This document shows positions 1 through 64,000 of a DNA stretch of 64,000 nucleotides, piece by piece (positions within the stretch are counted from its first letter, which is position 1; the number at the start of each line of letters is the position of its first letter). The notes under the pieces are model-generated. The model worked only from the letters and a program-made list of their open reading frames with translations. It was not told the DNA's origin and ran no database searches. Source of the stretch: Phycisphaerae bacterium (GTDB taxonomy: Bacteria; Planctomycetota; Phycisphaerae; UBA1845; UTPLA1); the NCBI GenBank assembly GCA_035275405.1, contig DATEMU010000014.1, positions 62,001-126,000 on the forward strand, written 5' to 3'. The translations under genes were made by a program, and so were the position numbers.

Positions 1-880
1 CGAGAATAACTTGTAAACGCACGGTCGCGTCGGCCTTTATCTCTAGCTTCCAATCACTCGCCTTGTAAAGGTCAAAATTTGCGCAGGGATGTTTCTCTCC
101 ATTTCGTGTTCCGGGATAGACGCCTGCGGGCGCCGGCAGCAGGCTTAGCGCGCCTCGCATCGTGCGGAATGTCTCGCGGCTTAGAAACATCCCCACGATG
201 GCAAGCTGCTCCCAGCCCCAGAGGTGGTTCTTGAGATACCCGGCAATCGAGGGCGAGCCGAAGTGCGGCGTACCGATGTAAACAATCTTGTCGATCTTCG
301 GCCAAAGCTGCTGCCCGTGGATCATGAGCGCGGTGCGAATCATAAGCCCACCCATGCTATGACCGACCAAGTGCACCTTTTTTCCATAATCGGCATGGGT
401 CTTAAGAATCACGTCGCGCATGGCGTCGGCCGATGCCCGCAATGACTTGCGCCAGTCGTACGGGAATTGAACGCTCCCGCCAAAGATACCGGCGGACGCC
501 AGCGCCCGGCGGAACGGCTCATAGGACAGATCCACGGCGCCAGGCATGATCTCAGCAAGCTCGTCGACATCGCCTGTACCGTCATCTTTCAACCGGAGCT
601 GGTCAAGCTTGTCGCGGGCCTGCGCGATATCGATCCACCAGACACCGCCCAATCCAATGCTTTGAAGCGTGCTGCCCATTATTCCCGGCGCGAAGACGAT
701 ATTCTTCGGTCCGGCGCTGAGATAATGCGTATCAGGGAGCTGGCCCATCAATTCGCGGAAAGCGGCGGGGCCCATCCACTTCTCGACTGCAGCCTTCGTC
801 TTCGTATCCTTCAAGAGACTGATCCGTCTCTCGTAGTCTGCAACCAGATATTCTTCGAGTAGAGTAAGCGAACGGCCCAT
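1..880 (-). CDS. LCAT/PGAP1-like alpha/beta hydrolase (lipase/acyltransferase), 3' end beyond the window
   Basis: Reading back from an ATG at 880-878 gives 293 uninterrupted residues that run off the left edge, so the C-terminus is missing. An AGGAGG ribosome binding site lies just before the ATG and decides the start. The protein has the lecithin:cholesterol acyltransferase signature PGIMGS (about residues 65-70) and the nucleophile elbow GHSMGG with Ser175; a YIGTPHFGSP segment follows, as in PGAP1/LCAT lipases. The Asp and His of the triad should lie further on. No signal peptide is seen, so a cytoplasmic role on membrane lipid or acyl substrates is inferred. It starts 10 bp after the stop of the CHAT protease gene, so the two are almost certainly co-transcribed. 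Family assignment is fairly secure; substrate is unknown. Confidence 0.85.
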   Translation of the reverse strand, partial: MGRSLTLLEEYLVADYERRISLLKDTKTKAAVEKWMGPAAFRELMGQLPDTHYLSAGPKNIVFAPGIMGSTLQSIGLGGVWWIDIAQARDKLDQLRLKDDGTGDVDELAEIMPGAVDLSYEPFRRALASAGIFGGSVQFPYDWRKSLRASADAMRDVILKTHADYGKKVHLVGHSMGGLMIRTALMIHGQQLWPKIDKIVYIGTPHFGSPSIAGYLKNHLWGWEQLAIVGMFLSRETFRTMRGALSLLPAPAGVYPGTRNGEKHPCANFDLYKASDWKLEIKADATVRLQVIL

Positions 881-890
881 CTTGTCCTCC

Positions 891-3224
891 TTAGTTTCGC
901 AACGCAGTCACTTCCTCCTCGGACGCGAGATACAACTCGTATTGATTGGTCATGCTGTAGAACAACCCACCAATATTCTTGTATTGGGTCCACAGGAACA
1001 TGCGTGCCTGGGTGAGCGCCTCTCCGGCCGCCATCGGCTTTTCATCAACGATGCGGTACAAGAAACGAAAGTACAGCCACGCGAACTTGCTTGCAAGTTT
1101 GATCGGCACTTTTGTTTCGGTGCCAATGAAGGCTCGAATGCCGCGTTGGAAAAAGGAGTCCTCTAGTTCGCTGGCCATATGAGGATCGGCCTGCACAGTC
1201 GTGCATGCATTCGCGAAGACGAGTGGTGCATCCGTAATTTCGGCCTGGGAAAGATCGGCTATCCCAAGAGTGTCTTCAACTTTGGAGGTGTTCCCAAAGC
1301 GCAGAACCGGCTGAGCGCCGTTTCCTACGCTGCAATGACAATAGAAATACAAGACGCCGACGGGAGAGGGCCCCGGTGAGTCCAGTGCGCCCATAATCTG
1401 GCGTTTGAAGTCCGGTTGGGTTCGATCGGGGAAGAGTTGTGATCGCTTCAGTTTTTTGTACTCGCCGGCCTGCCATCCGGATTCGACCGCGACCTCGTCA
1501 TCGGCCTTGTCTCCCCAATAAAGTAGATTCACTGAATGGACCGAATCCATGCCGCCGAGAATGACGGAGCCGTTGTTGACGGGCCAGGAATGCGTGCCAA
1601 TGCGGAATCGCAGACCCAGAAAGTTTTCCGGATTCGCGAACGTCTTACGCATTACGTCCACCGGCTCAGTGTACATCAGCGCCCACGGGACGTGTGCCAC
1701 CCAGCCGGCGCCGCCTTGACTGGTCCAGTGAAAATCGATTCTGCTACCAGGCTTAAGTTTTGCCAGCAGTATCCGGAGTTTCGACTGTTTGTCAAAGCAG
1801 GATTCAAAAAGTCTGTATCCCGCGCTGGCCAGGGCCTGCCATTCTTTGGATTTGAGGACTTCGTCGAACGACTTCTTGTGGGCGGCGTCGGCTTCTTCCG
1901 GGAGCGGTTGCCAACCGTTGCCACGAGCGTAATGTGGCTCCCATTTTCCGCGCTTCGAAAGCCGGCCGAGAATGTCGAAGTGATCGAGATCATTCAAATA
2001 ATCTCCATGCGCCTCTCGGAATTGTTCGAGAGCGTTTCGGACGTTCTGAATCGTACCCGCCACCATGGTATCAAACCCTTTGAAGGACTCTTGAAACTCG
2101 TACTTTTCAACGAGGAACCCCTTCGTCGTGATGTAAGCTGTACCATTGCTGATCGTCACCTGAATGTGCTCGGGCGGCGTCGTCCATTCGTGTGTCGTTC
2201 TGAGATGTGTGTGCAGAATCGTCTTTGCGATTTCATCTGCCGTGACTTTCGGCCCATTTCTCAATCCCACCGACACTTCTCGATAGATTTCGCGAGCGCC
2301 ATTTACGGCGACAGCGTAAATCGTCAGATGCACCTTACCAGGTGTGACGCCAGCACGAAACGCGACCTCTTTCGTCTCGGTGTTCCCCTCTTCCGGAATG
2401 AGCAATTCGAATTCCGTCGTCCAAGTGTTACAGATCTTCCTAGGCTCTAAGGTCGTCGGCGTCGAAATGAACTCGACATCGGCTGACGTGATGACCCAGA
2501 GCGTCTTCAAGCCGCCACTGGGAACATCTTTGATCGCGATATTTCCTCTAGCCAGGTTGACGACGAGCGGCGTCCCGATCCCGAATCGAAGCTTATATTC
2601 CCTTCCCCAGTTGAACACTTGCGCCGACTCGCCCTGAAGAGTGTGCCCGGTGACGAGGATCTCACGGCTCTTAGGCCACTTGAAGATGGCATCAGCAGCA
2701 GCAATTCCGTCACGTCTGCTGAGCAATTCATCGACGTCAATAAAACTACCGCCAATTTCCCTTGCGCCGAACACACGAGATTCCTCGTGTATCTTAATGG
2801 AAGGGCGCAGTGGGTGCATCTTAATGGAAGGGCGCAGTGATCTGGACTTCGGCGGTTGGATCTGCGCCGCAACATTTCGGGCGACCTTCAATGCACGATG
2901 AATTTCCTTTACATGTGTCTTGGAAAGTTTGATTTTTGATGGCTGCCTGGTGAGAACGATTCGAGTGCCCTTGGATATGGTACTGACCAGTTTTTGTCGT
3001 TTAAGAAAGTCGGAGAAATATGGTCTGATGGGGGTAACCTTCAAGCCGAAGCGAATCAGCTTGATCAGATATTTCTCGAAATCGACCCCGAGCTTGTGGC
3101 CAGTCACATTGGGCTGCTCTCGCAGCAACTTCACAAATTCATCCGCATCGGCTCCGACGAGTTTGCGGAGAGAGCCGCTGTGGGAATACAAATGGTCAAA
3201 AAATCTGATATAGTCTTTTGGCAC
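891..3224 (-). CDS. CHAT-domain (caspase-like) protease with N-terminal and beta-sandwich regions
   Basis: 777 residues, starting at GTG with GGAGG six bases upstream. The C-terminal third is a CHAT domain (clan CD peptidase): the histidine is in LYFYCHC (His630) and the cysteine in VFANACTT (Cys674), each after a hydrophobic strand, followed by GIRAFIGTE and a GLFY strand as usual for CHAT. Residues 1-130 are basic and helical and may bind a partner or nucleic acid; about 175-345 look beta-rich. A 9-residue tandem repeat (LRPSIKMHP/LRPSIKIHE) lies near residue 130-147. CHAT proteases in bacteria are often the proteolytic arm of defence or cell-death modules, as in TPR-CHAT of type III-E CRISPR. 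Here the partner is a lipase-like gene just downstream. That the protease acts on or regulates the lipase is inference. Confidence 0.85.
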   Translation of the reverse strand: MPKDYIRFFDHLYSHSGSLRKLVGADADEFVKLLREQPNVTGHKLGVDFEKYLIKLIRFGLKVTPIRPYFSDFLKRQKLVSTISKGTRIVLTRQPSKIKLSKTHVKEIHRALKVARNVAAQIQPPKSRSLRPSIKMHPLRPSIKIHEESRVFGAREIGGSFIDVDELLSRRDGIAAADAIFKWPKSREILVTGHTLQGESAQVFNWGREYKLRFGIGTPLVVNLARGNIAIKDVPSGGLKTLWVITSADVEFISTPTTLEPRKICNTWTTEFELLIPEEGNTETKEVAFRAGVTPGKVHLTIYAVAVNGAREIYREVSVGLRNGPKVTADEIAKTILHTHLRTTHEWTTPPEHIQVTISNGTAYITTKGFLVEKYEFQESFKGFDTMVAGTIQNVRNALEQFREAHGDYLNDLDHFDILGRLSKRGKWEPHYARGNGWQPLPEEADAAHKKSFDEVLKSKEWQALASAGYRLFESCFDKQSKLRILLAKLKPGSRIDFHWTSQGGAGWVAHVPWALMYTEPVDVMRKTFANPENFLGLRFRIGTHSWPVNNGSVILGGMDSVHSVNLLYWGDKADDEVAVESGWQAGEYKKLKRSQLFPDRTQPDFKRQIMGALDSPGPSPVGVLYFYCHCSVGNGAQPVLRFGNTSKVEDTLGIADLSQAEITDAPLVFANACTTVQADPHMASELEDSFFQRGIRAFIGTETKVPIKLASKFAWLYFRFLYRIVDEKPMAAGEALTQARMFLWTQYKNIGGLFYSMTNQYELYLASEEEVTALRN
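2791..2840. repeat. 27-bp in-frame tandem duplication inside the CHAT gene
   Basis: The sequence starting ATCTTAATGGAAGGGCGCAG at 2791 recurs at 2818, a period of 27 bp, giving two copies of a 9-residue unit in the linker before the beta-rich region. The near identity of the copies indicates a recent slippage event. Confidence 0.85.
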
Positions 3225-3410
3225 GTGCTGCCTCCAGAATTGGTGGCGAGTTTCGGCGCTGAGCGAGAGAAATTACCCCGAGAAGCGGCCGAGGGCAAGA
3301 GACGTTTCAGTAACAACAGGAGGGGTACGCCCTCGCCTTGGCCTGGGCTCGACAGTCAAAGCCGCATCGCGGACGGGGGAAAGCCACCGGATAGGTTTGG
3401 GAATCTCGGC

Positions 3411-3893
3411 TCATGAGTCGATCGGGGTTTCAAGGACGACCGGTGTCCCGCACTCCGAGCAGACAACGTGATCCGCCCCGCATAGGTCGTACTCGCACTT
3501 CGGGCACATCCAGGGTGGCGGACGCCTCGACCAGAACCATTCCAGAAACACGAAAACAACCGTGAGGAAGACCGTCGGGAGTCCGAAGGGTATGAACAGC
3601 GCCCCGGCACTCATTCGTTGCGGCAGACGGAACCAGTATATCACTCGGGTAACAACGCCTCGGTCGGGGATGTCCGCGTCCGCCAGCCGGAAGCCCATGT
3701 GGATCGGCGCGGGCGCGCCCTGGATCAGCAGCCCCCCGCCGATGAAAAAGACCTGCCTCTTGGCCCCCATGTAGGCCGGGGCCGTCCAGAAGCTGAGTAG
3801 GCTCCCCATCGCCAACAAGGCGCAGAACGCCAGACCGGCCAGGCATAGCCGCCGGCGTCTGCGGAGTTTGTCGGGGTCCACGGTTTTGGCCAC
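3411..3893 (-). CDS. Small membrane protein with C-terminal zinc ribbon
   Basis: 160 residues beginning at GTG (MAKTVD). A basic N-terminus precedes one hydrophobic helix (about residues 15-35); a second helix lies at about 104-122. The last 40 residues contain CPKCEYDLCG...CSECG, a four-cysteine zinc ribbon that should bind one zinc. The same architecture (membrane helices plus a CxxCxYDL/NL...CPECG tail) occurs three more times at 17.1-20.1 kb, so this is a lineage-specific family. Function is unknown; the ribbon would face the cytoplasm if the basic N-terminus is cytoplasmic and two helices span the membrane. The gene lies 186 bp upstream of the CHAT gene on the same strand, so co-transcription is possible but not shown. 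Confidence 0.75.
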   Translation of the reverse strand: MAKTVDPDKLRRRRRLCLAGLAFCALLAMGSLLSFWTAPAYMGAKRQVFFIGGGLLIQGAPAPIHMGFRLADADIPDRGVVTRVIYWFRLPQRMSAGALFIPFGLPTVFLTVVFVFLEWFWSRRPPPWMCPKCEYDLCGADHVVCSECGTPVVLETPIDS

Positions 3894-3942
3894 GGTGGTA
3901 TGATACCGAACACCGGCTGGCCTCTTTACCTACAAAAAGTGC

Positions 3943-4179
3943 ATGTGCGGACGCGTCACGATCACCAAGACAAAAGAGGAGTTGGCTATCCGGAGCTTCG
4001 GCTACAACACCGGCCGTGCGTTCTACTGCGATTTCACGCTTGGGCTCTTGATGATTTGCGTCGACGCCGTGGACACGTTCGACGGGCACGAGTTCATCGT
4101 CCGCGCCCCAGCCAACGGCGAGTACGAGGCGGTTTGTGCGATGGCCAAAGCTGTCGGCATTGAGTTGGATGACGGGTAA
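3943..4179 (+). CDS. Small hypothetical protein with an SRAP-like N-terminus
   Basis: 78 residues. The start MCGRVTITKTKEELA strongly resembles the beginning of SRAP/HMCES (YedK) proteins, in which Cys2 is the catalytic residue that crosslinks abasic DNA. The similarity then stops: the rest (from about residue 18) does not continue as SRAP and the frame closes at 78 residues against about 220 for the family. No continuation is seen in the other two frames, so it is not a simple frameshift. It may be an unrelated small protein with a chance N-terminus, or a chimeric remnant. No clear ribosome binding site is visible. Low-to-moderate confidence that it is expressed. Confidence 0.4.
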   Translation: MCGRVTITKTKEELAIRSFGYNTGRAFYCDFTLGLLMICVDAVDTFDGHEFIVRAPANGEYEAVCAMAKAVGIELDDG

Positions 4180-4375
4180 TCGCCGTGCATTCCCGTCTGT
4201 GGTGCGCAGGGCAACTGCAATCCAGGGGCGCTCCCGCGTATCGAGCGCGGTGGGAGAAAAAGCGTGCGGAATAGATTGCAGCAGGAATCCTGTCCTATGG
4301 AGAGGGAGCCTGGACTGAAAACGAAACGTCTTGCGAGCCATACAGTGCATGGGCACAATCCGAGCTAGTTGAAAG

Positions 4376-7300
4376 GTGAAACAGTTTCGTGCGATCTATG
4401 AACGCTGGCCGGACTTCCGAGAGAGGCTCCCAGAGGTCTGGGCGGCGCTGCGCGACACCAGCGTACCAGCATGGTCACGCCTGAGATGTGCATGGCGAAC
4501 TGCGGCGCGTCCCCTTCTGGACCGAACGGAATGGCTATCGTCGTGCACCGACTCGCTTCGGGATATCCGCTTTCGTCGGCAAAGGGCAGTGCGAACTACC
4601 GCCGCAGAGCGCTTCCATCGTCGTCTTCACGCCCTGCACACGATAGAGCGAAGTTCAGTCCTCGGTGCCAGTGTGTTCGTGCTGTGTGTCGGACTATCGG
4701 CAGCGATCGGCGCGGCATTTGCCGACGGTGCGACTTCCGATCACTTGTCCGACCTTGCCGGAACGCTGGTCACGACTGCCGAGGTGGTGGGCGGCGCAGC
4801 CGGAATCCTGTTCGCTGTCATCGTGTTTGGCATTCAGTACCACGGTGAGAAGCTCGACAAGGCCGCGTTTCTCGTTCGCTACCTGCGCCGACGCGAGGGG
4901 CTGATTCCCATCGCCGCCTTCACTCTTGGTGTCGTTGCGGCCAATGTAGTTGTGTCCTTGATATGCCCGCTCGGCCTGCCTCGCGCAGCAGTGCCGATGG
5001 CGATTCTGGATGTGCCTCTTGTGCTGTTAGTGTTGTGGCTCGTTTTGTGGCTGCTCCACCGGATGACGACTAGCGTTTCAGACGACTTCGTAATGTTGTT
5101 GACGCCGAGCCTCACTTGGGAGTACGACCGGGCGCTGGACGAAGACATCCACCACGCACGGCAACGCAAAGTGTTCGAGGAGGCTGTCGAAGACGCAGGG
5201 ATGAGGTATTCCACGGTCGGCGGCTTCACTAGCGTCGATCCGGTCGCTCCGGTCAAGCTGAGTCTGGATGGCCGTGGCTCCGTCGTGGACGTGAACCTCA
5301 CGGCGCTGAGGTTACTGGGCGATCACATCCGGTCGGTATGCCCCGACCACGACGCAAAGCTATGTATCGGCCCCGGCGATGTGGTCGACAACACAGTCGC
5401 GCTGGTGCTGTCGCCGAGCCGAGATGACCAGGGTCGTCGGAAACAGGATGTCGTCGCGCCCGGCGAGGAAGTTGTCGAGGTGATACGGAAAAATTTGCGA
5501 GCCGTCTTTCGCCTCGGGTCGGCGCGAAGGCGCGATGTCGTCGATGTTCTCTCCCGATTCGAGGATGTGCTTGTGAGCTATTCGAGGCACGACTCCTCAG
5601 AGCAATTGGAACGCGGGCTTGAGATTCAAGAGGCGCTCGTGAAGCGCGGGCTGGCTCGCGCGGATGCCGTGGCCGGACAGTTCTCGATGCACCGCGAGCG
5701 CCTGCCTGACTTTCTCGCTGGGTTCAACTTCTTCAATATGGCTCAGCACTCCGTGGCATCCGGTGATCGTGAAAAGGTATCCGCTCTTCTCACCTTTTCC
5801 TGCCGGATGATGGATCTGGCCGTTCAGCACTTGCATCCGGGGCTGTATCACCGCGCAGGTGAGATTATTGTCGCCGTCTACTACCAGGCCATCGAGGGAA
5901 CGGAGCTTGCCGACTATGTAGGCGACTACCTCGATAATGTGGTTCTCATGTCCCTCGGTGCCCAGTTCGAATACGCCCATTCCTCGTGGCGATCTGATCC
6001 TCCAACGATCGCATCGCAGATGCCCGTCCTGATGGTCGATCTTGCTTGGCGGCTGGAACTCATGCGAGCCGGGCTAGAAGCGGGTCGCACAAAGGACGCC
6101 GTGAACTTCCAGGATCGGCTGTTCCGGTGGGATGAACACACAGGGAGGCGATTTGCTGTTCCACACGAGGAGTCGAACGTTCCGCCGGAGCTGCGCGAAG
6201 CAAGCGACGTCATGAGCTATGCCACGCTCATCACGGCAGGGTGGTGCCTTCACCTCGTTGAGACTAGGAGCGAACGCACCGACGCCGCCAAAGCTGTGTT
6301 CCAACGGTGCGCCGCCGACCTCGGATCGCGCGAGCATCTGCTGCGGCTTTGGGAAACCGTTCGCAGCAAGCCGTTCACGGGTCGGCCTCCGGACGATCCG
6401 TTCGGCGTGACTCGATGGACAAGCCCCTCAGTTGGGCGCGCAGGCGTTACAATAGCGTATGGAGTCTCCGACGCATGGATCGAACGCGGATTCATGGCGC
6501 TGATGCTGGCTCGCCCGTCGTCACCCAAGTACGAAGCGCCGGATGCGATGGGCGCCTGTCCACCATTTCGGCACAAGTCCCCCGATGAAGTCAAGCAAGT
6601 AGCCGATTCGATCCTCGCCAACGATTCCGTGCGGAAGGAGTTGCTCAACATCGCGGACGAGAATCGCGATGAGACTGTCAATGCCGTCGTTGCCCTGTTC
6701 GCGGAGCGGCTCCGGCTGTTCAAGCTCGACCGCCTCGCCGCCGTGGTTGCGGCCCCCCTACTTGACGAGCATCGCGTCCGGCTCCACGCGGAGAACGCCA
6801 AGGAGCTGGAGAATGATTATGGGCTGCGAAGCACACTTGCGAAGCTAGGAGGCCTTCAAGCTGAATCGCGGGCGTGGTTCCTGCCGCGTATCCAATACGG
6901 CGTGTGGCTACAGAAGGATTCGGTTGTGCGCTGCCGGGAACATCCGATGGAATTCGCACCCCTCATCGCCAGAAGCATCCAAGAGCGTGAGAATACGCGG
7001 GTCACCCACGCGGCTGAACGGATTGCCACACCGACGACCACAATCCACAGGCTCGCTGAACTTGCAGACGCGGTGCGCGATGCAATTGCGAGGTCGAGGA
7101 GGACAACGAAGAATCCGATCCTTGTGTTCCTACCACACGAGCACCGCCTCCTTGAGGCAATCTTTGGCCAGCGTGGATGGCGACTGCCAAGCCGCCGCAA
7201 TCTTGGAGACAACCACATCGGTGACTGGGAGGGGTGCCATCTGCTACGGTTTCCGTATATCGATCCTTCATCGGTCGTGATTGTGGATGGGCTTGCTTTC

Positions 7301-7693
7301 TACGGGAAGATTATGGAAAGCACCGACGTAAGGCTCAATTTCGACATCACTAATCCCCACAAGGCGACACACGACGAGGTACTGCGTCAAGCACAATCCG
7401 AGAGCGACCCGACGAAGATTCCCGACGCTGACACGATCACCGTCCTCGCGACTGCTCGATATTCTGCGGACATTGGCCTGCATAACCCACATGCAGCGCT
7501 CCGCGTGGACCTCGACCTAACGCGGATCGGTTTCGCGATGATCAAGGGCGAAAATACCTATCACCGTCCAGATTGCACGTTGCTCGCGGGCATCGAGGGT
7601 GGAATCATGCATACCCTTGCTCACCGCCTCCCCTCCGAAAACGAACCTCGAACGCCTTGCGAACACTGCCGACCAAACGATTGGGATGAGTAG
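4376..7693 (+). CDS. Large four-helix membrane protein with Ada-like zinc-binding C-terminus
   Basis: 1105 residues from a GTG start. Four predicted transmembrane helices cluster at about residues 94-115, 134-154, 175-197 and 205-228, in an arrangement reminiscent of DUF2254-type membrane proteins (weak resemblance, from memory). A long, mostly helical soluble region follows (about 240-950). The last 45 residues hold YHRPDC and, 27 residues on, TPCEHCRP: His1063, Cys1067, Cys1095 and Cys1098. This matches the spacing style of Ada-type zinc-binding modules (a YHxxxC...PCxxCRP motif). The segment before it (about 950-1060) looks like a compact beta-rich domain. I recognise no catalytic motif. 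It stands alone on its strand in the putative genomic island, so an accessory, possibly defensive, role is conceivable but unsupported by homology. Confidence 0.75.
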   Translation: MKQFRAIYERWPDFRERLPEVWAALRDTSVPAWSRLRCAWRTAARPLLDRTEWLSSCTDSLRDIRFRRQRAVRTTAAERFHRRLHALHTIERSSVLGASVFVLCVGLSAAIGAAFADGATSDHLSDLAGTLVTTAEVVGGAAGILFAVIVFGIQYHGEKLDKAAFLVRYLRRREGLIPIAAFTLGVVAANVVVSLICPLGLPRAAVPMAILDVPLVLLVLWLVLWLLHRMTTSVSDDFVMLLTPSLTWEYDRALDEDIHHARQRKVFEEAVEDAGMRYSTVGGFTSVDPVAPVKLSLDGRGSVVDVNLTALRLLGDHIRSVCPDHDAKLCIGPGDVVDNTVALVLSPSRDDQGRRKQDVVAPGEEVVEVIRKNLRAVFRLGSARRRDVVDVLSRFEDVLVSYSRHDSSEQLERGLEIQEALVKRGLARADAVAGQFSMHRERLPDFLAGFNFFNMAQHSVASGDREKVSALLTFSCRMMDLAVQHLHPGLYHRAGEIIVAVYYQAIEGTELADYVGDYLDNVVLMSLGAQFEYAHSSWRSDPPTIASQMPVLMVDLAWRLELMRAGLEAGRTKDAVNFQDRLFRWDEHTGRRFAVPHEESNVPPELREASDVMSYATLITAGWCLHLVETRSERTDAAKAVFQRCAADLGSREHLLRLWETVRSKPFTGRPPDDPFGVTRWTSPSVGRAGVTIAYGVSDAWIERGFMALMLARPSSPKYEAPDAMGACPPFRHKSPDEVKQVADSILANDSVRKELLNIADENRDETVNAVVALFAERLRLFKLDRLAAVVAAPLLDEHRVRLHAENAKELENDYGLRSTLAKLGGLQAESRAWFLPRIQYGVWLQKDSVVRCREHPMEFAPLIARSIQERENTRVTHAAERIATPTTTIHRLAELADAVRDAIARSRRTTKNPILVFLPHEHRLLEAIFGQRGWRLPSRRNLGDNHIGDWEGCHLLRFPYIDPSSVVIVDGLAFYGKIMESTDVRLNFDITNPHKATHDEVLRQAQSESDPTKIPDADTITVLATARYSADIGLHNPHAALRVDLDLTRIGFAMIKGENTYHRPDCTLLAGIEGGIMHTLAHRLPSENEPRTPCEHCRPNDWDE

Positions 7694-7784
7694 GCCGAAT
7701 GCGAGATGCGCCAAGAGTATGCTGCAGAACGGTGAGTAAGAGCATCTGCGAGATCCGCATGAGATTTCTCTTTAACGGTGCACA

Positions 7785-8534
7785 GTGTCCGACAGTCACG
7801 ATCCTACAACAACCGTAATCTCGTTACGCAAGATCGCTGCCTCGTTCCGCGAGGTGCCAACCCCTCCAATTGGTCAGCATGAGATGTTTGTATGGGTTGA
7901 ACTTGATTATTGGAAACTCCTGAGTAACGCCGGCGAACTAATGATTGAGGCATATCGAAATGGATGGCTTCCAAGCTGGCCGGAGCTTAATGATGCAATC
8001 GCCGAGAACCTAACTAGTCGGGACTTGTTCATCGCCGCTGCCGGGCCAGAACTGATGCCAACCGCCGGGCCGACCCTAAATAGAGTGCACTATGATAGCG
8101 CCGCACAAAAGGCAGGAGCTGTTTGCCAATTGTTTTCTCGTGTGGGGATACTGCCATACAGCGGGTTGCAAACAATTGAGCGATACGCAAGGGCATGTGA
8201 AGGGTTAGCCAACCTCATCGAGTCAACGCACGACGCGATAAATACTCTACAACAGCCAGGCACGCTGCCGACTCGGGCTCCACAGGACGCCAAAGCTCCT
8301 GTGCTTTTGGCCGACGACAAAAGGGACTGGTTTACTGTCACCCATGCTGCCGAACTCCTCATGAAAGACATACCAGAACTGACCCTAGAGAAGGCGAAGA
8401 GCCGCGTTTCCAAAGCCGCTGGCGAGAAGAAATTCGTGACGAACGGAAAGGGCCGCGCACGCCGCATCGAGACCATCAGTTTTAAGGCGTGGCGATTGGA
8501 TCAGCGAGATCGCGATCTCGATAGTGATCATTGA
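7785..8534 (+). CDS. Hypothetical protein, possible winged-helix/HTH C-terminus
   Basis: 249 residues beginning at GTG. I do not recognise the family. The N-terminal 160 residues are helical without signal peptide or membrane segments. The C-terminal region from about residue 190 (DWFTVTHAAELLMKDIP, then an Arg/Lys-rich stretch GKGRARRIETISF) looks like an excisionase/MerR-type helix-turn-helix followed by a wing, so DNA binding is plausible. Base composition is visibly less GC-rich than the genes right of 9 kb. It is the last gene before the tRNA-Gly 3' fragment at 8696, the position where recombination-directionality or regulatory genes of integrated elements often lie. That role is inference. 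Confidence 0.6.
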   Translation: MSDSHDPTTTVISLRKIAASFREVPTPPIGQHEMFVWVELDYWKLLSNAGELMIEAYRNGWLPSWPELNDAIAENLTSRDLFIAAAGPELMPTAGPTLNRVHYDSAAQKAGAVCQLFSRVGILPYSGLQTIERYARACEGLANLIESTHDAINTLQQPGTLPTRAPQDAKAPVLLADDKRDWFTVTHAAELLMKDIPELTLEKAKSRVSKAAGEKKFVTNGKGRARRIETISFKAWRLDQRDRDLDSDH

Positions 8535-8695
8535 ACGCAAAAGTCGCTACGACGAGCAACTTGCGCGGTTTCGCGCGGTCTCCACCGCGCAAAGCGACCC
8601 AAACTGGCACAAATCACAACACAACTCGCAAACCTTGCAATTTACAAACCGCGTTGGTATCGTTGCTTGCGCGTTTCAGGCTCCGGCGGGGGCGG

Positions 8696-8737
8696 TTCCC
8701 AAGCTGGACGTCGTGGGTTCGAATCCCATCGCCCGCT
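8696..8737 (+). other. 3' half of tRNA-Gly(CCC): attachment-site scar of an integrated element
   Basis: The sequence runs from the anticodon loop (TTCCCAA, anticodon CCC) through GCTGG (3' anticodon strand), the variable loop, a T-arm GTGGGTTCGAATCCCAT, and the 3' acceptor strand CGCCCGC with discriminator T at 8737. No CCA is encoded. The bases before TTCCCAA do not pair as the 5' anticodon strand (CCAGC would be needed), and no D-arm or GCGGGCG 5' acceptor is found, so this is not a functional tRNA. Such 3' tRNA segments are the classic att core left at one end of an element integrated in a tRNA gene. The surrounding stretch 8535-8966 holds no convincing gene; short frames across it are translations of the tRNA remnant. 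Confidence 0.7.
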
Positions 8738-8966
8738 GTTAACCCAAGCTAGTCAGTCGATTACGAACAACGACCAATCCTCGTTGGGTCGAACCAGGGA
8801 GGAAAATCGATCCCTTCTGATCGCCATAAGCCCTTTTGTGGCGATATTTGTCTCTCCGAACCGCCAGTAAACCGCCAGGAATTCACGACTTCCATTGGGG
8901 CGGGTGACCGAGCGCGATAGAATCACCAAAGTCGTGTGTAAGCGCTTTTTTTCCCGGAGTCAGACT

Positions 8967-10304
8967 GTGAGCGGATTTCCATACCTTCGCTCGTCTACCG
9001 CCTGCCTTCTGATTTGGTTTTTGAACGTGGCCGTCGCGAGTGGCGCCACAACGACCTTCCGGGTGGAGGTTCCAGCATCGACCCCGGTGAGCGACGTGAT
9101 CTACATTGCCGGAAACTTCCAAGGCTGGAATCCCGGCAATCCCGCATACGCGCTGACCGAGCAACCAGATGGCAGATGGCAGATCACGCTGAGCCTGCCG
9201 GATGGCAACCCGATCCAATACAAATTCACCCGAGGCAACTGGCAGACGGTCGAGAAGGGCCCCAACGGCGAGGAAATCCCCAATCGGACCTACACGCCCC
9301 AGGGTACCGAGACGATCAACCACGTCGTCGCAAATTGGGCTGACATACCGCCATCAACCATCACCGGCCACGTTGAGTCGTTTGTGTACGCCCCGTTCCT
9401 TGCGGGCCGTCGTTGCTGGGTCTATCTGCCTCCCGATTACTTCCAGAGCACCGCCCGCTATCCCGTACTGTACATGCATGACGGACAGAATCTTTTCGAC
9501 CAGTTCACCAGCTTCGCAGGCGAATGGCGAGTGGACGAAACCTGCGAATTGCTCATCGGCAACCGCGAGATCGAGCCGATTATTGTGGTCGGGATTGAGA
9601 ACAGTGCCGCCCGGTGCAACGAATACACGCCGTGGTTCAGCGCTTCTCAGGGATGCGGCGGCGGCGGCGATGTCTACCTCCAGGCGATTCGAGACGTGCT
9701 GATCCCGGAAGTGGACCAGCGCTATCGGACCCGGACGGGGCCTGCGAACACTTACATGGCGGGCTCGTCGTTGGGAGGGTTGATCACCGTGTATGCAGGG
9801 TATGCATACGATGGTGTCTGGGGTCGTATCGCGGGAGTGTCTCCCTCTTACTGGTGGGCGAATCAGGCGATGCTCAACTATGCAGCCGCCGGGTCGAAGC
9901 CCGAAACCCTGACGCACTTCTATCAGGACATGGGAACGCTTGAATCTGGACTCGCCAATCTACAGGCGATGCGTGACATCGCGGTCAGCCAGGGGTTTGT
10001 TGAAGGCGAAGATTTCCTCTCCGTGGAGGCTCAGGGCCACACGCACAACGAATATTACTGGGCGCTCCGCCTGCCCAACATCCTGCGATACTTGATCGAT
10101 CCCCCGCCGATATATCCGGGCGACATGAACTGCGACGGCGATGTGGACACGGCCAACGACTTGCCCCTCTTTATTGACGCCCTGCTGGACCCGACTGGCT
10201 ACACCTCACCGCCCGGCTGCGTCATCGAGCAGGCAGATATGAACGGCGACCAAACCTGCGACGGCTTGGACATCGCTGACTTTGTCGTCGCAGTGCTTCA
10301 ATGA
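8967..10304 (+). CDS. Secreted esterase (esterase D/Fes-like) with N-terminal CBM48/20-like and C-terminal dockerin-like domains
   Basis: I place the start at the GTG at 8967, preceded by CGGAG, giving a signal peptide (LLIWFLNVAVASG) at the N-terminus. A starch-binding/CBM48-like domain follows (GNFQGWNPGNPAY ... IQYKFTRGNW). The central esterase domain has YMHDGQNLFD (oxyanion strand), the nucleophile in AGSSLGG, and the C-terminal histidine region GHTHNEYYW; this is the putative-esterase family that includes enterochelin esterase, feruloyl/acetyl-xylan esterases and esterase D. The C-terminus has two calcium-loop repeats (GDMNCDGDVD and DMNGDQTCDGLDI), dockerin-like modules common on planctomycete exported proteins. 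It probably removes acyl groups from polysaccharide or siderophore-type substrates outside the cell. It is the first gene right of the tRNA scar. Confidence 0.85.
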   Translation: MSGFPYLRSSTACLLIWFLNVAVASGATTTFRVEVPASTPVSDVIYIAGNFQGWNPGNPAYALTEQPDGRWQITLSLPDGNPIQYKFTRGNWQTVEKGPNGEEIPNRTYTPQGTETINHVVANWADIPPSTITGHVESFVYAPFLAGRRCWVYLPPDYFQSTARYPVLYMHDGQNLFDQFTSFAGEWRVDETCELLIGNREIEPIIVVGIENSAARCNEYTPWFSASQGCGGGGDVYLQAIRDVLIPEVDQRYRTRTGPANTYMAGSSLGGLITVYAGYAYDGVWGRIAGVSPSYWWANQAMLNYAAAGSKPETLTHFYQDMGTLESGLANLQAMRDIAVSQGFVEGEDFLSVEAQGHTHNEYYWALRLPNILRYLIDPPPIYPGDMNCDGDVDTANDLPLFIDALLDPTGYTSPPGCVIEQADMNGDQTCDGLDIADFVVAVLQ

Positions 10305-10319
10305 ACGTGGGCAGGATCA

Positions 10320-10634
10320 ATGATGCCTCCCGCCGCAGGGCTCGCGGTGCGCTCACCAACGCCGGTCGCGGGGCTCGAACGTGAAGATGTGATCCTTGGC
10401 TTCAGACCGGACGGCAGATCGCTGCTTGCCATGCATGCGTGGGAGATGCCCGGCCGCGTCGAGAACGCAGATCTTGAGACCGGCCAGAGAACACGGTTCC
10501 GCGAAATCGCACCCAACAACATGATCGGGGCTATAGCGTCTGGCGGTGTCGACTTCTCCGACGACGGGAAGAGTTATGCGTACTGCCTTGTCCGCTCCGT
10601 AGGCACGTTGTTTTCGGTCGAGGGTGCGCAATGA
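10320..10634 (+). pseudogene. C-terminal remnant of a beta-propeller protein (likely eukaryotic-like kinase)
   Basis: About 100 residues, with a poor start region and then a sequence (EDVILGFRPDGRSLLAM ... FSDDGKSYAYCLVRSVGT) that fits the last two blades of a WD40/TolB-like propeller. The ending FSDDGKSYAY...LFSVEG is typical of the C-terminus of membrane serine/threonine kinases with a periplasmic propeller. Kinase domain, membrane helix and upstream blades are absent, so this is most simply a 5'-deleted remnant, perhaps caused by the insertion that left the tRNA scar. It could alternatively be a short real gene. Confidence 0.5.
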
Positions 10635-10645
10635 ATTGCGACGTG

Positions 10646-11104
10646 CTACTTCCCCATAATCTTGTTTCCGAACGCCCAGTAGATGAGTCCGGCCGCGAAG
10701 ATGAAGGCCGGGCCGGCGATCGTGCGAACCAGGTACGGCCCCCAGATGCCCGCCCATGAGTCGATCATGGGCGGAATCTTGCCGTCGGGGTCGTAGAGCA
10801 CGGCGATCTTCTGGCCGACGGTGTAGCGCAAGGCCCGCGCGCCAGCGCCGATTTCGGAAAGGAAGATCGTTTCGCCGCCCTCCTCAGGATTGAACTTGAT
10901 CTCCGGGTAGTGGTACTCGGCCGACCTCCGCATTTCATTGTCTGTAATTTCCTGACGCTTTTCGATCCGGATGATCTCGCCTTCGGCGGACCGGAGACGG
11001 CCGCGCGCCGCGAACCGGTGGAGAAGTCCGCGCACCCCCGCGACAAACAGGCCCACGCCGGTCAGAAAAAAAGCCACCAACATCAAGCCGACGACGTATC
11101 GCAT
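10646..11104 (-). CDS. DUF3592-type membrane protein
   Basis: 152 residues from the ATG at 11104 (MRYVVGLMLVAFF); longer upstream reading is not supported because it overlaps the next gene's end. The layout is the DUF3592 pattern: N-terminal transmembrane helix (residues 3-25), a soluble beta domain with a Tyr-Pro-x-Ile strand (YHYPEIKF), then YTVGQKIAVLYDPDGK, and a second helix close to the C-terminus (IAGPAFIFAAGLIYWAF). The family is widespread in bacterial membranes and its function is unknown. It lies 43 bp downstream of the methyltransferase gene on the same strand and may be co-transcribed with it. Confidence 0.8.
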   Translation of the reverse strand: MRYVVGLMLVAFFLTGVGLFVAGVRGLLHRFAARGRLRSAEGEIIRIEKRQEITDNEMRRSAEYHYPEIKFNPEEGGETIFLSEIGAGARALRYTVGQKIAVLYDPDGKIPPMIDSWAGIWGPYLVRTIAGPAFIFAAGLIYWAFGNKIMGK

Positions 11105-11147
11105 GTCGCGTGCCCTTTCGACGACAGACTGCTCGCCTCCGCTCTCC

Positions 11148-11828
11148 TCAGCGTTCGCTTCGGGTGAGCAGCACCACATGGTCGGCCGGAAAGTCCACGG
11201 CGGCGCCCCACCTCGCCGCGATGTACGCGAACACCGGTCGGCTGTAAAAGCAAACATGCGTGGGGTCGCGGCGGTAATGCCATGCCGCGAAAGCGTCCGC
11301 CGAGTCCGGGGCCATGCACGTCATGATCCCCAGCACCCCTCCGGCCCGCAGTACGCCAAAAATGCGTTCCAGTTCCCGACGCGGCTGATGGAGATGCTCA
11401 AAGACCTCGGAGGCCGCAACGAAATCATAACGGCGGCGCCACACCTCCTCCTCCACCGCGTAGTAGGGATCGAAGAGCGATACCTCCCGGCCCGCGCGAC
11501 GCAGCATCGCCGCCAGCGCCGGCCCCGGGCCGCAGCCAAAATCGAGCCCCTGGGCGCCCGGCCGCGTCGCCCGCACGATCGCCTCACACAGCGGCGCGAG
11601 AAATCGCTGATACCGCGGGTCCTCCGGATCGTTCTCGTGCAGGTCGTAGCGGGCCTTTTCCGCCGCGGCGTCCGGTCGCTCCTTCGCCGGGACAAAAATC
11701 AGCGCACAGTTTCCGCATCGCCAAAAGCTCCGCCCCGCGGTTCGATGCAGCAGCCCTGCAGGACGATGATCGCAGAGCGGACACGGCTCATCGAGCGTGG
11801 GCAGGTCCATTTCAGCGGATCGCGTCAT
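11148..11828 (-). CDS. Class I SAM-dependent methyltransferase with N-terminal zinc ribbon
   Basis: 226 residues from the ATG at 11828. The N-terminus has two cysteine pairs, CPLCDHRPAG and CGNCALIF, forming a small zinc ribbon. A Rossmann methyltransferase fold follows, with motif I LDFGCGPGPA (the SAM-binding glycine loop), an acidic strand-2 end (SLFDPYY), and the post-motif ASEVFEHLHQP typical of Methyltransf_23/UbiE-like enzymes. The histidine-rich stretch RRDPTHVCFYS is typical of the same group. The substrate cannot be read from sequence; relatives modify sugars or small molecules. The protein is cytoplasmic, and the gene precedes the DUF3592 gene. Confidence 0.85.
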   Translation of the reverse strand: MTRSAEMDLPTLDEPCPLCDHRPAGLLHRTAGRSFWRCGNCALIFVPAKERPDAAAEKARYDLHENDPEDPRYQRFLAPLCEAIVRATRPGAQGLDFGCGPGPALAAMLRRAGREVSLFDPYYAVEEEVWRRRYDFVAASEVFEHLHQPRRELERIFGVLRAGGVLGIMTCMAPDSADAFAAWHYRRDPTHVCFYSRPVFAYIAARWGAAVDFPADHVVLLTRSER

Positions 11829-11875
11829 GAACAACGCTTCACGTCGCGGCCCATTTTCGCAGGTCGATGGCGGTC

Positions 11876-12382
11876 TTAATCGTCATCAACCTCGTCGCCA
11901 TCGCCTCCGTCGTCGCTTTCCTCGCCGTGCAGCCGCCCCGTCGGCGAGAAGTAAAGCTCCTTCTCCTTGCCGTCGACCTTCGCCTCCACTTCATAGTAGA
12001 CGACCGTCGTCTTCTCGATGACGACTTTGGTCCCGGCGCCGAAATGTTTGCCGATCGCCTCGCGAACTGCCGCGGGGGCTTTGTCCATCGGCACGTTCTC
12101 CTCCACCTCCAGCAATTCCCCGTCGGCCGATACGCTCGCCTCATGCTCCGTCCCATGATCCATCCACTCCGCCTCGTACACCGTCACGCCGTGCTCGACC
12201 TCGCGCTCGATCTCCGTGAACTTCGCCCCGCCCGCCTGCATCTCCAGCGCCCGCCGCGCCGCCGCCGGGACCTGGTCCAGCGGCACCTTCTCGTCATCCA
12301 GCGCCGCAGCCAGCCCCGCCGCGCCCAGCACCCCCAGCAATCCGGCAACGAACCCCACTCGTCTGTGATTTTTCGTTTTCAT
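11876..12382 (-). CDS. Secreted PepSY-like protein with acidic tail
   Basis: 168 residues with a signal peptide (VGFVAGLLGVLGAAGLAAA). Two related repeats follow, each of the PepSY-like type: VPLDQVPAAARRALE ... FTEIEREVEHGVTVYEAEW and VPMDKAPAAVREAIG ... VVIEKTTVVYYEVEAKVDGKE. The last residues are almost all Asp/Glu/Gly. PepSY-like domains occur in periplasmic proteins, some of which inhibit proteases or bind regulators; in planctomycetes many are exported proteins of unknown role. It stands alone on the minus strand, divergent from otsA. Confidence 0.8.
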   Translation of the reverse strand: MKTKNHRRVGFVAGLLGVLGAAGLAAALDDEKVPLDQVPAAARRALEMQAGGAKFTEIEREVEHGVTVYEAEWMDHGTEHEASVSADGELLEVEENVPMDKAPAAVREAIGKHFGAGTKVVIEKTTVVYYEVEAKVDGKEKELYFSPTGRLHGEESDDGGDGDEVDDD

Positions 12383-12663
12383 CCTGGACCTCCCGACGAC
12401 AACTCAACCCGTGACATCGACCGCCGACGCCGCGCCCCGCGTTCTTCTACCGCCGCGGCCCGCTACGGGCAATGGATAGAGGCACAGTGTTTCGGCATCA
12501 CTCTCAATACAGATAGGGACAAGTGCGTATGCGTCTATTTTCTGCCCGCGCTTGCCCTCCAAGCACAATCGGGCTAAATAGGATCAATCCCGCGTTGCCG
12601 CCATGCCTAAAATATATCGGGTATCGCTTTTTTCCAGGGCCGGGATTTGAACGGAGCAATGTC

Positions 12664-14229
12664 ATGCGGCTCGTTGTCGTTTCCAACCGGCTCCCCGTCG
12701 TCCTCGATCAGGGCGAATCCGGATGGAACGGCAATCTCGGTGCGGGCGGTCTGGTCAGCGCTCTGACTCCGGTCCTTCGCCGCTGGAAGGGTCTGTGGAT
12801 CGGCTGGCCCGGTTCGTTGCCTGTGGAGTCCACCCCTTCGCCGTCTTGCTTCGAGAAAATCGGTCAGCGCCTCGGCTTTACGGTCGAGCCCGTCTACCTT
12901 ACTCCGCAGGAAGAAAAAGACTTTTACCAGGGATTCTCCAATGAGATCATCTGGCCGCTCTTCCACGACCTGCAATCGCGCTGCAATTTCGTCCCGGAGT
13001 ACTGGACCGCCTACCAGGCCGTCGAGAAAAAGTTTGCCGATTCCGTGGCCGAGCATGTCCGCAAGGACGACCTCATCTGGGTCCAGGACTACCACTTGAT
13101 GGGATTGGGCCGCTGCCTCCGCGGCCGCGGTTTCTCCAACAAGCTCGGGTTCTTCCTGCACATCCCCTTTCCCCCGCCCGACATCTTCTGCAAGCTCCCC
13201 TGGCGCACCGATATCCTCACCGGATTGCTGCAATACGACACCCTCGGCTTCCAGACCCCGCGCGATCGCGACAATTTCTTCGACTGCATCCGCAAACTTC
13301 TTCCCGAGGCCCATCGCCGTTCGCGCCGCGCCGTCGTCAGTCTCGAATACTCCAGGCACCTGACCCACGTCGGCGTCTTTCCCATCGGAATCGACTACCG
13401 CGAATTCGCCGACCTCGCCGCCAGTCCCGCCGTCACCCAGCGCGTCACAGAGCTGCGCGCGCAATTGACCCCCGGTGAATCGTTGGCTCCTGGACAATCG
13501 CCCGGGGCCAGGACGCAGATCGTCCTCGCCGTCGATCGGCTCGACTACACCAAAGGCATCCCGGATCGACTCAAGGCCTTTCGCCTCGCCCTCGTCCGCT
13601 ACCCCGAGCTGCATCGCAAGATCGCCCTCCTCCAGGTCGTCGTCCCCAGCCGCGAGTCCGTCCCCGAGTATCAGGAACTCAAGGGCGAGATCGAGCGCCT
13701 CGTCTCCCAGATCAACGGCGAACTGACCCAGCCCGGCTGGGTACCCATCCATCATGTGTTTCGCAGCATCGATCGCGAGGAACTCGTCGCCTATTATCGC
13801 GTCGCGGACATGGCCCTGATCACCCCGCTCAAGGACGGCATGAACCTCGTCGCCAAGGAATATTGCGCCTGCCAGGTGGAAGGCGACGGGGTCCTCATCC
13901 TCAGCGAATTCGCCGGCGCCGCCATCCAGTTCAAGGCCGACGCCGTCCTCGTCAACCCCTACGACCTCGATCGCGTCGCCGATGCCGTCCACCGCGCCGC
14001 CACGATGAACCTTAAACAACGCCGCCCCGGCATGCGCCGCCTCCGCCGAATCGCCGAACAACAGGACGTGTACTGGTGGGTGAACCGCTTCCTCGCCGCC
14101 TGTGGCATCCACGAATCCGGCAATATGAAGCTCGATTTAACCCCCGCTGAGTCAGTGGGGAGCGACAAGCTCCACCGTGGCCTCGAACCCCTGTCGGCGA
14201 GGTTCCGAGCGATGGCCAATGGAGTGTAA
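12664..14229 (+). CDS. otsA: Alpha,alpha-trehalose-phosphate synthase (UDP-forming), GT20
   Basis: 521 residues from the ATG at 12664 ([14 protein letters not shown]); GGAG lies nine bases upstream, and the longer frame lacks similarity. It transfers glucose from a nucleotide sugar to glucose-6-phosphate, giving trehalose-6-phosphate. GT20 hallmarks are present: SNRLP at the N-terminus, [12 protein letters not shown] (phosphate-binding loop), [39 protein letters not shown] (nucleotide-sugar site) and [13 protein letters not shown] near the C-terminus. It is about 45-50 residues longer than E. coli OtsA but within family range. The next gene on the strand encodes the phosphatase, 178 bp downstream after a repeat pair, so the two form a trehalose synthesis locus. 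Confidence 0.95.
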
Positions 14230-14251
14230 GATCGGTATCGGGAGGGTTTTC

Positions 14252-14372
14252 ACCACAGAGGCTTAGAGGGAGCGGGGACCAAGGCGGGAGCCGCGACGAG
14301 ATGCTGAAATGTATTTGTTATTGTCCCAATCTATCGTCTCCGTGCCTCTGAGCCTCTGTGGTGAATCTTCTT
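14252..14372. repeat. Inverted pair of CACCACAGAGGC repeats (MITE-like, about 120 bp)
   Basis: TTTTCACCACAGAGGCTTAG at the left and, at the right, GCCTCTGTGGTGAATC in opposite orientation, with about 80 bp between. The terminal 14 bases are a near-perfect inverted repeat. It occupies most of the otsA-otsB gap. Other copies or halves lie at 22762-22858, 24390-24420, 32820-32856 and inside the gene at 35.0-36.8 kb. Confidence 0.75.
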
Positions 14373-14407
14373 CGTTTGATTTTTTGACTTTTTGACGTTT
14401 CATCACC

Positions 14408-16969
14408 GTGTCCGACGCACCCGACTCCCTGACCGCCCGCATCGCCGACCTCGCCCGCGCCTCCGTCCTCCTCGTCGCCACCGACTTTGACGGAACCGTC
14501 GCCCCCATCGTCGACGATCCCGCCCGCGCCGAGATGAATCGCGAGACTGCCGTCGCCCTCCGCTACCTCGCCGGTCTCCCCCAAACCCACGTCGCCGTTA
14601 TCTCCGGCCGCGCCCTCGCCGACCTTGCCCAGAAAACCAATGAGGTCGGTGAATTGCACCTTATCGGCTCCCACGGCAGCGAGTTCGATCCCAGCTTCGC
14701 CCTCGGACTCGCCGATGACGCGGCCGCGTTGCTGGACTCCCTGAAGAGTGAGCTTCAATCGCTGGCCGGCGCCCTGCCCGGCGCGATGCTGGAGACTAAA
14801 CCCTCGTCCCTCGCCTTCCATTACCGCAACGCCGACGAAGCACGCGCCGCCGAGACCGTTCGGACGATCCTCGACGGCTCGGCGCACCGGCCCGGCGTGC
14901 ACGTCCGCCACGGGAAAAAAGTCGTCGAACTCAGCGTCGTCGAGACGAATAAAGGCGCCGCTCTGGAGCGCGTCCGCCAGCGCCTCGGCGCCACCGCCGC
15001 CATCTTCATCGGCGACGACGTGACGGATGAGGACGCGTTCGGCGTCCTTCGCGGCTTCGATGTGGGCGTCAAGGTCGGGCCCGGCGAAACCCTGGCCCGC
15101 TTCCGCATCGACGACTCCAACGACGTCGCCCGCACCCTCGCCCAACTGGCCGAAGCCCGCGCCGCCTGGCTCGCCGGCGCCGAGGCCGTCCCCATCGTGC
15201 AGCACTCCATCCTCTCCGACCAGCGCACCGTCGCCGTCGTCGCGCCGGGCGGTCGCATCGTTTGGCTCTGCCTCCCGCGCATCGACTCCCCGGCCCTCTT
15301 CGCCGAACTCCTCGGCGGCCCCCACGCCGGCTACTTCGACATTCGCCCCGCCCCTCAATCCCTTAATCCCTCAATCCCTCAATCCCTCTATCTCGGCGAC
15401 ACCTTCATCCTCCGAACCGAGTGGCCTCACTTCACCGTCACCGACTACATGGACACCTCCGCTGGTCGCGCCTTCCAACGCGCCGGTCGCACCGACCTGC
15501 TGCGTGTGATTGAGCCTCAAGCCTCTGGACCCAAGCCTCAAGTCTTGATCCGCTTCGCCCCCCGCCTCGACTTCGGGCGTATACCCACGCACCTCAGCGT
15601 CGCCGAAGACGGCCTCATCATCGAAGGCGTCGTCGACCCCATCGTCCTCCGCGCCCCGGGCGTCAACTGGAAGATCGAGGACGACGGCGCTCATCACACC
15701 GCCACTGCCATCGTCGAACTCTCCGATCAGCCGCTGGTACTTGAACTCCGTTATGGAACCGGCAGCCTCGCGCCCTCTTCCGTCGCCGAACCCAACCGCC
15801 GCGCCCAGACCGAGCGCTCCTGGAGCGGTTGGGCCGGGAGCCTCACACTGCCTTCCCTGCAGCCCGATCTCGTCCGCCGCAGCGCCCTCGTCCTCAAGGC
15901 CCTGACCTATGGCCCGACCGGCGCGATCGCCGCCGCCGCCACGACCAGCCTTCCCGAACACGCCGGCGGTATCCGCAACTGGGACTATCGCTACTGCTGG
16001 CCGCGCGACGCCGCCATGGCCGCCGCCGCCCTCGTCCAGCTCGGCAACATCGGCCCCGGCACAAAGTTCCTCGACTGGGTCATCGGAATCCTCGAAGGCT
16101 ACGAGCCCGGCGCGCTCTTGCGCCCCGTCTACACCGTCTCCGGCGGTCACCTCGGCTCCGAGGCCGACATCCCTGAACTCGCCGGCTATCGCGGCAGCCG
16201 CCCTGTCCGCGTGGGCAACGCCGCCGCACAACAGGTCCAGCTCGACGTCTGTGGGCCGATTGCCGACCTCATCGCGCAGCTCGCCGAGCACGGCGCGGCC
16301 CTCTCCTCCGAGCACTGGCATCTTGTAAATATCATGGTCTCCGCCGTCGCCGAACGTTGGCGCGAGCCCGACCACGGCATCTGGGAAGTCCGCCTCCCCC
16401 GCCGCCATCATATCCACTCCAAGGTCATGTGCTGGCAGACCGTCGACCGCGGACTCGCCATCGCCCGTTACCTCGGCCGCCGCAAGCCCGAGTGGGAGGC
16501 CCTGCGCAAGGAAATCGCCGACGACGTCCTCACGCAAGGCTGGAACGAAGACACCCGCGCCTTCTGCGGGACCTACGGCAGCGCCGACGCCAACGCTGCC
16601 ACCCTCTCCATCGCCCTCGCCGGTCTCCTCCCCGCGACCGACCCGCGCTTCCTCTCCACCGTCGCGCACATCGAACGCGAACTCCTCGTCGACTCCGCCG
16701 TCTACCGCTACCGCACCGACGACGGTCTGCCCGGCGTCGAAGGCGCCTTCAACCTCTGCACCCTCTGGCTGGCCGACGCGTACATTGCCCTCGGCCGCCG
16801 CGACGAGGCCCACGCCCTCTTCGAAAACTTCTGCCGCCTCGCCGGCCCCACCGGTCTCCTCGCCGAGGAATACGACCCCGAAAACAAAATCGCCCTCGGC
16901 AACTTCCCCCAGGCCTACTCCCACCTCGCCCTCATCCAAACCGCCGTCCGCCTCAGCGGAGCGGGCTGA
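14408..16969 (+). CDS. otsB: Trehalose-6-phosphate phosphatase fused to a GH15 glucosidase
   Basis: 853 residues from GTG. Residues 1-250 are a HAD-type trehalose-phosphatase: DFDGT (Asp26 nucleophile, Asp28), VISGR, and GDDVTDEDAF as the magnesium-binding motif. From about 265 a GH15 domain begins (IVQHSILSDQRTVAVV) with GIRNWDYRYCWPRDA, HGIWEVRLPRRHHIHSKVM (general acid Glu) and GLLAEEYDP (general base Glu). GH15 enzymes of this type are glucoamylases or, in some bacteria, trehalases. The phosphatase would finish OtsA's product; a GH15 trehalase on the same chain could then split it. The domain junction contains PQSLNPSIPQSL, encoded by an 8-bp tandem array, and a second repeat-derived stretch lies near residue 370. 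Assignment of both domains is firm; GH15 substrate is not. Confidence 0.92.
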   Translation: MSDAPDSLTARIADLARASVLLVATDFDGTVAPIVDDPARAEMNRETAVALRYLAGLPQTHVAVISGRALADLAQKTNEVGELHLIGSHGSEFDPSFALGLADDAAALLDSLKSELQSLAGALPGAMLETKPSSLAFHYRNADEARAAETVRTILDGSAHRPGVHVRHGKKVVELSVVETNKGAALERVRQRLGATAAIFIGDDVTDEDAFGVLRGFDVGVKVGPGETLARFRIDDSNDVARTLAQLAEARAAWLAGAEAVPIVQHSILSDQRTVAVVAPGGRIVWLCLPRIDSPALFAELLGGPHAGYFDIRPAPQSLNPSIPQSLYLGDTFILRTEWPHFTVTDYMDTSAGRAFQRAGRTDLLRVIEPQASGPKPQVLIRFAPRLDFGRIPTHLSVAEDGLIIEGVVDPIVLRAPGVNWKIEDDGAHHTATAIVELSDQPLVLELRYGTGSLAPSSVAEPNRRAQTERSWSGWAGSLTLPSLQPDLVRRSALVLKALTYGPTGAIAAAATTSLPEHAGGIRNWDYRYCWPRDAAMAAAALVQLGNIGPGTKFLDWVIGILEGYEPGALLRPVYTVSGGHLGSEADIPELAGYRGSRPVRVGNAAAQQVQLDVCGPIADLIAQLAEHGAALSSEHWHLVNIMVSAVAERWREPDHGIWEVRLPRRHHIHSKVMCWQTVDRGLAIARYLGRRKPEWEALRKEIADDVLTQGWNEDTRAFCGTYGSADANAATLSIALAGLLPATDPRFLSTVAHIERELLVDSAVYRYRTDDGLPGVEGAFNLCTLWLADAYIALGRRDEAHALFENFCRLAGPTGLLAEEYDPENKIALGNFPQAYSHLALIQTAVRLSGAG
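15352..15388. repeat. In-frame 8-bp tandem array (CCCTCAAT/CCCTTAAT)
   Basis: About 4.5 units of CCCTCAAT with one CCCTTAAT variant, translated in the fused phosphatase/GH15 protein as PQSLNPSIPQSL. The same array appears three times in the PQQ gene at 39.4-43.9 kb (opposite strand), always reading in the same frame. Confidence 0.9.
15511..15547. repeat. GCCTCAAG repeat inside the phosphatase/GH15 gene
   Basis: TGAGCCTCAAGCCTCTGGAC followed by a second GCCTCAAGTCTTGA, read as EPQASGPKPQVL. It resembles the CTTGAGGCCTGAGGCTTGAG stretch at the right edge of the window (63972-64000). Confidence 0.55.
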
Positions 16970-16972
16970 CCA

Positions 16973-17045
16973 GCAGTGGGGCGGGCGTCCCTGCCCGCCA
17001 GTCGCAGCCGGCCCTTTCAGAACGCCGGCCGCAAGGCCGGTTCGG
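16973..17045. repeat. GTGGGGCGGGCGTCCCTGCC repeat and adjacent GC hairpin
   Basis: AGTGGGGCGGGCGTCCCTGC is imperfectly palindromic and recurs, in frame, at 29688-29736. It is followed by a hairpin (GCCGGCC, loop GCAA, GGCCGG) around 17023-17041 that could end transcription of the phosphatase/GH15 gene, although a clear U-tract is missing. Confidence 0.6.
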
Positions 17046-17115
17046 CTTTACTTAAACCACCCGTTGCGCACCCCCGCCCGCTCCGACTACATTAACAAGG
17101 AGCCCGCTTTCATCT

Positions 17116-18204
17116 ATGAGAACACACCGCCGCCTCCGCAAGACCCTCAAATGGACCAGCGCCTCTCTCCTCGCGCTCTTCCTCGCCGCCTGGGCCTTCT
17201 CCATGACCGCCTGGCTCTATTACGCGGGGGACCAGTACATCATCGGCCTGGTCGCCGGGCGCCTGGATTTGATGCGGATCACGGGCGACGTACGAAACGA
17301 ACTCGCCACTTGCTCGCCCGCTGCGTTTGATTCGGCCGACCTGGCGCGCCCGGTCGAACTTGCCCGTCGAGAATCGAAAGGTTTTACGCTGGGTGGCTTG
17401 AGGGAACGCCGTCCCTTCGACGAACTCTTCGGCGCCGTTCTCCCAGGATATCATCAATACCATCATCCCGGGCATACGCAGATTTCTGGGATCGTCGCAG
17501 GTCCCGCCACTACTGATACTCTCGTAATTCCATTCTGGGTCCTCGGCGTTGCAGGGCTACTCTTCACCGTATGGTGTGCCTGGCTCGATCGACCTGCGTT
17601 GCCGGGCCAGTGCCGAACATGCCGTTACGATTTCCGCGGAAGCTGCGATTGGCGCTGCCCCGAATGCGGAACGCCCGTACCCGAATGGCTTGCAGCGAAC
17701 CCTCCCCCGCCCAAGAGAATCAGGAGACGTAACAAACCCGTACGCATCGCAACGGGCGTCGCGATCCTCGGCCTGCTGTGCTTGTACGCGGCAAGCACGG
17801 TATGGTTGTTCGCTTGGAACAGTAAGTATTACTCGTTCGCGGTTAACTCTGGCGCGTTGCGCGCCCTGTCGATCGTCGACGCCGATCCCGCGGATCGTAT
17901 CTTTCACCAGGGATTTAGCACTACAGGATGGTCTCTCCGGCGTATTCCACGAGCGCTCCACTTTGCAAATGCGCCGAGTTATTCGCGTAAAATCATAAGA
18001 GGTACGCAATTTCGATGGGTTGATATCCCTCTTTGGATGCCGTTACTCGCTTTGCTTTTACTCGCCGCCCTCCTCATCTACCGCGACCGAACCCGCCGCC
18101 TGCCCGGCTTCTGTCGCAAATGCGGCTACAACCTTACTGGCAACACCACCGGCCGCTGCCCCGAATGTGGAAACGCAGTTCCCACGCCTGAGGCTGCTCC
18201 ATGA
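17116..18204 (+). CDS. Membrane protein with two zinc-ribbon units (duplicated family member)
   Basis: 362 residues with AAGGAG before the ATG. It is two copies of the membrane-plus-ribbon unit in tandem: helices near residues 14-36 and 135-155, then a ribbon CRTCRYDFRG...CPECG at about 173-193; helices near 215-235 and 305-325, then CRKCGYNLTGNTTGRCPECG near 337-356. Each ribbon should bind one zinc. Between helices lie variable extracytoplasmic segments with no recognisable motif. The stop overlaps the next gene's start (ATGA), so the three genes to 20113 form one operon. Function unknown; the family appears restricted to planctomycetes as far as I know. Confidence 0.8.
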   Translation: MRTHRRLRKTLKWTSASLLALFLAAWAFSMTAWLYYAGDQYIIGLVAGRLDLMRITGDVRNELATCSPAAFDSADLARPVELARRESKGFTLGGLRERRPFDELFGAVLPGYHQYHHPGHTQISGIVAGPATTDTLVIPFWVLGVAGLLFTVWCAWLDRPALPGQCRTCRYDFRGSCDWRCPECGTPVPEWLAANPPPPKRIRRRNKPVRIATGVAILGLLCLYAASTVWLFAWNSKYYSFAVNSGALRALSIVDADPADRIFHQGFSTTGWSLRRIPRALHFANAPSYSRKIIRGTQFRWVDIPLWMPLLALLLLAALLIYRDRTRRLPGFCRKCGYNLTGNTTGRCPECGNAVPTPEAAP

Positions 18205-18959
18205 TCACGACGACAGAGTTACAACCTGCCGCTGACAACCCGAACATCATTCGCGCTCGCCCCCAACGCGAAAAATGGGTCGCCTTGGTCGCATTCATGG
18301 GTGCCATCGCGTCTCTTGCTCTTCTCGTTTGGTCCTGTTACCACGCAACCGATGTCGATGCTTCCTGGTCGGAAACGAGTTTGCTGACCGCTCAAGCCTG
18401 GGACGCCGGCGTCACGATCTGCTTTGCTCGCCTTGACCCGCACAAGAATTCCAAGTCCGGCGCGATCAAGGTCAACGGCTTCTCATACATTCAGGACATC
18501 GAACTCGCCTTGGCGGAGGTTCGAAAACAACGACGCCGAAAAGCCAAGTTTGAAGAAGCGGTCGCCCGCTCCAAGCAAACCCCTGATCCCTTTGATGATC
18601 AATTCGCAATCGTCGATTTTAAGGATGCTGAGTTCGAAATCCGGGCCTGGTTACGCCATATCGACGCACTACGTCAGGGCGGCATCCGCTACGCAAATCG
18701 CATTGCTGTGAATCGCTCCACCTTGGGCTTCTACTTCAACCACAACGAGCCTCCAATTGGCGTCACCGTACTTCGTTTTCCCTTGGCGTTGTTGGTGGTC
18801 CTGTTCGGCATCTTTCCATCGCTATGGTTCATTCGCCGCCGCCGTCACCACTTATGGCGCACAGCCCGTCACTGCCGCAAGTGCGGCTACAACCTCACCG
18901 GCAACACCACCGGCCGCTGCCCCGAATGCGGTCACGCAACCCCTGAGGCCGCGCCATGA
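18201..18959 (+). CDS. Zinc-ribbon membrane protein, second of three in an operon
   Basis: 252 residues; the ATG overlaps the preceding stop by four bases (ATGA). One helix lies at about residues 28-48 and another at about 190-212, with a charged middle region between that matches nothing I know. The ribbon CRKCGYNLTGNTTGRCPECG closes the protein near residue 228-247. The N-terminus (MITTTELQPAADNPN) resembles that of the following gene (MTTTTESKPATANPT), and the ribbon DNA is nearly identical in all three genes, while the centres differ completely. Conserved ends with variable middles suggest tandem duplication with cassette-like divergence or homogenisation of the ends. Confidence 0.8.
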   Translation: MITTTELQPAADNPNIIRARPQREKWVALVAFMGAIASLALLVWSCYHATDVDASWSETSLLTAQAWDAGVTICFARLDPHKNSKSGAIKVNGFSYIQDIELALAEVRKQRRRKAKFEEAVARSKQTPDPFDDQFAIVDFKDAEFEIRAWLRHIDALRQGGIRYANRIAVNRSTLGFYFNHNEPPIGVTVLRFPLALLVVLFGIFPSLWFIRRRRHHLWRTARHCRKCGYNLTGNTTGRCPECGHATPEAAP

Positions 18960-20113
18960 CCACAACGACAGAGTCAAAACCTGCCACCGCGAACCCCACC
19001 CTCGCCTGCCCTCGTCCGCCACGCGAAGCCTGGGTGTCGCTCATCGCCGGCTATTGCCTGTTCGTCGGAGGCATAGCGATCGTGTGGCTGCCGCTCGATA
19101 TTTTATTGTCTTCCCACAACCAATTGACTTCAATTCGGTTCTATTTGAATGAGTACGAATGGAAGTCTTCGTGGGCCTTCCTTCACCTGCTATCCACAAT
19201 CTGGTTCCAGTTGACGTATGTTGTTTTTGTGATTTTCGGTGCTTGCCTATGGTTTCAATGGGGGAGCCTGAAGCGGTCCGCACTGATCGTCCTCTTGGCC
19301 ACGGTGATGAAGTTCGTTCTTCTCTTATTAGCAGGCTTTGAATCTTTCTTTTCAAGACTTGGCTCGCGAGATCCTTACTCTTTTCTCTTCAATAGTCTGG
19401 CACTACTCTGGCAAATAGCGATTCCATCACTGATGATCTGGCTTGTCCTCCGCAATATGCCGGATTGCGACCGTTGGCGCCCCTTGCTCGCATGGTGGCT
19501 TTTCATGATGGGAGTGGCCTCGCTCCACTCGGTCGTCACTGGGTACTTTGGCAAGGGGCTCACGGGCGTCAACCTTCAGCACCCTGGCTGGCGCGCTCTT
19601 TCGTGGGACACGCTCTGGCCAATCGTCTCCATCTTGCGACTCGTGGACGCCGTCATCGGCATAGTGGGTGGCGTTCAACTCTGGCGCGGATCGTCGGGTC
19701 TTCGGTTGTGGACTTGGTCGTACGCCGCGTCCCACATGTTAATGAGGGCAGCGAACGCATTCATGCTGCTCATCATCTTGAACAATAGTTCGTTTTCGAG
19801 GTTGCCGGCAACTATGAGTGTTCAGTTTTCCGGATTCCACAGCGTCACATGGGACAATTGGTTCGGATTCGTAGGCGTGATAGTTGGAGGCGCCGCAATA
19901 ACGGTTCCGCTCGTCCTCTTCGCCCATCACCAAACCCGCCGCCTCGAATTGGAAACCCCATCGTGCCGCCACTGCAACTACAACCTCACCGGCAACACTA
20001 CCGGCCGTTGCCCCGAATGCGGAAATCCCACGAACACCTTAGCCTCGACCCACCCGCCTTTGTCGGGGGAATTGCGGGCCACGGACTCATCGGGTACACC
20101 GCCTAAAACGTGA
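18956..20113 (+). CDS. Polytopic zinc-ribbon membrane protein, third of three in an operon
   Basis: 385 residues, ATGA overlap with the previous gene. Unlike its neighbours it has about seven transmembrane helices between residues 22 and 330, then the ribbon HCNYNLTGNTTGRCPECGN near 340-360 and a 20-residue polar tail. The first ribbon position here is CRHCNY. Start region and ribbon match the preceding gene closely, the membrane part does not. No transporter or enzyme motif is recognised. Confidence 0.78.
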   Translation: MTTTTESKPATANPTLACPRPPREAWVSLIAGYCLFVGGIAIVWLPLDILLSSHNQLTSIRFYLNEYEWKSSWAFLHLLSTIWFQLTYVVFVIFGACLWFQWGSLKRSALIVLLATVMKFVLLLLAGFESFFSRLGSRDPYSFLFNSLALLWQIAIPSLMIWLVLRNMPDCDRWRPLLAWWLFMMGVASLHSVVTGYFGKGLTGVNLQHPGWRALSWDTLWPIVSILRLVDAVIGIVGGVQLWRGSSGLRLWTWSYAASHMLMRAANAFMLLIILNNSSFSRLPATMSVQFSGFHSVTWDNWFGFVGVIVGGAAITVPLVLFAHHQTRRLELETPSCRHCNYNLTGNTTGRCPECGNPTNTLASTHPPLSGELRATDSSGTPPKT

Positions 20114-20114
20114 C

Positions 20115-20143
20115 TTGACCGCCAATCACAATATTGTTATAAT
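20115..20143 (+). promoter_or_regulatory. Sigma-70-type promoter of the toxin-antitoxin operon
   Basis: TTGACC (20115-20120) and a perfect TATAAT (20138-20143) are separated by 17 bp. Transcription would begin around 20150, within a base or two of the GTG at 20152, so the toxin message would be leaderless or nearly so. The promoter overlaps the end of the preceding operon by no more than its spacer. Confidence 0.7.
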
Positions 20144-20151
20144 CCGGAGTA

Positions 20152-20556
20152 GTGGGTTTGCCTCAAACGCAGGTGCTCTTTTACCAGGACGACAAGGGGC
20201 ACGCCCCGGTCGTCGATTGGCTTACGGACCTTCGTAAACGCGACGCCGTCGCCTACTCAAACTGCGTTGCGACGATACACCGCCTGGCCGCCGCCGGGCA
20301 CGAACTTCGTCGGCCGACAGCCGATTACTTGAGGGACAAGATCTATGAGTTGCGCGCCAAGCGAGGCCGAGTCAACTATCGGATATTGTATTTCTTCCAC
20401 GGTCGAAACGTGGCGATCCTTGCCCACGCCCTGACCAAGGAAGACAAAGTGCCGATCGCCGACATCGAACGAGCGATCCGGCGTCGAGAGTTATATGAAG
20501 CGAACCCGAAGAAACACACATACCAGGAAACGGCCCGCCCGTCGCAAAACCGCTGA
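20152..20556 (+). CDS. RelE/HigB-type toxin (phage Gp49-like family)
   Basis: 134 residues from GTG. The sequence VLFYQDDKGHAPVVDWL, then LRDKIYELRAKRGRVNYRILYFFHGRNVAILAHALTKED, is the core of the Gp49/HigB toxin family: small basic mRNA interferases that cut messages on the ribosome. The arginine-rich KIYELRAKRGRVNYRILY segment is where the catalytic and RNA-binding residues lie. It overlaps the HTH gene by 62 bp, an arrangement typical of HigBA modules where the toxin comes first. The C-terminal tail beyond residue 110 is probably disordered. An alternative GTG start 21 bp further on is possible; GGAG at 20146 is too close to the first start. Confidence 0.88.
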   Translation: MGLPQTQVLFYQDDKGHAPVVDWLTDLRKRDAVAYSNCVATIHRLAAAGHELRRPTADYLRDKIYELRAKRGRVNYRILYFFHGRNVAILAHALTKEDKVPIADIERAIRRRELYEANPKKHTYQETARPSQNR

Positions 20557-20839
20557 TGCCCTCCGCATCATCGACCGCATCACCGGCCGCGATCGCCGCG
20601 TCCGCGAAATGGTCGCGCAGGCAACGCTCCATGCCCAGGTCGCCGAAATGCTCTACGAGGCCCGCACCAGAGCCGGTCTGACGCAGCGACAGCTTGCCGA
20701 TTTGGCCGGAACCAAGCAGCCGGTCATCGCCCGTCTCGAAAACGCCGACTACAACGGTCACTCCCTCACGATGCTCCAGCGCATCGCCAAGGCCCTCCAT
20801 CGCCGCCTTGACATCCGTTTAATTCCCGCCACGACGTAA
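20495..20839 (+). CDS. HigA-like antitoxin, XRE family HTH
   Basis: 114 residues, starting inside the toxin gene. An XRE helix-turn-helix occupies about residues 55-108 (ARTRAGLTQRQLADLAGTKQ, then PVIARLENADYNGHSLTMLQRIAKAL). The sequence LYEARTRAGLTQRQLA is characteristic of HigA antitoxins paired with Gp49-type toxins. It should neutralise the toxin and repress the promoter at 20115. The first 25 residues are very basic (RRNTHTRKRPARRK); a later start is possible but there is no better methionine before residue 39. Confidence 0.85.
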   Translation: MKRTRRNTHTRKRPARRKTADALRIIDRITGRDRRVREMVAQATLHAQVAEMLYEARTRAGLTQRQLADLAGTKQPVIARLENADYNGHSLTMLQRIAKALHRRLDIRLIPATT

Positions 20840-20885
20840 TAAGCACCTCCGGCCGTTGCCCCCCGACACCCGCCGGTTAATCTCG

Positions 20886-21587
20886 ATGACATCGGGCCTC
20901 ATTGCCCGACCATACATGACCCCCGCCAAACAAATCCTCATCGCCGTCGCCTCCACCCTCCTCCTGACCGCCATCACCGCCGCGCTCCTCTTCGGCTCCG
21001 CCGGTCGCCTCGACGTCCCCATCTTCTGGGCCGCACTCGCCGTGTGGGCCGTCCAATGCCTCGCCATCACGCTCGGAATCGACCCCGATCTCCTCCGCGA
21101 ACGCCTCCGTCCCGGCCCCGGCGGTCGCGATCGCCTCGGCGTGTTCGTGATGCAGCTCGCCCTCTTCGCCCACCTCCTCCTCGCCGGCCTCGACGTCGGG
21201 CGCTACCACTGGTCCGCAATCCCGCTGCCGGCCCAAATCATCGCTCTGACGATCAACGCCCTCGCCGCCGTCGTTCTCGCCCGCGCGATGTTCGCCAACC
21301 GCTTCTTCTCCCCCGTCGTCCGCCTCCAATCCGAGCGCGGTCACCACCTGATCGAAACCGGCCCCTACCGCGTCGTCCGCCACCCCGGCTACGCCGCCGC
21401 CCTCGTGCAGGCGCTCACCAGCCCCGTCGCCCTCGGCTCCTGGTGGTCTCTCGTCCCCATGCTACTTTTCACCGCAATCATCCTCCGCCGCACCATCCTC
21501 GAAGACCGCTTCCTCCACGATCACCTCGAAGGCTTCCCCACCTACGCCCGCCGCGTCCGCTGGCGTCTAATACCCAGCATCTGGTAA
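20886..21587 (+). CDS. Isoprenylcysteine methyltransferase-like (ICMT/PEMT) membrane protein
   Basis: 233 residues from ATG 20886 (another ATG 30 bp further on is also possible). Five or six transmembrane helices. The C-terminal half holds the ICMT signature ETGPYRVVRHPGYAA and, after two helices, EDRFLHDHLEGFPTYARRVRWRLIP, which together bind S-adenosylmethionine in this family. Bacterial homologues methylate unknown small molecules or lipids. It stands alone on its strand; its 3' end is followed by two repeat elements that separate it from the convergent PLP-enzyme gene. Confidence 0.85.
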   Translation: MTSGLIARPYMTPAKQILIAVASTLLLTAITAALLFGSAGRLDVPIFWAALAVWAVQCLAITLGIDPDLLRERLRPGPGGRDRLGVFVMQLALFAHLLLAGLDVGRYHWSAIPLPAQIIALTINALAAVVLARAMFANRFFSPVVRLQSERGHHLIETGPYRVVRHPGYAAALVQALTSPVALGSWWSLVPMLLFTAIILRRTILEDRFLHDHLEGFPTYARRVRWRLIPSIW

Positions 21588-21634
21588 GCGCCGAGCAATC
21601 GGCCCCGGACTCGTTTTGATGTTCTGACTTCTCC

Positions 21635-21718
21635 CCCATCTGTGCGCATCTGCGCCATCTGCGGATTTCTGTTCTTCTTTCGCTATTCGCTATTCGCCAT
21701 TCGCCATTCGCAATTCTC
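21635..21718. repeat. Adjacent copies of two repeat families between convergent genes
   Basis: 21635-21667 is a copy, in reverse orientation, of the GCAGATGGCGCAGATG family; 21676-21718 is TTCGCTATTCGCTATTCGCC and further ATTCGCCATTCG units. The second reaches into the 3' end of the PLP-enzyme gene and supplies its last codons and stop (RMANGE, TAG). Confidence 0.85.
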
Positions 21719-22739
21719 CCCCCGCCTTCCACCCCTGATACGTATGCCAGAAGAGATGCACGCGCTCCTCCCACCCGCCGCGCGCAATGAACTGCATCGC
21801 CCCATGCAGCGCCTTCGCCGTGTATGTCTGGTCGAGCGCAATTCCCTCCAGATCGCCAAACTCCGCCGCCAGCGCCGTCGCCTCCGGCGTCGCCCGCGCA
21901 TACCCCGCGCCCAGCGCCGTACCAACCGTCCGCAACTCCGCCGCGCGAATCGCCACTCGCGGCACCGACTCATCCATCCGCCGCATCAACCGATTCACCC
22001 GCCGCGCCATCCGCGCCCATCGCCCCCGCGTGCAATACCAGCGATACGACACCACGACGCCCACCAACTGTGTCCGCAGCCCCGCGAGCTTCAATCCGAC
22101 CGCCAGCCCCGCCGCCGTCCCCAGGCTCCCCAGCGCGACGTACAGATAATCCGGCTCGGGCAATTCCCCCGCCTCCACCTGCCGCTTGAGTTCCAGCGCC
22201 GCCCCCACATGCCCCAGACACGCCAAGGGGCTCGTCCCCCCCGGCGGCACATAGTACGGTCGCCGCCCCTCGCGCCGGTTCCGCCGCGAAAGTAACTCCG
22301 CGATCACCTTCGGCACGACCGTCGCATAATTCGCTCCCACATACCGCGCCCCGACGGACTCTGCGACGCGCACATTCTCCCGCACATACGGCGCCTCCGC
22401 CTGCGGCACGACCACCGCGACTGTGTCGATCCCCAACTGCCGCGCATGCCACGCGGTCTTGCAGATATGATGGCTCCCTTCCGCACTGAACGTGACAATC
22501 GTCCGCGCCCCGCGCCGCCGCGCCTCGCCCAAGAGGAACTCCAGCCCGCGCACCTTGTTCCCCGCCATCACCGGATGCGACAGATCTTCGCGCTTTACAT
22601 ACAGCGCCTTGAGCCCATGGCGCGATGCGAACTTCTTCGCCTCATAAACCGGCGTCGGCCACTGCCCGATCGCGGTCCACGGCACGCGCTCCGCTAATCG
22701 CGGGAATCTCTCGGTCAAGGCTGGACGCCGTTCTTGCAT
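21690..22739 (-). CDS. PLP-dependent ACC deaminase/D-cysteine desulfhydrase family protein
   Basis: 349 residues. The fold-type II PLP signature is KREDLSHPVMAGNKVRGLEF, with the Schiff-base lysine in GNKVR (about residue 62). SAEGSHH follows as the substrate loop. GSLGTAAGLAVGL binds the PLP phosphate, and DQTYTAKALHG is close to the C-terminal conserved segment of this family. Members deaminate 1-aminocyclopropane-1-carboxylate or release sulfide from D-cysteine; the sequence alone does not choose. The final residues ELRMANGE and the stop codon come from a dispersed repeat, so the native C-terminus has been replaced. Upstream lies a CACCACAGAG-type palindromic repeat. Confidence 0.85.
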   Translation of the reverse strand: MQERRPALTERFPRLAERVPWTAIGQWPTPVYEAKKFASRHGLKALYVKREDLSHPVMAGNKVRGLEFLLGEARRRGARTIVTFSAEGSHHICKTAWHARQLGIDTVAVVVPQAEAPYVRENVRVAESVGARYVGANYATVVPKVIAELLSRRNRREGRRPYYVPPGGTSPLACLGHVGAALELKRQVEAGELPEPDYLYVALGSLGTAAGLAVGLKLAGLRTQLVGVVVSYRWYCTRGRWARMARRVNRLMRRMDESVPRVAIRAAELRTVGTALGAGYARATPEATALAAEFGDLEGIALDQTYTAKALHGAMQFIARGGWEERVHLFWHTYQGWKAGGELRMANGE

Positions 22740-22761
22740 TCAAATCCACCATCCGCAAATC

Positions 22762-22858
22762 CGTGCACCACAGAGCCACAAAGGCCCCGAGAAACGATCG
22801 ATCTCTGATTTCAAATATTCGTCCCCGTCCTCGGTGTTCTCTCTGCCTCTGTGGTGAA
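22762..22858. repeat. MITE-like palindrome with CACCACAGAG ends
   Basis: Left end GTGCACCACAGAGCCACAAA, right end CTGCCTCTGTGGTG in inverted orientation, with partly matching interior (CCCCGAGAA against TCCTCGGTGTTCTC). About 97 bp, lying between the PLP-enzyme start and the GMC oxidoreductase end. Confidence 0.75.
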
Positions 22859-22912
22859 ATCCGCAATCCGCAATCCTGTAAATCTTGTAAGTCCTGTCCA
22901 TTCACGTCCTCT

Positions 22913-24355
22913 TCATCTATTCGCCATTTCTTCCGCCACCCTCTCCGCCAGCGCCGCAATCGTCATCGACGGCGCCCGCCCGATCGGCGTCGGCAGAATG
23001 CTCCCGTCGGCCACATACAACCCCGGATGCCCGAACACCTCGCCGTACGCATCCACCACCCCGCGCTCCGGCGAGTCTGCCATCGCCGCCGCGCCCAACG
23101 GATGCACCGTCACCCGCCCCGGCGGCGCCAGCCCCGTGGGCTGCAAGATCAGCTTTCCGCCCAGTGCCGCCGCCAACTCCCGCATCCGCGCGACCGTCCG
23201 CACGTGAAACACGTCCTTCGCCGATCCACCGCCCACATGCGTCAGCCGCTCGCCCCTATCCAACACCAGCCGCGCCGGTCGCTCCCCATACCCCATCACC
23301 CCGAACGACCACACCGCCGCCTTCTCCGCCCCGCTCCATAACCCGAGCATTTTTGCGAACAAGCGCGGCAGCGCCGGCAAAAGTCCCGTCTCCATCACGT
23401 ACAACCGGTCTTCCTTCCACCAATCCACCCACGCCGTCACCGGCGGCCCCGAATCGCGCGGCACGTCTTCCCTCGTCCCAATGATAAGCCCGCCAAAATC
23501 CCCATTGGTATAAAACCGCTCCCCCAGCGCCCCGCTGATCCGCGGCAGCGTCTTCGCCACATCTCGACACGCAAAGAGCAGCCGCACCGTCCCCAGCGTC
23601 CCCGCCGCCAGCACCACCCGCCGCCCGGCCACCGCCCCCTCGCGCACGGTCCCGTCTACATAATGACTGTATTGAACCGCGTACCCTTCCTCACGCGGGG
23701 CAATGCCCGTCGCCTCATGTAGCTCGCGCACTTCCGCACCTGCCGCCTCCGCCCGCGCCAGATAGGTCTTGTCCAGCGTCCGCTTCCGCGTCGCCGTCCC
23801 GCCGCCCAGCCACGTCATCGCCTCCCGCCGAACCGGCAGCGGCCCCGGCGTCGCGTGCATCGCCTTCGCATCCGCCGGCCAATCGATCGCCACCGGCAGC
23901 CGCGTCACGCCAGCTCCCATGGTCCGCCCCGCCGCCTCCAGCGCCTGCGTCCGCGCCAGTTCCGTCGGCGAAACCGTCGGCGCGATCACCTCCTGCACGC
24001 GCTCGTAGTACGGTCGCATCCCCGCCGCGCTCATCCCGCTCGGCCAACCCTCCGCGAACGCCTCGTCCGCCGCCGGGATCGTCACCGCCGTATAAAGCTG
24101 CGACCCGCCTCCCACGGCCGAGCCCACGACCGCCATGAGTCCGCGCACCCGCGCCTTTTCCACAATCCCCGTCCCTCGGCGCTCATACAGGATCGCTCGC
24201 CGTCCCTCCGCCATCTCCTCGCGCAAGCCCGGCGTCAGCCGCGGGCCGCGCTCCAGCACGCAGACCCGCATCCCCGCCTCCGCCGCCCGCATCGCGCAAA
24301 CCGACCCCCCAAACCCCGACCCGACTACCACCAAGTCGTATTCACTCGTCCCCAT
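22913..24355 (-). CDS. GMC-type FAD-dependent oxidoreductase
   Basis: 480 residues from ATG 24355 (MGTSEYDLVVVGSGFGGS). The dinucleotide-binding motif GSGFGGSVCAMRAAEAG and ERGP follow directly. VVGSAVGGGSQLYTAV corresponds to the GMC segment that contacts FAD. The C-terminus HPLGAAAMADSPERGVVDAYGE, then GLYVADGSILPTPIGRAPSMTI, is the conserved GMC end, with the catalytic His in HPLG. It resembles bacterial cholesterol oxidase-type enzymes. The substrate is likely an alcohol or sterol-like compound; that is inference. Cytoplasmic, no signal peptide. Divergent from the amidohydrolase gene at 24472. Confidence 0.88.
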   Translation of the reverse strand: MGTSEYDLVVVGSGFGGSVCAMRAAEAGMRVCVLERGPRLTPGLREEMAEGRRAILYERRGTGIVEKARVRGLMAVVGSAVGGGSQLYTAVTIPAADEAFAEGWPSGMSAAGMRPYYERVQEVIAPTVSPTELARTQALEAAGRTMGAGVTRLPVAIDWPADAKAMHATPGPLPVRREAMTWLGGGTATRKRTLDKTYLARAEAAGAEVRELHEATGIAPREEGYAVQYSHYVDGTVREGAVAGRRVVLAAGTLGTVRLLFACRDVAKTLPRISGALGERFYTNGDFGGLIIGTREDVPRDSGPPVTAWVDWWKEDRLYVMETGLLPALPRLFAKMLGLWSGAEKAAVWSFGVMGYGERPARLVLDRGERLTHVGGGSAKDVFHVRTVARMRELAAALGGKLILQPTGLAPPGRVTVHPLGAAAMADSPERGVVDAYGEVFGHPGLYVADGSILPTPIGRAPSMTIAALAERVAEEMANR

Positions 24356-24389
24356 CGGTTCGGTTATACCACCGACCCGCACTCTTTTC

Positions 24390-24465
24390 TTTCATCTCTG
24401 CGCCTCCGCGCCTCTGCGTGAGCTTCTACTTCCGCATTCCGCATTCCCACTTCCGCATTTATGCT
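24390..24465. repeat. Two repeat families upstream of the amidohydrolase gene
   Basis: 24393-24420 is a CTGCGCCTCCGCGCCTCTGC copy of the CACAGAGGC family; 24429-24462 is TTCCGCATTCCGCATTCCCA and on, the GCGGAATGCGGAA family in reverse. Together they fill the divergent promoter region. Confidence 0.75.
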
Positions 24466-24471
24466 TCCCCC

Positions 24472-25572
24472 ATGGTCATCGACGTCCACTGCCACGTCGG
24501 CTACTCCGCCCGCCGCATCGACCCCGCCCTCCCCCGCTTCACCTTCGAAAAAAACGGCGCCCCGGGCGCTCCGGGCTTCGACAGCTACCTCTCTCCGCGC
24601 CTCCTCAGCCGCTTCGCCTGGTTCTTCATCCGCCGCTGGCTCGGAATTCCGCGCGGACTCAAAGCCGGAGACGAATTCGACGCCCTCCTCGAAAAAGTCT
24701 ACGACCGCCACTGGTCCGCTGCGCCGGGCATCGATCGCTTCGTCCTTCTCGCCTTCGACGAATATCACGCCGACGCCGGTCGCGTCCTCGGCCCTTCGCA
24801 GCGTCGCGGTCAGGTCGGCAGCGACCTCTACGTCTCCAACACGCTTGTTCGCGCGCTGTGCATGGCTCGCCCGGACCGCTATCTGTTCGGCGCCTCGCTT
24901 CATCCGTACCGAACCGAAGGCGACCGCGATGCTGCGTCGATGCTCGAAGAACTCTCCGCCGCCGGCGCAGTCCTGATCAAGTGGCTTCCTATCCATCAGA
25001 ACATCCGCGCCGAAGACCCGCGCACCGTCGCCTTCCTCCGCGCTGCCGCGCGCCTGAAGATGCCCATGCTCATCCACTACGGCGGCGAGATGTCTCTCGC
25101 CCGCCAGCACATGGAGTTCGAACACCCCGGCCCGATGCTCGACGTCCTCCGCCGCCTCCGCGCCGACGGCGAGATGCCCACGGTCATCGTCGCCCACGCT
25201 GCCACGCCCTCCTTCATCTTCCAAAGCGCCGACGGTCATCGCCGACTCATCGAGGCGCTCCTCGGCGAATTCGCCGACGCCCCAATCTACGCCGACATCT
25301 CCGCTCTCGCCGCCTTCGGCCGCACCCCCTGGCTCAAGCGCCTGGCCGCCAACAAGGCCGTCCATAAAAAGCTCCTGTTCGCCACCGACTTCCCCATACC
25401 TGTCATGCTGCGCTCCTTCCGCCGGCTCATGGACGCCGAAACGTACGCTCGCATCGCCGCCGACCCCTCCTGGGCGCATCAGGACCTGCTCCTCAAACAA
25501 GCGCTTGGATTCGATCCGTGCGTGTTTACCCAGGCCCGATCGGTCTTGAACATCAACGCGGAATCCGCATGA
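24472..25572 (+). CDS. Amidohydrolase-family protein (TIM-barrel metal hydrolase)
   Basis: 366 residues from ATG 24472. The N-terminal MVIDVHCHVGY provides the HxH metal ligands, and FATDFPIP near residue 307 supplies the late aspartate, as in the amidohydrolase-2 group (decarboxylases and lactonases such as ACMSD). LIKWLPIHQNI and MLIHYGGE are the strand-4/5 equivalents; VIVAHAATP carries a later His. The sequence supports a metal-dependent decarboxylase or hydrolase; the substrate is unknown. Followed 70 bp downstream by a response-regulator gene on the same strand. Confidence 0.85.
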   Translation: MVIDVHCHVGYSARRIDPALPRFTFEKNGAPGAPGFDSYLSPRLLSRFAWFFIRRWLGIPRGLKAGDEFDALLEKVYDRHWSAAPGIDRFVLLAFDEYHADAGRVLGPSQRRGQVGSDLYVSNTLVRALCMARPDRYLFGASLHPYRTEGDRDAASMLEELSAAGAVLIKWLPIHQNIRAEDPRTVAFLRAAARLKMPMLIHYGGEMSLARQHMEFEHPGPMLDVLRRLRADGEMPTVIVAHAATPSFIFQSADGHRRLIEALLGEFADAPIYADISALAAFGRTPWLKRLAANKAVHKKLLFATDFPIPVMLRSFRRLMDAETYARIAADPSWAHQDLLLKQALGFDPCVFTQARSVLNINAESA

Positions 25573-25642
25573 ATGGCTTTGCAAATCGAAGAAGCGGATG
25601 TATCCTATAGGCGGGGTCGGATAGTATAGGGTCCAATGGGCC

Positions 25643-26287
25643 ATGGACACGATCGACAGAAAATCGGCTCGAAATGTCCCTTCTGCGCCCACCGTCTTCC
25701 TCGTCGACGATGATCGCGGTATCCGCGATTCCCTGCGCTGGCTCGCCGAATCCGTCGGCCTCCACCTCGTCTCCTATGCTTCCGCCCAGGAATTTCTCGA
25801 CGCCTTTCAACCGGATACCCCCGGTTGCCTCCTGCTTGACGTCCGCATGCCCGGCATGAGCGGTCTCGATCTGCAGGAACGCCTCAACGCGCAGTGCATC
25901 GATATTCCCGTCATCATCCTCACCGCCCACGGCGATGTTCCCATGGCCGTCCGCGCCCTCAAGGCCGGCGCGTTCGACTTTCTGGAAAAGCCCTTCAGCG
26001 ACCAGGTGCTCCTGGACCAGATCAACCTGGCCCTGGATCACGACAGGAACAACCGCGCGAAGAAGGCGGAGAACGCCGACTTGCTCCAGCGCCTCCAGGC
26101 GCTTTCGCCCCGCGAGCGCACCGTCATGATCAAGGTCGCCGGAGGAATGTCCAACAAGTCCATCGCCGAGGAACTCGGCCTCAGCCAGAAGACCATCGAG
26201 GTCCACCGCGCCCACGTCATGGCCAAGGTCCGCGCCAATTCCGTCGCCGAACTCGTCCAGATCGCCTACCGCGCCGGCCTCACCTAG
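25643..26287 (+). CDS. FixJ/TodR-type response regulator (receiver + LuxR HTH)
   Basis: 214 residues. Receiver domain: acidic pocket VDDDRG, phospho-acceptor Asp66 in CLLLDVRMPGMSGLDL, Thr in ILTAHGDVPMAV, and Lys in FLEKPF. The LuxR-type HTH follows a short linker: LSPRERTVMIKVAGGMSNKSIAEEL, then SQKTIEVHRAHVMAKV. The HGDVPMAVRALKAGAFDFLEKPF stretch is the FixJ/NtrC style. No kinase is adjacent, so it is an orphan here; a second FixJ-like protein with its kinase sits at 56.4-59.7 kb and the two might share signals. The start codon is preceded by a weak binding site. Confidence 0.92.
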   Translation: MDTIDRKSARNVPSAPTVFLVDDDRGIRDSLRWLAESVGLHLVSYASAQEFLDAFQPDTPGCLLLDVRMPGMSGLDLQERLNAQCIDIPVIILTAHGDVPMAVRALKAGAFDFLEKPFSDQVLLDQINLALDHDRNNRAKKAENADLLQRLQALSPRERTVMIKVAGGMSNKSIAEELGLSQKTIEVHRAHVMAKVRANSVAELVQIAYRAGLT

Positions 26288-26449
26288 GGAGGGCGAGGCT
26301 CCCGCCGAGCCCTGATCGCGATCGCCCCGCCTTCCTAACGCAAGTGGCCGGTCCCACGTGCCGAAAACACACCCGGACGTGGCGAAATAACAACATCAAG
26401 GCAGGGGCCGAACCTGCGCCTGGATCGGGCCTCCATTGCAGATAAGAAT

Positions 26450-26938
26450 ATGACGACGACGAAGTTAGAATTACCCACGCCGCCTGTGATGTCGAGACGT
26501 GGCACTGTCGTTGCAGGGCAGGGACGTCGGCCCATGGACGCCCGCGATAATAGGAATGGACACCTGGTGAATCCCGCGACGAAATCCATCACCGATCCCG
26601 CTGCCGAGCGCCGCCGCGACCAGCGCCTCGAGATCGGTCTGCCGGTCGAATTCCGCCACGCTCGCGAAGACGGCGACGTGATCGTCCGAACCCTCACCCG
26701 CAACATCAGCTCCGGTGGTCTCTATCTCGAATTGGATCGTTCCGACTTCCAGCCCGGCGACCGCGTGGAGGCCGAACTCTCCATCCCCGCCGCCGAAGGT
26801 GTCTCGCCATACCCCGGTCGCGCCACCGTGCAGCTCGAAATCCTTCGCGTCACTCCCCTCGACGACCGCCGCGGCGCCGCCCACTCCCACTACGGCCTCG
26901 CCGCCCGCTTCCTCGAACCCCTCCGCTTCTCCTACTGA
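26450..26938 (+). CDS. PilZ-domain protein
   Basis: 162 residues. The PilZ signature is RRDQRLEIGLPVEF (the RxxxR c-di-GMP arginine motif) followed by NISSGGLYLEL (the DxSxxG-type motif, here Asn in place of Asp), then a beta-barrel ending LAARFLEP. The N-terminal 50 residues appear disordered, so translation may start at one of the internal methionines (26489 or 26534). It likely binds cyclic di-GMP and controls a cellular machine; partner unknown. Monocistronic as far as visible. Confidence 0.88.
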   Translation: MTTTKLELPTPPVMSRRGTVVAGQGRRPMDARDNRNGHLVNPATKSITDPAAERRRDQRLEIGLPVEFRHAREDGDVIVRTLTRNISSGGLYLELDRSDFQPGDRVEAELSIPAAEGVSPYPGRATVQLEILRVTPLDDRRGAAHSHYGLAARFLEPLRFSY

Positions 26939-26953
26939 AGCCGAAGAAATATC

Positions 26954-26988
26954 ATCCGCAGATGACGCAGATGAACACAGATAAGGAT
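26954..26988 (+). repeat. GCAGATGACGCAGATG repeat, left copy bordering the GxxExxY gene
   Basis: ATCCGCAGATGACGCAGATG followed by AACACAGATAAGGAT. The first ATG of the GxxExxY gene lies inside it, so the repeat encodes its first residues (MTQMNTDKD). Confidence 0.9.
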
Positions 26989-27399
26989 CCTCGTACACAC
27001 GCGGTTATCGGCGCCGCGATCGAGGTGCATAACCACCTCGGTTCAGGCTTCTTGGAAGCTGCATACCAAGAGGCGTTGGCGATTGAACTATCATTGCGAG
27101 GCGTGCCTTACTTGCGCGAAGTCGAATTGAATGTAAGATATAAGGACCGGGTTCTTGCGCGCAGATACAAGGCCGATTTCGTTTGTTACGATGAGATCAT
27201 TGTGGAAGTCAAGGCGTTAAAGGAGATCCGCGGCCCGGAACAGGCTCAACTTCTGAACTACCTTAAGGCCACAGGGTATCCCCTCGGACTGCTCGTAAAC
27301 TTTGGAGGTCCGCGCCTCGAATACAAACGCATGATCCACTCTTCCCATCTGTGTCCATCTGCGTCATCTGCGGATAAGTCTTCTTCCTTTACGGAGTAG
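26962..27399 (+). CDS. GxxExxY protein (PD-(D/E)XK nuclease-like fold)
   Basis: 145 residues. The family name motif is present as GSGFLEAAYQEAL (Gly, Glu, Tyr at the expected spacing, residues 28-40). Further on, ADFVCYDEIIVEVKA gives the Asp and ExK of a PD-(D/E)XK active site; Pfam places this family in that nuclease superfamily (PDDEXK_3). AQLLNYLKATGYPLGLLVNFG is the conserved C-terminal helix/strand. DNA cleavage has not been shown for the family to my knowledge. The gene begins and ends inside inverted copies of the same dispersed repeat: the first nine residues and roughly residues 125-141 (SSHLCPSASSADKSSS) are repeat-encoded. That context suggests a mobile gene/repeat unit. Confidence 0.88.
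   Translation: MTQMNTDKDPRTHAVIGAAIEVHNHLGSGFLEAAYQEALAIELSLRGVPYLREVELNVRYKDRVLARRYKADFVCYDEIIVEVKALKEIRGPEQAQLLNYLKATGYPLGLLVNFGGPRLEYKRMIHSSHLCPSASSADKSSSFTE
27345..27376 (-). repeat. GCAGATGACGCAGATG repeat, right inverted copy
   Basis: CCCATCTGTGTCCATCTGCG then TCATCTGCGGATAAG, the reverse complement of the left copy at 26954-26988, with about 85-90% identity by eye. It encodes the C-terminal SASSADKSSS of the GxxExxY protein. Confidence 0.9.
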
Positions 27400-27403
27400 A
27401 CGA

Positions 27404-28816
27404 CTACCGGCACCCTTCCCCCGTGCACTTCCCGCACATTGAGAAAGGTATATCCGGTATCCCCTGCGCGTCGCGCATCGGGCCCAGGTTGCTCGCCGGG
27501 ATCAGGTCGTCCAGCATCCATCGGCCATTGTTGGCCGCGCTCCGCCCGAGGTTGAGCAGCAGCAATGCCCCGCTGCTCTGCCAGCCGACCGGGAAGATCG
27601 TCGGCTCCAGCCGCGCCCGCCGATACTCCGCGTCGACTTCCAGCACCTGCCGCGCCGACGACGCCGTCGCCATCAGGTCGCCCGATTCCGAGGTATGTTC
27701 CAGGCCCAGCAAATGCCCCAGCTCGTGCGCCGCAATGTTCGCCAGCGCCTGCGCCGCCTCGTCCACCGTCGGCTCGAGGCTCTCGAACATCGCCAGGTCT
27801 TCCGAGTAAATGATCGCCTCCTGCGTCAGCATGTTGTTGCCGGTGTCTACACTGTCCGCCAGACCCAGATAGCTGGCGTTGTAATTCCCGAAGAACAGCC
27901 GCGAGTGCGCCTCGGTCGGCCGCGTGTGGTGCTTGCTGTCCAGCAGCGTCACGTTGTACGGCGCGAGGTCCTGCCGCATCTGCGCGATCAGCCGATCGAT
28001 GATGTAGTCCGTCTGCCCCGCGTAGCGGCTCGACATCGCCTCCGCGCTGAAGGTGTTCATCACCACCACCGGCTCCCACGCGATCTGCACGCTCTCCCCG
28101 CCCTCGAAGTCCAGCCACACCAACTGCGGCCGCGGCGGATTGACCGTCCCGGCCGGTCGCCGGCTGAGTCGGATGCTGTACGAACCCGTGGGTGCGCCAG
28201 AGGACGCGAAGTGGGTCGCCGTGGATGCGGCAACGCCGAGGTAGAGATTCGGCGAATCCTGGCGAATCGTCTGACTGATAAACGGGTTGAGGTTTCCCGC
28301 GTAGTACGACCGATCGTTGTTCGCGTCAATCAACTCCGACTCGCCGTTGAACAGCGCCGCGACGGCGTTCAGGCCGCCGTTGCCGGTGACGTCCGCGACG
28401 ACGACATCGCCCGCCGACGCCGGCCCCAGCGTGTAGACATCGATATCGCCGTCCACCTCGATCGCGCCTTCGATCACGATCTCACCGTCGGCCGGCAGCG
28501 TCGCCGGTTGCGCCGACGTGAACTCGCTGTTGTCGTTGCCATCCTCATAGACCGGGCTCTGCACCGGCGCGACCTCGCCGTTCGTCAGCGGCGCCCGCTT
28601 GGCGCTCTCGTCGGTCGGCAGCAGCGTCGTCCCGCAGCCGGTCACGAACCCCAGAAGCAGGGCGATCGCGCCGACGACGAGTACCGCATCGAGATACTCC
28701 CGATGAACTCGGCGTCCGCGCCGGGTGCCGGTCGGGGTCGTGAAAAGAGTACGGAAAACAAAGGGTAAAAGAGGTCGGCGGGCGCTTTCCTCTCCGGAGA
28801 TCCGGCGGGCGTGCAT
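27404..28816 (-). CDS. Metzincin (matrixin-like) zinc metalloprotease lipoprotein
   Basis: 470 residues. A long basic N-terminus precedes a membrane segment and lipobox VTGC (Cys61), so the mature protein is probably lipid-anchored outside the cytoplasm. Residues 100-220 form a pre-peptidase C-terminal type beta domain (GEIVIEGAIEVDGDIDVYTL). The catalytic domain holds HELGHLLGLEH: His364, Glu365, His368 and His374 are the zinc ligands and base of the metzincin clan, followed by Met382 in GDLMATA as the Met-turn. The C-terminus ends with a cysteine-rich CGKCTGEGC. The gene ends 4 bp from the GxxExxY stop in convergent orientation, so that mobile-looking gene sits hard against it. Confidence 0.88.
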   Translation of the reverse strand: MHARRISGEESARRPLLPFVFRTLFTTPTGTRRGRRVHREYLDAVLVVGAIALLLGFVTGCGTTLLPTDESAKRAPLTNGEVAPVQSPVYEDGNDNSEFTSAQPATLPADGEIVIEGAIEVDGDIDVYTLGPASAGDVVVADVTGNGGLNAVAALFNGESELIDANNDRSYYAGNLNPFISQTIRQDSPNLYLGVAASTATHFASSGAPTGSYSIRLSRRPAGTVNPPRPQLVWLDFEGGESVQIAWEPVVVMNTFSAEAMSSRYAGQTDYIIDRLIAQMRQDLAPYNVTLLDSKHHTRPTEAHSRLFFGNYNASYLGLADSVDTGNNMLTQEAIIYSEDLAMFESLEPTVDEAAQALANIAAHELGHLLGLEHTSESGDLMATASSARQVLEVDAEYRRARLEPTIFPVGWQSSGALLLLNLGRSAANNGRWMLDDLIPASNLGPMRDAQGIPDIPFSMCGKCTGEGCR

Positions 28817-29018
28817 GGGAATTTCTCCAGGTGCACTTCCACCGGCTCGCCTCCAAAAGGGCCAGCCGCTCTACTACTATTCGGTAGACGGCGCTGAAAA
28901 ATCCAGCGCCTACGGTTATTTATTCCTCCTGCCCCCTCGGCTCAATAATCATGGGACCGGCAGCGCCTGGTCGCCTCTCCAAACCCTATAACGCTGCGTC
29001 CGGAAAGAGGCTGCGCGC

Positions 29019-29048
29019 TTTTGTCATTCGTCATTCGTAATTCGTCAT
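29019..29048. repeat. ATTCGTCATTCGTAATTCGTC repeat
   Basis: Units of (A)TTCGTCATTCGTAATTCG directly before the methyltransferase-like gene. A reverse copy lies at 33194-33227. The rest of 28817-29064 holds no gene that I can support. Confidence 0.75.
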
Positions 29049-29064
29049 TGGTTACAATGCCCCC

Positions 29065-30030
29065 ATGCCTCTCGAATTCCCCGCCCTTCGTCATCGCGTT
29101 CTCATCGCCGCCGGTGACACGCGCGCCGAGCTTGTCGCCCGCGGCTGGGATCGACCCGATTTCTGCGAACTCGCCAATCTGGAGAAGCCCGACGCCGTTC
29201 GCGATATCGCTGACGCCTTTTTGGATGCCGGCATCGACGTCCTCGTAACGATGACGGAAAGCGCCAATGTCCTCGCGCAGCCGCAACGACCGAAAACAGA
29301 AGGCCTGACATCCGAGCGCGCCGCCGAGATCTGCCGCCGCGGCGCGGAGGTTTGTCGCCAGGCCGTCGCGGAATTCCCTGCGAAGGGCCGTTACGTCTTC
29401 GGCGCGATCGGACCGGTCCAGCAATTGCGGATGCTCGACGAGATATCCGAATCAGACCTTGCCGCCGCCTACGAAGCCCAGGCTCGCTCCCTCGCCGATG
29501 GCGGCGTCGACGCCCTCGTCCTCCGCGGCTTCGCCGAACTCGCCGCCTTGCAAATCGCGGTCCGCGCCGCCCGCGCGACCATCCTGCCCGTCATCGCCAC
29601 GATGGCCTTCGACGCCGGCCCCGACCAGACCGAAACCACGCTCGGCGTGAGTGTCCCGCAAATGTGCGCAGCGCTGATGGAGCCAGTGGGGCAGGTGTCC
29701 CAAGTGGGGCAGGCGTCCCTGCCTGCCAATCCCTCTGGACTCCTCGCCCTCGGCTGCGACGGTCAGTCCCCCGATTCGGCCGCAAAAGTCGTCGCCCTCC
29801 TCCGCCAATCCGCGCCCGACATTCCGATCTGGTGCGCCCTCGACGCCGGTCACCCGCAACTCATCGATAACCGCGCCGTCTACCCCGAATCCCCTGAAGA
29901 CTTCGCCGCCCGCGCCAAGACCGTCGTCGCCGCCGGTGCGAACATCCTCGCCGGCCGCCGCGGCGCCACCCCCGCCCACCTCGCCGCGCTCGCCAAAGCG
30001 CTGTGCGCCCCAAAGCGCCGGCCGCGTTGA
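29065..30030 (+). CDS. Homocysteine S-methyltransferase-like protein lacking the zinc cysteines
   Basis: 321 residues aligning with the Hcy-binding TIM barrel: GDTRAELVARGWD at the start (family: GAMGTEL), VTMTESAN as the second strand, AIGP near residue 112, and MAFDAGPDQTETTLGVS (family: SFTV...). The zinc site of the family needs a Cys after strand 6 and a GGCC pair near the end. Here GCDG keeps one cysteine, but the pair is replaced: NILAGRRGATPAHLAAL has Arg-Arg in place of Cys-Cys. Zinc binding and classic methyl transfer are therefore doubtful. Residues about 208-224 (VGQVSQVGQASLPANP) come from an in-frame repeat. It may be a repurposed or decaying enzyme. Confidence 0.8.
   Translation: MPLEFPALRHRVLIAAGDTRAELVARGWDRPDFCELANLEKPDAVRDIADAFLDAGIDVLVTMTESANVLAQPQRPKTEGLTSERAAEICRRGAEVCRQAVAEFPAKGRYVFGAIGPVQQLRMLDEISESDLAAAYEAQARSLADGGVDALVLRGFAELAALQIAVRAARATILPVIATMAFDAGPDQTETTLGVSVPQMCAALMEPVGQVSQVGQASLPANPSGLLALGCDGQSPDSAAKVVALLRQSAPDIPIWCALDAGHPQLIDNRAVYPESPEDFAARAKTVVAAGANILAGRRGATPAHLAALAKALCAPKRRPR
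29688..29736. repeat. In-frame GTGGGGCAGGCGTCCCTGCC repeat
   Basis: Two partial units, GTGGGGCAGGTGTCCCAA and GTGGGGCAGGCGTCCCTGCC, inside the Hcy-methyltransferase-like gene. The same family occurs between genes at 16976-17001. Confidence 0.8.
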
Positions 30031-30109
30031 GAGATTTGCTTGCCACGACCCTAAGCTAAACGTTCTAGGACTAGGAGTTACGGTTCTCGTCGACGAGCAC
30101 CCTCTCCGC

Positions 30110-30137
30110 TTGATTAGCCCCTTAAGTTCTGTATAAT
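30110..30137 (+). promoter_or_regulatory. Sigma-70-type promoter upstream of a structured leader
   Basis: TTGATT (30110-30115) and TATAAT (30132-30137) with a 16-bp spacer. Transcription would start about 30144, leaving a leader of about 175 nt before the ATG at 30322. Confidence 0.6.
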
Positions 30138-30143
30138 AAGATG

Positions 30144-30290
30144 CTTCGGGCGCTTGTTCGCGCCGGTGGTCGAAGACCGCCGGCGCCCGCCGAGTTGCAG
30201 GACCGGGTGGGGTCCTGGAAACATACGCTACCAGCCTAAGCGATGCACCGGCAGGATTGCCGGTGCCACAAAGGCTAGTCGTCACGCCGT
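30144..30290 (+). ncRNA. Structured leader or small RNA with four hairpins
   Basis: Four stable stem-loops follow one another: GGCGC/GCGCC (30149-30164), GGTGGTC/GACCGCC with a GAA loop (30165-30181), AGGACC/GGTCCT (30199-30216), and a 9-bp stem GCACCGGCA/TGCCGGTGC with a GGAT loop (30245-30266). A near-consensus promoter sits directly upstream. The region has no reading frame of merit. It matches no riboswitch or housekeeping RNA I recognise. The last hairpin resembles dispersed palindromic repeats elsewhere in the window, so part of the structure could be repeat-derived. It may be an independent small RNA or the 5' leader of the HEAT-repeat gene. Confidence 0.45.
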
Positions 30291-30321
30291 CCGTCCGAAG
30301 AAGATCAGCGGAGGTATTGTC

Positions 30322-32793
30322 ATGTTGGTCCGATTCAGCTTCGCGCATCGCGTTGTCGCCGCGCTCCTTCTGAGCACGGCCTTCATCATTACTACTCCTG
30401 TCATGGGGCAGGAACTGACCGAGGACATGGTCGGTCAGAGCGAGCAGGCATGGACCGAATGGCAGGGCGCCAGTCGGTCGCTGGAGCGCGATGAGAAGGA
30501 CGCTGCCGCCAAGGGCTTTGAGGCGGTCGCCGCCATGAACCTCTCGGAGCTTCGATTGGCGCTGATGGCCGATCGGACCGGCTCGCTGCGCTTGGAGGCG
30601 TGGGCCAAGAGCGAGGATGCGCCCGCCGCCGTCAAGGCGATCATGGAAAAGGTCCTGGCAGGCCGCAAACAGAAGACGCTTGCGGAGGATGGCTGGCACT
30701 TCGCGGCGATCGGCCGCTTTGCCTACGCCGACGCGAACTTCAAGGCCCTCGACGAATCGAACCCCGATCCGGTCGCGCTGCTGGAACTGGCGCGGGCCAA
30801 CCAAAATCGTCACGCGATCCTTATCAAGCTGATCTCGAACGCGGAAGTGGGTGCATCCGCCAAGCGCTTTCTCGAAATCCTGGGCCGCGGCGAGGAGATG
30901 CTGCGGATGGATCCGTATGAGATCGCGTCCAACGTCGCCAAGCTCGCCGGTCCGCCGCGCGTGGCCTTTAACGCCGCGAGCCGCCTGAAGGAATCGGGCG
31001 AGTACGCAGTCCCGCACCTGATTCAGATTCTTCAGAACCCCGACAAGCGCTCGTTGCACCCGGCGGTCATCCAACTCCTGCCGCAGATCGGCCGGGCGGC
31101 CTTGAATCCGCTGTGCATTGCGCTGGAGATGGAAGACAATATCACGCGGCAGGTCCTGATCGCGGCGGCCGCGCAGATCGGCTATCGCCAACCGCTGCCA
31201 TATCTGGCCAAGGTGGCCGACGACTCCAAGGCGACCGCCGAGACTCGCGCCGCGGCGAAGCAGGCGATGGCGACGCTGGGGGATACGTCCGGCAATCGCT
31301 CGCAACTCTTCCACGAGTTGGCGGCCAATTATTACAACAACATCGAATCGCTGCGGGCCGATGCGCGGCGCGACACCGCGAACATCTGGTACTTGCGCGA
31401 GGGCGAATTGCGGCTGATCGAAGTGCCGGCGCCGATCTTCAACGACATCATGGCCATGCGGTCCTGCGAAGAGGCGCTCCTTGCCCATCCGGACAATACG
31501 GACTCGACGGCCCTGTGGATCGCGGCCAATTTCCGGCGCGAAGCCAAGCTCGGCCTGAACGTCGAAAGCGAACTGCCCGACGAACTGGCCGCCAAGGATG
31601 GCACGCGACCGGAAGGGTATCCGCGCTCGATCTACTTTGCGCGGGCGGCGGGTCCGAAGTACAACCACCTCGTCTTGCAACAGGCGTTCAAGGACCGCGA
31701 TGCGGGCGTGGCGCTGGGCGCGATCGCGGCGCTGTCGGAGACGGCGGGCGCACCGAGCCTGGTTGGCGCGGAAGATATCAAGCAACCGCTCGTACAGACG
31801 CTGGCCTTCCCCAGCAAACAGGTGCGGATCAAGGCGGCGCTGGCCCTGGGGCGCGCGCTTCCGACCACGAGCTTCCAGGGCGCGGACAACGTCGTGCCGG
31901 TGCTGGCCGAGGCGCTGGCCCAATCGGGCCGGCAGTCGGCGCTGGTCGTCGATCCCGACGCTTCCAGCGGCAATGCCTTCGCGGCGATCCTGACCGGCCT
32001 GGGTTTCGAGTCGGCGGTCGGCGCGGACTACAACAAAGCCCGCGAGCATGGGCTGAAGGCCAATCTTTCGTCGTTTGATCTGATCCTGCTGGCCAGCGAC
32101 ATGACGGAGCCCGATGCGGTGCAGACGGTTCAGTCGCTGCGGAAGGACCTGCCGACGGTGACGACGCCGATTCTGATCGTCGCCAAGGAAGGACAAATGA
32201 ACCGGGCGATTGCGGCGAGCCGGGCCGGGGCGGGCGTGGAGATCCTGCCGACGGAAGTGACGCAGCTCGGGGACGCGGAGAAGATCAATCAGCAGGTGCT
32301 GGCCCGCGTGGGGCGGGCGGCGCAGGCGCTGGGCATGAGCCCGCTGTCGCGGGATATGTCGATGGGGTTGGCGCTGCAGGCGGCGGACGTGCTGCGAATG
32401 ATCGGCCTGAGCAACACGAAGGTCTACGACATTTCGCGGGCGACGCCGGCGCTGATCACCGCGCTGGGCAGCCCGTCGGAGGCCCTGCGGGTTCGCAGTG
32501 CGAATGTGCTGTCGCTGGCGTCGAGCGCCGACGCGCAGGCGGCGCTGGGTGAGGCGGCGTTCAACGCGGCCCACGCGCAGGCGGAGCGGGTGGCGAAGTT
32601 CGCGGCGCTGGCCGAGTCCGGCCGGCGCAACGCCAATCTGCTTGGGGAGACGGATCTGGTCGCGCGGCTGATCGAGTTCACCAAGAACGAGAAGGACCTC
32701 GTCCTGCGGACGGCGGCCTCGCAGGCGCTGGGGGCGCTGGACCTGCCGAGCAATCAGGCGAGCGACATCATCCGCAGCCAGTATCGCGGCTGA
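30322..32793 (+). CDS. Exported HEAT-repeat protein with a receiver-like domain
   Basis: 823 residues from ATG 30322, GGAGG 10 bases upstream. A signal peptide (VVAALLLSTAFIITTPVMG) is clear. Residues 190-520 are HEAT repeats (VPHLIQILQNPDKRSLHPAV; GDTSGNRS; ALGRALP). Residues about 535-650 read like a CheY-type alpha/beta domain: ALVVDPDASSGNAFAAILTGLGFE, then FDLILLASDM and TPILIVAKEGQ. A phospho-acceptor equivalent is the Asp in LASDM, though the surroundings are degenerate. More HEAT-like helices follow to the end. A receiver-like domain outside the cytoplasm is unusual, because phosphotransfer is cytoplasmic. It probably acts as a structural domain. Function unknown. Confidence 0.82.
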   Translation: MLVRFSFAHRVVAALLLSTAFIITTPVMGQELTEDMVGQSEQAWTEWQGASRSLERDEKDAAAKGFEAVAAMNLSELRLALMADRTGSLRLEAWAKSEDAPAAVKAIMEKVLAGRKQKTLAEDGWHFAAIGRFAYADANFKALDESNPDPVALLELARANQNRHAILIKLISNAEVGASAKRFLEILGRGEEMLRMDPYEIASNVAKLAGPPRVAFNAASRLKESGEYAVPHLIQILQNPDKRSLHPAVIQLLPQIGRAALNPLCIALEMEDNITRQVLIAAAAQIGYRQPLPYLAKVADDSKATAETRAAAKQAMATLGDTSGNRSQLFHELAANYYNNIESLRADARRDTANIWYLREGELRLIEVPAPIFNDIMAMRSCEEALLAHPDNTDSTALWIAANFRREAKLGLNVESELPDELAAKDGTRPEGYPRSIYFARAAGPKYNHLVLQQAFKDRDAGVALGAIAALSETAGAPSLVGAEDIKQPLVQTLAFPSKQVRIKAALALGRALPTTSFQGADNVVPVLAEALAQSGRQSALVVDPDASSGNAFAAILTGLGFESAVGADYNKAREHGLKANLSSFDLILLASDMTEPDAVQTVQSLRKDLPTVTTPILIVAKEGQMNRAIAASRAGAGVEILPTEVTQLGDAEKINQQVLARVGRAAQALGMSPLSRDMSMGLALQAADVLRMIGLSNTKVYDISRATPALITALGSPSEALRVRSANVLSLASSADAQAALGEAAFNAAHAQAERVAKFAALAESGRRNANLLGETDLVARLIEFTKNEKDLVLRTAASQALGALDLPSNQASDIIRSQYRG

Positions 32794-32819
32794 AGAGTCG
32801 AAACGCCAAGACCGCAGAT

Positions 32820-32856
32820 AATCACCACAGAGGCACAGAGAGCAGAGAGCCGAGGG
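32820..32856. repeat. CACCACAGAGGCACAGAG half-element
   Basis: ATCACCACAGAGGCACAGAG then AGCAGAGAGCC. It is a single arm of the palindrome family seen at 14252 and 22762. Confidence 0.75.
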
Positions 32857-32904
32857 GAGTGGTCTGCGCTTGTTCGAGCCCGTCATTCGGACTAACCTAT
32901 TGGC

Positions 32905-33189
32905 ATGGCGACGGCGAGCGATCGGACGATGTTTGAGATCTACCGCGAGGCGGATTACGCGCGGCAGTATCGCGTCGTGTATTTCACGGAGCTGGACGAG
33001 CACAACAAGGAGCGGGAGATCAACCGGGCGATGGCGGGGGAGCATTTTTTCGACGGGTTCCTGGGGGACGGGCGCAAGGAGGAGGGCAAGCGGCGGGTGG
33101 CGGAGATTGTCGCGCGGCTGAACCGGGGGGAGGCGCTGAGCGCGGAGGATGTCGAGCGCGAACTGGCGACGTTGGGGCAGACGGCGTAG
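32905..33189 (+). CDS. Small hypothetical protein
   Basis: 94 residues, highly charged and helical (MFEIYREADYARQYRVVYFTELDEHNKEREI...). No family recognised. The middle GEHFFDGFLGDGRKEEGKRRVAEIV and the C-terminal SAEDVERELATLG read as two amphipathic helices. The coding quality is good and the spacing to the next gene is short (52 bp, filled by a repeat). It could be a small regulatory or structural protein; I infer nothing further. Confidence 0.6.
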   Translation: MATASDRTMFEIYREADYARQYRVVYFTELDEHNKEREINRAMAGEHFFDGFLGDGRKEEGKRRVAEIVARLNRGEALSAEDVERELATLGQTA

Positions 33190-33193
33190 GGCG

Positions 33194-33227
33194 AATGTCG
33201 AATTACGAATTACGAATGACGAAAGTA
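33194..33227. repeat. CGAATTACGAATTACGAATG repeat
   Basis: Tandem 9-10-bp units of GAATTACGAATGACGAA, the reverse of the copy at 29019-29048, placed just before the aldolase gene. Confidence 0.8.
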
Positions 33228-33241
33228 GAAGGATAGGCGTC

Positions 33242-33886
33242 ATGAAGTTCTTCCTGGATACGGCGAATCTGGACGAGATCAAGGCGGGGGCGGCGCTGGG
33301 GATTGTGGATGGGATCACGACGAATCCAAGCCTTGTGGCCAAGGAGGGCAAGGACTTCAAGACGCTCGTCAAGCAGATCTGCGAGATCATCCCCGGGCCG
33401 GTGTCGGCGGAGGTCGTGTCCACGCAGTGCGACGGGATGATGAAAGAGGCGCGGGAGCTGGTGAAGATCGCGCCGAACATCATCGTGAAGCTGCCGACGA
33501 TTCCGGAGGGCGTCAAGGCGCTCAAGATCTGCGTCGCCGAGGGGATCAAGGTGAACTGTACGCTGATCTTCCAGCCGACGCAGGCGCTGATCGTCGCGAA
33601 GGTCGGGGCGACGTTCTGCTCGCCGTTTCTCGGGCGGTTGGATGACATCGGGCATGACGGCATGGCCCTCATCGACGAGATCCGCTGCATTTACGACAAC
33701 TACAACTTCAAGACCGAGATCCTGGCGGCGAGCCTGCGCCATCCGCTGCACGTCGTGCAGGCGGCGAAGGCGGGGGCGGACATCGGGACCATGCCGTACG
33801 GGGTGTTCAAGCAACTGCTCAACCATCCTCTGACGGATATCGGGCTGGAGCGGTTTCTGAGCGACTGGAAGAAGAGCCAGTCGTAG
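33242..33886 (+). CDS. Transaldolase/fructose-6-phosphate aldolase (TalC type)
   Basis: 214 residues from ATG 33242, the usual length of the small transaldolases. MKFFLDTANLDEI at the start, DGITTNPSL, and the Schiff-base lysine in IIVKLPTIPEG are present; GIKVNCTLIFQPTQA, SPFLGRLDDIG and ILAASLRHPLHV follow as in TalC/Fsa. It transfers a dihydroxyacetone unit in the non-oxidative pentose phosphate pathway or cleaves fructose-6-phosphate. The sequence alone does not separate the two, but GLTxxxTLIF with Phe at the acceptor position is typical of transaldolase-like members. Its last 68 bp overlap the convergent gene. Confidence 0.93.
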   Translation: MKFFLDTANLDEIKAGAALGIVDGITTNPSLVAKEGKDFKTLVKQICEIIPGPVSAEVVSTQCDGMMKEARELVKIAPNIIVKLPTIPEGVKALKICVAEGIKVNCTLIFQPTQALIVAKVGATFCSPFLGRLDDIGHDGMALIDEIRCIYDNYNFKTEILAASLRHPLHVVQAAKAGADIGTMPYGVFKQLLNHPLTDIGLERFLSDWKKSQS

Positions 33887-34655
33887 CGGGTTCAATAGCG
33901 AATGGCGAATGGCGAATAGCGAAATCCGATCGCGAGGGGCAAGGTTCGCGCGGAATCGGCTCGTCTGGTGATGAACAATCCGCCAAACGGCAAGCCGAAT
34001 CGGGTGATACTTCGTTGTCGGACCCATCGTTCGCCACGGCCGATTTGCGACTGGCGCTCGGGGCTCGGATCTGTGTGACGGCGGGATCATCGGGGGCGAC
34101 GAGGGTGCCGTCGGGGGCGCGTTTCATTTCCCAGGGCATGTAGGACTTCGGATTAATGGGCTTCAGGCCCCAGATGCCGCGAATGGCCTCGTTGAGGGAC
34201 TGGTCGAACTCCGCTTCGGTGTAGGGCGTGCCATCCTTTTTGCGACCGAAGGGGGCGAGGGGGTCGTCTTCGTCCCTTTGCGGATGGTCGGGGCGATGCT
34301 TCGACTTGGCGGCCTCGGCGCGGAGCTGGGCGATTTCGAGCTGCGTGTCATTGCGGGCGCGGGCGATGTGGTACATGGCGGACACGCGCTGGTGGGAGAC
34401 GAGCACCCGTTCGCGCGAAACGGCCAGCCGCTCACGACCGTCGACCTGCCGATCGCGGGCGATGGCGGTTTTGTCACGGTCGTTGGCGATTTTTTGAAAT
34501 ACGGCGCACTTGTCGGCGAACTTGCAGAGATCGGCGTTGTCGAGATTGCCGGCCTTCAGGCGCTGGCGCATCTCAATCACCAGTTCGCGCTGGAAATCGT
34601 CGAGCAGGGCGCGGTCCTGTTGCTGTTGGTCGTTGGGTTGGGTCGACGGATCCAT
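33819..34655 (-). CDS. Hypothetical coiled protein with a repeat-derived C-terminus
   Basis: 278 residues. Residues 1-130 are a long charged helix (DDFQRELVIEMRQRLKAGNL ... ERLAVSRERVLVSHQRVSA), probably a coiled coil. Residues 130-190 are less regular (FGRKKDGTPYTEAEFDQSLNEAIRGIWG). A strong AAAGGAGG binding site precedes the ATG. From about residue 240 the frame passes through a dispersed repeat (SDFAIRHSPFAIEP) and then antisense through the end of the aldolase gene, so these 35-40 residues look accidental: the original stop was probably lost. I do not recognise the family. Confidence 0.6.
   Translation of the reverse strand: MDPSTQPNDQQQQDRALLDDFQRELVIEMRQRLKAGNLDNADLCKFADKCAVFQKIANDRDKTAIARDRQVDGRERLAVSRERVLVSHQRVSAMYHIARARNDTQLEIAQLRAEAAKSKHRPDHPQRDEDDPLAPFGRKKDGTPYTEAEFDQSLNEAIRGIWGLKPINPKSYMPWEMKRAPDGTLVAPDDPAVTQIRAPSASRKSAVANDGSDNEVSPDSACRLADCSSPDEPIPREPCPSRSDFAIRHSPFAIEPATTGSSSSRSETAPARYPSEDG
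33893..33922. repeat. ATGGCGAATAGCGAA-family repeat in the 3' end of two convergent genes
   Basis: AATAGCGAATGGCGAATGGCG plus GAATAGCGAAA, read on the minus strand as FAIRHSPFAI within the coiled protein. Confidence 0.85.
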
Positions 34656-35029
34656 GGGGTCCTCCTTTTCTCTGGTCCTGTGCGCAGACTTTCTTCGCAG
34701 CCTTGATAGCAGGTCTCTCCCGGCACACCGGAATCGGCCTGACCTACTTTGTCAGGGTGCGGCCCTTTCTTGCGATCGCCAGGCCACGCGACATTCGAGC
34801 GCCACTCGACACGCCCTCGCGGGCGTGGTTCTGATCTGGCGCCGCGGACAGCCCGCAATGCATTTCGAGAATAGGCGCGCGGTCGGGGAAGGCAAGGCGC
34901 GGATTTGCGTTTTTCCCAGGAAAACCGGTCATGTTGCGACCGGGTCGGGGGTTAGGGGAATGAAGAAAAATAAAAAAAAGTCAGGTCACCGAATCGCCAA
35001 AGCACCGGTCGCGTGGTGGATGGCGCGCG
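34656..35029. other. Intergenic region without gene
   Basis: I see no supported coding frame in this stretch between divergent genes. It holds the AGGAGG of the leftward gene, an A-rich patch (AATAAAAAAAAG) near 34967-34980 with no clear stem before it, and presumably both promoters, which I cannot pick out. Confidence 0.5.
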
Positions 35030-36817
35030 GTGGTGTGGGTAGGATCAGTTCAAATGCGGAATTCGGAATTCGGAATGCGGAATGCGGAACCGGATCGCGT
35101 GGAGACGGGCGCGGGGTGGCGGCGCGGGATGCTTGCGCTATGCATGATCGTCGGGGCGGCGGTGATGGTGCAGGGGGCTGCGCGGCTGCCGTGCATCAGC
35201 CGGGATGGCGTGTTTTTCGTTGAGTATGCGGAGAAGCTGGCGGTTGAGCCGCTGGTGCAGTTGCGGGGGCAGACGAAGCAGCCGGGGTATTCGATTTTGC
35301 TGTTGGGGTTGCATTCGTTGATTGGTCGGTCGATTTCCGAGAACGCGGCAGTTTCGTGGGAGGTTTGCGGGCAGATTATTGCGGTGCTGGGGGGCGTTGC
35401 GGTCGTTGGACTGATTTATTTGCTGACGCGGCGGTTGTTTGATGCGCGGACCGCATTGGTGGCGGCGCTGTTGGCGGCGTTCTGGCCGCAGCTCGTTTCG
35501 GTGTCGAGTGATGTGTTGTCGGATGCGCCGCATTTGGCGTTGTATTTGGGCGGGTTGCTGCTGGGGGTTCGGGCGATGGGCCAAACGAACCGGCGAATCG
35601 AAGAAAATCTGAACCACAGAGGCACAGAGGCACAGAGGACGAGATGGAGGTCGCTGGTTGCTTGCGGGGCGGTTTGTGGCCTGGCGTATTGGATGCGGCA
35701 GGAGGCGCTGGGGGCGGTGGCGGCCGTCGTGGTTTGTTTGCTGTGGCCGGCGGCGCGGGTGGTGCTTTCGCGGCGAGTGGCGCGGGTGGGGGTGGTCGTG
35801 GCGGCGTTTGTGATTGTGGTGGCGCCGTATTCGATTGCCGTGGGGAAGGTGATGCCGAACAAGTCGATCAAGGATTTGTTTTGGGGGACGGAAGAGACGG
35901 AATCCGCAGATGGCGCAGATGGACGCAGATGGTGGGAAAATGCGGAATGCGGAATGCAGAATGCGGAATGGAAGAACCGAGAGGTGCATCAACGAACTCA
36001 GGTTGCAGGGCCGGTGACGTGGTGGGATGCACCGATCAAGATGCTGGGGGGGTGGAGCCGGTCGGGGCGGTATGTGCTGTCGACGCTGGCGCTGGTGGGG
36101 TTTTTCTGGCCGGGGTCGGCGCGGAGCGACCGGGCGGTGCGGCGGTTGGTGGTGATCGCGGCGCTGCTACAAGTCATCGCGGCGCAGGCGCGGGGGATGC
36201 AGTATGGGGTGGTGAGCGAGCGGTATTTGATGATCCCGGCTGCGCTCGCCATTCCGTGGGCGGCGGCGGGGTTGGTGGCGGTGGCGCTATGGATGGCGGA
36301 AAGGATGGCGAATAGCGAAGGGCGAATAGCGAAAGGTGAGGCGCGAGCCATGCGCGAGGCTGAGGCACTGGGTAGACTACGGTCGGCAGGGGCACCGGCC
36401 ACTACGGGGCGCCGGCCGCTACTGGTCGCGGCTCTGATTGCGATTGGGCCGATGGCGTATTATGACTTACGACCGGCGAAGGAAGGTGCGGATTGGCAGC
36501 GGGAGGCAGGGGCGTGGATTGCGGGGCAGGCGGCGAAGGGCGATGTCGTGTTGGCGGCACCGCAGCGGTCGCCAGTGGCGTTTTACGCAGGGTTGGAACG
36601 GCGTTGGCCGGTCAGTGAGGGGATTGCGGTGGCGATGCGACCTGTGAACAGGGCACAGGTATGGGTCGTGGATGATCCAGAAATGAGCCGGGCGACAGAA
36701 ATAGAGAAATCATTGTTGGCGGACTTTCGCAGGCATAAGAGTGCCGACGCGCCGTTGCGGACATGGAGGAAGGAAGAGGAAGGCGAAGTACTGGTGTACA
36801 AGCTGCGGAAGAGTTAG
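35030..36817 (+). CDS. GT-C (PMT/ArnT-like) membrane glycosyltransferase with repeat insertions
   Basis: 595 residues in the open frame, with many transmembrane helices. Near the first helix the loop ISRDGVFFVEYAEKLA has the Arg-Asp-Gly pattern of GT-C enzymes that use polyprenyl-phosphate sugars (family 39/ArnT group), followed by SIL...GL helices and a polar C-terminal part. The frame has at least five repeat-derived stretches: MRNSEFGMRNAE at the start, NHRGTEAQR near residue 195, ESADGADGRRWWENAECGMQNAEW near 292-316, MANSEGRIAKGE near 426, and RSAGAPATTGRRPL near 449. Because the first lies at the N-terminus, the start codon is uncertain; MLALCMIVG at 35129 is the first native-looking methionine. 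It could still be functional since all lie in loops. Confidence 0.75.
   Translation: MVWVGSVQMRNSEFGMRNAEPDRVETGAGWRRGMLALCMIVGAAVMVQGAARLPCISRDGVFFVEYAEKLAVEPLVQLRGQTKQPGYSILLLGLHSLIGRSISENAAVSWEVCGQIIAVLGGVAVVGLIYLLTRRLFDARTALVAALLAAFWPQLVSVSSDVLSDAPHLALYLGGLLLGVRAMGQTNRRIEENLNHRGTEAQRTRWRSLVACGAVCGLAYWMRQEALGAVAAVVVCLLWPAARVVLSRRVARVGVVVAAFVIVVAPYSIAVGKVMPNKSIKDLFWGTEETESADGADGRRWWENAECGMQNAEWKNREVHQRTQVAGPVTWWDAPIKMLGGWSRSGRYVLSTLALVGFFWPGSARSDRAVRRLVVIAALLQVIAAQARGMQYGVVSERYLMIPAALAIPWAAAGLVAVALWMAERMANSEGRIAKGEARAMREAEALGRLRSAGAPATTGRRPLLVAALIAIGPMAYYDLRPAKEGADWQREAGAWIAGQAAKGDVVLAAPQRSPVAFYAGLERRWPVSEGIAVAMRPVNRAQVWVVDDPEMSRATEIEKSLLADFRRHKSADAPLRTWRKEEEGEVLVYKLRKS
35054..35092. repeat. 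GCGGAATTCGGAATGCGGAA repeat at the GT-C gene start
   Basis: ATGCGGAATTCGGAATTCGG followed by AATGCGGAATGCGGAA, providing possible ATG starts (MRNSEFGMRNAE). Confidence 0.85.
35612..35641. repeat. CACAGAGGCACAGAGG repeat inside the GT-C gene
   Basis: AACCACAGAGGCACAGAGGC then ACAGAGG, in frame as NHRGTEAQR. Confidence 0.85.
35902..35976. repeat. Two adjacent repeats inside the GT-C gene
   Basis: ATCCGCAGATGGCGCAGATG GACGCAGATGG (35902-35931) followed by AATGCGGAATGCGGAATGCA and more (35939-35974). Both are read in frame as SADGADGRRW and NAECGMQNAE. Confidence 0.88.
36304..36425. repeat. Two further repeats inside the GT-C gene
   Basis: 36304-36336 has ATGGCGAATAGCGAAGGGCG AATAGCGAAA; 36380-36425 has the palindromic GGCAGGGGCACCGGCC...GGGGCGCCGGCCGCTAC type, also found between genes at 45973-46001. 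Confidence 0.8.
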
Positions 36818-36845
36818 CGCGCGGAGAGTGCACGTGGTGTTCGGA

Positions 36846-36887
36846 CCCTCACCCCGGCCCTCTTTCCAAGAGGGAGAGGGAGGCGCG
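36846..36887. repeat. CCCTCACCCCGGCCCTCT hairpin repeat
   Basis: CCTCACCCCGGCCCTCTTTC then CAAGAGGGAGAGGG: the CCCTCTT/AAGAGGG arms form a hairpin. This short palindrome is widespread in bacterial intergenic DNA and may act as a transcription end after the GT-C gene. Confidence 0.75.
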
Positions 36888-36913
36888 GGCGGCTAAGACA
36901 GGTGGGAGTGTTT

Positions 36914-37393
36914 ATGGATGAGGCGATGCGGGAACAGGTGGGGCGGGCGCTGGGGCGGATACCGAGCGGGTGCGCGATTGTGACGGCGCGGTCGGGGGAA
37001 AAGTGCACGGGGATGCTGGGGTCGTGGGTGCAGCAGGCGGGGTTTGAGCCGCCGATGATCAGCGTGGCGATTCGGAGGGGGCGACCGATCGAGGGGTTGA
37101 TTGAGGCGTCGGGGGAGTTCGTGATCAACTTGCTGGGGGAGGATCCGACGGCGATGTTCAGGCATTTTGGGAAGGGGTTTGAGCTGGGGCAGGATGCGTT
37201 TGCGGGGTTGGCGGTGAAGGAAGTGGCGTGCGGGATTGAGATTGCCGATCAGGTCGCACGGTTGTCGGTGCGAGTGCGGGGGCGATGCGAGGCGGGGGAT
37301 CATGTGATTTATGTGGGGGAGGTGGTGGAGGCGAGCGCGAAGGAGGCGGGGCGGGCGTACGTTCATACTAGGAAGAGTGGGTGGTCGTACTAA
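36914..37393 (+). CDS. Flavin reductase-like (FMN split-barrel) protein
   Basis: 159 residues from ATG 36914, chosen because GGGAG lies five bases before it. The flavin reductase-like fold is shown by ALGRIPSGCAIVTARSGEKCTGMLGSWVQQAGFEPPMISVAI (an FMN-contact strand pair near residues 13-55), the EFVINLLGE segment and DHVIYVGEVVEA near the end. Similar proteins reduce flavin with NAD(P)H or serve as the electron entry for flavodiiron proteins. The protein is a single domain, with no partner gene adjacent. Confident in family, not in partner. Confidence 0.85.
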   Translation: MDEAMREQVGRALGRIPSGCAIVTARSGEKCTGMLGSWVQQAGFEPPMISVAIRRGRPIEGLIEASGEFVINLLGEDPTAMFRHFGKGFELGQDAFAGLAVKEVACGIEIADQVARLSVRVRGRCEAGDHVIYVGEVVEASAKEAGRAYVHTRKSGWSY

Positions 37394-37424
37394 AATGACG
37401 AATGGCGAATAGCGAATAGCGAAA
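37394..37424. repeat. ATGACGAATGGCGAATAGCG repeat
   Basis: AAATGACGAATGGCGAATAG CGAATAGCGAAAG, filling half of the 63-bp gap between the flavin reductase and the permease. Confidence 0.85.
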
Positions 37425-37456
37425 GAAGAGGCGCGGGCTGCATAGTCTGGTGTGAC

Positions 37457-38674
37457 ATGAATCCATCGACATTAATTGCCGAGGCGTGGATCAGCCTGGG
37501 GAAGAACAAGGTGCGGACGGCGCTGTCCATGCTGGGGATCGTCATTGGCGTCGGAGCGGTGATTACGCTGGTGGCGATGGGGCAGGCGACGAAGATGCGG
37601 ATTGAGGACGAGATCGCCCGGCTGGGGGACGACTGGATGTTCATCCGCAACTTCGGGGCGCAGACGCAGGGCCTGCGGGTGGCGGACAAGGAGAGCAAGC
37701 CCCAGCAGACCAAGCACGATGCGAACGCGATCAATGAGCAATGCCCGGCGGTGCGGGCGGCGACGCCGTCCAATCGCATGACGCTGCAGGTGCGGTCGAG
37801 CTTCGGGAACTATTCGGCGTCGGTGCAGGGGGTTTATCCGAATTATCACGACATCCGGCGCTGGGAGGTGGTGTCCGGGCGGCGGATGGAAGAGACGGAC
37901 GAGACGGCGAAGAAGCCGGTGTGCGTGATGGGACAGACGACGGCGCGGGAGTTGTTCGGGTCGATCGATCCGGTGGGCGAGGAGATTTCGGTCAAGAACA
38001 GCCGGTTCACGGTTGTGGGGCTGCTGGAGTCGAAAGGACAGAGCGACGGGCGCGACAACGACGATGTGATTTTGTTTCCGTATTCGACGTTTGAGCGGCG
38101 GATCGCGGGGGCGGAGGTCTCGCAGACGCTCCTGGCGGCGGCGGCGTTTGGGGTGGATCCGAAGGTCGCGGAGGATCAGATCCGGCGGCTCTTGCGCGAG
38201 CGGCATAAGTTGAGCGAAGAGGAGCCGGACGATTTTCGCATTTTCGCGTTGTCGGAGTCGGCGGCGGTGAAAGAGCAGTCGAGCGAGTCCTTTACGTGGC
38301 TGCTCAAGATGATTGCCAGCGTGTCGCTGATCGTCGGGGGGATCGGGATCATGAACATCATGCTGGTGAGCGTGACGGAACGGACGCGGGAGATCGGTCT
38401 GCGGATGGCGATCGGGGCGAGCGGGGGGGAGATCATGATGCAGTTCCTGATCGAGGCGATTGTGCTGTGCACGCTCGGCGGGATCGTGGGGATGTTTGGA
38501 GGATGGGGGTTCAGCTTTTTCCTGACGTCGTGGAAGGGCTACGAGACGGCGTTCTCGTACTGGATCGCGGGGATTGCGCTGGGGTTCGCGTTCGCGACGG
38601 GGGTGTTCTTCGGGTTTTATCCGGCGTGGCGGGCGAGCCGGCTGGATCCGATTGAGGCGTTGCGGTTTGAGTAG
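37457..38674 (+). CDS. MacB-like ABC transporter permease
   Basis: 405 residues. First helix in KVRTALSMLGIVIGVGAVITLVAM, followed by a large MacB-type periplasmic domain (about residues 50-265; LFGSIDPVGEEISVKNSRFTVVG is its conserved strand set), then three helices from about 275 (LLKMIASVSLIVGGIGIMNIMLVSVTERTREIGLRMAIGA) and the end PAWRASRLDPIEALRFE. That is the classic mechanotransmission permease used for antibiotics, lipoproteins or peptides. The partner ATPase and membrane-fusion protein are not in the window's neighbourhood, which is unusual for such systems. Confidence 0.93.
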   Translation: MNPSTLIAEAWISLGKNKVRTALSMLGIVIGVGAVITLVAMGQATKMRIEDEIARLGDDWMFIRNFGAQTQGLRVADKESKPQQTKHDANAINEQCPAVRAATPSNRMTLQVRSSFGNYSASVQGVYPNYHDIRRWEVVSGRRMEETDETAKKPVCVMGQTTARELFGSIDPVGEEISVKNSRFTVVGLLESKGQSDGRDNDDVILFPYSTFERRIAGAEVSQTLLAAAAFGVDPKVAEDQIRRLLRERHKLSEEEPDDFRIFALSESAAVKEQSSESFTWLLKMIASVSLIVGGIGIMNIMLVSVTERTREIGLRMAIGASGGEIMMQFLIEAIVLCTLGGIVGMFGGWGFSFFLTSWKGYETAFSYWIAGIALGFAFATGVFFGFYPAWRASRLDPIEALRFE

Positions 38675-38712
38675 TCGCGGTGAGCAATCACTTCAGATTT
38701 GAATCTTTTTGT

Positions 38713-39363
38713 CTATTGCAAGTACGGGTTGTAGCGGCGTTCCTGGCCGATGGTGGTGACGGGGCCGTGGCCGGAGTAGACCTTCGTTTCATCGGGGAGG
38801 GTAAAGAGGTTTTGCTTGATGTTGCGGATGAGGGTGTCGTGGTCGCTGGTGGGGAAATCGGTGCGGCCGATGGAGCCTTCGAAGAGGGCGTCGCCGACGA
38901 TGACGAGCCCGGCCGTCGCGCAGTAAAGGGCGCGGCCGCCGGGGGAGTGACCGGCAACGTCGAGGATGTGCCAGGTGGTGTCATCGAGATCAAGCGTCGT
39001 GCCCGGCGCGAGGTCGCGGGCGCTCTCGACATTGGGGGCGAAGGGCAGGCCCATGTCGGCGGAGAGGTTGAAGCGCGGATCGGTGAGGGCCTGTTTTTCC
39101 TCCGCGGCGATCCAGACGGGGAGCGGGCCGAGGGCCTGAAAGATTTCGGGAATGCCGGCGATGTGATCGGCGTGACCGTGGGTGAGGACGAGGGCGTCGG
39201 GTTGGAGTTTTTTTTCGGCGATGTGGCGGAGTATTCCCTTCGCCGAGGGCGGCAGACCGGGATCGATGATCCAGCAGGGCCCGGCATCGCGGCGCCAGAC
39301 GACGTAGGCGTTTTCGCCGAAGGAAGGTTCGACGAACGCCGCGATTTGCACATCACTCGTCAT
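38713..39363 (-). CDS. MBL-fold hydrolase (glyoxalase II-like)
   Basis: 216 residues from ATG 39363; the longer upstream frame lies within the PQQ gene. The metal-binding HxHxDH motif is LTHGHADHIAG (about residues 53-61), followed by GHSPGGRALY, GDALFEGSIGRTD and YSGHGPVTTIGQE, the remaining ligands of the glyoxalase II/beta-lactamase fold. It probably hydrolyses a thioester such as S-lactoylglutathione-like compounds, or acts on another ester. The ATG overlaps the PQQ gene's stop by 11 bp, so the two genes form one leftward operon and may be translationally coupled. Confidence 0.92.
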   Translation of the reverse strand: MTSDVQIAAFVEPSFGENAYVVWRRDAGPCWIIDPGLPPSAKGILRHIAEKKLQPDALVLTHGHADHIAGIPEIFQALGPLPVWIAAEEKQALTDPRFNLSADMGLPFAPNVESARDLAPGTTLDLDDTTWHILDVAGHSPGGRALYCATAGLVIVGDALFEGSIGRTDFPTSDHDTLIRNIKQNLFTLPDETKVYSGHGPVTTIGQERRYNPYLQ

Positions 39364-42300
39364 TCTTCGCAACGTATCCGATGAGGCGGTTGGCGTCGAG
39401 AAGGAGGAGGGCGTTGTCGCGGAGGAAGAGACCGCCGAAGGAGGCAATGGGCTCGGTCACGATGGGACCGACGGCGTTCGGAGACTCGATGGGGTGCTTG
39501 CCTTCGAGCGGCGCGGGTTTGCCGTTGTCGAGGTGGAAGGCCTGGAGATGGTATTGCGCGGCTTCGCCGTCATCGAGTTCGGGCGCTTTGTCGCGGCGGC
39601 GGTTTTTTGATTTCGGAGGAGCTTCCGGGGTGATGACGATGATCCGATCTTTCAGGAGGCGCGGTGGCTGCACGGCTCGGGCGGCGGGACAAGGCGCGGT
39701 CCAGAGGGTGTGACCGTCGTCGGCGTCCAACGCGAGGAGGGCGACGTCGGAGGCGACGTAGAGCACGCCTGCGGCCTGGCGACACCAGAGGGAGCCCGCT
39801 TCCCCGGCAAAGGGCGACGAGCGCCAGCGGACGGCGGCGTCGGCGAGGTCGAAACAGGTCAGGCGGCGGCCGTCGGCGCTGACGATGAGGCTATCGGCAT
39901 TGAGTTGCAACGTCGCGGCGACGAAATGTTCGGGGACGGCGATCCTCCAGACGGGCTTCGCGGAGGCGAGATCGTATCGCTCGATTGTCGAGGAGCGGAC
40001 GACGAGCAGACCGCGCGGGCCGAGGTCGGTGGTCCAGTGCAGGGACTGGGCGGGGCCTTTTTCATCGCTCGTGAGTTGGCGAATGAGGCGGCCGGTCGCG
40101 GCGTCGAGAACGTTGATGGAATGATTGCCTCCCTGCCAGACGCCATAGCAGCAAGAATCGTCGTCGGCGAGGAGCTGGCCGGAGGGAGAACCGGCGGATT
40201 TGTTTTCCCAGACGAGATTGCCCGTTTTTACGTCTGTGCAGTTGAGCGCGCCGCGGTCCGTGGCGGCGAAGAGTCGGCGCGGAGTCAAGAAGTATTGAGC
40301 ATAAGCGGGCAGCGACTCGGGGTCGGCGTGGACGTCGTCGGGCGGCTCCTCACCGACTTGCCATGCGAGTTGACCGCTGGTGCGCGTCAGCGCGAAGAGT
40401 CGGTACGGCGTGGCGAAGACATAGCGGTCCGCGTCCATGCCGACCAGGACGGGTTGGGCGGAACTGGGAAACGGCTTGGACCAGAGGCTTCGACCGGTCG
40501 CGGGGTGGCGAGCTTCGACCTGACGGCCGGCGTAGGTCAGCAGCGCGTCCCAGCGCGTGTCGGGGAGGTCGGGGAAGAGGGGTTCGAGGACGGAGACGCG
40601 GTCGGGGAAGAGGCGGTGGTAAGTGTCGGTGATCGGCGGCAGTTCAATGTTGTTGGCGGGATCGGTGAAGTCGCGATCGCCGAGTCGGAGGCGGCCGTAG
40701 ACGGAGAAGGAGACGAGGGATTGAGGGATTGAGGGATTAAGGGATTGAGGGGAAGAGGAGGCGAAGCGGTGATTTGGATAATCTCGGGCGCCGCGGTGGA
40801 GCCAGGCGGCGGCGTCGGCGGGGCGGTCGGCGGCGATTAATACGTCGGCGTAGCGGCGGATCAGGTCGGGATAGGTCATTTCAGAATGCGCCGAAGGGTC
40901 GTCGTCTTCGGAAACTCTTTTGGATTCCGCGCTCGTCAGGGCGCGGCGGTAGGAACGGGCGGCGGCGGGCCAGTCGAGGCGCTTCGTCATATAGTCGGCA
41001 TGGGTCACAAGGGCTTCGAGCGCGGCGGGGCTGTTGGGGAAGGCATCGGCGACTTCGAGCAGGTTCGAGGCATCGGTCTTCGCGCCGCCGCGCTGGATTT
41101 GCGATTGGGCGATTTCGAGCCGGTCGGCGGCCTGGCGCGCGACGGCGGCGTAGGCTTCGGGGCCGTGGAGCTTGATGATCCTCGCGATCCAACTGGTGAC
41201 GGCGGGCGCGAGGTCCACGGTGGGGCCATCGGCGTCGTCTGATTGTCGCTCCGCGTCGTCGTCGCGCGCGCGCCAGGGCGGCCGCAAGACGGGACGGAGT
41301 TCGAGCTTGAGCCGTCGGAGGCCGCGATCGGCGAGGATTCTTTGATAGGCCTGCACAGCGCCGGGCTGGTCATTGGATTCGAGCAGGGCGCGGGCGAGCA
41401 GAAGGCACTGCGTGGCGCGGTCGGCGGGGCCGGGCGGGCATTGGCCGGCGAGTTTCAGGAGGGTGACGGCGGTTTGAAGGCGAGGGATTGAGGGATTAAG
41501 AGATTGAGGGATTGAGGGGGCTGCGTCAGAGTCGCGTTCATCCGGCGCGTCTTCAAGAAGAGCCGTAGCGAATTGGGTGAGGGTTTTGAAGAAACGGCGG
41601 CGGAGGGGTTCGTCGGTGAGGCGGGCGAAGCCGCCGACGCGGTCGACGGCGGAGTGGACGGCGTCGAGACCGCGCTGGTACTCGCCGGTGTTGAAGGCGA
41701 GTTCGGCGAGGGAGAAGGCGATGAGGGGATCATCGGGTCGCTCCTGCATTCGTCGATCGAGTCGGGCGAAGGCGTCCTGTCGGGCGACGAGTCCGAAGAC
41801 CGAGTTCGGGGCGGCGACAACGATCTGGTCGGGAAGGACGAGAAGATTTCCGGCGTCTTCGATCGACCAGCGGTAGTGGCGGGCGGGGCCGCCGTCGAGG
41901 GGGTAGTGGAGCAGACTGCGGTCAGTCGGCAGAAAGAGACCGGTGGTGGTGAGCGCGCCGCGGCCGAAGAGCTGGCCGAGTTCGAGGGGGCGCTGCCAGG
42001 CGATTTTCCGGGCGGCGAGGTCGTAGCAGACGACCTGCGTTCCGGCGGTATAGAGCCAGTTTCCGGCGAGTCCGACGAGCGTTTGCGGGCGATGTATGGA
42101 GTCGGCGGGGATCTTGAAGAGTTCGCGGCCGTCATCCTGCGCGAGGACGAGTATCGCGTCATTATCGAGTGGCATACAGACGACGGCGTCTTTCCAGAGC
42201 ATCGCGCTGTTGTAATGCCAGGCGCGCAAGGGTCGGGTCGTGGTATCGGGCCAGACGGCGCCTTCGTTCGCGCCGAATCGCGAATCGTATTGATGGGCCC

Positions 42301-43945
42301 AGGCCACGCGACCGGTGGAAGTGGAGACGGCGGCGACTCCACCGAGGTTGGTGGGGACAAAGACAAGATCACCCTGCGCGGCGGGGAAGGTGAGGGTGGC
42401 GCGGGAGTAGCCGTAGCTGCCGGTCGCGGCTTCGCCGAGATGGACGGACCAGACGAGTCGGCCATCGGCGGGGTCGAGGCGGATCAGGTAGCAGGCTTCG
42501 AAGCCGAAGGGTTTTCGGCGGCGGGCGACAGCGTATAGCGCGGCACGGTGAAGGATGGGCGCGCCGTCGAGGCGGGCCTCCTCAAAGGGAGAGACGAAAC
42601 CGTCGAGGTCGTTTCGCCAGATCAGTGAGCCATTGGCGGCGTCGAGGCAGACGAGCGTGGAGGCGGCGGTGATGTGGTCGCTGCCGGTGTCGGTGATTTC
42701 GCGCTCAAAATGGACATAGAGACGGCCGTTGGCATAGAGGCTGGTGTAGAGCGGGGGAGCGGATTCCTCGGCATTCCACGGCGCGGGGGCGGGGAGGACC
42801 TGGGAAAGATCGAATTGCCAGACGGGCCGGTCGGGGTTTTGCGGGTCGATGGCCCAGGCGCTGCGTGCGTCGTGCAGGAAAATAAGAGGGATTGAGGGAT
42901 TAAGGGATTGAGGGATTAAGGGTTCGGTGGCCGCGACGGGTTGGGAGGCGAGGAGGCGGCCGCTGGTGAGGGCGCGGTGGTAGGCTTCGAGTCGGGCGAT
43001 TCGCGATTCGTAGCCTTCGGCGATTTCGCCGGTGAGAAGGCGGCCAAAGGCGTTGAAGCGCCACCAGCGGGCTTCGGCGGAGGCGGTGGTGGGGAATTGG
43101 CCGCGTCGATGGGGTGCGCCGCCGAGGAGTTCGGGGCGAGCGGAGACCGGGTCGGGAGTGCCGTCGCGGCGGCACTGGTCGAGTGTTAAACGGAGGAAGT
43201 CGCTGAGTGGTTGGGACTTGCCGGCCCAGTCGACGGATTTATCCACAGATGGCGCCGATGCACGCAGATTGTCGGAAGGCGGCAAGGACGCGATCAGTTT
43301 TTCGAGTGGGGCGAGGTCGCCCTGATGCGCGAGGCAAAGGGCGAGCTTGGCTTTCCAGTGCGATTCAAATTGTTCGCGGTCAGGATGGTCGGCGAGGAGA
43401 CGCTCGTACCAGCGGCGAGCGGCTTCGAAGTCGGCGTTTTCCATGGCCAGTTCGGCGGCCTGGTCGAGCGACTGCGCGCCGGCGTTCGTCGCGTAGAAGC
43501 GTTCGGCGAGTCGGACGCGGGCGTCGATGTCCGCGGGGTTCTGCAGTTCGGCGAGCGCGGCCGCGGCGGAGGATTCGAATGCGGCGCGGTAGGCGGCGAG
43601 GCCCTCCGCCGGCCAGTCGGCGATCTTGCGGTTGACGAACTCGCGGACACTGATGTAGAGGCGCGACGGCGCGCCCGGCTCGGCGATCAGGCTGGCGCCG
43701 AATTTCTCACCGATTTCGTGGAAGGCGCGGGCGGCGTCGGCCCAGTCGGCATCGGGGGCGCCCGCCACGGCGGGCAGGTTCTGCTCGGCGCGGTCGAGGG
43801 CCTCCTGGGCCTGGAAGCTGATGTTGAAATAGGTGGCATCCGCCGCGTCGGGTTTTCGATCGGCAGGGCGTTCAGGGGGAGGATCGGCAAATACCGGTAG
43901 CAGTCCGAACAGGATTGGGAGGATACCAGCCATTGCGAATGCCAT
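39353..43945 (-). CDS. Giant exported PQQ-propeller/TPR protein with repeat-encoded inserts
   Basis: 1530 residues with an N-terminal signal peptide (MAFAMAGILPILFGLLPVFA). A first quinoprotein-like beta-propeller lies at about residues 365-720 (WAIDPQNPDRPVWQFDL; VCLDAANGSLIWRND; LDPADGRLVWSVHLGE), then TPR-like helices (about 720-1090: DDPLIAFSLAELAFNTGEYQ), then a second propeller to the end (ATGRSLWSKPFP; TGNLVWENKSAG; LALDADDGHTLWTAPCP). Such PQQ/TPR proteins are common exported planctomycete proteins of unknown role. Three linkers are PQSLNPSIPQSL-type inserts encoded by an 8-bp tandem array (40716, 41482, 42886), and a fourth near residue 230 (SAPSVDKSVD) comes from the GCAGATG family. 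It is followed by the MBL hydrolase. Confidence 0.88.
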   Translation of the reverse strand: MAFAMAGILPILFGLLPVFADPPPERPADRKPDAADATYFNISFQAQEALDRAEQNLPAVAGAPDADWADAARAFHEIGEKFGASLIAEPGAPSRLYISVREFVNRKIADWPAEGLAAYRAAFESSAAAALAELQNPADIDARVRLAERFYATNAGAQSLDQAAELAMENADFEAARRWYERLLADHPDREQFESHWKAKLALCLAHQGDLAPLEKLIASLPPSDNLRASAPSVDKSVDWAGKSQPLSDFLRLTLDQCRRDGTPDPVSARPELLGGAPHRRGQFPTTASAEARWWRFNAFGRLLTGEIAEGYESRIARLEAYHRALTSGRLLASQPVAATEPLIPQSLNPSIPLIFLHDARSAWAIDPQNPDRPVWQFDLSQVLPAPAPWNAEESAPPLYTSLYANGRLYVHFEREITDTGSDHITAASTLVCLDAANGSLIWRNDLDGFVSPFEEARLDGAPILHRAALYAVARRRKPFGFEACYLIRLDPADGRLVWSVHLGEAATGSYGYSRATLTFPAAQGDLVFVPTNLGGVAAVSTSTGRVAWAHQYDSRFGANEGAVWPDTTTRPLRAWHYNSAMLWKDAVVCMPLDNDAILVLAQDDGRELFKIPADSIHRPQTLVGLAGNWLYTAGTQVVCYDLAARKIAWQRPLELGQLFGRGALTTTGLFLPTDRSLLHYPLDGGPARHYRWSIEDAGNLLVLPDQIVVAAPNSVFGLVARQDAFARLDRRMQERPDDPLIAFSLAELAFNTGEYQRGLDAVHSAVDRVGGFARLTDEPLRRRFFKTLTQFATALLEDAPDERDSDAAPSIPQSLNPSIPRLQTAVTLLKLAGQCPPGPADRATQCLLLARALLESNDQPGAVQAYQRILADRGLRRLKLELRPVLRPPWRARDDDAERQSDDADGPTVDLAPAVTSWIARIIKLHGPEAYAAVARQAADRLEIAQSQIQRGGAKTDASNLLEVADAFPNSPAALEALVTHADYMTKRLDWPAAARSYRRALTSAESKRVSEDDDPSAHSEMTYPDLIRRYADVLIAADRPADAAAWLHRGARDYPNHRFASSSPQSLNPSIPQSLVSFSVYGRLRLGDRDFTDPANNIELPPITDTYHRLFPDRVSVLEPLFPDLPDTRWDALLTYAGRQVEARHPATGRSLWSKPFPSSAQPVLVGMDADRYVFATPYRLFALTRTSGQLAWQVGEEPPDDVHADPESLPAYAQYFLTPRRLFAATDRGALNCTDVKTGNLVWENKSAGSPSGQLLADDDSCCYGVWQGGNHSINVLDAATGRLIRQLTSDEKGPAQSLHWTTDLGPRGLLVVRSSTIERYDLASAKPVWRIAVPEHFVAATLQLNADSLIVSADGRRLTCFDLADAAVRWRSSPFAGEAGSLWCRQAAGVLYVASDVALLALDADDGHTLWTAPCPAARAVQPPRLLKDRIIVITPEAPPKSKNRRRDKAPELDDGEAAQYHLQAFHLDNGKPAPLEGKHPIESPNAVGPIVTEPIASFGGLFLRDNALLLLDANRLIGYVAKNDE
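40716..40751. repeat. 8-bp tandem array in the PQQ gene, copy 1
   Basis: GAGGGATTGAGGGATTGAGG GATTAAGGGATTGAGG, encoding SPQSLNPSIPQSL on the minus strand. Confidence 0.92.
41482..41518. repeat. 8-bp tandem array in the PQQ gene, copy 2
   Basis: GAGGGATTGAGGGATTAAGA GATTGAGGGATTGAGGG, encoding PSIPQSLNPSIP. Confidence 0.92.
42886..42922. repeat. 8-bp tandem array in the PQQ gene, copy 3
   Basis: GAGGGATTGAGGGATTAAGG GATTGAGGGATTAAGGG, encoding PLIPQSLNPSIPLI. Confidence 0.92.
43240..43270. repeat. GCAGATGGCGC-family repeat in the PQQ gene
   Basis: TTATCCACAGATGGCGCCGA TGCACGCAGATT, a diverged copy of the family flanking the GxxExxY gene. Confidence 0.65.
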
Positions 43946-44051
43946 GAGCCATTAGCCCTTGGCTATTGGCCAAAGGCCGGGAGGTCTCTTGGTTTTTTCG
44001 GCTCGTGCGGGAATGGGGCCGAGCTAACTCTTCCTAAGAGTATACGTCGGC

Positions 44052-44084
44052 AAAAAAAGAAGCCCCAGCGGCATGCCTGGGGCT
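44052..44084 (-). terminator. Intrinsic terminator of the lipoprotein gene
   Basis: On the minus strand the stem AGCCCCAG/CTGGGGCT (8 bp, 8-base loop) is followed by a run of seven T. It lies about 50 bp after the stop of the gene at 44136. Confidence 0.85.
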
Positions 44085-44135
44085 GTCTCGGTATTTTCAA
44101 GAATTTGGTCAGGCTCAGTGCCCGTAACGGATTGG

Positions 44136-44651
44136 CTATTTGCCCTGTTTTCGCTTTGCGAGGTAACTGGCCAGTTCCTTGGCACTGGAGGCGGCCAAGT
44201 CGTCGTCGCCCGTGCCGGTCGCCTCACTCTTGGTGACGACCTGGATGCGACCGTAGTCGGCGCCGTCGGCCTTGAGCCAGTAGAGGACGACTGCGATCTT
44301 GGTCGGGAACGGGCCGCCGCCTTTATGGAAATAGCGGACTTCCGGTTCGATGGACAGGGTCGCGCCGCTGCCCTTGAAGGGGGCGTCCTTCTCCTGAGTC
44401 AGGTGCTTCCGCAGTTCGGTAGGCAGGATGTTCATGAAACCGGCATTGACGAGTCCGCCCAAGTCGGTCCGCGGCGCGGCGATGTTCACTCCCTGAAACT
44501 GGGCAAAGGCGCCGCCGCCGGAACCCGGTACCGGCTCGGCGTCGGAACCGGCGCCTTTGGCTTCCTTGAAGGCGCGTTTGGCCATGGTGGTGCAGCCGGA
44601 GCTGAAGGCCACCGATGCTGAAAGCAGAGCAAGTGTGAAAAATCTTTGCAT
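44136..44651 (-). CDS. Small exported lipoprotein, unknown function
   Basis: 171 residues from ATG 44651, the start that places a lipoprotein signal (MQRFFTLALLSASVAFSSGC) at the N-terminus with Cys20 as lipidation site. The mature part has a glycine-rich linker (VPGSGGGAFAQFQGV) and two short alpha/beta segments (TDLGGLVNAGFMNILPTELRKHL and FPTKIAVVLYWLKADGADYGRIQVVTKSEATG), the layout of DUF4410-like or PilP-like periplasmic proteins; I do not claim a family. It stands alone with its own terminator. Confidence 0.75.
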   Translation of the reverse strand: MQRFFTLALLSASVAFSSGCTTMAKRAFKEAKGAGSDAEPVPGSGGGAFAQFQGVNIAAPRTDLGGLVNAGFMNILPTELRKHLTQEKDAPFKGSGATLSIEPEVRYFHKGGGPFPTKIAVVLYWLKADGADYGRIQVVTKSEATGTGDDDLAASSAKELASYLAKRKQGK

Positions 44652-44922
44652 AGACAAGGTCCTCCGTATTTGAGTTGACTCGATTCGTGGGTACATCCGG
44701 CAGGTCGTGCTCCACGCGTCCTGCCACCGTGGCCCCGGCTCGACACGAGCGGGTGCGATGGCGGAGATACTAAGGTGGCCGGCGGCCGGTGGCTAGTCGT
44801 CAATTGAGAAATAATAGAGCCCGGACGCAACCACAAAGACCTGGAATCGAGGCGTCAGGCAAGAATTCACAGGGAGATATGGGGAGGTGATATGATGATG
44901 GCTGGGAGGGAGCTGCACCGAA

Positions 44923-45924
44923 ATGGCCGTTAACCAGTCGCCGATGTATCAGAAGGCCGAGGAGCGGTATCGCTCGGCGGGCAGCCCGGCGGAGCGGGTG
45001 GCGGCGCTGGAGGAGATGCTGCGGCTGGTGCCGAAGCATAAGGCGAGCGAGAAGTTGCAGGCGTCGCTCAAGCAGAAGCTCAAGGCCGCGCGGGAAGAGA
45101 CGCAGCGACCGCACGCCAAGGGGGGCGGAGGGCAACACGACCTCTTTCACGTGCCGCGACAAGGGGCGGGGCAGGTCGTCTTGCTCGGGGCTGCCAATGT
45201 GGGGAAGAGTTCCATCGTTGGGGCATTGACCCATGCGAAGGTGGAGATCGCGGAGTTTCCGTATTCGACACACGTGGCGGTGCCGGGCATGGCGCATCAT
45301 GAGGATGTCCCGATCCAGTTGGTGGACATGCCGCCGCTGATGACCGGGCACGCCCCGCCGGGGATGTCGGCGGCGTATCGGTCGGCGGACGTTGTACTGG
45401 TGGTCGTTGATCTGTCGGCGATTGAGCTGCTCGATCAGTATGAACAGCCGCTGGCGTACTTGCGCGAACATCGATTGCGGGCGGTGTCGACGGCGACGGT
45501 TGAACTGGAGGAAGATGAGGAGGCGGCTCTTCCGAAGCGCGTGGTTGTGGCGGCGAACAAGTGCGACACGGCGCAGGCGGCGGAGAATCTTGCGGGCATG
45601 CGCGAACTCTGCGGAGAAGATTTGAAGACGGTTGCCGTTTCGGCGACGACGGGCGAGGGGCTGGGGGGGATGATGGCGGAGTTGTTCGCGCTGTTGAACG
45701 TGATTCGCGTGTATGCGAAGAAGCCGGGCAAGCCGGTGGATAAAGAGGCGCCGTTCATACTGCCGGTGGGAGCGACGGTTCACGACATGGCGCACCTTGT
45801 GCATAAGGACCTGGCGGAGAAGCTCAAGGGGGCGCGGATCTGGGGAGGGACGGTGCACGATGGGCAGCAGGTGCATGCGACGCATGTGTTGACGGATAAG
45901 AACGTGGTGGAATTACACTTTTGA
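44923..45924 (+). CDS. DRG/OBG-family GTPase with TGS domain
   Basis: 333 residues. The G domain starts near residue 83: Walker A GAANVGKSS, G3 VDMPPLM (usual DTPG; here DMPP), and G4 NKCD. The N-terminal 65 residues are a charged helix (RVAALEEMLRLVPKHKASEKL), as in DRG proteins. The C-terminal 60 residues (FILPVGATVHDMAHLVHKDLAEKLKGARIW) form the TGS domain that contacts RNA. It should be a translation- or ribosome-associated GTPase. The altered G3 (Met-Pro-Pro instead of Thr-Pro-Gly) may slow hydrolysis. Confidence 0.9.
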   Translation: MAVNQSPMYQKAEERYRSAGSPAERVAALEEMLRLVPKHKASEKLQASLKQKLKAAREETQRPHAKGGGGQHDLFHVPRQGAGQVVLLGAANVGKSSIVGALTHAKVEIAEFPYSTHVAVPGMAHHEDVPIQLVDMPPLMTGHAPPGMSAAYRSADVVLVVVDLSAIELLDQYEQPLAYLREHRLRAVSTATVELEEDEEAALPKRVVVAANKCDTAQAAENLAGMRELCGEDLKTVAVSATTGEGLGGMMAELFALLNVIRVYAKKPGKPVDKEAPFILPVGATVHDMAHLVHKDLAEKLKGARIWGGTVHDGQQVHATHVLTDKNVVELHF

Positions 45925-45972
45925 CTCATGACAGGTGATTTCACGGGCCTCGAATGATTAGTTCAATACTCA

Positions 45973-46001
45973 CGGCCGGCAGGGGCGCCGGCCGCTACCT
46001 G
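45973..46001. repeat. GGCAGGGGCGCCGGCC palindromic repeat
   Basis: ACGGCCGGCAGGGGCGCCGG CCGCTACC; a hairpin GGCCGGC/GCCGGCC. It precedes the elbB start by about 12 bp and recurs inside the GT-C gene (36380-36425). Confidence 0.75.
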
Positions 46002-46012
46002 GAAGGAGTGCC

Positions 46013-46672
46013 ATGAAAAAGATCGCGGTGTGTTTGAGCGGGTGCGGGTTTTTGGATGGGGCGGAGATTCATGAGGCGGTGCTGACGTTGCTGGCGATCG
46101 ATCAGGCGGGGGCGCAGGCGGTGTGTTGCGCGCCGGATGTGGCGCAGGCGGGGGTGATCGATCATGTGACGAAGCGACCGGCGAAGGAGGGGCGGAATGT
46201 GCTGGTGGAGTCGGCGCGGATTGCGCGGGGGGAGATCAAGGACATCAAGGAGGTGCGGGCGGCGGATATTGATGCGCTGATTTTTCCCGGCGGGTTCGGG
46301 GCGGCGAAGAATCTGTGTACGTTCGCCGAGCAGGGGGCGAACTGCACAGTGAATCCCGGCGTGGAGCGGCTGGCGGGGGAGATGCTCGACGCGAAAAAGC
46401 CGATCGGGGCGATCTGCATTGCGCCGGCGCTGCTGTCGCGGATCGTGGGGAAGAAAGATCTGCACCCGAAGCTGACCATCGGGACGGATAAGGACACGGC
46501 GGCGGCGATCAACGCGATGGGAGCGCAGCACTGCGACTGCGCGGTCACCGAGATGGTGACGGATGAGCAGCACAAGATTGTGTCGACGCCGGCGTATATG
46601 TTGGGGCGGGGACCGGCGGAGGTGTTTGAGGGGATACGAAAGCTGGTGAATGAAGTATTGCGGATGGCGTAA
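46013..46672 (+). CDS. elbB: Glyoxalase ElbB/ES1 (DJ-1 superfamily)
   Basis: 219 residues, GGAAGGAG upstream. Start KKIAVCLSGCGFLDGAEIHEA, then AAKNLCTFA and the nucleophile-elbow region PIGAICIAPALLS (Cys in AIC is the conserved nucleophile of this DJ-1/PfpI-fold group) and the C-terminal end KIVSTPAYMLG match ElbB, the isoprenoid-biosynthesis-linked glyoxalase. It converts glyoxal to glycolate in vitro; the cellular role is unclear. Length is standard. Confidence 0.93.
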   Translation: MKKIAVCLSGCGFLDGAEIHEAVLTLLAIDQAGAQAVCCAPDVAQAGVIDHVTKRPAKEGRNVLVESARIARGEIKDIKEVRAADIDALIFPGGFGAAKNLCTFAEQGANCTVNPGVERLAGEMLDAKKPIGAICIAPALLSRIVGKKDLHPKLTIGTDKDTAAAINAMGAQHCDCAVTEMVTDEQHKIVSTPAYMLGRGPAEVFEGIRKLVNEVLRMA

Positions 46673-46843
46673 AACACTTACGCCGGGAGAACTCGCTCCC
46701 GATTCCAATCGAAGCACCACATCGCCAGTCTTGCTTGCCTATCAACCGAGCCAAGCATATCCTCGTCCGATGCGTTTGGGTGCGGACAGAGAGCGGAGTA
46801 GGATTCGCCGCGAATCGTAACAGCCTGTCTGAGGAGATGAGTA

Positions 46844-47595
46844 TGACGAATGGTCAAGTTCGTTGCTTTGGGAAGTGGTCGGCAATCTGCGCCGCCCTCG
46901 CGGTCATCGCGGCGTCCGGACAGGCGTGTCCACCGGAGATGCCGGGTTCGGCAACGAGTTTGGCAGGGCTTTGGACCGGAGTGATTGGCGGCGAGACGAC
47001 GGTCACCACGATCCAAGACGCGCCCTCGCCTCCGAATACCAACGATCAGACCCTCGACCAGACCGGCTTTACTTCATCGAACCTGGTCATCGGGTTCAAC
47101 GACGCAGGACTGCCGACGACCCTTCCGCTGGCGGTTTCGGCATTCGGCTCATTTTTTTCATCGCAGCCGGTCACGGCTTTTAACGCCGGCGAGATGCAGA
47201 CGATCTCATTTTCCAGCAATTCCACGTCTCCCAGCGGGGCAATGCACGCTATCACCAGCGAAACAACCTTCACGACAACACTGACGGTCACAGAATCGGT
47301 CCTGACGTCGGACCATTTTCGGGTGGTGTACGCGACAACGAATATCACGGATCAAATGACGACTTTCACCGACCCGGCGATCGATCCGCAGGAGTTTGCC
47401 CAATCGTCGACCGGAACGCTCATCGTGGAGGCCACGGCAGACGGGGGCGTGGTGATGTTTTCGATGGATTTCAATAACAACGGAACCTCCGTACGAACCC
47501 TGTCGGGGAACACCTCGACGGGCAATGGCTTTGCGGTGGGGAGCTTGAGCGGGACGCTGCTGCCGGGGACCGGCGTCGTTCCCCAGCAGAACTGA
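46844..47595 (+). CDS. Secreted protein, tandem family member 1 of 4
   Basis: 250 residues from ATG 46844, chosen over the ATG six bases earlier because GAGGAG precedes it with the right spacing and because the paralogues align from here (xxGKWSxxCAALAxxAASGQAC). The signal peptide ends at ASGQAC; a lipid-anchored Cys is possible though -2 Gln is not consensus. The mature part is a beta-rich domain with landmarks shared by all four copies: CPPEM, GLWTG, a QT...FN.GE.QT strand, DHFRVVY, FSMDFNNNG, and GNGFAVGSLSGTL at the end. No known family. Probably beta-barrel or jelly-roll and exposed at the cell surface. Confidence 0.8.
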
Positions 47596-47607
47596 AGGAG
47601 CGAGGTC

Positions 47608-48333
47608 ATGAAAAATCGGATGTACGGTTGTTTGGGCAAGTGGTCGGGATTATGCGCTGCCCTTGCGCTGTGGGCGGCATCGGGTCAGGCGTGCCCGCCG
47701 GAGATGCCGGTTCCGGTGCCGTCCCTGACCGGGGTTTGGACGGGACCGGTCAGCGGCGAGGCGACGGGGAACACCAGGTTTCCGCCCCTGCCACCCAATC
47801 CCAATGATCAGACTTCTGAGAGCACGGCACAAACCGTAGAGAGCGTACAGATTGTGTTCGATGACAGCTTACGGCTTGTCAAGGTTCCCCTGGTGGTTTC
47901 GGCTTTCGGCGGTTCATTTTCTGAACAATCAGTGACGGTCTTTAATGTCGGGGAGGTGCAAACGGTCTCGAACTCATCCAGCGACACGATTCCTTCCGGT
48001 ACGGCGGACACCAACACCCTTGAATTCACCTTTACGACGACCTTCACCGTCGTCGAGTCCACGGCGACCATGGATCATTTTCATGTCGTTTACGAGATGG
48101 CGAATGTTGGGATTTTCAACCAGACCGGGACGGCCCCTAATTTCCCGTCGTCGTCGTCGACGACTTCGTCCATCGGTACACTCGCCTTTGACGGCACGGT
48201 GGTCGATGGCCAATTGATGTTCTCGGCGGATTTCAACATCAATGGGACCTCTACAAACGTTTCCAATATGAGCATCCGTACGGGTAACGGCTTCGTCGTC
48301 GGGAGTGTCGTGGGAACGCTGGAGGCCAACTAG
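47608..48333 (+). CDS. Secreted protein, tandem family member 2 of 4
   Basis: 241 residues, 12 bp after member 1 and certainly in the same transcript; GGAG precedes the ATG. Signal peptide up to ASGQAC. Mature sequence keeps CPPEMPVPVPSLTGVWTG, FNVGEVQTV, DHFHVVY, FSADFNINGT and TGNGFVVGSVVGTLE. Compared with member 1 the centre is largely diverged while the start and end are conserved. Function unknown. Expression as a polycistron with member 1 means they are likely made together. Confidence 0.8.
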   Translation: MKNRMYGCLGKWSGLCAALALWAASGQACPPEMPVPVPSLTGVWTGPVSGEATGNTRFPPLPPNPNDQTSESTAQTVESVQIVFDDSLRLVKVPLVVSAFGGSFSEQSVTVFNVGEVQTVSNSSSDTIPSGTADTNTLEFTFTTTFTVVESTATMDHFHVVYEMANVGIFNQTGTAPNFPSSSSTTSSIGTLAFDGTVVDGQLMFSADFNINGTSTNVSNMSIRTGNGFVVGSVVGTLEAN

Positions 48334-48491
48334 GCGACCGTCGGTGCGGCGACGAACCTGGGAAGCAGATTTGCCATCTGGAGCCTCATTGGTACACTGC
48401 GGCGAGTTCGTAGGCGGATGAGCACGCAGAATGAAAGAAGGTAGTGCGGGCGGCCCTCCGTCCGCTCGTCCGACGGATGAAGGAGTAAGCG

Positions 48492-49217
48492 ATGAAGAGT
48501 CAGAGGCTGTCTCGTGTCGGTAAGGGGTCGGCGTTGAGCGTACTTGCGGCGCTCTTTGCCGCCTCCGGTCAGGCTTGTCCGCCGGAGATGCCGAATGCCG
48601 GATCCCTGCCCGGGCTTTGGACAGGATCCATCAGTGGCGATGTCACGTTGAACACGCTCCTCAACATGCCGGATCCTCCCAATCCCAATTCACAAACTTC
48701 GGAATCTACAGTTCATATTACGCGAGAAGTGCAGATTGTGTTTGACCCCGCCGGGCGACCCACGACTCTTCCGCTCGTCAATTCCGCGTTTGGTACTTCG
48801 TTGGACGTACAAGTGGTGACGGCGTTCAACCCCGGCGAGACACAAACCATCACTTCGACCACCACGGTGACTAGTCCCACCGGCGCGACGGATACCGTGA
48901 CCAGTGAACAAACGAATTCCACCACGTTGACGGTGACGGAATCGATCCTCACGGCCGACCATTTCCGCGTCGTGTACTCCACCGCCGCGACGACGATGTT
49001 CTCGACTACCGGGACGGCCGTTGGGTTCATGCCATCGTCACAGTTGTTTTCCTCGACGGGAACGCTCACGTACGACGCCATGGCGACGGGCGGTCACGTA
49101 GTGTTCTCCATGGACTTCAACAACACCGGGACCGTCGAGTTTGAATCGATGGGAGTCATGACGACGGGTAACGGATTTTCGGTGGGCAGTCTTTCCGGGA
49201 CGCTGGCGGCGGATTAG
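48492..49217 (+). CDS. Secreted protein, tandem family member 3 of 4
   Basis: 241 residues, preceded by AAGGAG; 158 bp separate it from member 2, so it may have its own promoter. It has MKSQRLSRVGKGSALSVLAALFAASGQACPPEMP at the start, GLWTGSISGDVTLNT, FNPGETQTI, DHFRVVYSTAATT, FSMDFNNTGTV and TGNGFSVGSLSGTLAAD at the end. Threonine and serine are unusually frequent, consistent with a beta-rich exported protein. Function unknown. Confidence 0.8.
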   Translation: MKSQRLSRVGKGSALSVLAALFAASGQACPPEMPNAGSLPGLWTGSISGDVTLNTLLNMPDPPNPNSQTSESTVHITREVQIVFDPAGRPTTLPLVNSAFGTSLDVQVVTAFNPGETQTITSTTTVTSPTGATDTVTSEQTNSTTLTVTESILTADHFRVVYSTAATTMFSTTGTAVGFMPSSQLFSSTGTLTYDAMATGGHVVFSMDFNNTGTVEFESMGVMTTGNGFSVGSLSGTLAAD

Positions 49218-49256
49218 AGAAATGGACGATCGTTCAGCTACAAAGCGAGTCGAGCC

Positions 49257-50000
49257 ATGAACAACCCCCATCGACTTCTTGGCAAGTGGTCGGCGTTTAT
49301 CGCGGCCGCGGCGCTCGTCGCGGCCTCCGGCCAGGCGTGTCCGCCGGACATGACTGCCGGGCTTCCCGCGTCATCCCTGGCCGGACTTTGGACGGGGCAA
49401 GTCGGCGGTGACGTGACGTCGATTCTCCATATCAATGCACCGGATCCGCCAAACCCGAACCCTCTCAACGTTGATCTGGTAATTCCAGTGTCACAGCGCC
49501 TCACGATCCAATTCACGCAAGCCGGTTTGCCTGTGGCGCTGCTTCTTCCCGTTGGGGTCTTCGAGCCCTCGTTCTCACTTCAGGCGGTGACCGCCTTTAA
49601 CGTCGGCGAGACGCAAACCATTCCGGAGATTACTGAATTCACCGACCCCGACGGGGTGGCGGACACGACTACCGGCCTGGCGAATGAATCTATCGGGCTG
49701 ACCGTCATGGAGTCCACGTTATCAGCGGATCATTTTCGGGTCGTTTACGCGACGACGCAGACTGTGGAATTTACGCTGACAGGGACGGCCCCCGGCTTTA
49801 TGGGGATCATGCAGACGACTTCGTCCACGGGAACGCTGACCATCGACGCCACGGCCATGGGAGACTTCGTGTCATTTTCGATGGATTTCAACACCAACGG
49901 GTCGATCGAAGTTGACGATGGCGGGATGATGGTTTCGGGAAACACATTTTCGGTTGGCAGCCTTTCGGGGCTGTTGGCATCTGATGAGGGCGATCGCTAA
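49257..50000 (+). CDS. Secreted protein, tandem family member 4 of 4
   Basis: 247 residues, 39 bp after member 3, so co-transcribed. Start MNNPHRLLGKWSAF, signal peptide to ASGQAC, then CPPDM, GLWTGQVGGDVTSI, FNVGETQTI, DHFRVVYATTQT, FSMDFNTNGSIEVDDGGMM and FSVGSLSGLLASD. The last residues (DEGDR) are variable among copies. Same fold and likely surface location as the other three. Confidence 0.8.
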   Translation: MNNPHRLLGKWSAFIAAAALVAASGQACPPDMTAGLPASSLAGLWTGQVGGDVTSILHINAPDPPNPNPLNVDLVIPVSQRLTIQFTQAGLPVALLLPVGVFEPSFSLQAVTAFNVGETQTIPEITEFTDPDGVADTTTGLANESIGLTVMESTLSADHFRVVYATTQTVEFTLTGTAPGFMGIMQTTSSTGTLTIDATAMGDFVSFSMDFNTNGSIEVDDGGMMVSGNTFSVGSLSGLLASDEGDR

Positions 50001-50139
50001 GCGATCATCCCGACATCGGTGCGAACGTATTCTAAGTCACAGCGGGCCGGACGATCGAGGTTCCTATAGTGATGATGGTGCGCGCGGCGAGTAGCCCGTG
50101 CGCGAGCCTGTGTAACTTCTCGATAACCGAGGAGCCGGG

Positions 50140-51186
50140 ATGCGGATCGCGCAGGTGGCGCCGTTGATTGAGAGCGTTCCCCCCAAGCTGTACGGCGGGA
50201 CGGAGCGCGTAGTTTCCTATTTAACGGAGGCCCTGGTTGAATTGGGGCATGAGGTGACGCTGTTTGCCAGCGGTGATTCAAACACGCGGGCCCGCCTGGT
50301 ATCGCCCTGCGAGCAGGCGCTGCGGCTGGGGAATGGCTGTGCTGACCCGTTGGCGCATCTGTTCGTCATGCTGGAGATGGTGTTTCAGCGGGCGGCTCAA
50401 TTCGACGTGATTCACTTTCACATCGACTACCTGCACTTTCCGCTCTCACGGCGGTTTGGGCCGCAGACGGTCACGACGCTGCATGGCCGGCTGGATATCG
50501 CCGATCTGGTCCCGATCTATCGGGAATTTTCGGAGATGCCGGTCGTGTCGATCTCCGACGCCCAGCAGGCGCCGCTACCGTGGGTGAACTGGGTGGACAC
50601 CGTGCCCCACGGTTTGCCGGACCTGTATCAATTTCGCGACGGGAGCGGAGGGTACCTTGCGTTTTTGGGTCGGATTTCTCCCGAGAAACGGCTGGACCGG
50701 GCGATCACGATCGCGCGGCGCGTGGGAATGAAATTGCGAGTGGCGGCCAAGATCGATTCCGCCGATCGGGCGTATTTCGAGAAGGAGATCGCGCCGTTGT
50801 TGACGACGCCGGGCGTGGAGTTTGTGGGGGAAATCGGAGAAGATCAAAAGGAGGAGTTTCTCGGGGACGCGGCGGCGCTGCTGTTCCCGATCGACTGGCC
50901 GGAGCCGTTTGGACTGGTGATGATCGAGGCGCTGGCGTGCGGGACGCCGGTGATCGCGTATCGGCGGGGATCGACGCCGGAGGTGGTCGTCGACGGCGTG
51001 ACAGGGTTCCTGGTGGAGGATATTGAGGGCGCCGTCAAGGCGGTGCGGCGGCTGGATCGGGTCGACCGACGGCGCTGCCGCGATTATTTCGAGGGCCATT
51101 TCACGGCGGAGCGGATGGCGCGGGATTATCTGAACGTGTACGCGAGGCTGTGCAGTCTCCATGAATACAGCACGACTGCGGCGTGA
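50140..51186 (+). CDS. Family 4 glycosyltransferase
   Basis: 348 residues. GT-B retaining glycosyltransferase: N-terminal IAQVAPLIESVPPKLYGGTERVVSYLTEAL, and HFHIDYLHFPL; C-terminal domain with LAFLGRISPEKRLDRAI, GTPVIAYRRGSTPEVVVDGVTGFL (the E-x7-E donor-binding motif, here EPFGLVMIEALACGTP). Substrate is not evident. It overlaps the next gene by 26 bp and precedes a glycogen-type glucosidase, so alpha-glucan or trehalose-related chemistry is plausible; inference. Confidence 0.9.
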   Translation: MRIAQVAPLIESVPPKLYGGTERVVSYLTEALVELGHEVTLFASGDSNTRARLVSPCEQALRLGNGCADPLAHLFVMLEMVFQRAAQFDVIHFHIDYLHFPLSRRFGPQTVTTLHGRLDIADLVPIYREFSEMPVVSISDAQQAPLPWVNWVDTVPHGLPDLYQFRDGSGGYLAFLGRISPEKRLDRAITIARRVGMKLRVAAKIDSADRAYFEKEIAPLLTTPGVEFVGEIGEDQKEEFLGDAAALLFPIDWPEPFGLVMIEALACGTPVIAYRRGSTPEVVVDGVTGFLVEDIEGAVKAVRRLDRVDRRRCRDYFEGHFTAERMARDYLNVYARLCSLHEYSTTAA

Positions 51187-53359
51187 TCGGCAGGAAATCA
51201 TCCTCGTGGATGAGCAGTTTTACGTGCTGGCCGCGTCGTCGCGGGCGGACGATCGCACGCGCGTGCTCAAGCATGGCGACACGTTCGGGGTATTTGATCG
51301 GTATGGCGACGTGCAGCCGGCCGGAATCGGAGAACAGGGGCTGTATCACGAGGGGACGCGCTATCTCTCGCGGTACGAACTTTTCCTGGGAACGTCGCGT
51401 CCGCTGCTCCTTAGTTCGAACGTGGGGGAAGACAACCTGGTCCTGACGGCGGACCTGATGAACCCCGATCTCGCGAACGGGGACCATTCGGCGGCAATCC
51501 CGCGCGGCAGCGTACACGTTTTGCGATCGCGCCTGATCCGCGATGCGACGTGCTACGAGCAACTGCGGTTGCGAAATTTCGGTCTGCAACCGGTGAGTTT
51601 TTTGCTGGCCTTGCGGATGGCGGCGGATTACGCGGATATGTTTGAGATTCGAGGGATCGAGCGGACGCGGCGGGGGCGACTCTCTTCTCCGGCGGTGACG
51701 GACGATGCGCTCACGCTGGGGTACGAGGGATTGGACGGCGTGCGGCGTTTCACGCGCGTCTCCTGCGAGCCGCCGCCGGATCGCATGTCGGACGAGGGAA
51801 TGGAGTTTGACGTGCAGTTGGGCGCGCGGGAAGAGCGGGTGCTGGAGTTGCAGATTCAGTGCACGGCCTCAGAGGTCTGGGCAGCGCGCGACGAGGGGTT
51901 TGATCGGTCGCTGTCGCGCTCCGTGGAAGAGATGCGGTCGCACCTCTCGGCGACGTGCGAGGTCACCACGTCGAACGAGCAGTTTAATGACTGGCTGTAT
52001 CGATCGCGGAGCGACTTGCTTCTGATGCTGACGGAGATGAACCACGGGCCGTACCCGTACGCCGGCATCCCCTGGTTCAGCACGGTGTTCGGGCGCGACG
52101 GGATTGTGACGGCGCTACAGACGATGTGGCTGGATCCGAATATCGCGCGCGGGGTGCTCTCCTATCTGGCGGCAACGCAAGGAGACCGCGTGGTCGATGT
52201 ACTGGACGAGGAACCGGGAAAGATCATCCACGAGGTTCGCCGGGGAGAGATGGCGGCGACCGGAGAGGTCCCGTATGGGCGTTACTACGGGAGCGTGGAT
52301 TCGACGCCGTTGTTTATCGTATTGGCGGGTGAATACTATCGAGCGACGGGGGATCGGGAGTTTTGCGCGCGGCTGTGGCCGCACGTGGAGCGGGCGCTGG
52401 AGTGGATCGATCGCTTCGGCGACGCCGATGGCGACGGGTTCGTGGAGTACGCGTCGCATTCTCCGGGGGGCTTGAGAAACCAGGGTTGGAAAGACTCCGG
52501 GGATTGCATTTTTCACGCGGATGGAACCCTGGCGGAAGGGCCGATTGCGCTGTGCGAGGAACAAGGTTACGTGTATGCCGCACTCGATCGCGCGGCTGAG
52601 ATGTGCGAGGCGCTGGAGTGCCGGACGCGGGCAGAGAGCTTAAGCCGGCGGGCGGAGGAACTGCGCGAGCGGTTTTGTCGGACATTTTGGGATGACACAC
52701 TGGGACTGTACGTGTTGGCGCTGGACGGGGAGAAGCGACCTTGCCGAGTCGCGGCGTCCAATGCGGGGCAATGCTTGTTTACGGGGATCGCCCGGCCCGA
52801 GCATGCTCAGCGGATCGCCGAACGGTTGATGGATCGCCCGATGTTCAGCGGATGGGGCTTGCGGACGCTGGCGGACGATCAGGCGCGGTACAACCCGATG
52901 TCGTATCACAACGGATCGGTCTGGCCGCACGACAATTCGCTGATCGCGCTAGGGTTGGCGCGGTATGGGCAGACGGAGGCGGCGTCTCGGCTTTTGGGCG
53001 CCATGCTCGATGTTTCCCTCTTCGTGGAGTCGCATCGGTTGCCGGAATTGTTCTGCGGGTTTGAACGCCGCGGGGGCGAAGGGCCCATCCTTTATCCGCT
53101 GGCCTGCTCACCGCAATCGTGGGCGGCAGGGGCCGTGTTTCTGATGCTGCAGGCGTGCATGGGCCTGCGCGTTCGGGCAGACCGGAGGGAGGTCGTATTC
53201 GATCAGCCGACGCTGCCGGAGTTCCTGCAGCGTGTACACATGCGGAATCTGCCGGTCGGTACACAACGAATCGACGTCGTGCTGGAGCGCGGTGTGGGCG
53301 ACGTGTCGGTGCGCCTGACGCGGCGAGCGCCGGGGGTGCGGGTCGTGACCGTCAAATAG
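51161..53359 (+). CDS. Amylo-alpha-1,6-glucosidase-like (glycogen debranching) enzyme
   Basis: 732 residues beginning inside the previous gene (26-bp overlap, a translational-coupling arrangement). An N-terminal debranching-type beta domain (residues 18-240: EGLYHEGTRYLSRYELFLG is wrongly split in many, here GLYHEGTRYLSRYEL) is followed by an (alpha/alpha)6 barrel. Catalytic-region motifs are PWFSTVFGRDGI, EVPYGRYYGSVDSTPLF, WKDSGDCIFHADG and NGSVWPHDNSLIALG. The family cleaves alpha-1,6 branches or processes similar alpha-glucans. The close partner glycosyltransferase suggests glucan turnover, and the trehalose genes at 12.6-17 kb may draw on the same pool. Confidence 0.9.
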   Translation: MNTARLRRDRQEIILVDEQFYVLAASSRADDRTRVLKHGDTFGVFDRYGDVQPAGIGEQGLYHEGTRYLSRYELFLGTSRPLLLSSNVGEDNLVLTADLMNPDLANGDHSAAIPRGSVHVLRSRLIRDATCYEQLRLRNFGLQPVSFLLALRMAADYADMFEIRGIERTRRGRLSSPAVTDDALTLGYEGLDGVRRFTRVSCEPPPDRMSDEGMEFDVQLGAREERVLELQIQCTASEVWAARDEGFDRSLSRSVEEMRSHLSATCEVTTSNEQFNDWLYRSRSDLLLMLTEMNHGPYPYAGIPWFSTVFGRDGIVTALQTMWLDPNIARGVLSYLAATQGDRVVDVLDEEPGKIIHEVRRGEMAATGEVPYGRYYGSVDSTPLFIVLAGEYYRATGDREFCARLWPHVERALEWIDRFGDADGDGFVEYASHSPGGLRNQGWKDSGDCIFHADGTLAEGPIALCEEQGYVYAALDRAAEMCEALECRTRAESLSRRAEELRERFCRTFWDDTLGLYVLALDGEKRPCRVAASNAGQCLFTGIARPEHAQRIAERLMDRPMFSGWGLRTLADDQARYNPMSYHNGSVWPHDNSLIALGLARYGQTEAASRLLGAMLDVSLFVESHRLPELFCGFERRGGEGPILYPLACSPQSWAAGAVFLMLQACMGLRVRADRREVVFDQPTLPEFLQRVHMRNLPVGTQRIDVVLERGVGDVSVRLTRRAPGVRVVTVK

Positions 53360-53417
53360 GCCGACCCACGCCAAGTCAAATCATCAGAATCTGAAAAAGC
53401 TGAACCCATGCACCGGG

Positions 53418-54494
53418 TTACTGAGAGCCCGAAGCGAACCTTCGCAGGAACCCCAGGCTGTCCGCCTGCGACGCCGCCTCGTTAAAGACGGAGAGGGTGT
53501 CGGAGAAAATGCCGTTCAGCTTGACGAAGACCGACTCGTACACGTCCAGTGAGCCCTGGTACACGATCCCCGCCAGGATGCGGGCGTTGTCGATGAGAGC
53601 GTCGCGATTGTAGGCCCAGCGATCCGGGTCGAGCAGCTGCGGTTCGAACTCGTCGCGATAGCGCGCCCGCAGGGCGTCGAACTCCGCCTGGCGTCCTTCA
53701 ACAATTGTGGACGAGGCGTCTCCCCGGTCGGCCGCCGCGCGGTAATAGGCCCCCATCGTCACATAGAGGGCGATGACGTAGTCGTCGATGACTTTTTTGT
53801 CCGCGAAGCGCGACCGCGCGGCGACGGCTTCGGCGGAGTCGGCCCCGTAGGTCTGCTCGAAAAAGGTCTGCGCCGCCTGGCGGCCGACGAACGTCGCCAT
53901 ACCTTCGTTGAAGTTTCCGTCGCCGATCTTGAAGATCGTGGTGTGCAGCATTTCGTGGAGAATGAGTTCGGCCAACTCGATCTCATCCATCTTGAGGTTC
54001 GACTGCCGCACGGGATCGGCGATGAACCCGAGCGTCGAAAAGCCGGGCGTCCGGCCGAAGAAGACGTCGTACCCATTCGCGATCAGGGCGTCGGCCTCGG
54101 CGCGGGCCAGGGATTCGTCGAAGAACCCCTTGGTCGAAATTGCGCCGACGAACGGCAGGTCCCAGCGAAACGGTGTGAGGCTGTCCTTCGCGCTGGCGGA
54201 GATCACAAAGGCCGCCGGCTCCATCCCGTTCATTTCAAAAACCGTGTAAGCATCCGTCTCGCGCAGTCCGATCCGCTCGATGCCGAACAGTCGTACCTCC
54301 TGCACCAGGCGAAGCTTCGCCTTCTCTTCCTCCGAGATTTCCGGATCGTCTAACGCATCGGCGATGGGCATGACGCGGACCGAGCGCGACAACTGTCCGA
54401 AGGCCAGGTGCAGGAAATAACCGCCGTCGCAGCCGGCAAGCCAAAGCGCGCAGGCGGCCGTGAAGCTCCAGCGAATTCGCGCGCCCAACGGCAT
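53418..54494 (-). CDS. Predicted aminopeptidase (HExxH zinc protease) lipoprotein
   Basis: 358 residues from ATG 54494, preceded by GAGAGGGG with good spacing (ATG 54515 is possible but less supported). Signal peptide ends at LAGC, a lipobox. The catalytic motif is LILHEMLHTTIF, followed after 10 residues by FNEGMATFVG, which supplies the third ligand Glu; this is the predicted aminopeptidase family Aminopep (PF10023). The upstream GISTKGFFDE-like stretch (VGAISTKGFFDESLA) and YDVFFGRTPGFSTLGF match the family. It acts outside the cytoplasm. It lies in convergent arrangement with the preceding debranching gene. Confidence 0.88.
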   Translation of the reverse strand: MPLGARIRWSFTAACALWLAGCDGGYFLHLAFGQLSRSVRVMPIADALDDPEISEEEKAKLRLVQEVRLFGIERIGLRETDAYTVFEMNGMEPAAFVISASAKDSLTPFRWDLPFVGAISTKGFFDESLARAEADALIANGYDVFFGRTPGFSTLGFIADPVRQSNLKMDEIELAELILHEMLHTTIFKIGDGNFNEGMATFVGRQAAQTFFEQTYGADSAEAVAARSRFADKKVIDDYVIALYVTMGAYYRAAADRGDASSTIVEGRQAEFDALRARYRDEFEPQLLDPDRWAYNRDALIDNARILAGIVYQGSLDVYESVFVKLNGIFSDTLSVFNEAASQADSLGFLRRFASGSQ

Positions 54495-54606
54495 GGAACG
54501 ACCCCTCTCAAACATCAACGAGGATACCCCCCATTTTACCCCGTCTCAGGCTCCCGGCCAAATCGGAAAGACGCCATCTTGGCTTCTGGGCTGGTTCCCA
54601 AAAAAG

Positions 54607-54633
54607 AAGCCCGCCGAACACCTCGGCGGGCTT
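54607..54633 (-). terminator. Intrinsic terminator
   Basis: On the minus strand an 11-bp stem AAGCCCGCCGA/TCGGCGGGCTT with a 5-base loop is followed by six T. It ends transcripts from the DUF1579 gene, from which it is separated by the 93-bp element at 54649. Confidence 0.88.
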
Positions 54634-54648
54634 CGCAAGTGAATCCAG

Positions 54649-54741
54649 GGGTGGCACGGTCTGACCGCAAAGCGGGCAGGCCGTGTTGGATCCCGGCGCG
54701 CCGGGACTCCACGGCCTCGCTGCTGCGAGACCGTGCCACCC
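54649..54741. repeat. MITE-like palindrome with GGGTGGCACGGTCT ends
   Basis: The 14-bp ends GGGTGGCACGGTCT and AGACCGTGCCACCC are perfect inverted repeats 93 bp apart. Inner stems (CCGTG/CACGG and CCCGGCGCGCCGGG) make a cruciform. It has no coding frame and lies between a gene stop and that gene's terminator. Confidence 0.88.
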
Positions 54742-54763
54742 GAACTGTCAATTAGACGGACCT

Positions 54764-55354
54764 CTAACCGCGCGTGCTCGTCCCCGTAATGTCCATCATC
54801 TTTTCCTTGCCGAGGAGGCCCTTGTGGTATTCCGACCAGGTCCATTCGATGGTGTTGTCGTCGGGCATCTTCATCGTGCCCTCGCCCACCGTTTCCATCC
54901 CCATCGCCGGGTTGCGGCTGCTGGCATCCAACGACCATGTCCGAGTCTGCTCGTTGTACGTCATCCAGCCCTCGCCGGACCCACCGTGGCTGTCAAACCA
55001 CCATGACCGGTATTTCTTCTTGGCGGGATCCCACGTGTACATTCCGATCATGGACATCTTCCCCATCTCGCCCATGTCGGCGTCCATCTGCTCCATGATG
55101 TAGCGGCCGTCACACACCGACGTGATGGTGTTGCGGCCGGTCCCGGTCATCGTCTTGTCCGTGCCGGCCATCTTCATCTGGCTCGTGCCGTTCCAGGATC
55201 CGATCCACTTGTCGAGGTGCGCCATTTCCGGTGCGCGCGGCGGCGGCTTCATGTCCTGCATGCCTTGCATGTTCTGCCCGGGCTGTTGACACCCGGCAAG
55301 GGCAGCGCCGACGACACACGCGGCCAGGCCGGCCATCAGGTTTCTACGATACAT
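54764..55354 (-). CDS. DUF1579-type lipoprotein
   Basis: 196 residues with a lipoprotein signal (LAACVVGAALAGC, Cys22). The mature part is the DUF1579 pattern: LDKWIGSWNGTSQM, TGRNTITSVCDGRYIMEQMDADM, MSMIGMYTWDPAKKKYRSWWFDSHG, then the strands ending TMKMPDDNTIEWTWSEY. DUF1579 proteins are lipocalin-like beta-barrels of unknown ligand. Methionine-rich linker (QNMQGMQDMK) after the lipid anchor is a curiosity and could bind copper; inference. It ends before a MITE-like palindrome and a terminator. Confidence 0.85.
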   Translation of the reverse strand: MYRRNLMAGLAACVVGAALAGCQQPGQNMQGMQDMKPPPRAPEMAHLDKWIGSWNGTSQMKMAGTDKTMTGTGRNTITSVCDGRYIMEQMDADMGEMGKMSMIGMYTWDPAKKKYRSWWFDSHGGSGEGWMTYNEQTRTWSLDASSRNPAMGMETVGEGTMKMPDDNTIEWTWSEYHKGLLGKEKMMDITGTSTRG

Positions 55355-55701
55355 GGGAAATTCTCCTATGAGGTTTCGGTTGGCATCCCGCCCCGCGGCG
55401 AGAGCGCATTCGCGAGTGTACGTGCCCCAGCCGGACGTGAAAAGATAGGGCCCTCGCCTCGGGAGCCGTCGGTTTCATCTTGAGAATGCGACAGTTAGCT
55501 CAGGAGGGCGTGGACGAGCCCGGCGTTTTCTCCTCCTTTATGTCCCATTACCGGACATGTCATCGTTGTGCGGGCCTATACGGAACGATACCTATGGTTG
55601 GCGGGGAAGGCCTCAGCTTACCATTCCCAGAGGTTGTTGCGTCCGGGGAGAATCGGAACCCATCGTGTGGGCACCATCCCAACTCGGTTGTACCTCGTCC
55701 C

Positions 55702-56121
55702 ATGAACCAGGAGGCCGCGCCAGTACGAGATGCTCTCGCCGCGCTGCGTGAGGCGTGCATCAGTTGCCAATCGCTCATCGGAGCGGCCGGGGGCGTGGTG
55801 GAGGACTCCCAGTTTCGCCGGCGGTTGGACGAGCGCCGCGCGGCTTGGACACAGATATCCCAAACGTGCGCCTCGCTGCTTCAGGAATTCGGAGAATCGC
55901 CTGAAGAGGAACCCACGATTGCGCCGACACTGCACCGCGCGTGGGTCAAGATCAAGGCCGCTATTGATGACGAAAAGGGTATTGTGAAGGAATGTCTGCG
56001 GCGCGAAGACATGGTGCGCGAAAAGCTCGAAACGGCGTTGCGGTACGATTTGTCCCCCTCGACTCGCTCGAAATTGCGCGCTGTTCTCGATCGCGTCGTC
56101 TCGCTCGATGTGCCGCCTTGA
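55702..56121 (+). CDS. DUF2383/PA2169-type four-helix bundle protein
   Basis: 139 residues from ATG 55702; the longer frame upstream is not supported. Residues read as four helices (VRDALAALREACISCQSLIGAA; SQFRRRLDERRAAWTQISQTCASLLQEFG; IAPTLHRAWVKIKAAID; VKECLRREDMVREKLETALRYDLS), matching the DUF2383 family whose members resemble ferritin-like bundles. The usual LHRxW motif is present as LHRAWVKIKAA. Function unknown, often linked to stress. It precedes the two-component genes on the same strand with 290 bp between; that gap holds no further gene. Confidence 0.75.
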   Translation: MNQEAAPVRDALAALREACISCQSLIGAAGGVVEDSQFRRRLDERRAAWTQISQTCASLLQEFGESPEEEPTIAPTLHRAWVKIKAAIDDEKGIVKECLRREDMVREKLETALRYDLSPSTRSKLRAVLDRVVSLDVPP

Positions 56122-56410
56122 CCGTCGATTCCGCCGCGGGCGGTGTGTTCCTGTACGCACCTTGTCGGCGTGGGCAGCGCAACTCTCCATCGAGTTTTCC
56201 TGCGATTGACCGCGGGGAGGTAAGTCCCTGCGCCGCCCCGGGGGGCGACGCCTGGCCCGGGCCCGGGGCCCACGGATCCTCCGTCGATGATTCCGATCCT
56301 GCGACCGGACAGAAGTTATCCGGAGCCCTGTCGGGAGTAGTATATAATAGAGATGACCGGGTATTTGTCCGCTTGCATCAATCCCGCCGGGCCGCGGGAG
56401 GACGGGTGTC

Positions 56411-58963
56411 ATGGATCTTCATGCACCGAGCAATCTATGGGGAGTCGCTTCGGGCATGAAGTCTCGGAACGACTATTCTCAGTCGGTCGGGGACGCGGAG
56501 GAAGGGCGGTCCTCCGAGCGCGAGGCGCTCGCGCGGCTGCAGGCCGTCGTCGGAACCGCGGTTGACGGGATCATTACCATCGACGATCGCGGGGTGATCG
56601 AATCCGTTAATCCGGCGGTCGTCCGCCTCTTTGGATATTCCGAGGAAGAATTGATCGGGCAGAACGTCCGTGTCCTCATGCCCGAGCCCTTTCGCGGCGA
56701 GCATGATCGTTACCTTTCCAACTATCGCGAAACCGGCGAGCGCAAGATCATCGGGATCGGCCGCGAGGTCCGGGGCCGCCGCCGCGATGGAAGCGTGTTT
56801 CCCCTGGAACTTGCGGTCAGCGAGACGTGGCTGGGCGAGCGGAGGATCTTCACGGGGATGGTCCGGGACATCAGCGCGCGGGTCCGTTCGGAACAGGCCC
56901 TGCGCGAGAGCGAGGAGCGTTTCGCCGCGTTCATGCGTTATTTGCCCGGCGCCGCCTGGATGAAAGACCTGTCCGGCCGTTACGTTTATGCGAACCTCGA
57001 AGCCGAGGCCGTCTTTAATACGCCCCTGGAACACCTTCGCGGAAAAACCGACGAAGATATTTTTCCCGTCGAGACGGCCCGGCAGTTTCGCGAGAACGAC
57101 CGGCGGGCGATCGAAGAGGGGGGCAGCCTTCAGACGATCGAAGTGCTCCAACAGAAAGACGGCGTGACACATCGTTCGATGGTTCGGAAGTTCACCGTTC
57201 CCGGATACGACGGCGAGCCCGCCTATGTCGCCGGCGTCGCCTTTGACATCACCGACTGGCTGGCCGCGGAAGAGGGCCTCCGCGCCAGCGAGGAACGCTT
57301 CCGGCGAATGGCGGACAGCGCCCCGGTCATGATCTGGATGAGCGGGACCGACCGGCGCTGTACCTGGTTTAATCGCTCCTGGCTCACGTTTACCGGCCGA
57401 ACGTTGACGCAGGAATTGGGCGAGGGCTGGTTGGAAGTCGTTCATCCCGACGATCGCGAGCGATGCATGGAAATCTATGTCGCCGCGTTCAACCGGCGCG
57501 ATCCATTCGAGATGGAGTTTCGTCATCGCCGCTACGATGGAGAATACCGCTGGGTCCTCGACGCGGGGGTGCCGTTGATCCGCGACGACGGATCATTTAC
57601 CGGCTACATCGGTTCCTGCCTCGACATTACCGACCGGCGACGCAGTGAGGAAATTCTGCGCGGCCGCGTTCGGGAGCGGGCGGTGGAACTCGCCCAGGCC
57701 AACGAGCGCCTGCGCGAGGAGGTGGAGCAGCGCCGGCGCGCCGAAACCCTGCTGGCCCATGAGAACCACATCCTCGAACTCGTTGCCGCCGGGGGAGCGC
57801 TGGGGATCGTCCTGGAAACTTTATGCCACACACTGGAAGAACTCATGCCGGGTGCGAAATGCGTGATGCGCTTGCCGCCTCATCCTGCGCCGGTCAATTC
57901 GGGGACCAACGGCCGATCGCCCGTCGACCCCCGGCCCATCTCCGGCGTTGACATTTTCGGGTCGCACGCGGTCGTCGGCCCTCCGCCGCCGTTGTGCGGC
58001 AAACGAACCATTGTCGAGGCGGTGTCCGGTGATCGGATCGGCATCATGCGCCGCCGGCGGGGGTTTCTCTCTTATTGGATCGAGCCGATCCTCGCTCCCA
58101 ACGGCGATCTGTTGGGTGTGGTCGCGGTCTACGGGACCGCGGAAGGCGCGCCTTCGCCTTCCGCCCTCGCTTCCGTCGACGCCGTGGTGCGCCTCGCCGC
58201 CCTGGCGCTGGAGCGGGCCAGCGCCGAAGAACGCGCCCGACACCAGCTCGCGCAATTGGCCCACGTCTCGCGTCTCGCGACGATGGGAGAAATGGCCTCC
58301 GGACTGGCGCACGAACTGAACCAGCCGCTCTGCGCGATCGTCAACTTCGCCGAAGCCTGCGTGGAACTGGTGCAGTCGGATCACGCCGATCCTGCGGAAC
58401 TGCAAAGGGCTTTTTCCGACGTGGCCAAGCAGGCCGAGCGCGCCGGCGAGGTCATTCGGCGCCTCCGCGAATTCGTCCGCCGGCGCACCCCCGAGCGCCA
58501 ACCCATCGATCCCAACGACATCGTTCGTGAGGTGTTGGCCCTGACCCAGCCCGAAGCGCGGCGCGATGAGATCCAGGTGCGTCTGAAGCTGGCCTCTCGT
58601 CCCTTGTCCGTCATGGCCGACCCGATTCAGCTTCAGCAGGTCATGGTCAATCTGGTGCGCAACGCCTGTGATGCCATGCGCCAATCTCCGCCCAACAAGC
58701 GCGTCCTGACCATCCAGACCGCACAGCAAAAGGACCTCGTTGAAGTGCAGGTCAGCGACAGCGGCGCGGGGGTGCCCGAGCCCCTTCGTGAAAAACTCTT
58801 CGAGCCGTTCTTCAGCACCAAGCACGAAGGCCTGGGCCTGGGCCTGTCCATCAGCCGATCGATCCTGGAAGTTCATAGCGGTCGTATCTGGGCGACGCCC
58901 AACGGCGCCCGGGGTACGACCTTTCATTTCACCCTTCCTTCACTTCGGAGAAAAAAGCCATGA
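56411..58963 (+). CDS. Multi-PAS sensor histidine kinase with FixL-like heme PAS
   Basis: 850 residues, GGAGG before ATG. PAS1 (about residues 40-160) is FixL-like: LMPEPFRGEHDRYLSNYRETGERKIIGIGR keeps the proximal heme His (His98, FixL His200) and, 20 residues later, the distal Arg (Arg118, FixL Arg220), the same spacing as in the rhizobial oxygen sensor. PAS2 (165-290) and PAS3 (290-410) follow, then a linker and a GAF-like segment (about 480-600). The kinase core has H-box HELNQPL (His634), N-box NLVRNACDAM and G-box DSGAGVPEPL. It overlaps the FixJ-like regulator start (ATGA). No transmembrane helix, so a soluble oxygen- or redox-responsive kinase is a reasonable inference. Confidence 0.92.
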   Translation: MDLHAPSNLWGVASGMKSRNDYSQSVGDAEEGRSSEREALARLQAVVGTAVDGIITIDDRGVIESVNPAVVRLFGYSEEELIGQNVRVLMPEPFRGEHDRYLSNYRETGERKIIGIGREVRGRRRDGSVFPLELAVSETWLGERRIFTGMVRDISARVRSEQALRESEERFAAFMRYLPGAAWMKDLSGRYVYANLEAEAVFNTPLEHLRGKTDEDIFPVETARQFRENDRRAIEEGGSLQTIEVLQQKDGVTHRSMVRKFTVPGYDGEPAYVAGVAFDITDWLAAEEGLRASEERFRRMADSAPVMIWMSGTDRRCTWFNRSWLTFTGRTLTQELGEGWLEVVHPDDRERCMEIYVAAFNRRDPFEMEFRHRRYDGEYRWVLDAGVPLIRDDGSFTGYIGSCLDITDRRRSEEILRGRVRERAVELAQANERLREEVEQRRRAETLLAHENHILELVAAGGALGIVLETLCHTLEELMPGAKCVMRLPPHPAPVNSGTNGRSPVDPRPISGVDIFGSHAVVGPPPPLCGKRTIVEAVSGDRIGIMRRRRGFLSYWIEPILAPNGDLLGVVAVYGTAEGAPSPSALASVDAVVRLAALALERASAEERARHQLAQLAHVSRLATMGEMASGLAHELNQPLCAIVNFAEACVELVQSDHADPAELQRAFSDVAKQAERAGEVIRRLREFVRRRTPERQPIDPNDIVREVLALTQPEARRDEIQVRLKLASRPLSVMADPIQLQQVMVNLVRNACDAMRQSPPNKRVLTIQTAQQKDLVEVQVSDSGAGVPEPLREKLFEPFFSTKHEGLGLGLSISRSILEVHSGRIWATPNGARGTTFHFTLPSLRRKKP

Positions 58964-59039
58964 ACCAACAACAAGCCGATGTAGGTGTCGCCCAACGCAT
59001 CACCTTTGCTTCGGAGAAAAGACCGATGAACCAACAACC
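58943..59039 (+). repeat. 66-bp direct duplication of ribosome-binding site and start codon
   Basis: CTTCGGAGAAAA then a few bases and ATGAACCAACAAC occurs at 58943 and again at 59009, exactly 66 bp later. Each copy has its own GGAG and ATG, so the regulator could start at 58960 (22 residues longer) or 59026. Confidence 0.9.
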
Positions 59040-59655
59040 GACCGTATTCGTGGTGGATGACGATCAGCCGGTTCGCAAGTCGCTGGACATGCTGATTCGA
59101 TCCGTCGGGCTGCCGGTGGAGACCTACGCCTCCGCGCAGGAGTTTCTGGAAGCCTACCGGCCCGAGCGTCCCGGTTGTCTGGTGCTCGACGTGCGCATGC
59201 CGCGGATGAGCGGGCTTGAGCTGCAGGAGCACTTCAACGCGCAGGGCGTGAAGATTCCGATCATCTTCGTGTCCGGTCACGGCGACGTGCCGATCGCGGT
59301 CCGCGCCATCAAGAACGGCGCGGTGCAGTTCATGGAGAAGCCGTTCAGCAAGCAGCTCCTCCTGGAATTCGTCCACGAGGCCCTGCATCGCGACGCCCGG
59401 CAGCGCGAGGGCCAGGCCGAGCACTCCAAGATCCAGGCCAAGCTCGACCAGTTGACGGATCGCGAGCGGCAGGTCATGGAGCGTGTCGTCGCCGGCAAGG
59501 TCAGCAAGGAAGTGGCCGCCGAACTGGGCATCAGCAAGAAGACCGTGGATGTGCATCGGGCTCGCGTGATGAACAAGATCGGCGTCGAATCGGTCGCCGA
59601 ACTGGTGGAAATGGTCCTGCGCGTCCGCCCGCCGAGCACGCCCGCGCCGTCCTGA
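59026..59655 (+). CDS. FixJ-type response regulator, partner of the PAS kinase
   Basis: 209 residues from ATG 59026 (MNQQPTVFVVDDD); an in-frame ATG at 58960 overlaps the kinase stop. Receiver: VDDD pocket, Asp55 in CLVLDVRMPRMSGLEL, FVSGHGDVPIAV, FMEKPF. C-terminal LuxR/FixJ HTH: LTDRERQVMERVVAGKVSKEVAAEL, then SKKTVDVHRARVMNKI. Same subfamily as the orphan at 25643. Phosphorylated by the kinase it would activate transcription, possibly in response to oxygen level if the kinase PAS binds heme. Confidence 0.93.
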   Translation: MNQQPTVFVVDDDQPVRKSLDMLIRSVGLPVETYASAQEFLEAYRPERPGCLVLDVRMPRMSGLELQEHFNAQGVKIPIIFVSGHGDVPIAVRAIKNGAVQFMEKPFSKQLLLEFVHEALHRDARQREGQAEHSKIQAKLDQLTDRERQVMERVVAGKVSKEVAAELGISKKTVDVHRARVMNKIGVESVAELVEMVLRVRPPSTPAPS

Positions 59656-59924
59656 CATCGAAACCGTCTCTGATGAAGATCAGCGGCGGTACTCTCGCAT
59701 CATGCGCCGACCTCTCATTCGCGATGGATCCGCCGCCTGCCCCTGAAGCACGTTACTGCCGCTCGACCGTCATCCCGCTTGAGGACCCATCCACACGGGT
59801 TGATTTTCTGAAGGACATCATCGCGCTGAAGCGAATTGGCGGGGCGGCCCCGGGATTGACTGGATTGAGAGGTCGTCGAGGCGATACAATCACGAGATTC
59901 GGGCTCCGCGGAGGATCGCGCACC

Positions 59925-61256
59925 ATGCAATATCTTCTCCTGCGATCGCGCTGGCCAGTGGCCATCTCGTTGACAGTGATCATCGCGTCGATCCTGGTCG
60001 GCGGCTGCCCGCCGGCACCACCACCACCCACCGCCGACAACATCGGGCTGCAACTCGTTGCCGACGGCCTGACTGCGCCGGTCGATCTGGCGGCGCCGCC
60101 GGATGGGAGCGGCCGGTTGTTTGTCGTGGATCAGCCCGGGCGGATTCGCGTGATCGACGCGGGCGGGGGATTGCTGCCGACGCCGTTTCTCGATGTGGCC
60201 GACCGGGTCGTTTCGTTGAGCGCTGCGTACGATGAGCGCGGGCTGCTGGGCATGGCGTTTCATCCGGACTACGCGTCGAACGGGCGGTTTTTCGTGTTCT
60301 ACAACCCGAACAACGGGGCGATGATCACGGGATGGGATATGAATGTCCGCGTCTCGGAGTTTCATGTCAGCGGCGATCCCAGTGTCGCCGATGCGGGGAG
60401 CGAAATCGTGCTACTGACCGTCGGTAAGCCGCAGGGCAATCACAACGGCGGGCAGCTTGCGTTTGATCCGGACGGCTTTTTGCTCTTCGGGATCGGCGAT
60501 GGCGGCGGGGCGGGCGACAGCGGCGACGGTCACAATCCGACGATTGGCAATGCGCAGGACAAGACGACGCTGCTCGGAAAGATACTGCGAATCAATGTCA
60601 ATGCGGGCTCGCCCTATGGCATCCCGGCGGATAACCCGTTTGTCGCGGAGGCGGGGGCCCGGCCGGAGATCTACGTGCTCGGCGCGCGGAATCCCTGGCG
60701 GTTTTCATTTGATTCGGGCGGCGAGCGGCGGCTTTTTGTCGCAGACGTCGGTCAGAATCTGTTTGAAGAGGTGAGCATCGCCGCCAAGGGCGACAATCTC
60801 GGTTGGCGGATTCGCGAGGGCGCGGGATGCTTTGATCCCGCCGATTCGAATAATCCCCCCGCGCAGTGCGCGAATACCGCGGCCGACGGCGAGCCGCTCA
60901 TTCCTCCGATTCTCCAATACCCGCATTCCGATTCATCCGGCGGGCCGTCGGGCATTGCGGTCATCGGGGGGTTTGTCTATCGCGGCGGGGCGATACCCGG
61001 TCTGACGGGCCGGTATGTCTTTGGCGACTGGAGCAAGGGCTTTCTCTTTCCCGACGGGTCCCTGTTTGTGGGGACGGAAGCGGGCGACGGGAGTTGGACG
61101 ATGGAGCATCTCACCGTGCGCGACCGATCGGGTGGGCGAATTGGGGAGTTCCTGCTCGGCATGGGGCGGGATATGGCGGGCGAACTGTATCTTCTGAGCA
61201 GTGCGAATTCCGGGCCGACAGGCAACACGGGGAAGGTATACAAGGTTGTCCCGTAA
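59925..61256 (+). CDS. Quinoprotein sugar dehydrogenase-like (GSDH/sorbosone) lipoprotein
   Basis: 443 residues from ATG 59925, which puts the lipobox ILVGGC about 25 residues in; upstream reading is unsupported. Beta-propeller of soluble glucose dehydrogenase type: VDQPGRIRVID, DERGLLGMAFHPDY, GKPQGNHNGGQLAFDPDG, GKILRINVNAG, LGARNPWRFSFD (catalytic-type Arg/Asn region) and GGFVYRGGAIPGL are family landmarks. It oxidises a sugar or aldose with PQQ. A cytochrome c gene follows directly, 15 bp downstream, and may take the electrons. Confidence 0.9.
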   Translation: MQYLLLRSRWPVAISLTVIIASILVGGCPPAPPPPTADNIGLQLVADGLTAPVDLAAPPDGSGRLFVVDQPGRIRVIDAGGGLLPTPFLDVADRVVSLSAAYDERGLLGMAFHPDYASNGRFFVFYNPNNGAMITGWDMNVRVSEFHVSGDPSVADAGSEIVLLTVGKPQGNHNGGQLAFDPDGFLLFGIGDGGGAGDSGDGHNPTIGNAQDKTTLLGKILRINVNAGSPYGIPADNPFVAEAGARPEIYVLGARNPWRFSFDSGGERRLFVADVGQNLFEEVSIAAKGDNLGWRIREGAGCFDPADSNNPPAQCANTAADGEPLIPPILQYPHSDSSGGPSGIAVIGGFVYRGGAIPGLTGRYVFGDWSKGFLFPDGSLFVGTEAGDGSWTMEHLTVRDRSGGRIGEFLLGMGRDMAGELYLLSSANSGPTGNTGKVYKVVP

Positions 61257-61271
61257 GTGGAGAATGAACCA

Positions 61272-61715
61272 ATGCAATTACGCCGAATGACCGCGTGGGT
61301 CGGTGTTTCATCGCTTATTGCCGCGGCGGCCGGAATGGGCCCGGGTTGTCAAGGTAATGTCAACACGCCCCCGCCTCCGTCCGGACAGATGGTTTCGTTC
61401 GCCAATCAGATTCAGCCAATCTTTAACGCCCATTGCATCGACTGCCACAGCGGCGGCGGGCCGCCGCTCAGCGGGGTTACGTTGAATCTGGAGGCCGGCG
61501 TTGCGTACGCGGCGATCGTCAATCAACCGAGCGAACAGGATGCGAGTTTTACGCTCGTGGTCCCCGGTATACCCAACGGTAGTCTGCTTTATTGGAAGGT
61601 CAGCTCGGATACGCCGCCCGTCGGTTCGACGATGCCGCTGTTCGGCGCGCGGCTCTCGGCGAATGAGGTGGCGCTTTTGCGCGACTGGATTGCACAGGGC
61701 GCCCCGAATAACTAA
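61272..61715 (+). CDS. Exported cytochrome c (lipoprotein)
   Basis: 147 residues from ATG 61272, preceded by GTGGAG, with signal peptide and Cys in MGPGCQGN. Single heme motif CIDCH (about residues 58-62) and a methionine ligand likely in STMPLFGARLS. Similar to planctomycete cytochrome c domains in secreted proteins. It is placed immediately after the PQQ dehydrogenase gene and could pass electrons from it to an acceptor. Confidence 0.85.
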   Translation: MQLRRMTAWVGVSSLIAAAAGMGPGCQGNVNTPPPPSGQMVSFANQIQPIFNAHCIDCHSGGGPPLSGVTLNLEAGVAYAAIVNQPSEQDASFTLVVPGIPNGSLLYWKVSSDTPPVGSTMPLFGARLSANEVALLRDWIAQGAPNN

Positions 61716-61790
61716 GGTAGCAGGAAAGGCGTGTGGATTTCGTGACTCCGTCGCAAATCGGAGGCTGTTTTGTGCTTTGGAGGGAGTGCC

Positions 61791-62288
61791 ATGCACGATC
61801 TCGATCGTTTTCAGGCGTTTCTGCGATACAGCGAATGGGCCAACGAGCAACTCCTTCGCGCGGCGGCGGGTTTGAACGATGAGCAGCTCGATCAGTGCTT
61901 CGACATGGGCCGCGGCACGCTGCGCAAGACGTTCATGCACCTGTGGGCCGGTGAAAGCGTCTGGCTGGCGCGATGGAAGGGGAAAACGGAAACGCCGTGG
62001 CCGGACGAGGAACTGAAGGCGACCGTGCCCAACATTGACGAGCGGTTCAAGGGCGTTTATTCCGATCGCGCCCCGTTCATGGCGACGCTCAAGGATGCAG
62101 ACGTTGGGCGCGTCATCACCTATCGCGACTCAAAGGGCAGCCTGTACAAGGCGTCGCTCGGCGACATGATCATGCAGGGGATCACCCATTCGATACACCA
62201 CCGTGCGCAGGCAGTCAATATGCTGCGTCGGCTCGGCGCCTCGGCGCCGGAAGTCGATTACATGTATTGGGTGCGGAAGCCGGCGTAG
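61791..62288 (+). CDS. DinB-family metal-binding protein
   Basis: 165 residues from ATG 61791, preceded by GGAGGGAG. Four-helix bundle with histidines placed as in DinB/YfiT proteins: FMHLWAGE near residue 45 and HSIHHRAQ near residue 130, forming a metal site. Members act in thiol transfer (bacillithiol S-transferase group) or in stress responses; precise role is unknown. Single gene. Confidence 0.88.
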   Translation: MHDLDRFQAFLRYSEWANEQLLRAAAGLNDEQLDQCFDMGRGTLRKTFMHLWAGESVWLARWKGKTETPWPDEELKATVPNIDERFKGVYSDRAPFMATLKDADVGRVITYRDSKGSLYKASLGDMIMQGITHSIHHRAQAVNMLRRLGASAPEVDYMYWVRKPA

Positions 62289-62291
62289 GCT

Positions 62292-62324
62292 GAATGCGGA
62301 ATTCGGATTGCGGAATGCGGAATA
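62292..62324. repeat. GCGGAATTCGGATTGCGGAA repeat
   Basis: TGAATGCGGAATTCGGATTG CGGAATGCGGAA, directly after the DinB stop. Confidence 0.85.
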
Positions 62325-62365
62325 ATAATAAAACGCGGCTTCACGTCGTATCAACTTAATTTAAC

Positions 62366-62719
62366 ATGCACGACGCCATCCTCAAACGTTTCGACGCCCC
62401 CGACGAGACGCGGACGTTCGAGAGGGGAAAGTTCGACGTGATTCGCATGGGCGCGATGACCATCGGCCGCGCGACCTACGAGCCGGGCTGGAAGTGGTCG
62501 ATCCACGTCGGCGCGGCGACCGGCGCGGCGCTGTGTCAGGTCGAACACGTCGGAATGGTTGTGTCGGGGCGCGCGATGGTGAAGATGGCTGACGGCCGCG
62601 AGATCGAGATGAAACCGGGCGACGTGTTCTATGTCGCGCCGGGGCACGATAGCTGGGTGGTCGGGGACGAGCCGTATGTGTCGCTGCATTTCCTCGGCGC
62701 GGACGATTACGCGGCCTGA
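62366..62719 (+). CDS. Cupin-domain protein
   Basis: 117 residues. A single small beta-barrel: SIHVGAATG and QVEHVGMVVSGRAMV near residues 45-75 (cupin motif 1 with His residues), and KPGDVFYVAPGHDSW (motif 2). The cupin fold usually holds one metal. Often acts as a dioxygenase, isomerase or binding protein; cannot be specified. It is 77 bp after the DinB gene on the same strand. Confidence 0.88.
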   Translation: MHDAILKRFDAPDETRTFERGKFDVIRMGAMTIGRATYEPGWKWSIHVGAATGAALCQVEHVGMVVSGRAMVKMADGREIEMKPGDVFYVAPGHDSWVVGDEPYVSLHFLGADDYAA

Positions 62720-62742
62720 CGGCCTTGTTCGAGACAGTCATC

Positions 62743-63822
62743 ATGCCATCCACCCAGCGATGTGAGCGCTCTCGTCGGCATTCGACGCCGATTGGATTCC
62801 TCATCGTGCTCTTGCTGCCGGTCGGGGCATTCGCCCAGCAAAGCCATTGGGCCACGAAGATGGATGCGGCATGGACGGCGGCCCAATCGGCCGACGAGGC
62901 GAAGGATTGGAAGCGGGCGGCGGGTTACTATCGAGAGGTGCTGCTGCTGATACCGCACGAGTCGACGTCGAAAGTGGCCCTGGCGCGGTGCCTGGCCCAG
63001 CTCGGAGAGACGGACGAGCCGCTGCGGCTTCTCGAAACCGCGGTCGAAAACGGTTGGAATCAAACCCAAGCGCTTCGCGAGGAGCCGGCCTTTGAGGGAA
63101 TGCGACGCGACCCGCGATACCAGCGGCTCTACGAGCGAATCGCCGAGATTGAAAAAGAGAATATCGTCGTCTACCTTCCGCCGGGGCTCGATAAGGCCCA
63201 ACCCGCTCCGCTGATCGTGGCGTTTCACGGCCGGAATGAAAACCCACACGCTTTTGTGCCGACGTGGAGAGACGCCGCGAATTCCCTCGGCGCAGTCATT
63301 GTCGCGCCACGCGGCGTGCATCGGGTGTCGGACAATTTGCTAAACGTCTGGGAGAGCCCGGAGGCGACGCGCGACCGCGACACGTCCAGGATAGACCTTG
63401 CGGCGTGCAGGAGGCTGGCGGACGAAGCGATTCGCCTGGCCAGGAAGAAGGCCGCTATTAACGAGCGCAGGATCGTCTTGACCGGATACTCGCAGGGCGG
63501 CGTCGTGGCGCTTCGGCTGCTTTGCGATTCCCCGAAGCAATTCGCCGGCGCGTTTGCCCAGGCGACGGTTTACAAACCGCTCGGGGAAGAGGCGTGGCGG
63601 GCCGCGCGCATCGAGCGCGCCGGGCGGGTGTATCTGCTGTCGGGTGAATTGGACACGCTGCGTCCGCGCTCTGAGGACGCGTACAAAGAGTTGAAGGCCG
63701 CCGGATGGTCGGTCGAGTTGGAGATCGTGTCCGGTTGCGGCCACGAGCCTCCCGAGGATAACTCCCGGAGGCAGATCGAGGCGATCCGCTTTATCCTGGG
63801 TGCGCCAATCCCTGACGGGTGA
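62743..63822 (+). CDS. Exported TPR-carboxylesterase (phospholipase/PHB depolymerase-like)
   Basis: 359 residues from ATG 62743. Signal peptide (FLIVLLLPVGAFAQQ), TPR-like helices at about residues 30-125 (TAAQSADEAKDWKRAAGYYREVLLLIP; SKVALARCLAQLGE), then an alpha/beta hydrolase: IVAFHGRNENPHAF (oxyanion), GYSQGG (nucleophile Ser), SGELDTLRP (Asp) and SGCGHEPPEDN (His). This is the acyl-protein thioesterase/carboxylesterase fold, also used by PHB depolymerases. Substrate unknown; extracytoplasmic. Confidence 0.88.
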   Translation: MPSTQRCERSRRHSTPIGFLIVLLLPVGAFAQQSHWATKMDAAWTAAQSADEAKDWKRAAGYYREVLLLIPHESTSKVALARCLAQLGETDEPLRLLETAVENGWNQTQALREEPAFEGMRRDPRYQRLYERIAEIEKENIVVYLPPGLDKAQPAPLIVAFHGRNENPHAFVPTWRDAANSLGAVIVAPRGVHRVSDNLLNVWESPEATRDRDTSRIDLAACRRLADEAIRLARKKAAINERRIVLTGYSQGGVVALRLLCDSPKQFAGAFAQATVYKPLGEEAWRAARIERAGRVYLLSGELDTLRPRSEDAYKELKAAGWSVELEIVSGCGHEPPEDNSRRQIEAIRFILGAPIPDG

Positions 63823-63892
63823 TCTCAAGTTGTGGCGTAGTATTTCTTCACCCTCTTGCGGCCGGCGTTTCAAAGGACTAGCATCTTTCCGT

Positions 63893-64000
63893 TCGCTAGG
63901 GGCGTCCGCGCGGAGCGGGCTGAGATTCGGCCGGTGAGCCGAGACCCTTGGAACCTGATCACCAAGACGCGACTTGAGGCCTGAGGCTTGAGACCTAAGG
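63893..64000 (+). promoter_or_regulatory. TPP riboswitch (THI box), cut by the right edge
   Basis: CTAGGGGCGTCC, then GGGCTGAGA, a small hairpin (TCGGC/GCCGAG), and ACCCTTGGAACCTGATC reproduce the conserved order and bases of the thiamine pyrophosphate riboswitch. The downstream conserved half (CCAGCGTAGGG-like) is not reached: after CTGATC the sequence becomes a CTTGAGGCCTGAGGCTTGAG repeat and then the window ends. It should control a thiamine synthesis or transport gene to the right, on the plus strand. Confidence 0.85.

Follow-up and report, generated by a model that had tools for sequence, protein, structure and literature searches.

The window analysed here is a 64,000-nt stretch of a Phycisphaerae bacterium contig, and all coordinates are counted from its first letter. 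It holds a 444-nt element in which a gene of the GxxExxY family lies between two inverted arms. The features of the locus, with the basis of each assignment, are as follows.

26450..26938, + strand: PilZ-domain gene, left neighbour, outside the element (context)
26943..27386, + strand: whole element, 444 nt, made up of arm, GxxExxY gene and inverted arm (arm alignment, RNA folding)
26943..26982, + strand: left arm, about three 9-nt units CGCAGATGA CGCAGATGA ACACAGAT, outer GAAGAAATATCATC
26962..27399, + strand: GxxExxY gene, 145 aa (profile matches, conserved residues, predicted fold)
27347..27386, − strand: right arm, an inverted copy of the left arm (arm alignment)
27404..28816, − strand: matrixin-like metalloprotease gene, right neighbour, outside the element (context)

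The two 40-nt arms are 88% complementary, with 364 nt between them, and consist of ATC followed by the approximately three 9-nt units; a 29-nt unit, ATCCGCAGATGACGCAGATGAACACAGAT, is matched in them at 29/29 and 28/29 positions. The start codon and first residues of the protein (MTQMNTD) are supplied by the left arm, and the open reading frame runs through the right arm, from which it takes its C-terminal residues. The preliminary description had the gene both starting and ending within inverted repeats, which holds for the start and for the last residues but not for the stop codon, located 11–13 nt past the arm. Annotators should be warned that such proteins take residues at both termini from repeats. 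In RNA form the arms pair and the 444-nt element folds into one long stem (z −6.7 relative to shuffled sequences). The site is intergenic, between the PilZ and metalloprotease genes, and not inside an rRNA gene. PF13366 is the only Pfam domain in the element, with no PF05635, Y1 HUH tyrosine transposase or known transposase domain, and comparison of the locus with PADLOC gave no defence-system match. A 25-nt word just to the left (window 26287–26311) has exact copies in four genomes of the same order (G004, G021, G029 and G032) and represents a separate dispersed repeat.

Assignment of the protein to the GxxExxY family with a D...ExK pattern, as originally proposed, was borne out by profile matches to TIGR04256 (E 1e-41, 142 bits, cut-off 35) and PF13366 (E 2e-39, 135 bits, cut-off 22). 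Across 49 homologues, G29, E32, D72, K84 and Q96 are invariant, E82 and Y100 are nearly so, and Y35 and E82 are conserved in more than 90%. We take the resulting D..ExK..QxxxY pattern to be the signature of RecB/Cas4 nucleases. The AlphaFold2 model (pLDDT 90) has as its closest solved fold the Cas4 protein SSO0001 (Foldseek E 5.8e-5, Z 9.7, rmsd 6.3 over 109 residues), followed by other PD-(D/E)XK folds including Holliday junction resolvases (Z 6–8). The protein is thus a predicted nuclease of Cas4/RecB-like PD-(D/E)XK fold, the subfamily call being moderate because of these other PD-(D/E)XK folds. It resembles Cas4/RecB-family nucleases in fold and signature but differs from them in showing no Cas1/Cas2 or helicase context and in having only ~20% identity. 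A sequence search of the PDB returned no relative. Since tblastn found no match in phages and 8 distant matches in plasmids, these collections gave no strain-level empty sites. The literature covered, which excluded preprints, does not tie GxxExxY to mobility or name PDDEXK_3, a silence that counts as weak evidence.

Solo arms and tandem arrays in the source genome

Single copies of the arm occur elsewhere in the window. The three solos reported previously at 21635, 35902 and 43240, two of them inside genes, are real, with slightly adjusted ends.

21638..21666, − strand: solo arm, 26/29, intergenic, beside a GCGAATA-type tandem array
35902..35930, + strand: solo arm, 26/29, in frame in a PMT_2-type glycosyltransferase ORF, followed by a GAATGCG-type array
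43241..43269, + strand: degenerate solo arm, 24/29, in frame in a 1530-aa PQQ/BamB-like ORF

Against these values of 26, 26 and 24 of 29, the best match to ATCCGCAGATGACGCAGATGAACACAGAT in 20 shuffles was 17–20. A 16-mer of the repeat allowing up to 3 mismatches has 9 matches in the window against 0.75 expected, a number reached in 0/100 shuffles, and in the whole genome, at up to 2 mismatches, it is matched 52 times and the reversed pattern 3 times. Other short tandem families (GAATGCG, GCGAATA and GTCAAAAA types) cluster next to CGCAGATG solos, at window 21660–21700 and 35935–35960 and in the L003–L019 flanks of G000; they have the appearance of arms belonging to further elements of this type.

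The second and last GxxExxY gene of the source genome (L001) lies between inverted arms built from another tandem repeat, TTCACCACAGAGGCACAGAGACACAGAG, which suggested that the rule is the layout and not one repeat sequence. That the repeat is a short tandem array varying from element to element had been missed in the preliminary description, as had an unrelated protein, PF05635, in the same architecture.

Inverted arms around GxxExxY and PF05635 genes in other genomes

To score the layout, the upstream flank of a gene was aligned with the reverse complement of its downstream flank, a score of 16 counting as a pass. GxxExxY loci were taken from 46 of 101 genomes of the same order, and inverted arms flank 59 of the 70 genes tested. 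The controls were 0/30 for PIN-domain genes of the relatives and 1/250 for window positions, that one being the element itself. Among 80 named loci from ~20 phyla, with Methanothrix among the archaea, 46 of the 75 testable ones have inverted arms, compared with 5 of 549 control places elsewhere on those contigs. The PIN, same-contig and random-position controls together led us to reject chance or repeat density as the source of the arms. The earlier expectation that the repeat flanks GxxExxY genes in relatives is therefore confirmed, with the modification that its sequence differs by locus. The arm lying 5' of the gene is purine-rich in 93/105 loci. A direct-repeat score also passes in 29 of the 70 loci because many ends hold an additional array in the opposite orientation, and orientation alone is consequently no proof for GxxExxY. 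At 12 of the 59 loci (L050, L064, L082, L080, L056, L067, L041, L077, L044, L092, L090 and L079) each end has such an additional opposite array and is thus itself a hairpin.

Arm sequences vary between loci and agree within a locus, the median score being 22.5 within an element and 5.0 against other GxxExxY elements of the same genome. Protein similarity correlates with arm similarity (Mantel r 0.46, reached in 0/2000 permutations, with same-genome pairs excluded and host kinship not in the model), and the within-genome contrast argues that host relatedness is not the cause of the correlation. Comparison of loci thus shows that arms and gene are inherited as one unit; co-variation of arms and protein arises in any inherited unit, even if the protein never touches the arms.

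Solo arrays follow the gene. Counting CRCAGATNNCRCAGAT outside elements, 11/13 genomes with a CGCAGAT-armed gene contain at least 5 copies, versus 8/88 genomes without one (p = 3e-8), so that solo repeats are not equally common in genomes lacking the gene, an outcome that would have spoken against the preliminary reading. The figure is conservative because the rule missed a gene in G052, one of the 8, whose array (CACAGAT) is related. The true exceptions so far, with many arrays and no matching gene found, are G018, G039 and G041.

The layout resembles that of 23S rRNA intervening sequences, and PF05635 was accordingly tested as a prediction. This 23S rRNA intervening-sequence protein is a four-helix bundle unrelated to GxxExxY, with no nuclease domain, and a shared mechanism therefore cannot rest on GxxExxY catalysis. 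Inverted arms were found at 22 of 31 PF05635 loci, and the direct-repeat score passed at only 4. A member in the source genome itself (L033, matching below the family cut-off) lies between inverted arms of 38 nt that are built from GGACAAAAGG-type units. Judged by the self-match peak, units are 7–8 nt long in PF05635 elements and 8–10 nt in GxxExxY elements, and no GxxExxY arm peaks at 7. Protein and arm similarity are again correlated (Mantel r 0.32, 0/2000 permutations, same-genome pairs excluded, host kinship not in the model).

Filled sites, empty sites and derivative copies

One precise filled/empty junction was available. In G059 a GxxExxY element lies between two sugar-ABC permease genes; at the same junction in its congener G041, whose flanks are 90% and 94% identical to those in G059, 580 nt are absent and two bases stand in their place. 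The outermost 14 nt of the G059 inverted repeat overlap sequence present at the empty site, and no direct target-site duplication was seen at this junction. The two permease genes normally abut, with a gap of −4 to 16 nt in about a dozen genomes, and survivor bias may explain the precision of insertion, in that only the tiny gap tolerates insertions. PF05635 elements occupy this insertion site in seven other genomes; six junctions were read in sequence, with different arms in each, and the seventh, G007, was placed by coordinates. At the same junction, G072 (L171) has 169 nt of intergenic sequence that contains inverted GCGAATA arrays and for which no PF05635 match is listed. This comparison shows that PF05635, a protein unrelated to GxxExxY, shares its architecture and even an insertion site with it.

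Six relatives lack the element at the site that it occupies in the window, and their neighbouring PilZ and metalloprotease genes are separated by 50–136 nt, as opposed to 495 nt here. Clean insertions at orthologous loci, as the preliminary description had anticipated, are therefore seen both in the G041/G059 pair and here, and the empty sites (G041 and the window-site relatives) carry no array.

Derivative forms were also found. G064 contains an internally deleted copy that retains both arms and 35 C-terminal GxxExxY residues (74% identity, E 2e-12); it is counted as one site because a second contig has the same right flank. Hairpins without a gene are present in G000, G064 and G084. Comparison thus shows a unit that orthologous sites either contain or lack in its entirety and that exists in gene-less hairpin, single-arm and, in at least one case, internally deleted forms. 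When L082 was compared within its genus, only one flank matched. For a solo at L295 (G059), the G041 counterpart was rejected as a clean empty site because it has an array in the other orientation; the same locus (L295:2516–2717) includes a ~200-nt sequence, possibly a coding repeat, of which G059 and G041 each contain dozens of copies. Two further GxxExxY elements, L041 and L063 (G052:C261), lie 2 kb apart in opposite orientation and are 84% identical over 466 nt including the arms, a pair that is likely to reflect a local copying event.

A candidate mobile element and its alternatives

The arm counts relative to controls, the co-variation of arms and protein, the tracking of the gene by solos, the empty sites, the deleted copy, the conserved catalytic residues and the fold together favour a small mobile element encoding a protein that recognises the inverted tandem arms around its gene, and on which copies without the gene or with a single arm depend. 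We give this reading a probability of about 0.7. The encoded protein would bind the tandem 7–9-nt units in the arms of its own element. Pairing of the inverted arms, in single-stranded DNA or in RNA, would give a stem-loop; the GxxExxY nuclease would cut or trim that stem-loop; and host replication or repair would complete insertion elsewhere. Arm-only copies would have been moved in trans or be remnants, and in PF05635 elements the cutting would fall to the host or to another enzyme. Mobility itself rests on comparison, whereas the enzymatic steps, including the nuclease doing the moving, are what we infer; to that extent the original proposal of a nuclease and its terminal repeats as a mobile unit, with solos as relatives, has gained support.

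Two rivals keep their weight mainly because PF05635 has no nuclease domain. The arrays could be spread by a host process such as replication slippage or template switching, or by the enzyme of another element, with the GxxExxY and PF05635 genes riding in the loop. That one architecture and one insertion site are common to two unrelated proteins would fit, as would the existence of gene-less hairpins, one of them at that very site. However, only GxxExxY and PF05635 were found so placed (PIN 0/30), arms co-vary with the protein, arrays are plentiful mainly where a matching gene exists, and unit length depends on the family, all of which makes passengers an unlikely explanation. We consider it less probable still that the element acts at the RNA level, where RNase III would cut its hairpin out of the transcript, as happens with rRNA intervening sequences, and the hairpin would spread by reverse transcription and integration. 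The long RNA stem, the insertion at a stop/start junction between co-transcribed genes, the purine-rich 5' arm and the Coxiella 23S intervening sequence, which has the same parts and is RNase III-excised (PMC4990558), all point this way, but single-stranded DNA can form the same stem and GxxExxY resembles DNA nucleases of the RecB/Cas4 type.

The remaining alternatives fare far worse. A homing model, in which GxxExxY is an endonuclease directed at solo repeats already in the genome and has itself been copied into one of them, would agree with the PD-(D/E)XK fold and with how common solo repeats are there; insertion into a repeat should however leave direct halves, and the arms are inverted and the empty sites carry no array, so this very improbable reading was rejected. 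Small PD-(D/E)XK proteins are common in defence systems, and the gene might accordingly be an ordinary stable one, for example of a defence or toxin-antitoxin system, in a repeat-rich spot with coincidental arms. The negative PADLOC result, control rates of 0–1% and presence or absence at orthologous sites leave next to no room for it.

Returning to the mobile-element reading, several known systems share parts of the layout. The Coxiella burnetii 23S intervening sequence is 428 nt long, encodes an S23p (PF05635) ORF, has three tandem heptamers (GACAGAT) at its start and is excised by RNase III (PMC4990558). The element in the window is of about that size and likewise has a single small ORF looped out between the strands of a stem formed by inverted repeats, and PF05635, the ORF family of the Coxiella sequence, is the family found here with arms of 7-nt units; the window element differs in being intergenic, in encoding the unrelated nuclease fold of GxxExxY instead of S23p and in having 9-nt units. 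Even after more than 25 years, it is called unclear what rRNA intervening sequences do and how they arose, and a 1993 proposal held that the ORF aids mobility (both PMC4990558). Finding this anatomy outside rRNA, with empty sites, makes that proposal testable.

The best functional analogue is RAYT/REPIN, in which, as here, a protein gene lies beside its own short repeats, inverted doublets form hairpins, singles are dispersed and protein and repeat co-evolve (PMC3116915). Membership failed, as GxxExxY is a PD-(D/E)XK protein and not a Y1 HUH transposase, the repeats are tandem 8–10-mers in place of palindromic REPs, and the gene is itself in the moving unit, with several copies per genome. Since one defining feature of each is lacking, the element was filed under neither intervening sequences nor RAYT/REPIN. 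As in insertion sequences and MITEs with terminal inverted repeats, there are autonomous, internally deleted and end-only forms, but no DDE, HUH, serine or tyrosine transposase is present, the arms are tandem arrays and no target duplication was seen at the one precise junction. With one protein and ~450 nt, such an element would, if autonomous, rank with the smallest mobile DNAs of that sort.

This kind of element is widespread and apparently undescribed, and it would place GxxExxY and PF05635, two large families of no known function, in tiny mobile elements. A broader reading, for which we regard the odds as even, is a phylum-spanning, undescribed class of very small transposable elements with inverted 7–10-nt tandem arrays as protein-specific ends, in which at least two unrelated proteins, a Cas4/RecB-like nuclease and the rRNA intervening-sequence four-helix bundle, each became the driver, and of which rRNA intervening sequences and at least part of the STRR-like arrays would be products. 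A possible source is thereby offered for the short tandem arrays scattered over many genomes. Cyanobacterial STRR heptamers, SDR elements and TAACTGA arrays are dispersed, mostly 7 nt, form hairpins in some cases and are unexplained in origin and function (PMC2670836, PMC4679880). Unlike the GxxExxY and PF05635 arrays, they are not tied to a protein in these two papers; in appearance, PF05635 arms such as TTGTCAG resemble STRR.

Follow-up and report, generated by a model that had tools for sequence, protein, structure and literature searches.

Here we report that the short octamer arrays found in two genes of the 64,000-nucleotide stretch analysed here (the window; bases 62001-126000 of contig 14 of genome G000, 5.29 Mb) are probably, at roughly 60%, copies of a small non-coding dispersed repeat, family A of a genome-wide set of short tandem-repeat elements. 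Most elements of the set consist of five invariant cores of 3-4 nucleotides (nt) and four variable spacers, usually of 4 nt, giving 31 or 36 base pairs (bp). In the explanation that we favour, new copies would be seeded by arrays already present, either copied whole or through template switching at shared cores, rather than grown unit by unit from a single CCCTNAAT seed, and their spacers would be drawn from, and mixed within, a genome-specific pool. A copy that lands in a gene would be translated without harm, and it may survive there only if the gene is read from the stop-free C-rich strand and the site is a loop, a linker or a terminus.

A sequence-only reading of the window had described identical arrays at four sites in two genes, all read in one frame and giving one peptide. 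The four octamer arrays are real (Table 1). They lie on the coding strand of open genes, and each is translated as a PQSLNPSI-type peptide, as had been proposed. Written in the CCCT orientation, the A arrays have five CCCT cores separated by four N4 spacers, chiefly CAAT or TAAT, and their repeat unit is the octamer ATTGAGGG; the array at 15352, 36 bp long, carries the spacers CAAT, TAAT, CAAT and CAAT, in this order. The arrays are not identical, as CCCTTAAT units differ in order and number and the array at 41482 has an altered core.

Table 1 Repeat arrays and host genes in the window
Feature	Position	Strand	Context
Trehalose-phosphatase (PF02358), TREH_N (PF19291) and GH15 (PF00723) gene	14408..16969	+	853 aa; A and C-type arrays
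A-type five-core array	15352..15387 (octamer array 15352-15392)	+	trehalose-phosphatase/GH15 gene, phase 2
Degenerate C-type array (CCT-CARG)	15515..15546	+	GH15 gene
B-type five-core array (TTC-GNNA)	21679..21709	+	
Three-core array (CTCTGTG or ATCTGCG relative)	22830-22854	+	
B-type five-core array	29020..29050	+	
Three-core array (CTCTGTG or ATCTGCG relative)	32825-32849	-	
B-type array	33193..33224	-	
B-type five-core array	33893..33924	-	
H-type array (ATT-CCGC), about 5.3 units	35053..35089	-	
D-type three-core array (CTCTGTG)	35615..35638	-	
H-type array (ATT-CCGC), about 4.6 units	35939..35970	-	
B-type array	36303..36334	-	opposite strand to called gene
B-type five-core array	37393..37424	-	
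PQQ_2/BamB-like beta-propeller repeat protein gene	39353..43945	-	1530 aa; three A arrays
A-type five-core array	40716..40751 (octamer array 40715-40751)	-	PQQ-repeat gene, phase 2
A-type five-core array, one altered core (CTCT)	41483..41518 (octamer array 41482-41518)	-	PQQ-repeat gene, phase 0
A-type five-core array	42887..42922 (octamer array 42886-42922)	-	PQQ-repeat gene, phase 0

Repeated CCCTCAAT stretches are dispersed over the whole genome. The exact three-core pattern CCCTYAATCCCTYAATCCC has nine matches in the window as against none in 100 dinucleotide shuffles, and 39 in the genome as against none for the reversed pattern, so that family A amounts to a single short word, tandemly repeated at numerous unrelated sites. 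A two-unit pattern allowing up to three mismatches found 91 matches in the genome and 5 in the control. We took 30 stretches of the genome around matches, the window itself covering its own four arrays, and a symmetric scan of them, in which core and spacer changes were penalised equally, delimited 32 A-type segments, many more than the four sites first described. These stretches were selected for holding A arrays; a 400-kb sample and the pattern searches of the genome are free of this selection. One A array occurs twice, 270 bp apart, with similar right flanks (C15:152140-152175 and 152410-152445); this pair is a local duplication. At C3:401441 and C3:580583, A arrays stand at the same codon of two similar genes.

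The relatives lack the window arrays. The PQQ gene has ten full-length orthologues in the family (38-47% identity), and its three arrays are absent from all ten; the array sites are loops of variable length, in which the orthologues mostly lack about 8-12 residues. The A array of the GH15 gene is likewise absent from the five usable orthologues among six, the L206 row having been read in a wrong frame and left out. Here a 36-bp array has lengthened the loop by a net 3 residues only, which does not agree with simple insertion; the translated array seems to have taken the place of a loop of about ten residues. The degenerate C-type array of the same gene corresponds to a gain of five residues over the five orthologues. 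Because orthologous genes of relatives lack them, the four window arrays are insertions or replacements. The relatives found included no genome of the same genus. A four-core A array occurred in none of the 14 other family members searched and in 5 of 61 genomes of the order sample, G000 included (the reversed control is uninformative for this search, its pattern being nearly identical when read backwards). The strict three-core pattern was present in 1 of 294 genomes of the phylum sample, G000 itself. Many other phyla nevertheless have exact A arrays, with at least 117 stretches carrying them.

The number of cores is the most regular property of these arrays. When CCCT cores were linked at a spacing of 7-9 bp, the 28 resulting A chains had 3, 4, 5 and 6 cores in 3, 2, 21 and 2 cases; this tally includes two locally duplicated or paralogous copies, lacks the array at 41482 with its altered core, and omits three chains without NAAT-type spacers. 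The five-core chains contain four spacers of 3-4 nt each and usually total 36 bp. Other words follow the same plan. Besides CCCT-YAAT (A), we saw TTC-GNNA (B), CCT-CARG (C), ATT-CCGC (H), CAC-TGGC and GCT-TAYG, and the families other than A mostly share five cores at period 7 (31 bp). For family C, a selection-free genome-wide pattern gave 11, 23 and 2 chains with 3, 4 and 5 CTCA cores, tallied from the listing, four CTCA being equal to five CCT. In a scan for period alone, period-7 arrays of 4.5 units made up 18 of 32 in the unbiased sample and the leader loci combined and 19 of 47 in the remaining stretches, and shuffled DNA yielded 2-4 arrays; the peak, at 4.4-4.5 units, extends over several families. 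At period 7, 31 bp hold five 3-nt cores and four 4-nt spacers; at period 8, 36 bp hold five 4-nt cores and four 4-nt spacers. Between the two periods the length changes but the core number does not. Period-8 arrays outside family A had no clear mode in unit number, and families D (CTCTGTG) and E (ATCTGCG), with three cores each, are exceptions to the rule.

This regularity bears on whether the arrays are ordinary simple-sequence repeats, in which local slippage between 3-4-nt microhomologies would have built 7-8-bp arrays independently at each site from a slippage-prone octamer. Such a process predicts a decay with length, whereas we observe a sharp five-core mode (against a flat null, p 9e-7 for A, although only 0.03 for C), and identical words turn up at unrelated sites across the genome. 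Half-integer unit counts, with a core at both ends, come naturally to microhomology seeding and prevail among the period-7 arrays of other phyla, where unit numbers also vary widely. Published accounts of heptamer repeats favour slippage too (Mrazek 2007, as summarised in passages of PMC4679880).

The variation within arrays speaks to the same question. Cores deviate from the consensus at 4 of 513 bases and spacers at 55 of 425 (Fisher p about 1e-15), which makes cores about 17-fold more conserved; within genes alone (14 arrays, one paralogue omitted) the figures are 3 of 271 and 28 of 235 (p 2e-7). Most spacer changes turn C into T at the first place or A into T at the third. Old arrays that mutated at random would show changes in their cores too, so either the spacers diversify during the making of an array or the cores are kept for a reason. 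In family A, moreover, the type of spacer is tied to its place within the array (permutation test over 24 arrays, p 0.0004). For B, this dependence is weak in G072 and G019 (p 0.03 each); G029 gives p 0.0002, but its copies share flanks; for B and C in G000 it is unclear (p 0.11 and 0.10). The conservation of the cores and the position dependence of the spacers are hard to reconcile with slippage, whereas the lack of a shared spacer order between loci would be expected of it. Together with the genome-wide dispersal, the near-constant five cores and the orthologues without arrays, the position-dependent spacers agree with the earlier judgement that independent expansion at four sites is a poor explanation, and we regard slippage as a possible but doubtful origin.

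We also considered the exact copying of whole arrays, judged by identical spacer order, and it was unsupported: identical order between loci was in no excess over within-array shuffling in families A, B, C and H (p 0.49-0.80). This test left out nine elements with like flanks (4 A, 2 C, 2 B and 1 H), some of which are perhaps alike by chance only, their flanks being C-rich.

The invariance of the cores could instead reflect structure on the G-rich strand. The complement of CCCT-N4 arrays has five AGGG tracts with loops mostly of 5 nt, which fits a motif of four or more three-G tracts joined by loops of 1-7 nt, and arrays of the form (AGGGATTG)n may be kept as putative G-quadruplexes with a spare tract. 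The G-tracts are the invariant part of the array, and the GGGNATC repeats of Xanthomonas and Nostoc prefer four units, oligonucleotides derived from which fold into G-quadruplexes in vitro, according to passages of PMC4692102. However, the G-tract-free families TTC-GNNA, ATT-CCGC and CCT-CARG have the same core number, B in other genera also, so quadruplex folding cannot be the general reason; we consider it an unlikely cause of the arrays.

The shared peptide follows from the length of the unit. Since 8 mod 3 is 2, an array runs through all frames, as any array of three or more units does, and yields the same peptide from every phase: on the C-rich strand all three phases give the cyclic peptide PQSLNPSI without a stop. 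On the opposite strand, each phase meets TGA at least once. The CCCTTAAT unit produces TAA in one of three phases, and arrays in open genes avoid this phase by necessity. With genes called by a home-made codon score rather than by a standard gene finder, 18 of the 32 A segments lie wholly within called genes, of which 15 run with the coding strand and 3 against it, and the other 14 are intergenic or partly so. Among 150 arrays at A-bearing loci of other phyla, a long frame was open on the C-rich strand in 32, on the other strand in 3 and on neither in 115.

The first CCCT of the 15 same-strand arrays falls in phases 0, 1 and 2 in 6, 3 and 6 cases. The claim of a single frame therefore fails, both in the window, where the phases are 2, 2, 0 and 0, and in this genome-wide count, in which arrays occupy every phase; the count goes most of the way towards the refuting condition that the earlier reading had set for itself. 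The related suggestion of selection for a non-disruptive reading holds for the stop-free strand (15:3 here, 32:3 in other phyla) but not for one frame: strand is selected through stop codons, frame is not. As the peptide is shared automatically, no selection for one frame is needed.

Pfam searches of 14 of the 16 host genes, two of them without a match, place the in-gene A arrays mostly between or outside domains, at termini or in interdomain linkers. Using protein names that are our reading of Pfam families, arrays follow the SRP54 domain of FlhF and the FHIPEP domain of FlhA, precede the C-terminal domain of FliN, stand just before the hinge of SMC, and separate the two domain blocks of an RsmB-like protein, HisKA from HATPase in a histidine kinase, and a hydrolase from an AMP-binding domain. 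In two other proteins they precede TPRs and an M56 domain, respectively. The array of the GH15 gene lies within TREH_N. One PQQ array stands just before the best PQQ_2 stretch, the only stretch listed, which leaves the other two unplaced. One opposite-strand copy is in a DNA polymerase III alpha-like gene.

These hosts bear on the proposal that the arrays are phase-variation switches, in which adding or losing one octamer would shift the frame. As 8 is not a multiple of 3, a change by one unit would indeed do so. Yet core number hardly varies, every host frame is open, and the spacers include variants, which should lower slippage. SMC, FlhA, FlhF, FliN, RsmB, GH15, the histidine kinase and the PQQ-repeat protein are not contingency or surface genes, and the first five are not genes in which a switch is expected. 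Such housekeeping hosts make a frameshift switch implausible, and we regard this proposal as highly improbable.

The arrays might also serve as multi-copy binding sites of a regulator, as has been proposed for TAACTGA repeats upstream of start codons. Constant cores, regular spacing and a fixed number would suit such a role, as would the intergenic or partly intergenic A segments. The intergenic arrays, however, have by eye no obvious common position or orientation to genes, more than half of the segments are wholly inside genes, and several unrelated words share one architecture, which together make binding sites quite improbable.

The regularity extends to other genomes. A strict B pattern was matched in 36 of the 101 order genomes searched, up to 90 times in one, and the reversed control had no match in nearly all of them. 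In 40 stretches from three other genera we found 53 B arrays, with 3, 4 and 5 ATTCGNN units in 3, 43 and 7 cases; 38 of the 43 four-unit arrays end in an exact terminal ATT. Spacer alphabets are genome-specific, with TT, CT and AC in G029 and CT, CC, CA and AA in G072. Most B arrays of G029 share flanks and are therefore part of a larger dispersed repeat, not independent copies; this larger repeat (L293-L312), in which the B arrays are embedded, has a conserved flank around CGCGTGGCCACGGAGGGCCGACGCTACGG. In other phyla, A arrays have 3-15 CCCT cores and their cores vary more than here, and the five-core rule is not universal. At loci L035-L151, which come from A-bearing genomes in other phyla, the unit counts of period-7 arrays tend to be half-integers and peak at 4.5.

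Most arrays are single. One A inverted pair was seen, together with 11 B inverted pairs in the stretches, all in the order minus then plus, with array starts facing loops of 20-87 nt. By eye, about 11 of 36 spacers are equal between the arms of nine inverted pairs, which is not clearly above the expectation from the commonest spacer.

A more far-reaching interpretation, which we put forward only tentatively and hold to be improbable, is that five-core arrays form a class of their own among mobile or templated DNA elements, present across the order and probably beyond it. Its machinery would fix the number of cores rather than length or sequence, and CCCT, TTC, CCT and ATT would be parallel subfamilies of one process, often in inverted pairs.

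Short repeats of 7-8 bp are usually explained by polymerase slippage, or else quadruplex folding is invoked for their copy number. A constant core number across unrelated words, G-tract-free ones included, and across genera follows from neither, and it would make the origin of such repeats testable. When unrelated proteins share a peptide, its source can be a DNA repeat that is translated, and this matters for annotation and for the analysis of linkers and loops.

The nearest described cases are the TAACTGA and GGGNATC repeats. TAACTGA heptamer direct repeats are known from marine Beggiatoaceae, Cyanobacteria and Bacteroidetes (MacGregor 2015, PMC4679880); passages of that report describe sets of few copies, 2-6 in the main genome and longer in others, with no known copying mechanism. 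They resemble the A arrays in being a short tandem word, of 7 bp, dispersed genome-wide and in unrelated phyla. They are mostly intergenic just upstream of start codons, whereas the A arrays have no such preference, more than half being in genes (18 of 32 wholly) and the others at varied distances. In these passages the number of TAACTGA sets falls from two copies upward, in contrast to the mode of five cores here, and here spacers vary while cores do not and several words share one plan. The quadruplex-forming GGGNATC and GGGGA(T/C)T repeats of Xanthomonas and Nostoc (Rehm 2015, PMC4692102), in the passages that describe them, are likewise dispersed G-tract repeats with a 3-4-nt G core, a variable loop and a preferred copy number, four, which is explained there by quadruplexes; in related species, the prominently long repeats are found at different genes. 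They are heptamers, unlike the octamer with five cores described here, with its high in-gene share and a number rule that extends to G-tract-free families. The short tandemly repeated repetitive (STRR) heptamers of cyanobacteria and long simple sequence repeats (Mrazek 2007) are also dispersed, with 7-bp units dominant, and the citing summaries in PMC4679880 and PMC4692102 describe these repeats as slippage-type and varying in number. A survey of prokaryote satellites (Subirana and Messeguer 2019, PMC6749651) reports, in part, heptamer-derived families and scattered species-specific short satellites, for example in Chloroflexus aurantiacus; it targeted repeats of 10 nt and more, and the passages concerned mention no fixed core number. 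The exact words CTCTGTGCCTCTGTG, CACAGAGGCACAGAG, CGCAGATGAACGCAG, ACAGGATTAACAGGATT, CCCTCAATCCCTCAAT and ATTGAGGGATTGAGGG had no match in the literature searched, which mostly excluded subscription papers, and a wider eight-letter search gave only apparent chance matches.

REPIN/RAYT systems comprise short dispersed non-autonomous elements, often as inverted pairs around a short loop. Some B arrays form pairs of this kind, although most arrays are single, and the arms of the pairs are tandem arrays and not REP hairpins. RAYT was considered as the mobiliser of the A arrays and rejected: of five Y1_Tnp genes, the four loci examined carry their own hairpin-like repeats and no A arrays. At these loci (L261, L262, L263 and L265), RAYT-like transposase genes are flanked by hairpin-like repeats such as CAGCCCTTCGGGCTGAAG.

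Rfam, run on eight stretches, returned one tRNA and nothing else. A leader-like dispersed element, AGGGAGCGCTGAGCAAGG, a variable part and CGGAGATTCCGCGCCATG, occurs in G000 at 26 exact and 10 one-mismatch sites (for example L155:4074 (+), L156 (-) and L176:4450 (+)). It has no Rfam match in the scanned stretches, and its exact start motif is present in 2 of 61 order genomes. A pyrimidine-rich short-repeat array often precedes it, in all nine copies of the first stretches and, by eye, in roughly 10 of 27 others. The three-core arrays have the form CTCTGTG-NN-CTCTGTG-N-CTCTGTGG, with ATCTGCG relatives. Beyond the window they occur at L262:80-200 and L262:2640-2740 and as inverted pairs round intergenic loops, and words similar to them are present in loci from other phyla.
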